From contig JANXDG010000014.1 in NCBI GenBank assembly GCA_025059805.1, forward strand, positions 1 to 35,421: 35,421 bases of DNA, written 5' to 3'. Shown piece by piece: positions 1-35,421 of the stretch. Below the pieces are notes generated by a model. It saw only the letters and a program-made list of their open reading frames with translations. It was not told the origin of the DNA and ran no database searches. A program made the translations under genes and the position numbers. This DNA comes from Endomicrobiia bacterium (GTDB taxonomy: Bacteria; Elusimicrobiota; Endomicrobiia; DTEH01). Positions within the stretch are counted from its first letter, which is position 1. Each line of letters begins with the position of its first letter.

Positions 1-387
1 TTTTAAGTATCTTCGTATCCTGCGTGGATTAATATCTATTATTCTTGCTTTTGTATGTACTTCGTCAGCATATATACCTGCCTGTGGTCCTGTGAGTGAT
101 ATAGCTTCACAACCAAGTGAATGCAGTGCCATTGCAACTAATGCTATTGACATTTGTTCACCTGTAGCAAGCAGCATATCCATTTCTCGTTTATCAGGTT
201 CATCTGTGATTTGATAAGCTTTTTCTATAAGTTCATCAGTTGTATCCCCTGGTGCTGAAACAACTACAACTATATATTTATGTTTTTTCTTTTTGTTATA
301 AATAATTCTTGCAACATTTTTTATACGTTCAACATTAGCAACTGATGACCCACCAAATTTAAGAACGATGGGACGTAATAATGCCAT
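1..387 (-). CDS. lysC: Aspartate kinase, N-terminal part (cut by window edge)
   Basis: Reading the minus strand from the ATG at 387 gives 129 codons that stay open to position 1, so the gene runs off the window. The N-terminus has the aspartokinase nucleotide-binding signature KFGGSSVAN (about residues 9-17), followed by VVVSAPGDTTDELI and the LLATGEQMS block typical of the amino-acid kinase fold. It would phosphorylate L-aspartate, the first step toward lysine, threonine and methionine. The start is supported by a strong AAGGAGG ribosome site a few bases upstream. The C-terminal ACT regulatory domains are outside the window, so the allosteric type cannot be judged. A perfect 13-bp tandem repeat lies in its leader. 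Confidence 0.93.
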   Translation of the reverse strand, partial: MALLRPIVLKFGGSSVANVERIKNVARIIYNKKKKHKYIVVVVSAPGDTTDELIEKAYQITDEPDKREMDMLLATGEQMSIALVAMALHSLGCEAISLTGPQAGIYADEVHTKARIIDINPRRIRRYLK

Positions 388-403
388 CTCACCCTCCTTT
401 ATA

Positions 404-429
404 AAGTAATATAATTAAGTAATATAATT
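404..429. repeat. Perfect 13-bp tandem repeat in the aspartate kinase leader
   Basis: AAGTAATATAATT occurs twice head to tail (404-416 and 417-429), 17 bases upstream of the aspartate kinase start. Each copy contains ATATAATT, which can act as a -10-like element. It may be an operator, a duplicated promoter element or plain low-complexity sequence; sequence alone does not decide. Confidence 0.7.
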
Positions 430-508
430 TTATTATTTATAAAAAAATTTTTTATTATTCAACAACTTTTTATTGATTTTTATTAAAAATATATTGTAAA
501 ATTTTTTT

Positions 509-913
509 ATGAAACCAATGGAAATAAAAATCTATTATGAAGATACAGATGCAGGTGGCGTTGTTTACTATGCAAACTATTTGCGATATTTTGAACGTGT
601 GCGGACGGAACTTTTGGAATCGTTAGGAGTAAGTATTTCTCAACTTGCTAAAGAAGGTGTTAACTTTGTTGTGGTAAAGACAGAGGTAAATTATATTTCA
701 GCGGCGAAACTTGGGGATGTTTTACTGATAGCTACAAAAATTATAGAATTAAAAAAAGTTTCATTGACTTTTGAATATGAAGTTACAAAAAAAACAGATA
801 ATACACTTGTAGTAAAAGGAATAACAAAACTTGCCTGTGTGAATAATAACTTAAAACCTATCAAAATCCCCCCAGAAATTTATAATAAGATAAAAACAGT
901 CTATAATTTGTAA
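509..913 (+). CDS. YbgC-family acyl-CoA thioesterase (hotdog fold)
   Basis: This 134-residue protein matches the YbgC/4-hydroxybenzoyl-CoA thioesterase family in length and in the signature YYEDTDAGGVVYYANYL (about residues 9-25). The family's catalytic aspartate would be Asp14. Such enzymes hydrolyse short- or medium-chain acyl-CoA thioesters in the cytoplasm, and in proteobacteria YbgC is linked to the Tol-Pal envelope system. No tol genes are nearby, so the physiological substrate is unknown. The start has no clear Shine-Dalgarno sequence; an alternative ATG is at 518. The gene is divergent from the aspartate kinase gene and convergent with radC. Confidence 0.88.
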   Translation: MKPMEIKIYYEDTDAGGVVYYANYLRYFERVRTELLESLGVSISQLAKEGVNFVVVKTEVNYISAAKLGDVLLIATKIIELKKVSLTFEYEVTKKTDNTLVVKGITKLACVNNNLKPIKIPPEIYNKIKTVYNL

Positions 914-962
914 TTTACTCTATTGGAATAATATAGCCCCACTGTAGTGTAAAAATTTGCAA

Positions 963-1619
963 TTAGATTATTCTATGTTGCTTAAAACTATAATATCCGT
1001 GATTACTTATTATTATATGGTCTAAAAGTTCAATACCTAAAATTTTGCCTGCTTTGGCTAACCTTTGTGTGAGTTCAATATCTTCTTCTGAAGGTTCTAA
1101 ATTTCCTGAAGGGTGATTATGTGCAACTATGATTTGCGCTGCTAAATGTTTTACCGCAGGTTCAAAAACCTCTCTTGGATGGACTAAACTTGCGTTTAGT
1201 ATACCTACCGTTATAAGGTCACAGCGGATCTCCTGATTTTTTGTATCCAGATAGAAAACAAAAAAATGTTCTTTTTTTGCAGTTCTGTATGTTGAAAGTC
1301 GTTCATAAACATCTTTTGGTGTGAGATATAAATAAGTTTTCTTTTCTCTTAAGAATCTTTTACCTAACTCAAACGCTGCAACAATACTACATGCACGTAC
1401 TTTGCCAATGTTTAAAAAATTTTTTAATTCGTTAACTGAGATATAAGGTAATTCTTTACCATAATGTTGAATGAGTTTTTTAGCTAAATCTAACACAGTA
1501 TGATTTTTTGTCCCTGTACGAAGAATAATTGCTAATAACTCTTCATCTTTAAGTTTATCAGGTGTGTTATACCTTATAAGTTTTTCTCGTGGTAAAAATT
1601 TATTATGTTTTGTTGTCAT
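963..1619 (-). CDS. radC: RadC-family JAB/MPN domain protein
   Basis: The family's N-terminal helix-hairpin-helix region (PREKLIRY, DEELLAIILRTGT) is followed by the C-terminal JAMM metalloprotease-like motif: HNHPSG near residue 170 with a following S-x-x-D. RadC was named as a DNA repair protein, but its real role is unresolved and some members are linked to recombination or natural transformation. I prefer the ATG at 1619 (218 residues, beginning MTTKHNKF) because RadC proteins normally start just before the PREKL block. An ATG at 1679 would add 20 unconserved residues. The preferred start overlaps the upstream membrane-protein gene by 17 bases, suggesting translational coupling. Confidence 0.9.
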   Translation of the reverse strand: MTTKHNKFLPREKLIRYNTPDKLKDEELLAIILRTGTKNHTVLDLAKKLIQHYGKELPYISVNELKNFLNIGKVRACSIVAAFELGKRFLREKKTYLYLTPKDVYERLSTYRTAKKEHFFVFYLDTKNQEIRCDLITVGILNASLVHPREVFEPAVKHLAAQIIVAHNHPSGNLEPSEEDIELTQRLAKAGKILGIELLDHIIISNHGYYSFKQHRII

Positions 1620-2292
1620 TGTTTTGATTTCTTGTATATTTTTCGTCTTTAGACACGTTAAATAGTGTTTGTATTTCATGATCTAAAAGAACTTGACAAT
1701 GTGGACAAATTTTGTCATCCGGTTGTATCTCCGAACCACAATTTGCGCAATATAATGATATGTTGTACAAAGATGTTTCAGGTTTTAACATTAAAGTTGG
1801 AATGAATTTTTTTCTTGATAATAAAGAAATACCTTCAGGTGAAAAAGTATTCGCAACTCTTTTAGACTTAATGAAATAAAGTAACCATATAGAGAGAATA
1901 ATGATTTCTGTAAAATTCTGTATAATAAGACTCTCAAGGAAAAAATCACTCCTTTCCAGAGTTGATTCTAATAACCTCGTTGAGAATAATCCTATTAAAG
2001 ATATTAAAGAAATCATAATTCTTGTGTATAGATATTTTTTAACAACTACAACTGCTTTTGAATGTAGAGATACTAAAAGTATTCCGGCATAAATACCAAA
2101 AGCTGAAATCAACAATAATAATAATTTCTCACAAAGTAAATATGGATTTTGCAATGTTTCATAATCAATTATTAATCCTACATTTATTAGAAAAGAAAAC
2201 GACGAACTTACGAGAAGCGAGATTGAAAAAAATGCTAACCAACCTTTGATACCAAGTAGTTTTGGGTCTACTTTAGTATCATTTTTTTCCAT
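1603..2292 (-). CDS. DUF2569-like membrane protein with C-terminal zinc ribbon
   Basis: The 229-residue protein opens with GIKGWLAFFSISLLV (about residues 14-28), the typical start of DUF2569 membrane proteins. About four hydrophobic segments follow, ending near residue 145. The C-terminal third carries a zinc-ribbon motif, CANCG...CPHCQ, around residues 183-200. The function of DUF2569 is unknown. Joining it to a cytoplasmic zinc ribbon suggests a membrane-anchored binding module, but this is inference. It overlaps the preferred radC start by 17 bases and lies downstream of tRNA-Pro on the same strand. Confidence 0.72.
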   Translation of the reverse strand: MEKNDTKVDPKLLGIKGWLAFFSISLLVSSSFSFLINVGLIIDYETLQNPYLLCEKLLLLLISAFGIYAGILLVSLHSKAVVVVKKYLYTRIMISLISLIGLFSTRLLESTLERSDFFLESLIIQNFTEIIILSIWLLYFIKSKRVANTFSPEGISLLSRKKFIPTLMLKPETSLYNISLYCANCGSEIQPDDKICPHCQVLLDHEIQTLFNVSKDEKYTRNQNNDNKT

Positions 2293-2377
2293 CTGTTCTC
2301 TTAATTCAATTCTTTATTTTGTGATATTGTGTAATATTTTTCTTTTTCAAGTTAATTATTGTTAATATTTTTCTAAC

Positions 2378-2452
2378 TCGGGGGTGGCGGATTTGAACCG
2401 CCGACCTCACGGTCCCAAGCCGTGCGCTCTAATCCAACTGAGCTAACCCCCG
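2378..2452 (-). tRNA. tRNA-Pro (anticodon TGG)
   Basis: Folding the minus strand gives a complete 75-nt cloverleaf. The acceptor CGGGGGT pairs with ACCCCCG, the D arm is GCTC/GAGC, the anticodon arm is CACGG-CTTGGGA-CCGTG with anticodon TGG, and the T arm is GGCGG-TTCAAAT-CCGCC. The discriminator is A and the 3' CCA is not encoded, so it must be added after transcription. Confidence 0.96.
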
Positions 2453-2459
2453 AGTCGAG

Positions 2460-2499
2460 TTTATGTGTTCATAAGTTCACGAGTTTATAAGTTGATATG
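2460..2499. repeat. Degenerate 8-bp-period tandem array, block A
   Basis: Five consecutive octamers follow each other in strict register: TTTATGTG, TTCATAAG, TTCACGAG, TTTATAAG and TTGATATG. They lie immediately upstream (minus-strand sense) of tRNA-Pro. The units share T-T at positions 1-2 and a G at position 8. Confidence 0.6.
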
Positions 2500-2543
2500 T
2501 TGTTAAATTTAAGATGTTAATAATTTCAAATGTTGACAATATA

Positions 2544-2583
2544 ACTAAATAACCAGATGGTTAGACAACTAGATAACTAAATC
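2544..2583. repeat. Degenerate 8-bp-period tandem array, block B
   Basis: Five octamers in register: ACTAAATA, ACCAGATG, GTTAGACA, ACTAGATA and ACTAAATC, with an approximate consensus of ACTAGATA. The array runs into the 3' end of suhB and includes its stop codon. A related stretch occurs at 5760-5783 beside tRNA-Gly. Confidence 0.6.
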
Positions 2584-3359
2584 AACGAATTTATAATCTT
2601 TAACATCTGTGTGTGAACTTTTCCATTTGAAGCAACAATTGTTTTTCCAAATAGGTAGTTTTCTTTACCATAATAATCTGTAACTTTCCCTCCCGCTTCT
2701 TTGACAATCAAAGAACCTGCAGCTACATCCCATATTTGCAGATTTTCTTCCCAGAAGCCTTCAAAAATTCCTTCTGCTACCATACAAAGATCAAGTGCTG
2801 CAGAACCTAACCTTCTTACTGCTTGTGCAGTTGTTGCAAATTTATTAAATAATTTAAAAACACGTTTTGGATTTTTATGAGTGTAATATGGAAATCCGGT
2901 AACTAACAAAGAATTATACAAATTTTTTATTTTAGAGACAAGTATTTTTTTGTTATTTTTAAACGCACCACAACCTTTTTTTGCATAGTACAAATCTTCT
3001 GTTGCGGGATTATAAACTATTCCCTCAATAATTTCGTTATTTTCAATTATACCAATTGAGATACAAAAAATTGGTAGTTTATGAGTAAAATTTACTGTAC
3101 CATCAAGAGGGTCTATAACCCAGTATCTAATATTGTTTTGAAGTTTATCTATCGTAGGACAGGTTTCTTCACAGATAATTTTGTCTGCTGGAAATTTTTT
3201 TAATATTGTGTTTTTTATTATTTCCTCAGATTTTTTATCAGCTATAGTCACCGGATTATTTTTGGACTTGAAACTTACTGTTATCTCTTTTTGTGAATTG
3301 AAGTATTGAAGTAAGACTTGACCTGCTTTTTTTACTAGTTGTACTAATAAGTTTTTCAT
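2577..3359 (-). CDS. suhB: Inositol monophosphatase family protein
   Basis: The 260-residue protein has the ordered metal-binding motifs of the lithium-sensitive phosphatase superfamily: CEE near residue 64, WVIDPLDGTVNF near residues 79-90, and WDVAAGSLIVKEAGG near residues 206-220. These bind Mg2+ and position the phosphate ester. Likely substrates are inositol monophosphate or related sugar phosphates; SuhB-type members can also act in rRNA transcription. Residues alone do not separate these roles. The start ATG is 8 bases past the stop of the upstream unknown gene, so the two are probably cotranscribed. An 8-bp repeat array overlaps the stop codon. Confidence 0.9.
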   Translation of the reverse strand: MKNLLVQLVKKAGQVLLQYFNSQKEITVSFKSKNNPVTIADKKSEEIIKNTILKKFPADKIICEETCPTIDKLQNNIRYWVIDPLDGTVNFTHKLPIFCISIGIIENNEIIEGIVYNPATEDLYYAKKGCGAFKNNKKILVSKIKNLYNSLLVTGFPYYTHKNPKRVFKLFNKFATTAQAVRRLGSAALDLCMVAEGIFEGFWEENLQIWDVAAGSLIVKEAGGKVTDYYGKENYLFGKTIVASNGKVHTQMLKIINSLI

Positions 3360-3367
3360 AAGAGCAA

Positions 3368-3910
3368 TTAGAATAAGTTCATAATTTTATAGTAAAAACG
3401 TTTAAGTCTCGGCAACTTTGATATTTTTTGTTCGGTCTTAACATCAACCAGCAAAATATTAAAATTTTTAAGTTTATCATTTAAAATGATTCGTTGATAA
3501 ATGTGTTTAACATTTCCATTTTCCCAAAGATAATTTTCTGTAATTTTGTCATTTATCGAATCAACATAAACTTTTGTTGGCAATCCATAAGTATCTTTTG
3601 CGCGGTCATAAACACTTTGCCAGTCAGATTCGTCAATAAGATTTTCATTATATGTTATTTGGATTTTATACACTTTAGACTGAAAAACAGATATAGTTAT
3701 TTTTAAAGACAATTCTTCAGTGTAAACAATTTCATATGTTTTATCTACTTCACATTTTGTACGGACCCTTCTTAGTCGCAATTTTTGTTTTAATTCTTTT
3801 AAATTTTCACCAAGCGAAATATCCATTAATTGTGCTGGTAATTCTGAATTTAAATATGGTCTAAGTAGAAATATTAAAAGAACATAAAATATAATTTTTA
3901 CTTTGCACAT
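3368..3910 (-). CDS. Predicted secreted protein of unknown function
   Basis: I do not recognise this 180-residue protein. Its N-terminus is basic and then hydrophobic (KIIFYVLLIFLL, about residues 5-16), consistent with a signal peptide or membrane anchor. There is no clear lipobox cysteine. The rest is polar with alternating beta-like segments, and residues about 105-140 (YGLPTKVYVDSI, YLWENGNVKHIY) suggest a small beta-rich domain. It sits 44 bases after purH and 8 bases before suhB on the same strand, so it is probably expressed with them. No ribosome site is obvious. Confidence 0.6.
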   Translation of the reverse strand: MCKVKIIFYVLLIFLLRPYLNSELPAQLMDISLGENLKELKQKLRLRRVRTKCEVDKTYEIVYTEELSLKITISVFQSKVYKIQITYNENLIDESDWQSVYDRAKDTYGLPTKVYVDSINDKITENYLWENGNVKHIYQRIILNDKLKNFNILLVDVKTEQKISKLPRLKRFYYKIMNLF

Positions 3911-3954
3911 ATAACAGACTGCGCATTAATAGATGCTGATATACGCTTTAGGTA

Positions 3955-5520
3955 TTAATGTCTAAAATGTCTTACACCAGTAAAAACCATAGCAATATTG
4001 TATTCATTTGCAGCTTTTATTGAATCTTCATCTCGTAGTGAACCGCCTGGTTGTATTATAGCCTTAACACCAATTTTTGCAGCTTCATCTACAACATCAC
4101 GGAATGGAAAGAACGCGTCCGATGCTAATACTAATGGTAGATTACTAAGTTCATTTAAAACTTCTGGTTGAATTTGGTTCATCTTTATACTAGCAATTTT
4201 TAAAGCGTCTATTCTTGACATTTGTCCAGCACCAATACCTACAGTTTGTGTCCCTTTTGCTAAAACAATTGTATTTGACTTTACGTATTTTGCAACTTTA
4301 TATGCAAAAATTAAACTTTTAAGTTCCTGTTCGGTAGGTTGGCGTTTAGTTACAAATTTAAGATTTTCAACACCAAGAATATCATCTTTAGTTTGTACCA
4401 AGAAACCGCCATCTATTTGTCTTACTTCAATATTTTCTATTTCTGTGGATAGAATATTTGGTAGTTGTAGCAACCGTAAATCTTTTTTCTTTGAAAAAAT
4501 TTGTTTTGCTTTTTCTGTATAATTTGGTGCAATTATACATTCTGTAAAAATTTTTGTTACTTCTTCTGCAGTAGCAGCGTCAACTTCATAGTTAAAAGAT
4601 ATGATTCCGCCAAATGCAGAAACTGGATCGCAACTATACGCTCTCTTATATGCGTCTAATAAAGTATTAGCTTCAGCAACTCCACACGGGTTGTTATGCT
4701 TAATTATGACACATGCTGGTTGCTGAAAATTTCTGATAATATTAATAGCAGAATCTAGGTCAAGATAGTTGTTGTATGAAAGTTCTTTACCTTGCAGTTT
4801 CTCTGCGTCAACTAAAGTAAAAACACTATTAGTAAATTTTGCTTGAGCATAAAGTGCAGCTTGTTGATGAGGATTTTCACCATACCTGAGGTTGCTAATT
4901 TTTCTCATTTCAATTGAAAATTCTTCGTAGTCAAAAATATTAGCTTTTGTACTTTTTAGAAACCACTTAGATATCAAACTATCATACCGAGCCGTATGCA
5001 TAAAAGCTTTAGTTGCAAGGTATTTTCTAAAATTTATATCTACGGCATCTTGTTTTATTTTTTGTATAACAATTTCATAGTCCTTGGAATCAACCACGAC
5101 AAGTACATCTTGGAAATTTTTAGCAGATGCACGTATTAAAGTAACACCACCTATATCAATATTTTCTATTATTTCTTCTTCATTATCGGTTTTGGAGATC
5201 GTTTTTTCAAATGGATAAAGATTGACGACTACGATATCAAAGCTAATAATATTTAAATTTTTTATTTCGTTTATATGGCTTTGGTTATTTCTTTTAGCAA
5301 GAATTCCACCATAAATTTTTGGATGTAGAGTTTTGACTCTACCGTCTAAAATTTCCGGGAATCCTGTATACTCTGCTATTTCTACTGAATCTATTTTGTT
5401 TTCCTTAAGCATCTTTGCAGTTCCGCCTGTTGAATAAATTTTATAACCGAGATTATGAAGTTCTCTTGCAAGAAATACAAGGTTTGTTTTGTCCGAGACG
5501 CTTATTATAGCATTTTTCAT
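3955..5520 (-). CDS. purH: Bifunctional AICAR formyltransferase / IMP cyclohydrolase
   Basis: At 521 residues this is full length for PurH. The N-terminal MGS-like cyclohydrolase domain opens with ISVSDKTNLV and contains YSTGGTAKML. The C-terminal transformylase domain contains RYGENPHQQAALY, CVIIKHNNPCGVA, SDAFFPFRDVVDEAA and the terminal VFTGVRHFRH. It catalyses the last two steps of IMP synthesis using 10-formyl-THF, which links it to the folate genes further right. An AGAAAGGAT ribosome site precedes the ATG. It is divergent from tRNA-Gly and appears to be the first gene of a short purH-unknown-suhB unit. Confidence 0.97.
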   Translation of the reverse strand: MKNAIISVSDKTNLVFLARELHNLGYKIYSTGGTAKMLKENKIDSVEIAEYTGFPEILDGRVKTLHPKIYGGILAKRNNQSHINEIKNLNIISFDIVVVNLYPFEKTISKTDNEEEIIENIDIGGVTLIRASAKNFQDVLVVVDSKDYEIVIQKIKQDAVDINFRKYLATKAFMHTARYDSLISKWFLKSTKANIFDYEEFSIEMRKISNLRYGENPHQQAALYAQAKFTNSVFTLVDAEKLQGKELSYNNYLDLDSAINIIRNFQQPACVIIKHNNPCGVAEANTLLDAYKRAYSCDPVSAFGGIISFNYEVDAATAEEVTKIFTECIIAPNYTEKAKQIFSKKKDLRLLQLPNILSTEIENIEVRQIDGGFLVQTKDDILGVENLKFVTKRQPTEQELKSLIFAYKVAKYVKSNTIVLAKGTQTVGIGAGQMSRIDALKIASIKMNQIQPEVLNELSNLPLVLASDAFFPFRDVVDEAAKIGVKAIIQPGGSLRDEDSIKAANEYNIAMVFTGVRHFRH

Positions 5521-5628
5521 TTTTTTAACATCCTTTCTTATAGAAATTTTAAGATTTTTAATTTATATATAAACATTTCTTAAAAGACTAACTAATGGTA
5601 GGATATGACAAAAAATTTTATTGTAAAC

Positions 5629-5657
5629 TTGACAATTATGTAAATTTTGTGTATTTT
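5629..5657 (+). promoter_or_regulatory. Sigma-70-type promoter of tRNA-Gly
   Basis: TTGACA (5629-5634) and TATTTT (5652-5657) are separated by exactly 17 bases. The expected start near 5664 lies a few bases before the mature tRNA end at 5671. The perfect -35 box and spacing make this the clearest promoter in the left half of the window. Confidence 0.75.
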
Positions 5658-5670
5658 AATAAAAAGTTCT

Positions 5671-5747
5671 GCGGGCGTAGTTCAGTTTGGTTTAAGAACG
5701 TCTGCTTGCCAAGCAGAAGGTCGTGGGTTCGAATCCCATCGCCCGCT
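5671..5747 (+). tRNA. tRNA-Gly (anticodon GCC)
   Basis: A full 77-nt cloverleaf. The acceptor GCGGGCG pairs with CGCCCGC, the D arm is GTTC/GAAC, the anticodon arm is TCTGC-TTGCCAA-GCAGA with anticodon GCC, and the T arm is GTGGG-TTCGAAT-CCCAT. The discriminator is T and CCA is not encoded. A short T run follows directly and may help end transcription. Confidence 0.96.
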
Positions 5748-5759
5748 TTTTATATGAGT

Positions 5760-5783
5760 GGTTGCTAACCAGATAATTAGCAT
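5760..5783. repeat. Third 8-bp-period repeat stretch, beside tRNA-Gly
   Basis: GGTTGCTA, ACCAGATA and ATTAGCAT follow each other in an 8-bp register and resemble block B at 2544-2583, sharing the ACCAGAT and TTAG cores. The stretch also forms an inverted repeat, TGCTAA...TTAGCA with an 8-base loop, so it could be a weak hairpin after the tRNA. Confidence 0.4.
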
Positions 5784-5800
5784 ATATTTCTCACAAGAAC

Positions 5801-6301
5801 TTACCTTATAACATTAATCACACCAGTAGTAGCAATAGTGCTTGCGGTCACAATAATACATGCGATTATTATTCCAACAAAAATTGCTATAGCTGACTTC
5901 CATGGATTTAATCCTAACAAATAACTTGCTACACAACCACTCCATGCACCTGTCACAGGTAATGGTATCCCAACAAAAATTGCTAAACCTAAATATTCGT
6001 ACTTTTCTATATTTTCTGCTCTTGATTTTACTTTTTTATACCACCAGGAGAAAAATTTGTTATACCAGCGAATTTGCATAAACTTCTTGTGCAAATTATT
6101 TAGGAACCATAAGAAAGGTAATACAAATGAAAAATTACCAAGTATTGAAAGCAATACTGTTTTAGCAATACCTAGTTGATAAACTCCTATCCCCACAGGT
6201 ATAGCACCACGTAGTTCACTTATCGGTAGAAATGATAATATTATAACAACGAATTCCTCAGGCAAACCTGAAAAAAAATCTAAAATTTGTTTTGTCATCA
6301 A
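5801..6301 (-). CDS. COG2426 small multidrug-export-family membrane protein
   Basis: The 166-residue protein has the pattern of the COG2426 (Sm_multidrug_ex) family. It contains ELRGAIPVGIGVYQLG near residues 29-44, a central basic amphipathic segment, and IPLPVTGAWSGCVASYLLGL near residues 112-131. I count four to five membrane segments. The family name comes from an early annotation and transport activity is not well established. ATG codons at 6301 and 6298 are both possible. It is the last gene of the long minus-strand run that begins with the phosphodiesterase gene, 7 bases after the MerR gene. Confidence 0.8.
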   Translation of the reverse strand: MMTKQILDFFSGLPEEFVVIILSFLPISELRGAIPVGIGVYQLGIAKTVLLSILGNFSFVLPFLWFLNNLHKKFMQIRWYNKFFSWWYKKVKSRAENIEKYEYLGLAIFVGIPLPVTGAWSGCVASYLLGLNPWKSAIAIFVGIIIACIIVTASTIATTGVINVIR

Positions 6302-6308
6302 TTAGATA

Positions 6309-6665
6309 CTACTCTTCCAAAATTTTTAATATTTCCTCCAACGTAGTTTTAATCTCCGAAAGTATTTTTTTATTATCTGCAAGTGTAAAATCTATGTGTA
6401 AAGTATTATCTTTAGATCTATTTTTTGAAAACTGTTCTTTAAGAGCCTTTTTTGCTCCTTCTATAGTATATTTCTTTTCCCACATAAGTTCTTTTATTTT
6501 GTTTACTATAGGAATATGTTCATCAGTATACCTTCTATGTCCTTTTGCAGTTTTTAAAGGCTTAAGCTGTGGGAAAACAGTTTCCCAATATCTTAAGACA
6601 TACTCCTCTACACCAACTTTCAACGAAAATTCTTTAATAGTATAATACTGTTTTTCCTCATTCAT
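6309..6665 (-). CDS. MerR-family transcriptional regulator
   Basis: The 118-residue protein starts with a MerR winged helix: YYTIKEFSLKVGVEEYVLRYWE (about residues 7-28), then the wing KTAKGHRRYTDEHI. A predicted coiled coil, ILSEIKTTLEEILKILEE, closes it. There is no effector domain and no cysteine cluster. It lies directly after an HU/IHF-type gene, a pairing seen in many other bacteria. Its targets are unknown. Confidence 0.88.
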   Translation of the reverse strand: MNEEKQYYTIKEFSLKVGVEEYVLRYWETVFPQLKPLKTAKGHRRYTDEHIPIVNKIKELMWEKKYTIEGAKKALKEQFSKNRSKDNTLHIDFTLADNKKILSEIKTTLEEILKILEE

Positions 6666-6668
6666 AGT

Positions 6669-6956
6669 TTACTTTGATTTTATTTTCAAATTTAATAACT
6701 GTAAAAATTTTTTTGACGGTATAAACTTTATACGTTTTCTCGGTTCTATAAGTAAATATTTATTTTTTTTAGGTTCATACATTTTTTTTGACTTATGAAA
6801 TTTTGGAATAAACACACCAAAATTTTGTATGGTAACCTTTTCACCACTAATCAACGCATCCTTTATAGTATCGAATACAGTTTCAACAAATTTTTTTGCA
6901 TCATTTTTCCTTAAGGTAAACTTCGCGACATTGTTTATGATATCGTTCTTGTTCAT
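6669..6956 (-). CDS. HU/IHF-family DNA-binding protein
   Basis: At 95 residues it has the HU/IHF layout: an N-terminal helical dimerisation part (MNKNDIINNVAKF), the conserved block GEKVTIQNFGVFIPKF near residues 38-53, and the arm-region PRKRIKFIPSKKF near residues 72-84. HU/IHF proteins bend and compact DNA. The divergent arm (KKMYEPKKNKYLLIEPRKR) is closer to IHF-like paralogues than to standard HU, so I give no symbol. It has 3-base gaps to both gpsA and the MerR gene, indicating cotranscription. Confidence 0.9.
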   Translation of the reverse strand: MNKNDIINNVAKFTLRKNDAKKFVETVFDTIKDALISGEKVTIQNFGVFIPKFHKSKKMYEPKKNKYLLIEPRKRIKFIPSKKFLQLLNLKIKSK

Positions 6957-6959
6957 TTA

Positions 6960-7970
6960 TTAATCTAACCACGAAAATTCTTCTTTCAAAGGTCTTGATA
7001 ATAAATTCTTAATAGCGTTTTCAGGTGAACTGTTTTTATATATAATTTTATATACTTCCTCTGCAATAGGTAAATCAAGTTTGTTTTTTTCAGAAAATAT
7101 ATGTAGAACCTTAGAAGTGTTATATCCTTCAATTGAAGTTTTGATCTTAGTTTTTGCAATGTTCACATTTTTGTACAAAGCTAAATATTCACCAAATGTA
7201 CGGTTACGTGAAAAACTTGAGTATGCTGTTGTAAGAAGATCTCCAATGCCCGCTAAACCAAAAAAGGTTGTTATTTTTGCACCAAAGTATTTTCCTATTA
7301 GTACCATTTCCTTAATTGACCGCGTTAGCAAAGCAGATTTTGCGTTATTGCCTAAGTTGAGACCATCACATATACCAGCAGCAATCGCATAGACATTTTT
7401 TGTTGCACCAGCAACTTCTACACCAATTATATCATCATTAGTATATACTCTAATAATTTCTGTTGATAACATTTTTTGTAAAATCTTCAGAAATTTATAA
7501 TTTATCCCAGCAAGAACTATAGCTGTTGGTTTACCCATAGCTACTTCTTCAGCGTGAGACGGTCCACTGAAAACAAAAATTTGTTTCATCTCAATTTTTA
7601 GTTTTTCATAAATTGTTGTTGATATTGTTTTTAGTGTAGTAGGTTCAAATCCTTTCACACAAGATATAAGAATTTTGTTGTTTAATTTTTTCTTTAAAGG
7701 TTCAAGTTTGGACAAAGTTTCGTTTACGTATATTGAAGGTGTGACTAAAAATATAACATCTGCATTTTTTATCTCCTCTATTTTTGAAGTAATGTGAACC
7801 TGTGGTGGTATTTTGACATATTTAAAAAATTTTGGTTTACGATACAGTTTAATATATTCTAAATTTTCACTAATTGGTTCCCAGAGTGTTACTTTAAAAC
7901 CTTTTTCTGCATAGACAGTTGCTAAAGTACTTCCCCAACAGCCTGCCCCTAAAATAAATATTTTTTTCAT
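6960..7970 (-). CDS. gpsA: NAD(P)H-dependent glycerol-3-phosphate dehydrogenase
   Basis: The 336-residue enzyme has the Rossmann motif GAGCWGSTLA at residues 8-17, the SGPSHAEEVAMGKPTA segment and the catalytic-lysine region KNVYAIAAGICDGLNLGNNA. GLAGIGDLLTTAYSS and RNRTFG follow. It reduces dihydroxyacetone phosphate to sn-glycerol-3-phosphate. It lies just downstream of plsY and pgsA, so the three steps supplying and using glycerol-3-phosphate for phospholipids are together. Confidence 0.96.
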   Translation of the reverse strand: MKKIFILGAGCWGSTLATVYAEKGFKVTLWEPISENLEYIKLYRKPKFFKYVKIPPQVHITSKIEEIKNADVIFLVTPSIYVNETLSKLEPLKKKLNNKILISCVKGFEPTTLKTISTTIYEKLKIEMKQIFVFSGPSHAEEVAMGKPTAIVLAGINYKFLKILQKMLSTEIIRVYTNDDIIGVEVAGATKNVYAIAAGICDGLNLGNNAKSALLTRSIKEMVLIGKYFGAKITTFFGLAGIGDLLTTAYSSFSRNRTFGEYLALYKNVNIAKTKIKTSIEGYNTSKVLHIFSEKNKLDLPIAEEVYKIIYKNSSPENAIKNLLSRPLKEEFSWLD

Positions 7971-8003
7971 TAACAGAATTTTTCTTTATCCTGACAATAA
8001 GAA

Positions 8004-8588
8004 TTAGAATATAGGTCTTTCTTCGCGACGAAGTAATCTTTGGATGTTACCTTTATGACGCCATATAATAACAATTGCTGATATAACAAAAAAAGTTGTA
8101 AAATATCCAAACCTGTGTCGGTATAGGATTATACTAAATACTATAAAAGTAAAAACTGAAAAAATTGATGATATAGATACTATATGAGTTAGCAAAAAGA
8201 CTATGCCGAAAGAAATTACTAAAATTAAACAAAGCAATTCTGAAAAAGCAAATGTTGCACCAAAAAAAGTGGCTACACCTTTTCCTCCGCGGAAAAATAA
8301 AAAAATAGAACCAATATGTCCCAAAATCGCTGTAAACATTATAACAGGTATTAAATTGTCAGTTAAATAGTATTTTGCTATCCACACTGGAATAGCTCCT
8401 TTGAGAAAGTCAACAACAAAAGTAATAATTCCTAAGGTAATCCCAGCAGTACGTATAACATTAGTTGTACCGGGATTTCCCGATCCTATCTTTCTTATAT
8501 CTGTTCCTCTAAATAACTTTGTTAAAATGAACGCTGTTGGAATACTGCCTAAGATATACGAGAATAAAATAATAAATAAAATTTTCAT
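8004..8588 (-). CDS. plsY: Glycerol-3-phosphate acyltransferase PlsY
   Basis: This 194-residue integral membrane protein carries the PlsY motifs GSIPTAFI near residue 14, the GSGNPGTTNVIRTAG block near residues 36-50, and FRGGKGVATFFG near residues 98-109. PlsY transfers an acyl group from acyl-phosphate to sn-glycerol-3-phosphate, giving lysophosphatidate. Its ATG overlaps the pgsA stop by one base (TAATG), an arrangement typical of translational coupling. Confidence 0.96.
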   Translation of the reverse strand: MKILFIILFSYILGSIPTAFILTKLFRGTDIRKIGSGNPGTTNVIRTAGITLGIITFVVDFLKGAIPVWIAKYYLTDNLIPVIMFTAILGHIGSIFLFFRGGKGVATFFGATFAFSELLCLILVISFGIVFLLTHIVSISSIFSVFTFIVFSIILYRHRFGYFTTFFVISAIVIIWRHKGNIQRLLRREERPIF

Positions 8589-9130
8589 TACCTTTGATAC
8601 AATTTTCTAGCGTGCGATATATAATCTATCAGTGAACCTATAGCAAAAACTGAGGTTAAGAAAAAAAGTTCGTGAATTATTTCATTAATAATTTCCCATT
8701 GTGTATATGTATTAATAATAACGGATAAAATTGTAATCATTTCAAGACCGATAGAAACTTTACCGAGGAACCTAGGTTTTGTATCTAAATTAGCAGTATG
8801 TTGATATGTTATTATCCAACCAGCGATTACAAGAGCTTCTCGTATAATTATTATACCAAAAAACCACCAAGGTATATAGTTGCGAAACATCAGGACTATA
8901 ATCACAGAAATTACAAATGTTTTATCAGCAAGGGGATCAAGGAAACTACCGAATTTAGTCCTCTGTTTTAATACACGTGCAAAAAATCCATCTAGGAAGT
9001 CTGTCATTATGCAAATGGTTAAACTAAGAATTGATATTCCCAGTTTTTTATTTAAGAATGTTACAATGAATAAAACTGTGAAACAAATACGAAGAATTGA
9101 TAACAAATTAGGTATGGTAATAATATGCAT
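8588..9130 (-). CDS. pgsA: CDP-diacylglycerol-glycerol-3-phosphate 3-phosphatidyltransferase
   Basis: The 180-residue membrane protein has the full CDP-alcohol phosphatidyltransferase signature, D-x2-D-G-x2-A-R-x8-G-x3-D-x3-D, seen as DFLDGFFAR followed by GSFLDPLADK (about residues 44-69). It makes phosphatidylglycerol phosphate from CDP-diacylglycerol and glycerol-3-phosphate. The family also includes phosphatidylserine synthase and other members, but the length, N-terminus (IPNLLSILRI) and plsY/gpsA context favour PgsA. Confidence 0.92.
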   Translation of the reverse strand: MHIITIPNLLSILRICFTVLFIVTFLNKKLGISILSLTICIMTDFLDGFFARVLKQRTKFGSFLDPLADKTFVISVIIVLMFRNYIPWWFFGIIIIREALVIAGWIITYQHTANLDTKPRFLGKVSIGLEMITILSVIINTYTQWEIINEIIHELFFLTSVFAIGSLIDYISHARKLYQR

Positions 9131-9135
9131 ATCTT

Positions 9136-10389
9136 TTACTTTCTTATTAGTTGAAGAAGTTTGCTATAAAAAGTTTTTGTAGTTCTAATTTTCAAAACGA
9201 ATATACCATCTTTTACACTATTAGAAATTATTTTGCAATGTTTATATATCAATCCAAGAGTGTTATAATCATCATGTTTGATTTTGACAGTTTTTAAAAC
9301 ATAAAATTTGCTTAATATTGTTTCAATCTTTCGCAAAAGAAAATCAATACCAAAACCTGTTTTTGCAGAAATTACTATTTTCTGTTGACTATTATTAAGA
9401 TACATTCTTTTGATTTTCTCAGGTAATAAATCTATTTTATTGTATACTTTGACAATCGGAATGTCGGTAATTCCAATTTGTTGTAGAATTTCTTGTACCA
9501 GTACCTCCCTTTGTTGATAATCTTCTGAGGTTAAGTCAACTACTTCAAGTAACAAAGTTGCATCTTTTACTATCTCTAATGTTGACCGAAAACTTTCTAT
9601 AAGATGATGTGGAAGTTTATTAATAAACCCAACAGTATCAATTATTAAAACCTCAGTTCCTTTAGGCAATTGTAGTTTTCTAATTAATGGATCTAAAGTT
9701 GCAAAAAGTTTATCATCTGCATATGCCTGACTAGATTTAAGTAATGTATTAAATAAGGTTGACTTGCCAGAATTAGTATATCCTATGATAGCAACAAGTG
9801 GAATATTAGATTCTATTCGTAATTTTTTTTGTTCAGTACGTGCTTTAGTTACTTTTTCAAGTTCTTCTTTAATCTTTTCAATTCGTAACATAATTTTACG
9901 GCGATCATATTCAAGTTTAGTTTCTCCAGGACCCCTTGTACCTATACCGCCAACCTGGTTATCCATGTGGATACCTTTCTGTGTAAGACGAGGTAACATA
10001 TATTGTAGTTGAGCAAGTTCTACTTGTAGTTGTGCTTCTTTTGTATGTGCTCGTTGTGCAAATATATCTAGTATTAATCTCGTTCTATCGACAATTTTTG
10101 CATTGATAATTTTTTCAAGATTCCTTATTTGGGCAGGTGTCAGTTCATTGTCAAAGACTACTGTCCTTATGTTAAATTTTTCTACAAAATTTCCTATTTC
10201 TTCTGCTTTACCTTTTCCTATATAATATGCAGGGTCAATTTTATCACGTTTCACTAAAAATGAGTGTATTACTACGCCCTGTGCTGTAGAAACAAGGCTC
10301 GCAAGTTCGTAAAGTGACTTATACGTATTTTTAATTTCCTCTTTTCCATGTAGCTTTATAGCAGTACCAACAGTTACAACTTTTTCCAT
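9136..10389 (-). CDS. hflX: GTPase HflX
   Basis: The 417-residue protein has the HflX N-terminal domain with YYIGKGKAEEIG and VVFDNELTPAQIRNLE, then the glycine-rich GGIGTRGPGETKLEYDRRK linker near residues 147-165. The Ras-like G domain follows: GYTNSGKST as the P loop, DTVGFINKLPHHLIESFRST as G3, and NKID as G4. HflX binds the ribosome and in several bacteria splits stalled or heat-damaged ribosomes. It follows miaA by 11 bases, echoing the miaA-hfq-hflX order known in proteobacteria, but no hfq is present. Confidence 0.96.
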   Translation of the reverse strand: MEKVVTVGTAIKLHGKEEIKNTYKSLYELASLVSTAQGVVIHSFLVKRDKIDPAYYIGKGKAEEIGNFVEKFNIRTVVFDNELTPAQIRNLEKIINAKIVDRTRLILDIFAQRAHTKEAQLQVELAQLQYMLPRLTQKGIHMDNQVGGIGTRGPGETKLEYDRRKIMLRIEKIKEELEKVTKARTEQKKLRIESNIPLVAIIGYTNSGKSTLFNTLLKSSQAYADDKLFATLDPLIRKLQLPKGTEVLIIDTVGFINKLPHHLIESFRSTLEIVKDATLLLEVVDLTSEDYQQREVLVQEILQQIGITDIPIVKVYNKIDLLPEKIKRMYLNNSQQKIVISAKTGFGIDFLLRKIETILSKFYVLKTVKIKHDDYNTLGLIYKHCKIISNSVKDGIFVLKIRTTKTFYSKLLQLIRK

Positions 10390-10400
10390 ACAAGTTGGCC

Positions 10401-11357
10401 CTATTGTGGATTAGAATTTATAATATTTAAAACATTTCTAGTAATTTGTTTTAACGTCAGGCCATCACAGTTAATCCAATTGATTCTATTATCTTTTTTA
10501 AACCATGTTATTTGCCTTTTGATGTATGCTAATGTATCCTTAATTATCATATTTTCCATAGTTTCAAATGAGATTTCATTTTTTAAAAATTTTATTACCC
10601 AGTTGTATCCAATGGAACTAAACACAGGAGATTTTTCTGATACACCTTTTGAGATTAATTCTTGTGTTTCTTCTAACATACCATTTTGTAACATCCACTT
10701 TGTACGCAGATGAACTCGCTGAACTAATTGTTGTTTATTAAGATATAATCCTATCAATAAAATATCAAAATTCTTAATCGGCGGATGTTGTTTTATTAAT
10801 TCAGTAAAAGTTTTTCCAGTTTTTAATATGATTTCAATTGAACGTATTATTCTATGGATATTATTTGGGTGAACTTGGCTTGCTCTTACGGGATCTAACT
10901 GTTTTAACATATTGAAAAGATAATCTTTCCCATAAGACGATGCGAGATTCATAAGATGTTCTCTTAATTTTTGGTCACGTGCTGGCAATAATGAGATGCC
11001 ATCAGTTAAAGTTTTTATATATAATCCTGTTCCACCAACAATTAAAGGTTTTACCCCTTTATTCGAAATTTTTTTAATTAACCATGTTGAATCATTAAAA
11101 AATTTACCAGCATCGTATTGTTGGTCAGGTTCTAAAAAATCTACTAGATGATAAGGTATTCCTTTGTATAGATATACAATTTCACCATTGTAATTAGACC
11201 ATTTACCCAAAGGTTTGTTAGTACCAATGTTTAAATATTTATAGACCTGTCTAGAATCAGCAGAAATGATTTCTAAGGATAGTTGTTTACTTAGTTCAAT
11301 AGCAACTTCGGTTTTCCCAGCAGCAGTCGGTCCAACAATTGCAACAATTTTGCTCAT
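10401..11357 (-). CDS. miaA: tRNA dimethylallyltransferase
   Basis: The 318-residue protein has the P loop GPTAAGKTEVAIEL near residue 8, DSRQVYKYLNIGTNKP near residues 35-50 and VGGTGLYIKTLTDG near residues 107-120. It isopentenylates A37 of tRNAs that read codons beginning with U. The product is the substrate of MiaB, which is encoded upstream in the same run. The start codon overlaps the mutL stop (ATGA). Confidence 0.96.
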   Translation of the reverse strand: MSKIVAIVGPTAAGKTEVAIELSKQLSLEIISADSRQVYKYLNIGTNKPLGKWSNYNGEIVYLYKGIPYHLVDFLEPDQQYDAGKFFNDSTWLIKKISNKGVKPLIVGGTGLYIKTLTDGISLLPARDQKLREHLMNLASSYGKDYLFNMLKQLDPVRASQVHPNNIHRIIRSIEIILKTGKTFTELIKQHPPIKNFDILLIGLYLNKQQLVQRVHLRTKWMLQNGMLEETQELISKGVSEKSPVFSSIGYNWVIKFLKNEISFETMENMIIKDTLAYIKRQITWFKKDNRINWINCDGLTLKQITRNVLNIINSNPQ

Positions 11358-13084
11358 TTTTTTCTCATAAACATTTTTTCAATTTTGTCAAAATCGAATT
11401 TAACTATTGTAGGTCTTCCGTGAGGACAAAAAAATGGTTGTTCACATTTCGCAATATCCAGTAATAATTTGTTAACTTCAGATAAAGTTAGAAGTTCATT
11501 TGCTTTTATTGCTGCACGACACGCACTACGTATAATACGTTCTTTCGGTGTGATGGTTTCCATTTCTGTTTTAATATCATCAAGTAGAAGTTCTACAAAT
11601 TTTGCAACATAGTCTCTCACATCAGTTACATTGAATATTGAAGGTATAGAATAAAAGCCTATAGAAGTTTTCCCTGTAACCGTTATTTCAAAACCTAACT
11701 TATTAATCTCCTCAACATACGGTTTAATAGCTTCAAAATCTGAAGAAGAAAGTTCTAAATTAACAGGGAAAAGCAATTTCTGTATTGATATTTTTTCAGC
11801 ATTCATAAATTTCTCAAATAATATCCGTTCACTTGCAGCATGTTGATCCATCATTACTAATCCTTCAGATGTTTCAAATAATAAATATGTTCTGTGCAAT
11901 TGTCCAAGATAAACATAATCCTTTAATCCTATGTTTTTTAAATCACCGGCAGATTTTTCTTGTTGTAAAGTTAATTCCATTGTTTGCTCTATAGTACCTT
12001 TTTGCTGTATCTTTTTATTAGAAATCAATATATCTTGAGATTCAAAAGAAGAACTTACGTGTTGTGTATGTTTGATGTTTATTACTACTTGTTTGTAGTA
12101 GTTATTTATACTTTTCCTTACCTGTTCCTTTAAAATGTTATAAATATATTCTTCATCATTGAACTTAATCACTCGTTTAGTTGGGTGAACATTAACATCG
12201 ACCATGTTGCTAGGTATTTCAATAAAGATTATACCAACAGGATGACGACCAGTTGGTAACATATCTCTATAGGCATCATATAAAGTTTGCGATAACATTC
12301 TTGAAATTACTGGTCTATTGTTGACAAAAAACAGTTGCAAAGTTTTGTTTACTTGACTGTATTCAACAGGGCTTACAAAACCGAATATACTCATTTCATT
12401 AGTCTTATAATGAAAGGATATTAAGTTATCAGATAAGTCTTTCTTAATGACTTCCTTGATTCTATCCTGAATTTCGTTTGAAGGTTTCACTGAGAATACT
12501 AATTCATTGTCCGAGTAAAGGTTAAAACCGATGTTAGGAAACGCAATAGTATATTCTTCAATAGTTCGGATGATGTGTATTTTTTCAGTATAATCTGTTT
12601 TTAGAAATTTTAATCTAGCTGGAACATTGTAAAAAAGATCTTTTACTTCAACCATAGTACCATTGTTTGCTGCACATTCGGTAATATCAATAGTCTCTCC
12701 ACCATGAATTATTAACTTATATCCAACTAAAGAATCAGCCGTCTTAGTGATAATCGTTGTTTTTGAAACATTTACAATAGATGACAGAGCTTCTCCACGA
12801 AATCCAAGTGTAGATAGTTTGTATATATCATCAAAAGATTCAATTTTACTTGTAGCATGAGGTTTTATCGATAACATAAGGTCATCTTTTGTCATACCTG
12901 AACCGTTGTCAATTACTCTGATAAGTTTTTTACCGGAAGAAACGATTTCTATACTAATTTCAGTGGATGAAGCATCAATAGAATTTTCTATTAACTCTTT
13001 GACAACGTTTGACGGACGCTCAATAACTTCACCTGCAGCAATTCGTGTATAAACTTCTGGTGGTAAAAGTTTTATTTTGTTCAC
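11354..13084 (-). CDS. mutL: DNA mismatch repair protein MutL, endonuclease type
   Basis: The 576-residue protein has a GHKL ATPase N-terminus (IAAGEVIERPSNVVKELIEN, DNGSGM, TLGFRGEALSSI). The C-terminal domain contains DQHAASERILFE, matching the DQHA(x)2E(x)4E endonuclease motif. It also has the ACRAAIKA and CPHGRPT metal-site motifs. This indicates a nicking MutL, consistent with the absence of mutH. The reading frame begins with GTG at 13084, 9 bases after the PilZ gene, with only a weak ribosome site (GAGAT). MutS is encoded just upstream. Confidence 0.96.
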   Translation of the reverse strand: MNKIKLLPPEVYTRIAAGEVIERPSNVVKELIENSIDASSTEISIEIVSSGKKLIRVIDNGSGMTKDDLMLSIKPHATSKIESFDDIYKLSTLGFRGEALSSIVNVSKTTIITKTADSLVGYKLIIHGGETIDITECAANNGTMVEVKDLFYNVPARLKFLKTDYTEKIHIIRTIEEYTIAFPNIGFNLYSDNELVFSVKPSNEIQDRIKEVIKKDLSDNLISFHYKTNEMSIFGFVSPVEYSQVNKTLQLFFVNNRPVISRMLSQTLYDAYRDMLPTGRHPVGIIFIEIPSNMVDVNVHPTKRVIKFNDEEYIYNILKEQVRKSINNYYKQVVINIKHTQHVSSSFESQDILISNKKIQQKGTIEQTMELTLQQEKSAGDLKNIGLKDYVYLGQLHRTYLLFETSEGLVMMDQHAASERILFEKFMNAEKISIQKLLFPVNLELSSSDFEAIKPYVEEINKLGFEITVTGKTSIGFYSIPSIFNVTDVRDYVAKFVELLLDDIKTEMETITPKERIIRSACRAAIKANELLTLSEVNKLLLDIAKCEQPFFCPHGRPTIVKFDFDKIEKMFMRKK

Positions 13085-13093
13085 AGTAATATC

Positions 13094-13465
13094 TCACATA
13101 TCTTCTTTTAAATGTTTTTCAACAAATTCTTTAATTTGTTCTCTGTCTCTTTTTGTTATCTTAATAAACTCTAAACCCATACTGTATGTATTTTCGTGTT
13201 CCTTTATCCAAACAACTTTTGCTTTTATATTATTAGTAAAAAGATTGTGTAATGAAATTTTAATATTTACTCTTGTTCCAACATCAATCTTTTTAAATAC
13301 AAGTATTCCTAATCCACCAGAAGACAAGTTAAGTAAAATACCAGGTATAAGTATGTCATCATTATTGTACTTAATTTGTATAGGGACACCAAGATGATAG
13401 ACATTTAACCTTTTATATTTTCTTCTTTTCGGTCCCGGATATTTTGCTCTGTTAATCGTTTCCAT
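13094..13465 (-). CDS. PilZ domain protein (c-di-GMP receptor type)
   Basis: The 123-residue protein is a stand-alone PilZ domain. It has an arginine-rich RxxxR motif (RRKYKR, about residues 14-19) and NLSSGGLGI near residues 47-55, matching the D/NxSxxG motif. Together these bind cyclic di-GMP in characterised PilZ proteins. Its start lies inside the 3' end of mutS, giving a 61-base overlap that includes the RRKYKR codons. A shorter start would delete the binding motif, so the overlap is probably real. The output of this domain, between mutS and mutL, is unknown. Confidence 0.85.
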   Translation of the reverse strand: METINRAKYPGPKRRKYKRLNVYHLGVPIQIKYNNDDILIPGILLNLSSGGLGILVFKKIDVGTRVNIKISLHNLFTNNIKAKVVWIKEHENTYSMGLEFIKITKRDREQIKEFVEKHLKEDM

Positions 13466-16104
13466 TGTTTTATCAAGTCAAAAGCTTCTAAAGGAGTTAT
13501 TTTATTTATATCAATTTTTTCTATCTCTTCCAATATTTCTTCCATAAAAAAGTTTTTGAAATTCTGATAATCTGTTAAGCTCAGTGTTAATTGTTGTGAT
13601 TTACTATCTAGTGCGGCATCAACTGTAACTGCAGAGTTTAGTAAATATTTAAGTAATACTTCCGCTCTTTTAATAACCGACTGTGGTATACCTGCAAGTT
13701 TTGCAACATGAATTCCATAGGATTTATCAGAACAGCCAGGTTGTACCTTATATAAAAAAACAATTTCGTCTTTTAATTCCTTTACAGCAACATTGTAATT
13801 TTTAATCCCAGAATATTTTTCTTCAAGTTCAGTAAGTTCAAAATAATGTGTAGCGAAAAGTGTTTTAGGACAGCGAGTTTTTGAATGCCAGTTTAGTTTA
13901 TTAACAAGATGTTCAATTACTGACCATGCAATTGAGATACCATCATATGTAGATGTACCTCTTCCTATTTCGTCTAGGATTATTAAACTTCTATCAGTAG
14001 CATTATGTAAGATATTAGCAGTTTCTTGCATTTCTACCATAAATGTTGAAAGTCCTTTTGCAAGATAATCAGCTGCACCTATACGAGCAAAAATTCTATC
14101 CACTACTCCAATTCTTGCATATTCTGCTGGTACAAAACTTCCAACTTGTGCCATAATTACACATAAAGCTACTTGACGAATATATGTTGATTTACCAGCC
14201 ATGTTAGGACCGGTAATAATTATGAGTTTTATTTCATCTCCGTCTATATAAAGATCGTTAGGTATAAACTTTCCCTTGGGTAGAATTCTTTCAACTACAG
14301 GATGGCGGGAAGATTTCAATTCTATTACTGTTGAATCATCAATAACCGGTTTGCAATAATTATTGTTACGTGCTATCTCTGCGAAATTGCTGAACACATC
14401 TATCTGTGCTATTTTGTTGCTGAGATTATATAACTTTTGTGAAAAGCCTGCAAGTTGTTCCATAATTTCATTAAATAAATGTTCTTCCAATCGTAAAATT
14501 TTTTCTTCCGCAGATAGTATTTTGTCTTCAAACTCTTTCAATTCTTGAGTTGTAAACCTTTCAGCGTTTTTCAAAGTTTGTTTTCTAATATATTCTTTTG
14601 GTACTAAATGTAAGTTACTCCTTGTAATCTCAATATAATACCCAAAAACTGAATTATAACCGACTTTAAGAGACGCAATTCCAGTTTTTTGCCGCTGCTC
14701 TTCTTGATAGTTTAACAACCATTCCTTAGATGATGAATAAAACTGTTTTAATTCATCTAATTCTTTATTATATCCGGGATTAATAACATTCCCCTTTTTT
14801 ATATCAGCAGGTGCGTCAGGATTTATACTTTTGGATATCAGTTCTACAACTTCATCAGTATTGTCTAGATTTAAAAGATCAGAAAATATATCATCTGTAA
14901 TATTCAGCTGACTATATACTATCATTTGCTGCATAAGTGATTTTAACTCAGGAACGATAATGAGCGAATCTTTTAATGCGAGTAAATCTTTTGGTGTTGC
15001 AGTTTTGATTGTTATTCTATTAGTAATACGTTCTATATCATTTATTAATTTTAACTTTTCTCTTATTTGTCGTCTCAAGTAATCGTTTAAGTAAAAAAGT
15101 TCTACTATGGAATGTCGCTTGTTAATTTCTTTAGTATCCAACAGAGGTTTAATAAGCCAATTACGTAATAATCTAGCTCCTAACGAAGTTTGTGTATCGT
15201 CTAAAACATCTAAAAGTGTATTCTTTTCTGTTCTGTCATATAAATTTTCGACAAGTTCCAAATTTCTTATACAAGTGTTGTCAAGAAACATATAATTATC
15301 TAAATTGTAAATCTTAATAGGTTTAAGGTTAGGTAATAATCTCTTTTGTGTACGTTCAAGATATTCAAATAATCCTCCAATTGCAGAAAGTATAACTGTA
15401 TGTTTTTGAGAATCAATTCCAAAAGTTTCAAGCGAGTAAACTTTATACATTTGTTTGATTTTTTCTTCAGCAGTAGACGAATCAAAATGCCAATCGTCTA
15501 ACAATTCAATATGTATGTCTTTATATTGTTTGATTATTTTTGATATCAAATCTTGTTGACTTACTTTAGCAACAACTTCTGAAGGTGAAATATGTATAAG
15601 TTCATCTAAAACTTTTAATAATAGTTTATCTTCAAATTGTGTAACAAAAAAATCACCAGTTGAAATATCAATATATGCGATACCAATATGATATGTTTTC
15701 GTTTCTATAATATTGAGTGCTAATAGATAATTATTTTTTTTAGAATTAAGTAAGTTTTCTTCAATAATAGTACCTGGGGTGATAATTCTTACAACTTCAC
15801 GTTTCACAACACCTTTTGCAAGTTTAGGATCTTCCACTTGTTCACATACAGCAACTTTAAATCCCTGGTTTAAGAGTTTTGCAATATAGTTATTAACACT
15901 ATGGAATGGGACACCACACATAGGTACATCCTGACGTTTAGTAAGTACAACACCTAAAACAGGCGAGGCTTTTATCGCATCCTCGCCGAACATTTCATAA
16001 AAATCTCCCAGGCGAAACAATAGAATACAATCCTTGTACTGTTTTTTTATCTGCTGGTATTGTCGCATTAATGGTGTCAAGTTGATGTTAATATTGTCTA
16101 TCAT
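13405..16104 (-). CDS. mutS: DNA mismatch repair protein MutS
   Basis: At 899 residues it is full-length MutS. The N-terminus carries the mismatch-binding F-x-E motif (GDFYEMFGEDA, about residues 32-42) and MCGVPFHS. The C-terminal ABC-type ATPase has GPNMAGKSTYIRQ (Walker A), FMVEMQETA (signature) and IILDEIGRGTSTYDG (Walker B). It recognises mispairs and recruits MutL, encoded one gene downstream. The ATG overlaps the miaB stop (ATGA), and the last 61 bases are shared with the PilZ gene in another frame. Confidence 0.97.
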   Translation of the reverse strand: MIDNININLTPLMRQYQQIKKQYKDCILLFRLGDFYEMFGEDAIKASPVLGVVLTKRQDVPMCGVPFHSVNNYIAKLLNQGFKVAVCEQVEDPKLAKGVVKREVVRIITPGTIIEENLLNSKKNNYLLALNIIETKTYHIGIAYIDISTGDFFVTQFEDKLLLKVLDELIHISPSEVVAKVSQQDLISKIIKQYKDIHIELLDDWHFDSSTAEEKIKQMYKVYSLETFGIDSQKHTVILSAIGGLFEYLERTQKRLLPNLKPIKIYNLDNYMFLDNTCIRNLELVENLYDRTEKNTLLDVLDDTQTSLGARLLRNWLIKPLLDTKEINKRHSIVELFYLNDYLRRQIREKLKLINDIERITNRITIKTATPKDLLALKDSLIIVPELKSLMQQMIVYSQLNITDDIFSDLLNLDNTDEVVELISKSINPDAPADIKKGNVINPGYNKELDELKQFYSSSKEWLLNYQEEQRQKTGIASLKVGYNSVFGYYIEITRSNLHLVPKEYIRKQTLKNAERFTTQELKEFEDKILSAEEKILRLEEHLFNEIMEQLAGFSQKLYNLSNKIAQIDVFSNFAEIARNNNYCKPVIDDSTVIELKSSRHPVVERILPKGKFIPNDLYIDGDEIKLIIITGPNMAGKSTYIRQVALCVIMAQVGSFVPAEYARIGVVDRIFARIGAADYLAKGLSTFMVEMQETANILHNATDRSLIILDEIGRGTSTYDGISIAWSVIEHLVNKLNWHSKTRCPKTLFATHYFELTELEEKYSGIKNYNVAVKELKDEIVFLYKVQPGCSDKSYGIHVAKLAGIPQSVIKRAEVLLKYLLNSAVTVDAALDSKSQQLTLSLTDYQNFKNFFMEEILEEIEKIDINKITPLEAFDLIKQWKRLTEQNIRDRKEENIKG

Positions 16105-17516
16105 GTTGTTGATACAGTAGAGTTTGTTAAAATTGAACCAGTTAAAGAATGTTTTTTTACACCTGTTATTTTAACAAAAGTGAATATTCCTGGTTTTAAT
16201 TTACCTTGTTTAACTGTTTTTACTTCAACAGTTTTATTTGACAAGGTTTTTGCTAACAAGTTATTTTTATTTGTTTGAGAAATAATTAACACTTCCTGTA
16301 TCGTATTGAAGTATCTTTTATTTTTGTTTCTTGCAATATCATCACAAAGCTTAAGTAATTCAAAATGTCTCCTTTCTTTTGTCTGTTTTGGAATATCATC
16401 TGGTAATTCTGCTGCTTTTGTACCCTGTCTCGGCGAATATTTAAATACAAAAGCGGAATCAAATTGTAACTCTTCCACTGCTTGCATAGTTTTCTTAAAA
16501 TCCTCTTCAGTTTCTGTAGGGAAACCAACAATTAAATCTGTAGTGATAGAAATTTCTGGTATTTCATATCGTATCATTTGTACGATTTCTTTATATTTTT
16601 CAACAGTGTAATTTCTATTCATTAGTTGTAAAATTCTGTTAGACCCTGACTGAAGCGGCAGATGTATATGCCGCGATATGTTTGGATATTTTTTTATAAC
16701 TTTTACAATATCATAATTCATATCTTTAGGATGATTTGTTAGAAATCTTATCCAGAACTTTTGTGTTGTGTTTAAATTAGCCACCAGTTCTAATAAATTA
16801 GCAAAACTAATAGTTTCAGTTTCGTTATTTATTACTGAACTGTAAAACGTAGACTGTGAACTATGAACTTTCATAACTTGACCTATATAAGAATTAACAT
16901 TTTGTCCTACTAGAACAATCTCTCGTACACCCAGATCAAGCAATGCTTTAACTTCTTGTAAAACATCTTCTGGATCACGTGATTTTTCTCTACCACGAAG
17001 ATATGGAACTACACAGTAGGAACAGAAATTATCACAACCGCTCATTATTGGAACAAACACAGATATTTTGTTGAATAAATTAAGATGCAGTTTACTTTTT
17101 GTGGTAGTAGATAAATCAAATGTACTATTTAACATTTCTGGCAAATATTCGTAATCTAACGGTCCGGCAATTATATCTATGAACGGAAATCTTTTTTGTA
17201 GTTCAAACTTAGCACGTTGTGCAAAACATCCGATTACTACAATTTTTGGTTTCTCAGCGCTATTTTTAGAAGTGGTTGTTTTAGTTTTTAATTTTTTTAA
17301 CTTGCCGATGAAAGATTGAGCTCTGTCTTCTGCATGTTGACGGACGGAACAAGTATTAACGATTATAACGTCTGCTAGAGTTATATCTTGTGTAATTTCA
17401 AAATTCCCACTTGTTATCAACATAGAAGCTATATATTCAGAATCTGCGACATTCATCTGGCAACCAAAGGTTTTAATAAATAGTTTTTGTGTTTCCATTT
17501 TTTCCAAAAATGGCAT
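16101..17516 (-). CDS. miaB: tRNA-2-methylthio-N6-dimethylallyladenosine synthase MiaB
   Basis: The 471-residue protein has an N-terminal UPF0004 domain with three cluster cysteines (FGCQMN, NTCSVR, GCFAQR). The radical-SAM motif CDNFCSYC follows, leading into VVPYLRGREKSRDPEDV, and a C-terminal TRAM domain closes it. It methylthiolates i6A37 on tRNA, completing the MiaA modification. The ATG at 17516 has no ribosome site. The ATG at 17498 is preceded by GGA and begins directly with METQKLFIKTFGC, so it may be the true start. Confidence 0.95.
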   Translation of the reverse strand: MPFLEKMETQKLFIKTFGCQMNVADSEYIASMLITSGNFEITQDITLADVIIVNTCSVRQHAEDRAQSFIGKLKKLKTKTTTSKNSAEKPKIVVIGCFAQRAKFELQKRFPFIDIIAGPLDYEYLPEMLNSTFDLSTTTKSKLHLNLFNKISVFVPIMSGCDNFCSYCVVPYLRGREKSRDPEDVLQEVKALLDLGVREIVLVGQNVNSYIGQVMKVHSSQSTFYSSVINNETETISFANLLELVANLNTTQKFWIRFLTNHPKDMNYDIVKVIKKYPNISRHIHLPLQSGSNRILQLMNRNYTVEKYKEIVQMIRYEIPEISITTDLIVGFPTETEEDFKKTMQAVEELQFDSAFVFKYSPRQGTKAAELPDDIPKQTKERRHFELLKLCDDIARNKNKRYFNTIQEVLIISQTNKNNLLAKTLSNKTVEVKTVKQGKLKPGIFTFVKITGVKKHSLTGSILTNSTVSTT

Positions 17517-17540
17517 ATTTTAGGGAATTAATGAGTTAGT

Positions 17541-18059
17541 TTAATATTCTATACTGTAAATTTGCTCTTTATTGATGAAATTTATAAGTTCTATTTTTCT
17601 TAGGTTAAAGTCTATAACAGCGAAACTCGGTGGGTAACCTTTTTTATCTTCTTTCTTAAGATGTCCGGGATTTACCCAGAGTATATCAGATTTCACTTCT
17701 ATGTTTGGTATATGTGTATGTCCGTATAATACAATATCAACCTGTTGTTTAGTAACTTTTTCTGGTCCGATATCGTCTGGATAATCATTTGTATGCGAAG
17801 TTGGCGTGTGTGTAATTAGAACTCTTGTGTTATTAAATTCTTTTATTATTCTGTGAGGTATATTTTTATCTCTGTAGTGTTCACAATAAACACCAGGCAC
17901 CCAGATAATTTCTTGAAACATATGTTTTACAACTTCAATATCTTCGCACTCGTCACCTAAAAAAATTAAAGTGTTTATATCATTAGATAATAGATAATTT
18001 GCTAATTCAGTGAGATATTCTAAATTACCATGTGTATCGCTTACTACTACAACCTTCAT
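17541..18059 (-). CDS. YfcE/MJ0936-type metallophosphoesterase
   Basis: The 172-residue protein contains the calcineurin-like metal ligands in order: SDTHGN at residues 7-12, FLGDECED near residues 33-40, a histidine in ITHTPTS, and YGHTHIPN near residues 111-118. The normal GNCD block is replaced by GVYCEH. Such enzymes are Mn2+-dependent phosphodiesterases with loosely defined substrates. It is the first gene of the long run toward lower coordinates, 63 bases after feoB. The promoter candidate leaves almost no 5' leader and no ribosome site is visible. Confidence 0.85.
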   Translation of the reverse strand: MKVVVVSDTHGNLEYLTELANYLLSNDINTLIFLGDECEDIEVVKHMFQEIIWVPGVYCEHYRDKNIPHRIIKEFNNTRVLITHTPTSHTNDYPDDIGPEKVTKQQVDIVLYGHTHIPNIEVKSDILWVNPGHLKKEDKKGYPPSFAVIDFNLRKIELINFINKEQIYSIEY

Positions 18060-18065
18060 TTTAAT

Positions 18066-18094
18066 AGTATATTATAAAAAATTAAACCATTCAA
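18066..18094 (-). promoter_or_regulatory. Candidate promoter for the phosphodiesterase-miaB-mutS run
   Basis: On the minus strand TTGAAT (18094-18089) and TATACT (18071-18066) are separated by 17 bases. An overlapping TATAAT (18076-18071) is an alternative -10 box. Either would start transcription within a few bases of the ATG at 18059, giving a leaderless or nearly leaderless message. Confidence 0.45.
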
Positions 18095-18122
18095 ACAATA
18101 AATTGTTAAAAAGTTTTGATAT

Positions 18123-19862
18123 TTAGAAGAAATTGAATATTAATGTTTTAATAACATAAGCTAAGACAGTTCCTGAAATGAAAGTTAGCACTACAATAAC
18201 AATCGTGTTCTTTATTCCTTGCTCTTTGAGTATAGTGAAAAATGTTGAAACACAAGGTAAATATAAAGTCATAAAAATTGTTGCTACAATCAGTTGTTTA
18301 ATATCCAGCTTATAAGGACTAAGCAAAGCAATGGAAACATCTTTTCTTAAAAAACCAAGAATGACTATTGAACTAATTTCTTCTGGTAAACCCAAAATAG
18401 ATACAAAATATTTACCAATTATGTTCGTAATTCTTGTATTTACTCCTGTCAGTTCAAATATATTAATTATTATAATTCCAATGATAATCAGCGGTACAGC
18501 ATCAAAAATAAATTGTTTTATTCTAACGTACAATTTTTTTGTTAAAGTAGGTAGATGTATTAGTCTGTACGGTGGTATTTCTAAAAATAATTCGGAAATC
18601 TCAATCTTAGGAAAGATTTTGTTAAGTATATAACTGAAGAAAATTCCATTTAAGAAAATAATAAGAAAAACAAGAAACACATATCTTATACCAAATGGAG
18701 ATATTAAACTTACAATCATAGCACTCTGTGGAATACAAGGTGTTAACATTAAAATTAAGACGATAGCAATAATTTTTTCCCGAGTTGTTTCTAAAATTCT
18801 TGTAGCTAATATACCAGGAACTTTACAACCAAAACCTAACAATATTGGTATTGAAGAATATCCATGGATACCTAATTTATGTAGAAACCTGTCAAGCAGA
18901 GTTGCAAGTCTTGGTAAGTAGCCAGTATCTTCTAATATTCCAAGAATGAAATAAAATGCGATAACATATGGCAATACAACGACAAATGGTATGTACAATC
19001 CTGTAGTTAAAATTCCGAAAGATTCCATAGGTTCTGGTGTTATCCCAAGAAAAATATCTTGTAAGAGTTTTAAATGAACAGTTTTTATTATAAACTTTTT
19101 AATAACTGGTAAATACAAATTATGGAATAACGGATCACAAACATAAGTTATTAAACTTTCTGCTAAAATTCTTGTGATAAAAAATGTTAGAAATAAAACA
19201 ACTAATGCTAACGGTAACCCTGTTGAAGGACGGATTGAAATTTCTGACAATCGTTCTAAAAATGTATGATGTCTATGAGTAACTTTTTGAACTTGTTCTA
19301 CAATACTACCAATCTTGTACCATTTTTGTTCAGGGACAAAATTATAATTTGAGATCTTTGCCTGGTTTATTCTTTGTGTTAACTCTTTTATTCCCTCACC
19401 ACTTCGTGCACAGGTTGGTATGACAGGTATACCAAGTAATTCTTCCAGTTTCTCATAATCTATAGTGATACCTTTATGCTTTACTTCATCCCAAAAATTT
19501 AAAACCAGTATTAACGGAATCTTTCTTTGTATTAGTTGTAAGGTAAGATTTAAATTTCGTTCGAGATTTGTTGCATCTAAAATGTTTACAACTATAGTAC
19601 TCTCTTTACTTTCTAAATATTGTTGCAGAAGATTAACAGTAACTTCTTCTGCTTTACAAGTTGGATCTAACGAATAAGAGCCAGGCAAATCAATTACTTC
19701 GTAAGTTTCTTGGCCGACCTTGAGATATCCTTTTGTAATTTCAACAGTTGTTCCTGGATAATTGGAAGAGATTACATCTATCCCTGTTAAACGAGAGAAA
19801 ATTACGCTTTTGCCAACATTGGGACATCCTACAAGTAAAATTTTTTTCATACTTTGAATCAC
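18123..19862 (-). CDS. feoB: Ferrous iron transport protein FeoB (compact)
   Basis: The protein has an N-terminal G domain with GCPNVGKS (G1), SNYPGTT (G2), DLPGSYSL (G3), NFWDE (G4) and CARSGEG (G5). A short linker of about 50 residues leads to a polytopic membrane part containing the pore motif GFGCKVPGI and the late LYLPCVSTF motif. At 579 residues it is shorter than common FeoB proteins (about 650-770), mainly in the GDI region. The second gate motif reads TPCIPQSAM rather than the usual PCSAR form. Translation begins with GTG overlapping the feoA stop (GTGA) behind AGAAGGT; an ATG at 19850 is an alternative. Confidence 0.93.
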   Translation of the reverse strand: MIQSMKKILLVGCPNVGKSVIFSRLTGIDVISSNYPGTTVEITKGYLKVGQETYEVIDLPGSYSLDPTCKAEEVTVNLLQQYLESKESTIVVNILDATNLERNLNLTLQLIQRKIPLILVLNFWDEVKHKGITIDYEKLEELLGIPVIPTCARSGEGIKELTQRINQAKISNYNFVPEQKWYKIGSIVEQVQKVTHRHHTFLERLSEISIRPSTGLPLALVVLFLTFFITRILAESLITYVCDPLFHNLYLPVIKKFIIKTVHLKLLQDIFLGITPEPMESFGILTTGLYIPFVVVLPYVIAFYFILGILEDTGYLPRLATLLDRFLHKLGIHGYSSIPILLGFGCKVPGILATRILETTREKIIAIVLILMLTPCIPQSAMIVSLISPFGIRYVFLVFLIIFLNGIFFSYILNKIFPKIEISELFLEIPPYRLIHLPTLTKKLYVRIKQFIFDAVPLIIIGIIIINIFELTGVNTRITNIIGKYFVSILGLPEEISSIVILGFLRKDVSIALLSPYKLDIKQLIVATIFMTLYLPCVSTFFTILKEQGIKNTIVIVVLTFISGTVLAYVIKTLIFNFF

Positions 19863-20095
19863 ATGTTACCTTCTACAATGATTTTTTTTGCTATTCCATA
19901 ACCTAAGGCTAATTGTGTTTCAGCAATTTGTATAATTATAGGTCCTTTTGACGATATACTTGTTATCTTTTTGATTTCTATTCCAATCCTGATTCCTAAA
20001 GCATCTAATTTTTTCTGTAACCTATGCCCACCTAAAATTTCTACAATTTTATATTTTTGTCCAGCTTTAACCTGAGTGAGATCTTTTTTCATCAA
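19859..20095 (-). CDS. feoA: Ferrous iron transport protein FeoA
   Basis: This 78-residue SH3-like protein begins MMKKDLTQVKAGQKYKIVEI. It contains the FeoA core GGHRLQKKLDALGIRIG (residues about 23-39) and ends with LALGYGIAKKIIVE. FeoA is a small cytoplasmic partner of FeoB. Its ATG overlaps the fur stop and its TGA overlaps the feoB GTG, so fur-feoA-feoB is a tightly coupled unit. Confidence 0.92.
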   Translation of the reverse strand: MMKKDLTQVKAGQKYKIVEILGGHRLQKKLDALGIRIGIEIKKITSISSKGPIIIQIAETQLALGYGIAKKIIVEGNM

Positions 20096-20538
20096 CGTTT
20101 ATTCTTACATTTTCGACAAATACCATAGACTATCAATTTATGATCAATAATTTGGAAATTATTCCTACTAGCTATTCTCTTTTGTAAATTTTCAAGTTCG
20201 TCAGAAGTTATTTCAGTAAAATTACCACATTTAACACAGACTAAATGGTCATGATGCCTGTTTTTATCCTTATGTTCATAAAGTGCCTTTTGGTTACCTA
20301 CCTTCACCATTTCAACAATACCTATCTTGTTAAACAATTTTAGACTTCTGTGCACAGTTGCATATCCAATACTAGGATTTGTTTTTCTTAATATTTCATA
20401 CAGAGTATCAACAGACGTATGTCCTTTAAGCGACAAAAATGTATTTAAAATCTGTTCCCTCTGTTTAGTATATTTTAACCCATTTCGTTTTAATATTGTA
20501 AATAAGATTTTATTGAATTTATTGGCAGAAGTTGACAT
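20092..20538 (-). CDS. fur: Fur-family ferric uptake regulator
   Basis: The 148-residue protein has the Fur winged helix (KYTKQREQILNTFL, VDTLYEILRKTNP, GYATVHRSLKLF). The dimerisation/metal domain has HHDHLVCVKCG and a C-terminal CRKC, consistent with a structural zinc site. It is the first gene of fur-feoA-feoB, and the promoter is overlapped by a perfect palindromic Fur box, so it likely represses itself and iron import when Fe2+ is plentiful. GGAGGAG precedes the ATG. PerR or Zur are family alternatives, but the feo genes and the operator favour Fur. Confidence 0.94.
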   Translation of the reverse strand: MSTSANKFNKILFTILKRNGLKYTKQREQILNTFLSLKGHTSVDTLYEILRKTNPSIGYATVHRSLKLFNKIGIVEMVKVGNQKALYEHKDKNRHHDHLVCVKCGNFTEITSDELENLQKRIASRNNFQIIDHKLIVYGICRKCKNKR

Positions 20539-20563
20539 TTGATATACTCCTCCAATAAGTGAA

Positions 20564-20582
20564 ATTGATAATTATTATCAAT
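20564..20582. promoter_or_regulatory. Fur box, perfect 19-bp palindrome
   Basis: ATTGATAATTATTATCAAT is a perfect 9-1-9 inverted repeat and matches the known Fur operator pattern of interlocking GATAAT hexamers. It overlaps the last two bases of the -10 box and covers the expected transcription start of fur-feoA-feoB, so bound Fur should block RNA polymerase. Confidence 0.88.
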
Positions 20583-20609
20583 AATACAAAAATTATAATA
20601 CAAAGTCAA
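20581..20609 (-). promoter_or_regulatory. Promoter of fur-feoA-feoB
   Basis: On the minus strand TTGACT (20609-20604) and TATTAT (20586-20581) are separated by 17 bases, a near-consensus sigma-70 promoter. The Fur box begins inside the -10 box. Confidence 0.8.
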
Positions 20610-20648
20610 GTAGTAAAGATTATTTTATTTTTCTGAACAGATAAAGTT

Positions 20649-21383
20649 TTAAACATCCCTCGCAAGTACTAATCCAAAGACGTTTTTTGCTCCAGCCTCT
20701 TTTAAAGGTTTTGCACATTGATTGATTGTTTCTGCAGTTGTGCATACATCATCAATAATCAAAATATTTTTCCCCACTGTCTTATGGATAAGTTTTTTAT
20801 TTATAGAAAAAGCATTATTAACATTTTGTAGTCGTTCTTCTCTGGAAAGTTTAAACTGCGAAGATGTAAACTTCTTTCTTTTTATTAACTTTGGTTCAAA
20901 ATTTAAGTTTAATCTGTTAGAAAACTCTACTGCCAACAATTCTGCTTGGTTATATCCTCTTAAGAAATGTTTAATTGGATGTATTGGAACACAACATACG
21001 ATGTCTATATTTGGGAATAGATTAAAATTTTTCTGCCACCAATTAACAAGTAACTCACCACCAAGGAAAGATTTAAGATATGTTCTTTCTCTGTATTTGA
21101 ATTCGTGAATTAAAGTTACTATGGGTTCTAAATAATACACTACAGAACGGACAAAATTTATATAAAATTTTCGTTGCGATTTTTTACAATTATAACAGTG
21201 AGCACCACCTGTATCTAAAGGTAAACCACATTTTTGACATACAAGACCATTTATAAACTTGATTTGTGATATACATTTATTGCATAAGGGCTGTTTAGTA
21301 TCGTAACTAAGTGCTCTTTCACAGTAGATACAAACCTTAGGTATAAGTGCGTAGATGAACGCTTTCAAAAATTGTTTTATCAT
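20649..21383 (-). CDS. comF: ComF/GntX-family phosphoribosyltransferase-like protein
   Basis: The 244-residue protein has N-terminal paired cysteines of a zinc finger (CIYC, CNKC, CQKCGLP, CYNC, about residues 18-68). A type-I phosphoribosyltransferase fold follows, with CVPIHPIKHFLRGYNQAELLA and the PRPP-binding loop ILIIDDVCTTAETI near residues 206-219. ComF is needed for DNA uptake in competent bacteria and binds ssDNA-processing partners; in non-competent bacteria its role is unclear. It is divergent from trxA and lies upstream of fur on the same strand. Confidence 0.9.
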   Translation of the reverse strand: MIKQFLKAFIYALIPKVCIYCERALSYDTKQPLCNKCISQIKFINGLVCQKCGLPLDTGGAHCYNCKKSQRKFYINFVRSVVYYLEPIVTLIHEFKYRERTYLKSFLGGELLVNWWQKNFNLFPNIDIVCCVPIHPIKHFLRGYNQAELLAVEFSNRLNLNFEPKLIKRKKFTSSQFKLSREERLQNVNNAFSINKKLIHKTVGKNILIIDDVCTTAETINQCAKPLKEAGAKNVFGLVLARDV

Positions 21384-21400
21384 TATAACCTTCTGACTTA

Positions 21401-21429
21401 TTGAAAAAATGTTAATGATTTATTATAAA
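21401..21429 (+). promoter_or_regulatory. Promoter of trxA-panC
   Basis: TTGAAA (21401-21406) and TATAAA (21424-21429) are separated by 17 bases. The AAGGAGG ribosome site follows at 21452-21458, 8 bases before the trxA ATG. Confidence 0.65.
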
Positions 21430-21466
21430 AACTGCTATACGAAATCAATTTAAGGAGGTTACTAAA

Positions 21467-21790
21467 ATGGCGAAAGAAATAAACGAAGCAAATTTTGAAC
21501 AGGAAGTAATAAAATCAACAGTACCAGTTCTTGTAGACTTTTGGGCGGAATGGTGTGGACCATGCAGGATGTTGTCACCGATTATTGAAGAACTAAGCAA
21601 AGCTTATTCTGAACAACAGATAAAAATTTGTAAAGTTAATGTAGATGAAAATCCAAGATTGGCATCAAGATATAGTATTATGGCTATTCCTACGGTTATT
21701 ATATTTAAAAATGGAAAACCATATGAACAAGTAACAGGTGTGAGATCAAAAAAAGAATTTGAAGAAATGATAAAAAGAGCATTGATATGA
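21467..21790 (+). CDS. trxA: Thioredoxin
   Basis: The 107-residue protein has the active site WCGPC with redox cysteines 30 and 33, the buried aspartate in VDFWAEW, and the cis-proline loop SIMAIPTVIIF. It is a classic cytoplasmic thioredoxin that reduces protein disulfides. A strong AAGGAGG ribosome site sets the start. Its stop overlaps the panC ATG (ATGA), so the two genes are translationally coupled. Confidence 0.97.
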   Translation: MAKEINEANFEQEVIKSTVPVLVDFWAEWCGPCRMLSPIIEELSKAYSEQQIKICKVNVDENPRLASRYSIMAIPTVIIFKNGKPYEQVTGVRSKKEFEEMIKRALI

Positions 21791-22659
21791 AGGTAATAAA
21801 AAAAACACATCAGATGCAAATTATATCTGATAAGTTAAGAATGCAAGGTAAAACCATTGGTTTTGTACCTACAATGGGTGCTTTACATCAAGCTCATATT
21901 GAACTCATAAAGAGAGCTAGAAAACAGAATGATATAGTTATAGTCTCAATTTTTGTTAATCCTTTACAATTTGGACCTAAAGAGGATTATAATAAATATC
22001 CAAGACCTATAAAACAAGATTTAAAAATTTGTAGGAACGAAAAAGTAGATTATGTTTTTTATCCTCCAGTAGACGAGATGTATCCTAAAGATGGAAACCT
22101 GACATTTGTTGAAGTTACTAAACTGGAGGACATACTTTGTGGTAAGTATCGTTCTGGACATTTCCGTGGAGTTGCAACTGTTGTTAGTAAACTTTTTAAT
22201 ATAGTAAAACCGCACAATGCATATTTTGGTGAAAAAGATTATCAGCAATTAAAAATTATAGAACGTATGGTTAATGACTTAAATTTTGATGTGAAAATCA
22301 TACCCGTTCCTACTGTACGTGATATTGACGGTTTAGCTTACTCAAGTAGAAATTTATATTTGTCTGATAAAGAACGCAGTGTTGCAAGTTCTTTATATAA
22401 ATCTCTTGTGTTTTGTAAAGAACTTATTCAGCAAAAAAAATATACTCTAAAACAATGTATACAAAAATCTAAGAAATATCTGGACACATTACTTTCATCT
22501 GTTGAACATAAGATTCAATATTTTGAAATTTATGATAATGATTTAAATCCGGTACCACAGAATTTAAAAGAAATTCCTTCCGGAAAGCGTATTAGAATTT
22601 TCGTAGCAGTTTTTATAGGTAATACAAGATTGATAGACAATATTGAAGTTACGGTTTAA
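21787..22659 (+). CDS. panC: Pantothenate synthetase
   Basis: At 290 residues it is full length. It has FVPTMGALHQAHIELI near residues 25-40, IFVNPLQFGPKEDYNKYPR near residues 57-75, GKYRSGHFRGVATVVSKLFNI, AYFGEKDYQQ and DGLAYSSRNLYLS. It joins D-pantoate and beta-alanine using ATP to make pantothenate, the CoA precursor. The nucleotide-binding HxGH motif is HQAH here (Gly to Ala), and MSSRN is YSSRN; both histidines are kept. The gene ends by sharing TTAA with the convergent membrane-protein gene. Confidence 0.96.
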   Translation: MKVIKKTHQMQIISDKLRMQGKTIGFVPTMGALHQAHIELIKRARKQNDIVIVSIFVNPLQFGPKEDYNKYPRPIKQDLKICRNEKVDYVFYPPVDEMYPKDGNLTFVEVTKLEDILCGKYRSGHFRGVATVVSKLFNIVKPHNAYFGEKDYQQLKIIERMVNDLNFDVKIIPVPTVRDIDGLAYSSRNLYLSDKERSVASSLYKSLVFCKELIQQKKYTLKQCIQKSKKYLDTLLSSVEHKIQYFEIYDNDLNPVPQNLKEIPSGKRIRIFVAVFIGNTRLIDNIEVTV

Positions 22660-24338
22660 TTATTCTCATAATAAAAGTCGCTATAGAGGATATCAGCGTA
22701 ATATTTACCAAGATATGTTTTTGGCCAAAACTTATCTCTTAATGTAAGATAATAGTCAAACTTTTCTTTTTGTTTGGTTAATCTATAATATTTTAGTCTA
22801 ATCTTTAGACCTGCAAGAGTATAGAATTTTTGATATTCACTAAGTGTAAGGCTTCGTTTGTATATTTCTTCCTTATAAACGACTCTGTTTAAGACACCTG
22901 CAGAAAGTAAGTATCCGTCAAAGATAGTCAAAGATAGAATTAGTATAATAAAAATCCATTTACAAACAAAAGTATTAATAATTCTGTTATATTTTGTTGA
23001 AATGAAAATAATAATGAGTAAAATGAATGTTAGAAGTAAATATACATCAGTGTCTGGTATATACCTAGGTTTCAATGTCAAATTTAGATATTTTAGTTCA
23101 ACAAAAATTTTAGTAATAAAATCTCTTATATGATATACTTTGAGAAGGTCTATTTTATTATTTGTAGACAGTATAAACAATATAAAACTCCAGAGTGAAC
23201 ACATTAACATAATTGTTATGACAAAAATTCGTGTTTTGTTTGAACTTAATTTTACTAAGAAATAAAGTCCCACTCCAACTATAAAAATTATATCTGTGAG
23301 ATACCTAATACCAAACGATGCACCGCCACCAGGTGAAATTACCAAAGATACAGTCAGTATTTCTAATATAATTACTGAAAGTAATTTTACTGAAAATAAC
23401 CAGTTTATTTTTAGTAAAATAAAAAGCCCAATAAAAGATATAAATATTAATGGTGTCCACAAAATAATTGAATGATAACTTGAGAATAAAGTTTCATAGA
23501 TTAAAAGTAGCAGATATTTATTTACGTGTAATGTGTAAATCTTAGGTGGTAGAGGTGTGCCAAACTGAATTGTTGAATTTATTAACTGCGGAGATAAACC
23601 AACAATGAATGAGACGAAGAATGTTAGAAGCAATAAAATATATTTCTTAAAATACATCGGTTTAAGCATTTTTATAAACAAATTAATAAGTAAAGGAAGC
23701 GCTAGTATAATTCTTTGCATGCGAACAGAGGAAATAATACCTAATAACACACCTAACAATGAGTATGTATAAAATGTTTCATTTTTTTCACTCAGAGTAA
23801 GCACAAAATAAAGATAAATACTGCACAGGAAAGCCGCTACAGTATGCGGATTCTGTGGAACAGAATACGAATAAAACAATAAAGGTGTCCCAATTAGTGT
23901 ACATAGACATATTAACATAGAATATTTTTTTTCTAAAAATAAATTTTCAACTAAGAACTTATAAAGAATAAACAAACTTACTAATCCTAACAATGACGAG
24001 AAAAAATTTGTTATCATAATAGAAAAGGTTTCACTTTCATAAATCATCGAAAATAAATATACTGGCCAACAAATAAAACTGTAGCCGATGTCGAAATCGT
24101 TAACAACAAAACCTTTATGTGTTATCCCTATGATTCCAGGGGTGAAAGATTTAAATATACTGTAAAAGTCATAATTTCCATATTTAAATATAGCTGGAAG
24201 ATAAGAATAGTATCCTATTCCGTCTGGGAAATGCCATATTGTAGTGGGTAGATATATTATAAGTAGAAGAAACAAAAATACATATAGAATTATTCTTTTG
24301 AAAGAATATTTTGTTTGTTCATATTTAAGCTTCTGCAT
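22656..24338 (-). CDS. GT-C-like polytopic membrane protein, putative glycosyltransferase
   Basis: The 560-residue protein has about eleven or twelve hydrophobic segments. In the first external loop it carries the acidic motif FPDGIGYYSYLPAIF (about residues 37-51), followed by NDFDIGYSFICWP. This arrangement is typical of GT-C-type glycosyltransferases that use polyprenyl-phosphate sugars, where an early loop aspartate is catalytic. A soluble tail of about 80 residues ends it. The sugar and acceptor are unknown and the assignment is by fold pattern only. It lies 52 bases after the HEAT-repeat gene on the same strand. Confidence 0.65.
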   Translation of the reverse strand: MQKLKYEQTKYSFKRIILYVFLFLLLIIYLPTTIWHFPDGIGYYSYLPAIFKYGNYDFYSIFKSFTPGIIGITHKGFVVNDFDIGYSFICWPVYLFSMIYESETFSIMITNFFSSLLGLVSLFILYKFLVENLFLEKKYSMLICLCTLIGTPLLFYSYSVPQNPHTVAAFLCSIYLYFVLTLSEKNETFYTYSLLGVLLGIISSVRMQRIILALPLLINLFIKMLKPMYFKKYILLLLTFFVSFIVGLSPQLINSTIQFGTPLPPKIYTLHVNKYLLLLIYETLFSSYHSIILWTPLIFISFIGLFILLKINWLFSVKLLSVIILEILTVSLVISPGGGASFGIRYLTDIIFIVGVGLYFLVKLSSNKTRIFVITIMLMCSLWSFILFILSTNNKIDLLKVYHIRDFITKIFVELKYLNLTLKPRYIPDTDVYLLLTFILLIIIFISTKYNRIINTFVCKWIFIILILSLTIFDGYLLSAGVLNRVVYKEEIYKRSLTLSEYQKFYTLAGLKIRLKYYRLTKQKEKFDYYLTLRDKFWPKTYLGKYYADILYSDFYYENN

Positions 24339-24390
24339 TTGAGTTTTATTAATGGATAGTCAAGAGGTTATATTATCAATTGATTTAAAA

Positions 24391-26592
24391 CTATTTACGT
24401 TGTAAAATTTCTTTTGCTATGTTAGATATGGCGGTATCTTTTGAATTTAATGCTAATTTTTGGAAAAACATTTTGATTTCAGGTAGGCTAATAAAATTAC
24501 CTAAAGCCCAAGTAGCAGTTATACGCACATCTAACGATTCACCTTTTTTAAACAATGTCTTTTTTGATTTAATAATTTTTTTCAGTTTAGGTATAGCTTT
24601 TGGTTCTTTAAAAATTCCTAAAGCAATGCAAACTCGTTTTTTAAGGTCACTATTTTTGGTGTTTAACAATCTTATAAGCCTATCTGAAGAATACCGGTAG
24701 TCCAAATGTATTAGAATATCAATCACATGTTCCAATATTTTTTCTTCTTCATTACTCAATAATGCAGATAACCACGTCAAATTTTCCTCGGTAGCTTTCT
24801 TTTGTAAATAGTTCAATATAGCGATTTTATTTGCATAAGAAGTATATGGATAAAGATTTCTTAGTTGTGTTGAAAAATCAAAGTTAAATCTGTCTAATAT
24901 TTCTATTATTCTTGCAAGTTTATGTACGGATGTCTGTTGGGTAAGGTAAGAACCTAATCTTTCTATTACTGCTTGTTGATCATCAATATTAAGTAACAAA
25001 GATGTAAGTCTGTCTATAATAATACAATTTTTACAGGAGATGATAGCGTTTATTATCAGATCGATACTGGTTTTGCCTAATAATTGTAAAAACCATAGTA
25101 TTTTCTCTATTTTATTTTCTTGTTGTTCTTCCAAAACAGCGATAATGCTTTCTTTAGTTTGATGGAACACAAGTTCAGCAAGAGATCTGATAGTTCTTGC
25201 TCTTTCAGGATAAATATTTTCTATTTCGTGAGAGATAAGTATTAAATGTTGCAGATAATCCTTAAACGAATTATAATCCTGACTTATTATAAGTGTAGAT
25301 AGTGAATTTTTTAAGGTAACGATATGTTGTGAAAAAGCAGTATCATCTTGTTCTTTGACTAAAATTTTCAAAATGTTGTTAATTAAAGATTTTAGATGAT
25401 GTACTTTTTGGTATTGAGATAATTTATTTGATATATCAACCATTGATGAAGCTGCTAATTGTCTCAATTTAACAACCGGGTTTGTGAAATTTTCTGACAT
25501 CAGTTGAATAATTTTTTCAATTTTATCATCCAAACCTATTATAGAAAGTTTTTCAATGTTTTCGTTAAGATTTTTTAAAAATTGTTCCTGAAGAAGTTTT
25601 GTTGGTTCATTAGTAGAAAGAAATTCATCAAGTTGTTGTATCCACGATTTTTTTTCTTCTTTTTGTTGAAGGACCCATTCAGGTAAAGCATCTAAAAGTC
25701 CTATTTTAAACAGTTCCTCAAAAACTTCTATAGGTACTAGTTTACTAATAGGTGAATGCACTATTAGTTTAATAAACTCTTTTAAATGTTGTAATCGTTC
25801 AATATATTCTGATTCACTAGAAGTTTGTTTTCTAAGTTGTTTACACCAGTTAATTATTTCATTAAATATTTCTTCAACATTTTGTTTAGTAAGATTATTA
25901 AATACCTGTAGTTTAAAACCAGAAGATTCTATTTTTTGTGGTAAAGGTTGAGTAAATAATTCGCAAACAATAGATGTGTCTAACTTTGACACATGTTTAG
26001 CTATCATATTTATTAGATTATTTTTACTTTTCTCATCTTGTATTTTATCAATTTCGTTAAAAACCTGACCTAGCGTTGACACAAGGTCATTTAACCCGGA
26101 GATAGGTTGCGATAAAATATTTAAAATAGATTTTATATCTTGTTCAGTCTTAAGTATTGTCACATACTCTATCTCATCAATTGAAACGTTTTTAATATTT
26201 TTTTCTTTTATTGTTCGTAACAAAAATTCCTTTATTGTAAGTTTTGGATGTCTTTGAGTTATCCCTTCAAGGAAATCTTTAAGTTCAGTAATTGTCAATT
26301 CTTTCTTAAATGTAATACTTTTGATTCCGGCTTGCAAAAAAAATTTTGTAGTATTTGTAATATTTGATATAGACATAGGGTCTTTTGCTTTATACTCATG
26401 GTCATTAACGAAAAGTTTACCGTCCATTTCAGATATTGCAACAAAAGTGTTATCTTTAAGTAACTCCTTAATAATAGTATATAGGTCACTTATTTGTTTT
26501 TCTACAATTGGACTTGAGAAAGGATATATTTTTATGTTTGTGAGGGTTAATCTGAACGATTTAAGAAGTTGTTCTATTAACTCTGCAGACAT
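24391..26592 (-). CDS. Large HEAT-repeat protein of unknown function
   Basis: The 733-residue protein has no signal peptide or membrane segment. Residues 1 to about 140 form a mixed domain (IYPFSSPIVEKQISDLY, MDGKLFVNDHEYK) that I have seen in front of HEAT repeats and signalling domains, here without a catalytic partner. The remainder is alpha-helical. Recognisable HEAT-type units lie near the C-terminus, around residues 630-725 (ALLSNEEEKILEHVIDILI, LKKRVCIALGIFKEPKAI, VRITATWALGNF). It probably acts as a binding scaffold. It is 17 bases downstream of galT on the same strand. Confidence 0.7.
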   Translation of the reverse strand: MSAELIEQLLKSFRLTLTNIKIYPFSSPIVEKQISDLYTIIKELLKDNTFVAISEMDGKLFVNDHEYKAKDPMSISNITNTTKFFLQAGIKSITFKKELTITELKDFLEGITQRHPKLTIKEFLLRTIKEKNIKNVSIDEIEYVTILKTEQDIKSILNILSQPISGLNDLVSTLGQVFNEIDKIQDEKSKNNLINMIAKHVSKLDTSIVCELFTQPLPQKIESSGFKLQVFNNLTKQNVEEIFNEIINWCKQLRKQTSSESEYIERLQHLKEFIKLIVHSPISKLVPIEVFEELFKIGLLDALPEWVLQQKEEKKSWIQQLDEFLSTNEPTKLLQEQFLKNLNENIEKLSIIGLDDKIEKIIQLMSENFTNPVVKLRQLAASSMVDISNKLSQYQKVHHLKSLINNILKILVKEQDDTAFSQHIVTLKNSLSTLIISQDYNSFKDYLQHLILISHEIENIYPERARTIRSLAELVFHQTKESIIAVLEEQQENKIEKILWFLQLLGKTSIDLIINAIISCKNCIIIDRLTSLLLNIDDQQAVIERLGSYLTQQTSVHKLARIIEILDRFNFDFSTQLRNLYPYTSYANKIAILNYLQKKATEENLTWLSALLSNEEEKILEHVIDILIHLDYRYSSDRLIRLLNTKNSDLKKRVCIALGIFKEPKAIPKLKKIIKSKKTLFKKGESLDVRITATWALGNFISLPEIKMFFQKLALNSKDTAISNIAKEILQRK

Positions 26593-26609
26593 ACTAATTT
26601 GGTTTATTT

Positions 26610-27605
26610 TTAAATTTCTCTAAGAAATTTAGCTGCTTCTTCAGGTGGTACAGGATTAATATAAAACCCAGTACCCCATTCAAATCCGCCTACACCTGAC
26701 AACTGCGGCATTATTTCAATATGCCAATGATAATATTGTAAATTTCCATCTTTAAGTGGCGAAGTATGTAAGAGATAATTATATGGTGGATTTTCTAAAG
26801 CTAAATTTAGTTTTTTGTTTACTACCTGCATAATGCTTGCTAAATTTCTAATTTCATTATCATGAATATCTTCGTACATAGGGTCGTGTCGTTTCGGTAG
26901 TACCCAAATTTCAAAAGGAAATCTACTAGCATATGGGCATATCGCTATAAAATCATCATTTTCAACAACAACCCTAACAGTTCTTGTTAACTCTTCACTG
27001 ACAATATCGCAATAGATACATCTTTCTTTATGTTCAAAGTAAAACTTTGCACCGGTAATTTCTTGTTTGATTATGACAGGAATCATTGGCATAGCTATAA
27101 GCTGCGAGTGTGGATGCGATAATGTTGCACCAGCTTTTGTACCACAATTTTTGAAAATGAGTATATATTCAAACCTTATATCTCGTTTTAAGTCTGTTAC
27201 TCTATCTTTATACATTTTAAAAATATCTTCAACATTTCTTTGATCTAGTTCATAGATGTCTTTATTATGGTGTTGGGTTTCAATGATAACTTCATGTGCG
27301 CCAATTCCTGTGATTTTGTCATATATACCATCTGCAGATTTTACAACATTTCCTTCTACTCTTAATGCAGGGTACTTATTAGGAATTACTCTTATCCACC
27401 AACCAGGCGTATCTTTTTTTGTTGAACTAGGACGATAAGCTACAATTTCTGGCGGAGTAAATTTTTCATTTCCCCAACAAAATGGGCATGTATCTGGAGA
27501 GTCAATTTCACGTTCATATTTTACAAACGCATAAGGTCGTCTTGCTCTCTCTGAAGAAATTATTACCCATCTACCAATTATAGGATCACGACGAAATTCT
27601 CTCAC
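26610..27605 (-). CDS. galT: Galactose-1-phosphate uridylyltransferase
   Basis: The 331-residue protein begins REFRRDPIIGRWVIIS, the typical GalT start. It has zinc-type cysteines in CPFC and CIYC, the nucleophile loop SHPHSQLIA (HPH near residues 163-165), and YYHWHIEIMPQ near residues 292-302. It exchanges UMP between UDP-glucose and galactose-1-phosphate in the Leloir pathway; some relatives are general nucleotidyltransferases. The start codon is GTG at 27605, overlapping the stop of the isomerase gene (GTGA), with GGGAG upstream. galK and galE are not in the window. Confidence 0.94.
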   Translation of the reverse strand: MREFRRDPIIGRWVIISSERARRPYAFVKYEREIDSPDTCPFCWGNEKFTPPEIVAYRPSSTKKDTPGWWIRVIPNKYPALRVEGNVVKSADGIYDKITGIGAHEVIIETQHHNKDIYELDQRNVEDIFKMYKDRVTDLKRDIRFEYILIFKNCGTKAGATLSHPHSQLIAMPMIPVIIKQEITGAKFYFEHKERCIYCDIVSEELTRTVRVVVENDDFIAICPYASRFPFEIWVLPKRHDPMYEDIHDNEIRNLASIMQVVNKKLNLALENPPYNYLLHTSPLKDGNLQYYHWHIEIMPQLSGVGGFEWGTGFYINPVPPEEAAKFLREI

Positions 27606-28553
27606 TTTAATCTCCCATTTCCTAGAATTGTTTTTATAAGTTTAATACCTTTTATTAACTCGGTGAAGTTTTCTTTACCATGTACCTCCAGAATATACAA
27701 CTTATCGTTTTTATAGTTTAATAAATTTGAGAATTTCAGTTCTGAATTAGATGGTGAAAAATGATCAGTTAATCCTTTAACACCATGAATGTGATAACCA
27801 AAAATATTTTCATTATAACTGTTAAAGTAGTTCATATGTCCTTCGGCAAAACCTAACCTAGATTGTATTTCAATATGGCCAAAATCATGCCAATAACCTA
27901 TAAACTTACTTTTATACCTACTAATAATTTCATTGATTTCTTCAAAATTTGGTATTTCATTAGGGAAAAAACGAGATTCTATCCCCAGTTTAATTTCTTT
28001 TTGTTCCGCATGTTTTACTATCCGGTCTAATAAAGAATATAATATTGAGAAGTAATATTCTCTATTTTTTCTACGCGATTCTAAAAGTTCATTTTTATAC
28101 TTTTTATAAATTTCAGAATTTACTCCAAACTGTGAGGCAATCTTATAAACCTCTAAACCAGATGGATTTGTTATAATTTCCCCAAGATGTAAAACTACTA
28201 CTTCTGCTTCAAGTAGTTGAGCAAAATCTATCGTCCTTAAAGTATATTCTAATGCAAGTTGTTGTTCAGTCTTGTCTGGAGAAGTTAACGAGTATACATT
28301 AAATCCATATTTACCTTCTGGTATGTTTTCAACTGCAGGACAAAAATTATGTAGGGATGAAACCTTTATATTGGATGTATTAACCCATTTTTGAATTTTT
28401 TTTATCCAAGATAATGGTATATCAGTATTTAACTCTATACAACTAAGACCAGAATCTATAAGGTGTTCTATTTTTTTTTTCAATTTCTTCCCATGAAATC
28501 AAATTTTTTGTTAGTTTCCTAGAAAAATATATTGTTGAAATGCCAAGTTTCAT
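27602..28553 (-). CDS. TIM-barrel sugar phosphate isomerase/epimerase, frameshifted at A10
   Basis: The downstream frame (to 27602) encodes most of an AP-endonuclease-2-like TIM barrel: CIELNTD, VSSLHNFCP, EVVVLHLGE, KLGIESRFFPNEIPN, YWHDFGHIE and YHIHGVKG carry typical metal ligands. In that frame the first start-like codon is TTG at 28483, which would drop the first strand. An ATG at 28553, 9 bases after scpB, encodes MKLGISTIYFSRKLTKNL and ISWEEIEKK, the missing N-terminus, in the other frame. The two frames join if one A is removed from the A10 run at 28471-28480, giving 316 residues. It may be a sequencing error, a mutation or a slippage site. The substrate is unknown. Confidence 0.8.
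28471..28480 (-). repeat. A10 homopolymer at the frame junction of the isomerase gene
   Basis: Ten consecutive A residues on the coding strand. Nine A residues would join the N-terminal frame (ATG at 28553) to the main frame; with ten, the N-terminal frame stops at 28445-28443. Confidence 0.85.
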
Positions 28554-28562
28554 AGTTATATA

Positions 28563-29180
28563 CTATGTATTTTCTTTGTTAACTTCGTGATCAAAAGTAA
28601 CATCTTGTGATTCTGTTATTATCTCTTTTGTATTTTCTTCGGATATTTCTATATTTTCTTCCATGAACTGTTCTAACGGTGGCAGGTCTGATAATGAGTT
28701 TAAACCAAAATACTTAAGAAATTCTTGTGTTGTTCCGTATAGAAGTGGTCTACCAATAACTTCTTTTCTCCCCACAATTCTAATGAGTCTACGTTCAAGT
28801 AATGTTTCCAATACTGCTGTGCAGTCAACCCCACGCGTTTCTTCAATCTCAGCTTTAGTAATGGGTTGTCTATACGCTATAATTGCTAAAGTCTCAACTG
28901 CTGCTGGTGACAGTTTTAACATTGTTCTGTCCCTATACAATCTGCGGACATATTCGGAAAATTCAGGTTTTGTTGCCATTTGATAACCTTCGGCAACTTG
29001 TCTTATTTCTATAGCAGAACGTTGGAGATACTCAGTTTGTAATTCCGCAACAACTTCTTCTACGAGTTGTTCGTTAACATCAGGATTGTTAATTAGTTCA
29101 ACTAACTTTTTAGCACTCAAAGGTTTGTCTGTAATAAAAATCAATGTTTCAACAATTTTTTTAATATTTTCTCTATCCAT
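28563..29180 (-). CDS. scpB: Segregation and condensation protein B
   Basis: The 205-residue protein has two winged-helix domains. The first starts IKKIVETLIFITDKPLSAKKL. The second contains LSPAAVETLAIIAYRQPITKAEIEETRGVD (about residues 89-118) and GRKEVIGRPLLYGTTQEFLKYFGL. ScpB is a kleisin-binding subunit of the SMC condensin. The last 35 residues are an acidic tail. scpA is not adjacent, although the two are often neighbours. It is the first gene of the scpB-isomerase-galT unit. Confidence 0.94.
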   Translation of the reverse strand: MDRENIKKIVETLIFITDKPLSAKKLVELINNPDVNEQLVEEVVAELQTEYLQRSAIEIRQVAEGYQMATKPEFSEYVRRLYRDRTMLKLSPAAVETLAIIAYRQPITKAEIEETRGVDCTAVLETLLERRLIRIVGRKEVIGRPLLYGTTQEFLKYFGLNSLSDLPPLEQFMEENIEISEENTKEIITESQDVTFDHEVNKENT

Positions 29181-29211
29181 AGACAGTGTTTTTTAAAGTT
29201 AAGATTTATTA

Positions 29212-29240
29212 AAAATATAATTTTTTTGTCCTAAATTCAA
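29212..29240 (-). promoter_or_regulatory. Candidate promoter for scpB-isomerase-galT
   Basis: On the minus strand TTGAAT (29240-29235) and TATTTT (29217-29212) are separated by 17 bases, about 30 bases before the scpB ATG. There is no clear ribosome site. The 135-base gap between acsD and scpB holds no other convincing feature. Confidence 0.4.
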
Positions 29241-29315
29241 TAATTTACGAATTAACATTTACCAATACAGAAGCAATATTTTTATCCTGTACTGGAGAAA
29301 AAGGCGAGAAGAATA

Positions 29316-30260
29316 TTACAACATATTTTTTAAGTTTCTAATTGACCCTGGATGTGCTAATACAAGAATATCAGCACCTGCTTGTAGATAACCCATAGCA
29401 GTTGTTGTTTCCCAAACTATCCCACGTTCAATAGGTGAGTCCCCCCAAGTAGGTTCTTCCTCAACGCTCACTTTAGCTTCTTTTGTTTTCCATGTTTCTT
29501 CAGCTATTAAATTTATTATTGGTGTAGCCATAACTTTATCTCCTTGAAGACCAGCAAGACGACATCGTTCCATTATTGAATAACAATACTCAAATCCATA
29601 ACCTAACCCGCCTGTGGTATGATGCATAACAATTCTGTCTAATGGAATACCCGTATCGTTGATAAGAATATTAAGTTGTTTAGCTAAGTTTATATCTAAA
29701 GGTGTTTGTGCAATAACTGAGTGACCACAAGCAAACGCTGACAATGATATTGTTTTGTAATTTTCTTTTACTGCCATCCCTATTAGTACTTTTTCATTTT
29801 TTGTTAGTTCAGATACAAATGGTAATATTTCAGTATCTTTCTCTATATGATCGCAACCCAGAATAATAAGTGGCAATTTTGTAATTTTTAACACTTCAGG
29901 AATAAACGTAGAAAGATAATCTTTTGAATTATTTTTGATATCAGGATGACAAGAAAGCAATCTTAAACATATAGCATCAGGTCCAGATTTTTCTATTTCT
30001 TGAATCCATTTTAATGGATCTGTGATTATATCTTTTAAATTTTCGTAGAATATTGGCCAGAGTTCTTCTGGCAAATAATCTAAAACTTCGGCTGCAATTA
30101 CTGGCTTGTTAGGTATTTGTCCTTCAAATTCTAAAAATGGTAAGGTTCTCTGTCCACCAATTTTAAGCGATTTACTCCGTGTACCACCTTCAGCTTGTGT
30201 TGCTCCAATAATTACTGTGGAAATCTCTGAAGGCCATTTTTCTAATAAATATTCTACCAT
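29316..30260 (-). CDS. acsD: CO dehydrogenase/acetyl-CoA synthase delta subunit (corrinoid Fe-S protein small subunit)
   Basis: The 314-residue TIM-barrel protein matches AcsD/CdhD in order: VIIGATQAEGGTRSKS (about residues 16-31), LPFLEFEGQIPNKPVIAAEV, LPLIILGCDHIEKDTEIL, NYKTISLSAFACGHSVIA, PLDINLAKQLNILIND, GGLGYGFEYCYSIMERCRLA and ADILVLAHPGSI. With the large subunit AcsC it forms the corrinoid iron-sulfur protein, which carries the methyl group from methyl-THF to acetyl-CoA synthase. None of acsA, B, C or E is in the window. It follows folD by 38 bases with a GAGAGG ribosome site. Confidence 0.92.
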   Translation of the reverse strand: MVEYLLEKWPSEISTVIIGATQAEGGTRSKSLKIGGQRTLPFLEFEGQIPNKPVIAAEVLDYLPEELWPIFYENLKDIITDPLKWIQEIEKSGPDAICLRLLSCHPDIKNNSKDYLSTFIPEVLKITKLPLIILGCDHIEKDTEILPFVSELTKNEKVLIGMAVKENYKTISLSAFACGHSVIAQTPLDINLAKQLNILINDTGIPLDRIVMHHTTGGLGYGFEYCYSIMERCRLAGLQGDKVMATPIINLIAEETWKTKEAKVSVEEEPTWGDSPIERGIVWETTTAMGYLQAGADILVLAHPGSIRNLKNML

Positions 30261-30298
30261 AAAAATTTTCCCTCTCTTCTACTGAAAATATTTATCTA

Positions 30299-31249
30299 TT
30301 AACTAAATATCTTATATCCATCAACTTCAATTCCTAATTGTAACTTAACCAAGTTTACCAAATTCTTTGCTAAAATACAAGTTGTCACTGAACCTACACC
30401 GCCTGGTACCGGGGTAATAAACGATGCTTTCTTAGAAACATTTTCAAAGTCAACATCACCTACGATTTTAGTTTTTGGTTTACCAGTTTTGTCATCAATA
30501 ACTTCTTTCCCATTTTCATCTAAAACCTTAACACGGTTTATACCAACATCAATTACTATTACTTCCTCTTTGACCATATCAGCAGTTACAAGGTTAGGTT
30601 TGCCTACGGCAACGATTAAAATCTCCGCACGTTTGGTATGTTCGGATAAGTTTTTTGTAGCAATATGACACACAGTTGGTGTTACAGAAGCAAACAGTGA
30701 TGAAAGAAGCATAAGTAATACTGGTTTTCCTACAATTTCTGAATGTCCAACTATCACTGTTTCTTTTCCTTTCAATTCTACACCAGTATCTTTCAAACAA
30801 TAAATGACAGCCAATGCTGTACACGGTGCTACAACAGGTGTAACTTCAGCGTAGAAAAGTTTACCTAAATTCTCAGCAGTAACTCCTTCAACATCTTTCT
30901 TAGGTGATATAAGATTTTGAAGTTTACGCGAGTTTAACTGTTGTGGTAAAGGAAGGTTAAGCATTATACCATGCACATTTTTGTCTTCGTTCAACTGTTG
31001 AATTGTTTGTTCTACATCTTTTTGTGTAACATTTTGGTCAAGTTGTAACAACTTAACTTCAATACCAAGTTCATCACATATCTTACATTGGTTGTTAATA
31101 TAAACTTTAGTTGCTGGATTTTCACCCACAGCTATTGTTACCACTGTAGGTTTCAAGTTAAACTGTTGTTTCAGCATTTCTACTTCTTGTAATATTTGTT
31201 TTTTGATATTTTCAGCTATTTTTGTACCGTCAATAATTTGTGCTGGCAT
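30299..31249 (-). CDS. folD: Methylene-THF dehydrogenase FolD, predicted to lack cyclohydrolase activity
   Basis: The fold and motifs are those of FolD: VYINNQCKICDELG (residues 49-62), GIMLNLPLP (94-102), a KDVEG block (118-122), the Rossmann segment VIVGHSEIVGKP and TPVPGGVGSVTTC. E. coli numbering applies without offset here. The active-site Tyr50 is kept, but Lys54 is Gln (codon CAA at 31090-31088), Gln98 is Asn and Asp121 is Glu. In characterised FolD the lysine is essential for the cyclohydrolase step, and changing it to Gln can leave dehydrogenase activity. At 316 residues it is slightly long because of an insert before VGDVDF. GAGGAG precedes the ATG. Confidence 0.93.
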   Translation of the reverse strand: MPAQIIDGTKIAENIKKQILQEVEMLKQQFNLKPTVVTIAVGENPATKVYINNQCKICDELGIEVKLLQLDQNVTQKDVEQTIQQLNEDKNVHGIMLNLPLPQQLNSRKLQNLISPKKDVEGVTAENLGKLFYAEVTPVVAPCTALAVIYCLKDTGVELKGKETVIVGHSEIVGKPVLLMLLSSLFASVTPTVCHIATKNLSEHTKRAEILIVAVGKPNLVTADMVKEEVIVIDVGINRVKVLDENGKEVIDDKTGKPKTKIVGDVDFENVSKKASFITPVPGGVGSVTTCILAKNLVNLVKLQLGIEVDGYKIFS

Positions 31250-31266
31250 AGTTAAACTCCTCTAAA

Positions 31267-32139
31267 TTATTGTTTTGGTTCAATATGTATAGTAACATCT
31301 TTAATTTGTGCATTATGATTTTTTAAAACTGTTTTTACTTCTTCTGCAATTTTATGTGCTTCTTCAACTGTTAGTTCTTTATCAACTTGTATCTCTGTTT
31401 CTATAAACAAGTGTCTACCAACAGGATGGATTTTAGTAGAGGAATGGCTGCATACACCATTTACCGAACTTATTAAGTTGCCAATTTCAGTATGTAATTT
31501 TTCTGATGGTATTGTGTCCATAACAATCAAAGCGTTCTCTTTTAAAATATCAATTCCCATTTTTAGTATGAAAATTGATATTAAGATACTTCCTACAGGA
31601 TCCATAAAAGGTAGTCCCAGCTTTGCTGCTGTGATAGCTATTAAAGCGCCAACTGAAGAGAAAGCGTCTGACCTGTGATCGTAAGCGTTTGCTATTATCA
31701 TCGGAGAGTTAAGTTTAGCCCCTACAAAATGTGTGTATCTATATAATATTTCCTTTACCAAAATGGAAATAAATGCCATATATATAGTGATATTTTTTGG
31801 TACGACATAATGTTTATGTACAAAAGTATGTAGTGACGAGTATCCTAATAAGATACCTGTGATTAAGATTAATAAAGAAACGAATATAGCCACCAGAACT
31901 TCTATATTTTCATGTCCATAAGGATGATTTTTATCTGCGGGTTTGTGTGAATACTTCAACGAGATAAATACTGTTAATGTTGCAACTCCGTCAGATAAAG
32001 AATGTATAGCATCAGCAATCATTGTTTGGCTTTTTCCCAAAAATCCAGCAATAAATTTCGCTATTACTAAGAAAAAATTTATTATTAATCCGATTAAAGT
32101 ACAGTTTTTATCATCTATGAAATTGATTTTTATTTTCAT
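31267..32139 (-). CDS. Cation diffusion facilitator family transporter
   Basis: The 290-residue protein has about six membrane segments. Metal-site motifs are HSLSD in the second (around residues 46-50) and DHRSD in the fifth (around residues 154-158), followed by a cytoplasmic ferredoxin-like C-terminal domain. HPYGHENIE matches the loop after TM2. Such proteins export divalent metals (Zn, Fe, Mn, Co or Ni) in exchange for protons; the HxxxD/DxxxD pair does not settle the metal. The start is 2 bases after the ancestral end of the cupin gene, and folD follows 17 bases later. Confidence 0.92.
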   Translation of the reverse strand: MKIKINFIDDKNCTLIGLIINFFLVIAKFIAGFLGKSQTMIADAIHSLSDGVATLTVFISLKYSHKPADKNHPYGHENIEVLVAIFVSLLILITGILLGYSSLHTFVHKHYVVPKNITIYMAFISILVKEILYRYTHFVGAKLNSPMIIANAYDHRSDAFSSVGALIAITAAKLGLPFMDPVGSILISIFILKMGIDILKENALIVMDTIPSEKLHTEIGNLISSVNGVCSHSSTKIHPVGRHLFIETEIQVDKELTVEEAHKIAEEVKTVLKNHNAQIKDVTIHIEPKQ

Positions 32140-32141
32140 AG

Positions 32142-32195
32142 TTAAAATTTATAATGTTTCCTTATAGGTTGTTTTACATCCCAGATACATTTAAG
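32142..32195 (-). other. In-frame remainder of the cupin gene beyond the TGA
   Basis: Reading on in the same frame gives LKCIWDVKQPIRKHYKF and then TAA at 32144-32142. This matches the usual C-terminus of these small cupins (a C-x-W-x-V then RKHY pattern). No frameshift or other stop intervenes, and the CDF gene starts 2 bases later, so the original operon spacing is intact. Confidence 0.8.
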
Positions 32196-32411
32196 TCATT
32201 TGGGGAAAGTGACAAGATCACCTTTTTTAATTTCATATTTTTTACCATCTTCAGTTTCAACAATAACTTTCCCTTCCAAAATATAACAGGTTTCATCTTC
32301 ATCATATTCCCAGTCAAACTTTGAAACACCACATTCCCATATAGGCCAGCTGTAAACTTTAAGTTTCTCTAATTCATCTTTAGTAGGTTGCAATATTTTT
32401 ATATCTTTCAT
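32196..32411 (-). CDS. Cupin domain protein (DUF861/Cupin_3 type), ended early by TGA
   Basis: The 71-residue frame has the small-cupin pattern VYSWPIWECGVSKFDWEYD, then ETCYILEGKVIV and KKGDLVTFP. It then stops at TGA (32198-32196), exactly where the family has glycine in FPKG. Single-domain members are about 88 residues long, so the last strand is missing from the plain translation. A single change from GGA to TGA explains it. AAAGGAGG lies 12 bases before the ATG, which is unusually far. The family's function is generally unknown; some DUF861 members act in ureide or ethanolamine metabolism. Confidence 0.8.
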   Translation of the reverse strand: MKDIKILQPTKDELEKLKVYSWPIWECGVSKFDWEYDEDETCYILEGKVIVETEDGKKYEIKKGDLVTFPK

Positions 32412-32486
32412 TGGAAAGTTTATCCTCCTTTTATCATTGTTTCATCAGAAATTGAATTTATAAAGTTTTAAATTATCTACAATAGT

Positions 32487-33779
32487 CTAAACTTTCCCTG
32501 CAATAATGTATGATAGAAAAATTAAACATAATATATACATCACCGGGCTAACTTCTTTGATCCTTCCTGAGATAAATTTAATAATTACATAACTTACAAT
32601 ACCGAACATAAGACCGTTAGCAATACTGTATGTGAACGGCATAGTGATAAGAGTTAAAAACGCAGGTAAACTTTCAGTAATATCTTCAAAGTGTATCCTT
32701 AATACAGGTTCTAACATTAACAATCCAACTACTACTAATGCAGGTGCAGTTGCTTCTTTTGGTATAGTGGTGGCAAGTGGCCAGAGGAACAAAGATAACA
32801 GAAACAGTACACCTGTTGTTACAGCAGTGATTCCTGTGCGGCCACCTTCGGAAATTCCTGCTGCACTTTCTACATAAGTTGTCACCGTAGATGTGCCAAA
32901 GATTGCACCTAACATTGTTCCGATAGAATCAGAAACTAACACGCGGCCAACTCGTGGGAAACTGCCATCTTTTTGTATGATACCGAGTTTTGCTGCAAGT
33001 CCGACAATAGTACCTAATGTATCAAACAAGTCAACAAAGGTAAAAGTAAACACTACAGTTATGATACCAAGTTTTATAGCATCTAATATTTTAAGTTTTA
33101 AAAATGTTTTTGAAAAAATCTCTGCTGATGGTAATGCAACAAGTTTTTCAGGCAACTGTGTGAGTCTTTGTCCTTCTGATGTTGGAACAAAAAGTCCAGC
33201 TATCGTTATTATTAAAATTGTCCACAATAAAGCACCTTTTACACGTTTTGCCATAAGTATGCCTGCAATAAATAGTCCTGCAATTGATAAGATTACAGAA
33301 TATAATTTGATATTTCCCAGTGTAACCATTGTAGCATCAGATTTTACCACAATTCCTGCATGTTGAAGCCCTATTAAAGCAATAAACAGTCCAATACCTC
33401 CACTTACTGCGTATTTTATATTCAGTGGTATTCCCTTAACGATTTCCTGCCGAAGAGGTAATATAGAAATTAAAAAGAATAATAATCCATCAAGAAATAC
33501 AGCACCTAACGCAACCTCCCACGGAATTTTCATACCTAAACATACGCTATAAGCAAAATAAGCATTAAGTCCCATACCGGGAGCTAACGCAAACGGATGT
33601 TTAGCATATATACCCATAAGTATACATGATAAACCAGAAGCAAGAGCAGTTGCCACCATCACGGCGTGTCTGTCCATACCACAGTCAGCAAGTATCGCAG
33701 AGTTTACAAACAATATATACGCCATTGTCATAAATGTGGTGATACCGGCAATAATTTCCGTTTTTAAAGTTTGTTTCAT
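32487..33779 (-). CDS. AzgA-type NCS2 family purine/nucleobase permease
   Basis: The 430-residue polytopic protein begins LKTEIIAGITTFMTMAYILFVN, the hallmark start of AzgA-like permeases. It has LAPGMGLNAYFAYSV near residues 65-79, TFVDLFDTLGTIVGLA near residues 246-261, and GTSTVTTYVESAAGISEGGRTG near residues 294-315. The family imports purines such as adenine, guanine and hypoxanthine by proton symport. Its ATG overlaps the fchA stop (ATGA), tying it to folate one-carbon genes. Substrate specificity is inferred from the family. Confidence 0.93.
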   Translation of the reverse strand: MKQTLKTEIIAGITTFMTMAYILFVNSAILADCGMDRHAVMVATALASGLSCILMGIYAKHPFALAPGMGLNAYFAYSVCLGMKIPWEVALGAVFLDGLLFFLISILPLRQEIVKGIPLNIKYAVSGGIGLFIALIGLQHAGIVVKSDATMVTLGNIKLYSVILSIAGLFIAGILMAKRVKGALLWTILIITIAGLFVPTSEGQRLTQLPEKLVALPSAEIFSKTFLKLKILDAIKLGIITVVFTFTFVDLFDTLGTIVGLAAKLGIIQKDGSFPRVGRVLVSDSIGTMLGAIFGTSTVTTYVESAAGISEGGRTGITAVTTGVLFLLSLFLWPLATTIPKEATAPALVVVGLLMLEPVLRIHFEDITESLPAFLTLITMPFTYSIANGLMFGIVSYVIIKFISGRIKEVSPVMYILCLIFLSYIIAGKV

Positions 33780-34423
33780 ATTTGTATCTTTTGCAAAACC
33801 TTTTTAGAAATAATTTTTGTATCGGTAATAATTTTTCGTACTTTTTTCTTAATTTCAGAGGTGTATTGATGTTCTTTTATAAATTTTAGGTTGATAAAAA
33901 CATTATACTTTGCCGCAAGTACTCCTGCCTGAAGGAAGATAACACCACAAGCAATGTCAGTTATGAGATTTTTATTACCTATTTTTATTAATCGTTCAGC
34001 TACAGGCATACAGCTGTGTGCGAGTTTCATAGTTTCAAACGCAGTATCAGCAGATTCTTTAAGAGCAATTTGTATTTGTTTCTGTCGTAATTCTTCATCT
34101 AACGGTGTTGTCTTAGGTAATTTATATGCAGAGGAAACTTTATTATAAGCTTCAACATCTTTGTCAATAAACTTTTGTAATTCTTGTAATAAATGTTCAA
34201 GTTCAGCTATAATTTTTTTAATTTCATCTTGATATTGTTCATATCCTTTTTTACCAACAGTAAAGTTTGCTACCATAAGTAAGCAACTTATACCACAGCT
34301 TGCTACTAACGCAGAAGCTGAACCTCCTCCTGGTGCGGGTAGGTTTGAAGATAAATCTTCAAGATATTTTTTTATAGTGGAGAGTAAATAAGATGAAGTT
34401 GGTTCTGTCATAGAGGTGTACAT
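33776..34423 (-). CDS. fchA: Methenyl-THF cyclohydrolase / formimino-THF cyclodeaminase
   Basis: The 215-residue helical protein has the cyclodeaminase family signature LPAPGGGSASALVASCG near residues 28-44, CMPVAERLIKIGN near residues 138-150, and TDIACGVIFLQAGVLAAKYNVFINL near residues 155-179. FchA enzymes interconvert 10-formyl-THF and 5,10-methenyl-THF, or deaminate formimino-THF to methenyl-THF. In this cluster it can supply the cyclohydrolase step that the altered FolD seems unable to do. The ATG at 34423 is 7 bases after the HAMP gene; an ATG at 34411 is possible. Confidence 0.92.
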   Translation of the reverse strand: MYTSMTEPTSSYLLSTIKKYLEDLSSNLPAPGGGSASALVASCGISCLLMVANFTVGKKGYEQYQDEIKKIIAELEHLLQELQKFIDKDVEAYNKVSSAYKLPKTTPLDEELRQKQIQIALKESADTAFETMKLAHSCMPVAERLIKIGNKNLITDIACGVIFLQAGVLAAKYNVFINLKFIKEHQYTSEIKKKVRKIITDTKIISKKVLQKIQI

Positions 34424-34430
34424 TTAATAC

Positions 34431-34892
34431 TTATCTTATAGCTGTATTTATAAGTTTGTTTATTAACTCAACGAACGGTGCTGTGTAATCACCTTTTCTT
34501 ACAGAGACAGGATGTATTGGCGTTTTTCCTTCTATCATACTTTGTATCTCACGCTGTAACCTATTTAAAGGTCCCATAATACGATGTACTAAATATAAAC
34601 TCATAATTACTCCTATTAACATTAGAACTATACCTTCTATAATAAACGCAATCATAACATTTGTTTGTACACTTTTTAGTATCTCAACAATCGTGTCAAG
34701 TGAAAGTGCAACATTTGTTTGTTCAGCATGTTTTGATAGCGCATTAATAAGTTTCGTAGAATGAGCGAATCCAAAGTGAATAGTAATACCTGTTATAATA
34801 AGTGCAAAAATTATAGCACCAAGAATATATTTGAAGTACCAAAATTTTACATCTTTGATAAACAAGAAACTTAATAACCTCCTTTTTTTCAT
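34431..34892 (-). CDS. Two-TM HAMP domain protein without output domain
   Basis: The 153-residue protein has a basic N-terminus, TM1 near residues 22-44 (ILGAIIFALIITGITIHFG), a short external loop to about residue 78, and TM2 near residues 79-102. A cytoplasmic HAMP-like segment follows with the conserved proline in MGPLNRLQREIQSMIEGK, then VRKGDYTAPFVELINKLI. Nothing lies beyond the HAMP: no kinase, cyclase or methyl-accepting domain. It probably senses or scaffolds at the membrane. GGAGGG precedes the ATG. Its place between metF and fchA is unexplained. Confidence 0.75.
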   Translation of the reverse strand: MKKRRLLSFLFIKDVKFWYFKYILGAIIFALIITGITIHFGFAHSTKLINALSKHAEQTNVALSLDTIVEILKSVQTNVMIAFIIEGIVLMLIGVIMSLYLVHRIMGPLNRLQREIQSMIEGKTPIHPVSVRKGDYTAPFVELINKLINTAIR

Positions 34893-34923
34893 AAAAAATT
34901 TTCCCTCCTTTCTCTTTTAGTAT

Positions 34924-35421
34924 CTATAAATTTAAATTTGCTAAGTTTAAAACCTGAGGAACTTTGTCATCCCAACCAAGCGGCATAATATGTATACCGT
35001 TGCAGTAATCTTTAACTTCTTTAATAATTTTTGCTGCAATTTCTACACCAGTTTGTCCTGATTTTGTTTTTTCTTTATCTTTTTTCAATTCTTCAATTAA
35101 ATATTCTGGGACATTCACTCCAGCTACATTTTCGTTCATAAACTTTGCCATTCCAATAGATTTAAGTATAGTTATCCCTGCCATCACTGGTATGTTGCCA
35201 AAATTCTTTCTTACTATTTCCATGAACTTAATAAATTTATCTGGGTTAAACACAAGTTGTGTTTGAAAAAATTCAGCACCTGCTTTTATTTTTTTCTCCA
35301 TTTTAAACAGTTGTGGCTCAAGCGGTTCCGCTTCTGGTGATACTACCGCGCCTATACAAAAATTTGGTGGTTCACCGTCAAGTTTGTTTCCTGCTAGGTC
35401 ATATCCTTCCATTAGTCGCTT
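34924..35421 (-). CDS. metF: 5,10-methylenetetrahydrofolate reductase, C-terminal part (cut by window edge)
   Basis: The frame is open across the window end (KRLMEGYDLAG...), so an internal ATG at 35412 is not the true start. The visible 165 residues are the C-terminal half of a MetF TIM barrel: FCIGAVVSPEAEP, KIKAGAEFFQTQLVFNPDKF, IPVMAGITILKS and the terminal GIHIMPLGWDDKVPQVL. It reduces methylene-THF to methyl-THF, the methyl donor for the corrinoid protein. It is the most upstream visible gene of the one-carbon block. Confidence 0.93.
   Translation of the reverse strand, partial: KRLMEGYDLAGNKLDGEPPNFCIGAVVSPEAEPLEPQLFKMEKKIKAGAEFFQTQLVFNPDKFIKFMEIVRKNFGNIPVMAGITILKSIGMAKFMNENVAGVNVPEYLIEELKKDKEKTKSGQTGVEIAAKIIKEVKDYCNGIHIMPLGWDDKVPQVLNLANLNL

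Follow-up and report, generated by a model that had tools for sequence, protein, structure and literature searches.

In Clostridium perfringens, FolD is reportedly a monofunctional dehydrogenase, with FchA acting as the cyclohydrolase and Fhs supplying 10-formyl-THF (Aluri et al. 2016, Microbiology 162:145). Monofunctional MTHF dehydrogenases also exist in the acetogen Peptostreptococcus productus and, as MTD1, in yeast (PMC6443876, PMC11064299), and in the acetogen C. autoethanogenum fhs, fchA and folD are present as separate genes (PMC9040625). In the human enzyme, Lys56 and Gln100 cooperate in the active site (PMC6443876, PMC3368264); the edge of the pterin is bound by Asp125, and Tyr52 forms a stack with the substrate (PMC6443876, PMC3368264, PMC9173628). 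A sequence-only reading of the DNA described here had noted that the lysine is essential for cyclohydrolase activity and dispensable for the dehydrogenase, and the E. coli FolD mutants agree: in K54N the cyclohydrolase is undetectable and ~19% of the dehydrogenase activity remains, a two-residue deletion is likewise without detectable cyclohydrolase, and Q98H retains ~1% of cyclohydrolase and ~8% of dehydrogenase (PMC5688156).

FolD and its active-site residues

The window (the whole stretch of DNA analysed, 35,421 nucleotides) comes from a genome of class Endomicrobia (Elusimicrobiota) that comprises 1.64 Mb in 85 contigs and is 92% complete. Its folD gene lies at 30299..31249 on the minus strand, starting with an ATG at 31249 directly preceded by GAGGAG, a good ribosome-binding site. 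The open reading frame, its translation, the Pfam domains and an AlphaFold model together describe a protein of 316 amino acids predicted to be a methylene-THF dehydrogenase without cyclohydrolase activity. It is clearly a member of the FolD family, since PF00763 (THF_DHG_CYH; 2.5e-35, 121.6 bits) and PF02882 (THF_DHG_CYH_C; 5.8e-54, 182.2 bits) both exceed the gathering score. The model has a pLDDT of 91 and its best 50 structure matches are exclusively FolD/MTHFD proteins; identity to the best solved structures is ~35-41% in full-length alignment, with TM-scores (by query length) of up to 0.87. The top-scoring NCBIfam models carry the bifunctional label, the best at 274 bits against a cut-off of 355, and the protein falls below the cut-off of all 25 models listed.

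The residue numbers coincide with those of E. coli FolD, and translation and alignment to that numbering confirmed the three replacements, and the retained tyrosine, that had been read from the sequence. Codon 50 (31100..31102, minus strand like those that follow) is TAT, giving the conserved Tyr in the context VYINNQ. Codon 54 (31088..31090) is CAA, placing Gln where bifunctional FolDs have the catalytic Lys of the Y-x3-K motif. Codon 98 (30956..30958) specifies Asn in place of Gln (GIMLNLPLP here versus GILVQLPLP), at a position that varies among relatives, and codon 121 (30887..30889) specifies Glu in place of Asp (KDVEG versus KDVDG), which is invariant in the clade. The G-rich NAD(P) region is retained, as had also been claimed, with H169 at the R/A of G[RA]S.

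Across 19 aligned sequences, with identities down to 46%, neither Gln54 nor Glu121 varies, and so these changes can be due neither to sequencing error nor to chance. Tyr50, an acidic residue at 121 and the nucleotide-binding motif are conserved throughout the aligned clade, as is His169; many FolDs have Arg at the latter position, although C. jejuni FolD also lacks it, and the histidine may weaken NADP binding. Residue 98 is less constant. Among the 24 Gln54/Glu121 sequences placed on a tree (see below) it is Gln in 15, Asn in 7, His in 1 and Thr in 1; since most Gln54 relatives retain Gln98, Asn98 is not a defining change.

The folD-fchA neighbourhood

The genes around folD lie on the same strand: the end of metF, a small conserved protein, fchA, a permease judged from its sequence to be NCS2-type, a cation-efflux gene, folD and acsD. 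The stand-alone cyclohydrolase gene that the sequence-only reading had placed in this block is indeed there. It lies 2.5 kb upstream of folD (33776..34423, minus strand) and encodes a methenyl-THF cyclohydrolase of 215 amino acids (PF04961, 8e-60) consisting of the FTCD_C domain only, without a formiminotransferase domain. The best PDB match of FchA is 7vg4, a methenyltetrahydrofolate cyclohydrolase; against the NCBIfam FchA equivalog NF045657 it scored 162 bits (1.1e-47), below the cut-off of 275. A search of the genome found this single FTCD_C protein, in the window like the single FolD. A second folD, for which the earlier reading had proposed looking, was absent from the 1.64 Mb searched (92% complete), the window copy being the only one.

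Of the flanking genes, metF (methylene-THF reductase; 34924..35421, minus strand; PF02219, 4.6e-24) runs past the end of the window, which includes its 3' part, and acsD/cdhD (29316..30260, minus strand; PF03599, 6.7e-31), for the corrinoid iron-sulfur protein delta subunit of CODH/ACS, exceeds the NCBIfam cut-off for acetyl-CoA decarbonylase/synthase delta. Fhs and AcsB are encoded elsewhere in the source genome, which therefore contains Fhs, MetF, AcsD and AcsB. In relatives the order is fhs - RnfC2/metV - metV - metF - fchA - folD, with insertions. Among Gln54 loci long enough to judge, fchA adjoins or is near folD in nearly all, and these clusters also hold fhs, RnfC2/metV, metV and metF. 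The gene order in relatives, together with Fhs and AcsB in the genome, identifies this as a Wood-Ljungdahl methyl-branch cluster.

Other genes were also noted. The cation efflux (CDF) transporter gene (31267..32139, minus strand; PF01545) has no known pathway role; a gene of this kind also lies between fchA and folD in three further loci, so that it recurs in more than one genus of the family although nothing obvious ties it to folate chemistry. The small protein adjoining fchA (34431..34892, minus strand; 153 amino acids) has no Pfam family; it shows weak similarity to the membrane part of sensor kinases and has a homologue beside fchA in one of those three loci. The window also contains purH, whose product uses 10-formyl-THF, and, at 22656-24338, a hydrophobic protein of 560 amino acids without a Pfam family.

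It is highly improbable that neither activity survives in this FolD, or that its substrate has changed, and that an unrelated enzyme carries out the dehydrogenation. Such a loss would fit the D121A mutant, which is reportedly badly impaired in both activities (Sah and Varshney 2015), and also E. coli Q98H, which keeps only 8% of its dehydrogenase (PMC5688156). However, the gene is single copy, the clade as a whole conserves Tyr50, the nucleotide-binding motif and an acid at 121, E121 retains a carboxylate where the pterin binds, and the place of folD is in the Wood-Ljungdahl cluster of fhs, fchA and metF.

Residue 54 and FchA across Elusimicrobiota and Clostridia

The genomes compared were metagenome-assembled, one per species. 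In the class sample (the source genome and 59 relatives) 12 genomes have a Gln54/Glu121 FolD and 48 a Lys54 FolD. A stand-alone FTCD_C protein was found in 11 of the 12 and in 0 of the 48 (Fisher p 3.5e-11, treating genomes as independent). The exception has Gln54 and no FTCD_C in an assembly that is 79% complete, where folD begins 10 bases from a contig end. In the wider phylum, two families (f12 and f15) also have the Gln54/Glu121 FolD, with fchA next to folD. The sequence-only reading had expected all three changes to co-occur with fchA. This expectation holds for the loss of Lys54, within the class, the phylum and Clostridia, but not for Asn98, which is variable, nor for Glu121, which is specific to the clade.

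Elsewhere in the phylum the lysine is also missing. In gut Elusimicrobiaceae (family f13) all fetched FolDs with a readable residue 54 have Glu there, combined with Pro98 except for two that have Ala98, and these genomes carry a separate stand-alone FTCD_C protein of ~200 amino acids. Their loci (L235-L255 and L212-L217), with Glu54 and mostly Pro98, represent a second, separate lysine loss in the phylum. One genome of family f14 (G062) has a Gln54 FolD and no FTCD_C, plus a second FolD with Lys54, Gln98 and Asp121; judging from these residues, its cyclohydrolase partner is the canonical FolD. The Gln54 FolD of G062 (L218:5019-6377) is fused, in one frame, behind a receiver domain (PF00072, 8.6e-17) whose usual phospho-acceptor Asp looks to be Asn, downstream of an apparent histidine kinase and an NtrC-type regulator. 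A search for more receiver-FolD fusions in the class of G062 had this one genome to cover, which is all that the class contains.

Counting every FTCD_C match as FchA was rejected. The domain occurs in 186 of 295 Elusimicrobiota genomes, and in families f16, f21 and f22 the frames listed are ~450 amino acids or more, those translated starting with a formiminotransferase; they are fusions of the FTCD type, FTCD being an enzyme of histidine degradation, and the FolDs read from these families retain Lys54. In six loci of f21 and f22 the Lys54 FolDs have E, D, V or I at 98 and Glu121, in genomes whose FTCD_C domains are mostly part of FTCD fusions; these FolDs, too, may have a weakened cyclohydrolase. 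A Planctomycetota genome with Gln54, Thr98 and Glu121 has a longer FTCD-like protein instead of a stand-alone FchA. In G007 (locus L224) and G010 (family f4), AcsB, FchA and the Gln54 FolD were found and Fhs was not. Locus L023 (G038, family f10 of Endomicrobia) combines AcsB with a canonical Lys54 FolD, without Fhs or FTCD_C.

FTCD_C was found in 102 of 291 sampled clostridial genomes, mostly as stand-alone frames. Counting only genomes whose FolD was read, a FolD without the lysine is present in 47 of 49 FchA-positive genomes and in 1 of 38 FchA-negative ones (Fisher p 5e-21, relatedness ignored); the single FchA-negative case has Ala54, the other 37 having Lys54. Two of the 47 also carry a Lys54 copy. 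Residue 54 of the Lys-less clostridial FolDs is Ala, Ile, Leu, Val or Gln, and nearly all of them retain Asp121. Lys54/Glu121 FolDs occur in Elusimicrobiota, and Asp121Glu was therefore discarded as an indicator that the lysine is gone; as far as these sequences tell, that change is clade-specific and is not of itself tied to the loss.

The remaining two FchA-positive clostridial genomes have a Lys54 FolD only, and FchA is therefore not always a replacement. They are consistent with a FolD that is still bifunctional, in which another residue or a water replaces Lys54 and FchA merely adds capacity for a high Wood-Ljungdahl flux. A computational study of MTHFD2 also left the base of the cyclohydrolase step unpinned (PMC9173628). 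This explanation is nevertheless very unlikely: E. coli K54N and the two-residue deletion have no detectable cyclohydrolase (PMC5688156), Lys54 persists in 48 of 48 relatives from the class and, where Clostridia lack FchA, in 37 of 38 genomes, and no chemistry able to substitute is common to Q, E, A, I, L and V, the residues that took its place.

A tree was built of 120 FolDs, from whose alignment the three trait columns had been removed. The Gln54/Glu121 sequences form one group (24 rows, support 100/98) of Elusimicrobiota and two Planctomycetota, the Glu54 sequences a separate supported group within the Lys54 lineages of Elusimicrobiota, and the clostridial Gln54/Asp121 sequences a third (100/99); resolution is poor for the clostridial sequences with Ala, Ile, Val or Leu. 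Loss of the lysine requires 3 changes on the tree, 2 of them on supported branches. Nearly all independent pairs agree with FchA, a comparison that cannot reach significance because there are only 2-3 pairs. The small number of separate losses, the frequent adjacency of fchA and folD, and the union of Elusimicrobiota and Planctomycetota in one Q54/E121 clade would all suit a folD-fchA cassette that is passed on, by descent or by transfer, in one piece, with Lys54 loss as its passenger and the co-occurrence reflecting shared history instead of functional compensation. We consider this unlikely, since the replacement residues differ between lineages nested among different Lys54 relatives (gut Elusimicrobiaceae within Elusimicrobiota, and Clostridia apart) and since G062 has a canonical FolD in place of FchA; a co-inherited pair would, moreover, be a split enzyme all the same.

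Proposed division of labour and comparison with known systems

In the proposed mechanism, Lys54 would hydrogen-bond the pterin carbonyl and be required for hydrolysis of methenyl-THF, so that its loss would abolish or strongly reduce the cyclohydrolase. From the roles of the Lys, Gln and Asp residues in the mutants and in the human enzyme, Gln54 should remove hydrolysis; the work of MacKenzie and of Varshney on human K56Q, on mutants of Q100 and D125, and on E. coli K54S is reported to agree. Methylene-THF dehydrogenase activity would be maintained by Tyr50, by the nucleotide-binding domain and by the acid at 121, where Glu preserves the carboxylate at the pterin-binding place. The nearby FchA would interconvert 10-formyl-THF and methenyl-THF, and the two enzymes would cover the pair of intermediate reactions that link Fhs to MetF in the methyl branch. 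We put at a little under nine in ten the probability that FolD here is a dehydrogenase only and that FchA performs the cyclohydrolase step of the Wood-Ljungdahl methyl branch. This is the split first suggested from the sequence, and the single folD, the co-occurrence and the mutant data all support it; the individual enzyme activities and the direction of flux we infer.

Since the E. coli mutants lose part of the dehydrogenase too, full activity here presupposes compensation. Gln54, Glu121 and His169 are all invariant in the aligned clade members, and it is conceivable, if doubtful, that they represent a coordinated re-tuning that restored or raised the dehydrogenase rate, possibly with a changed NAD/NADP preference, to give a specialised reductive Wood-Ljungdahl enzyme; as tentatively, gain of FchA could lead across bacteria to a predictable loss of Lys54, with a replacement differing in each lineage.

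The locus would be a clear natural example of the splitting of a bifunctional enzyme, with the same residue lost in several lineages. Residue 54 and a stand-alone FchA reveal when the bifunctional NCBIfam label is wrong, and correct labelling of FolD matters for acetogen models and one-carbon engineering. Insensitivity to FolD inhibitors that bind Lys54, such as carolacton, is also predicted; the residual dehydrogenase of E. coli K54N is insensitive to carolacton (PMC5688156).

This FolD shares its fold, domains, Tyr50 and dehydrogenase site with the bifunctional E. coli FolD, C. jejuni 3p2o and human MTHFD1/2 and, unlike them, lacks the Y-x3-K lysine, Gln98 and Asp121. The P. productus enzyme and yeast MTD1 are dehydrogenase-only enzymes of the same reaction, and MTD1 is distant in sequence (E 1.8e-16). 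The FolD of gut Elusimicrobiaceae has likewise lost Lys54 and is accompanied by a stand-alone FTCD_C protein of ~200 amino acids, but it has Glu54, mostly Pro98 and a retained Asp121, and is of separate origin. With C. perfringens, as that system is reported, the proposed division of labour between FolD and FchA is the same: here the catalytic lysine is absent, Tyr50 and the nucleotide site are present, and a stand-alone FchA occurs in a genome (92% complete) without a canonical FolD. The Lys-less FolDs read from the sampled Clostridia mostly have A, I, L or V at 54, F, L or M at 98, and Asp121, whereas the present protein has Gln54, Asn98 and Glu121, falls into a clade of its own and comes from a Wood-Ljungdahl organism outside their phylum. 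The split between FolD and FchA is thus already known from clostridia, and here it has probably been reached with other residues and in another lineage; the Gln54-type version, and how closely loss of Lys54 tracks FchA across phyla, look undescribed.
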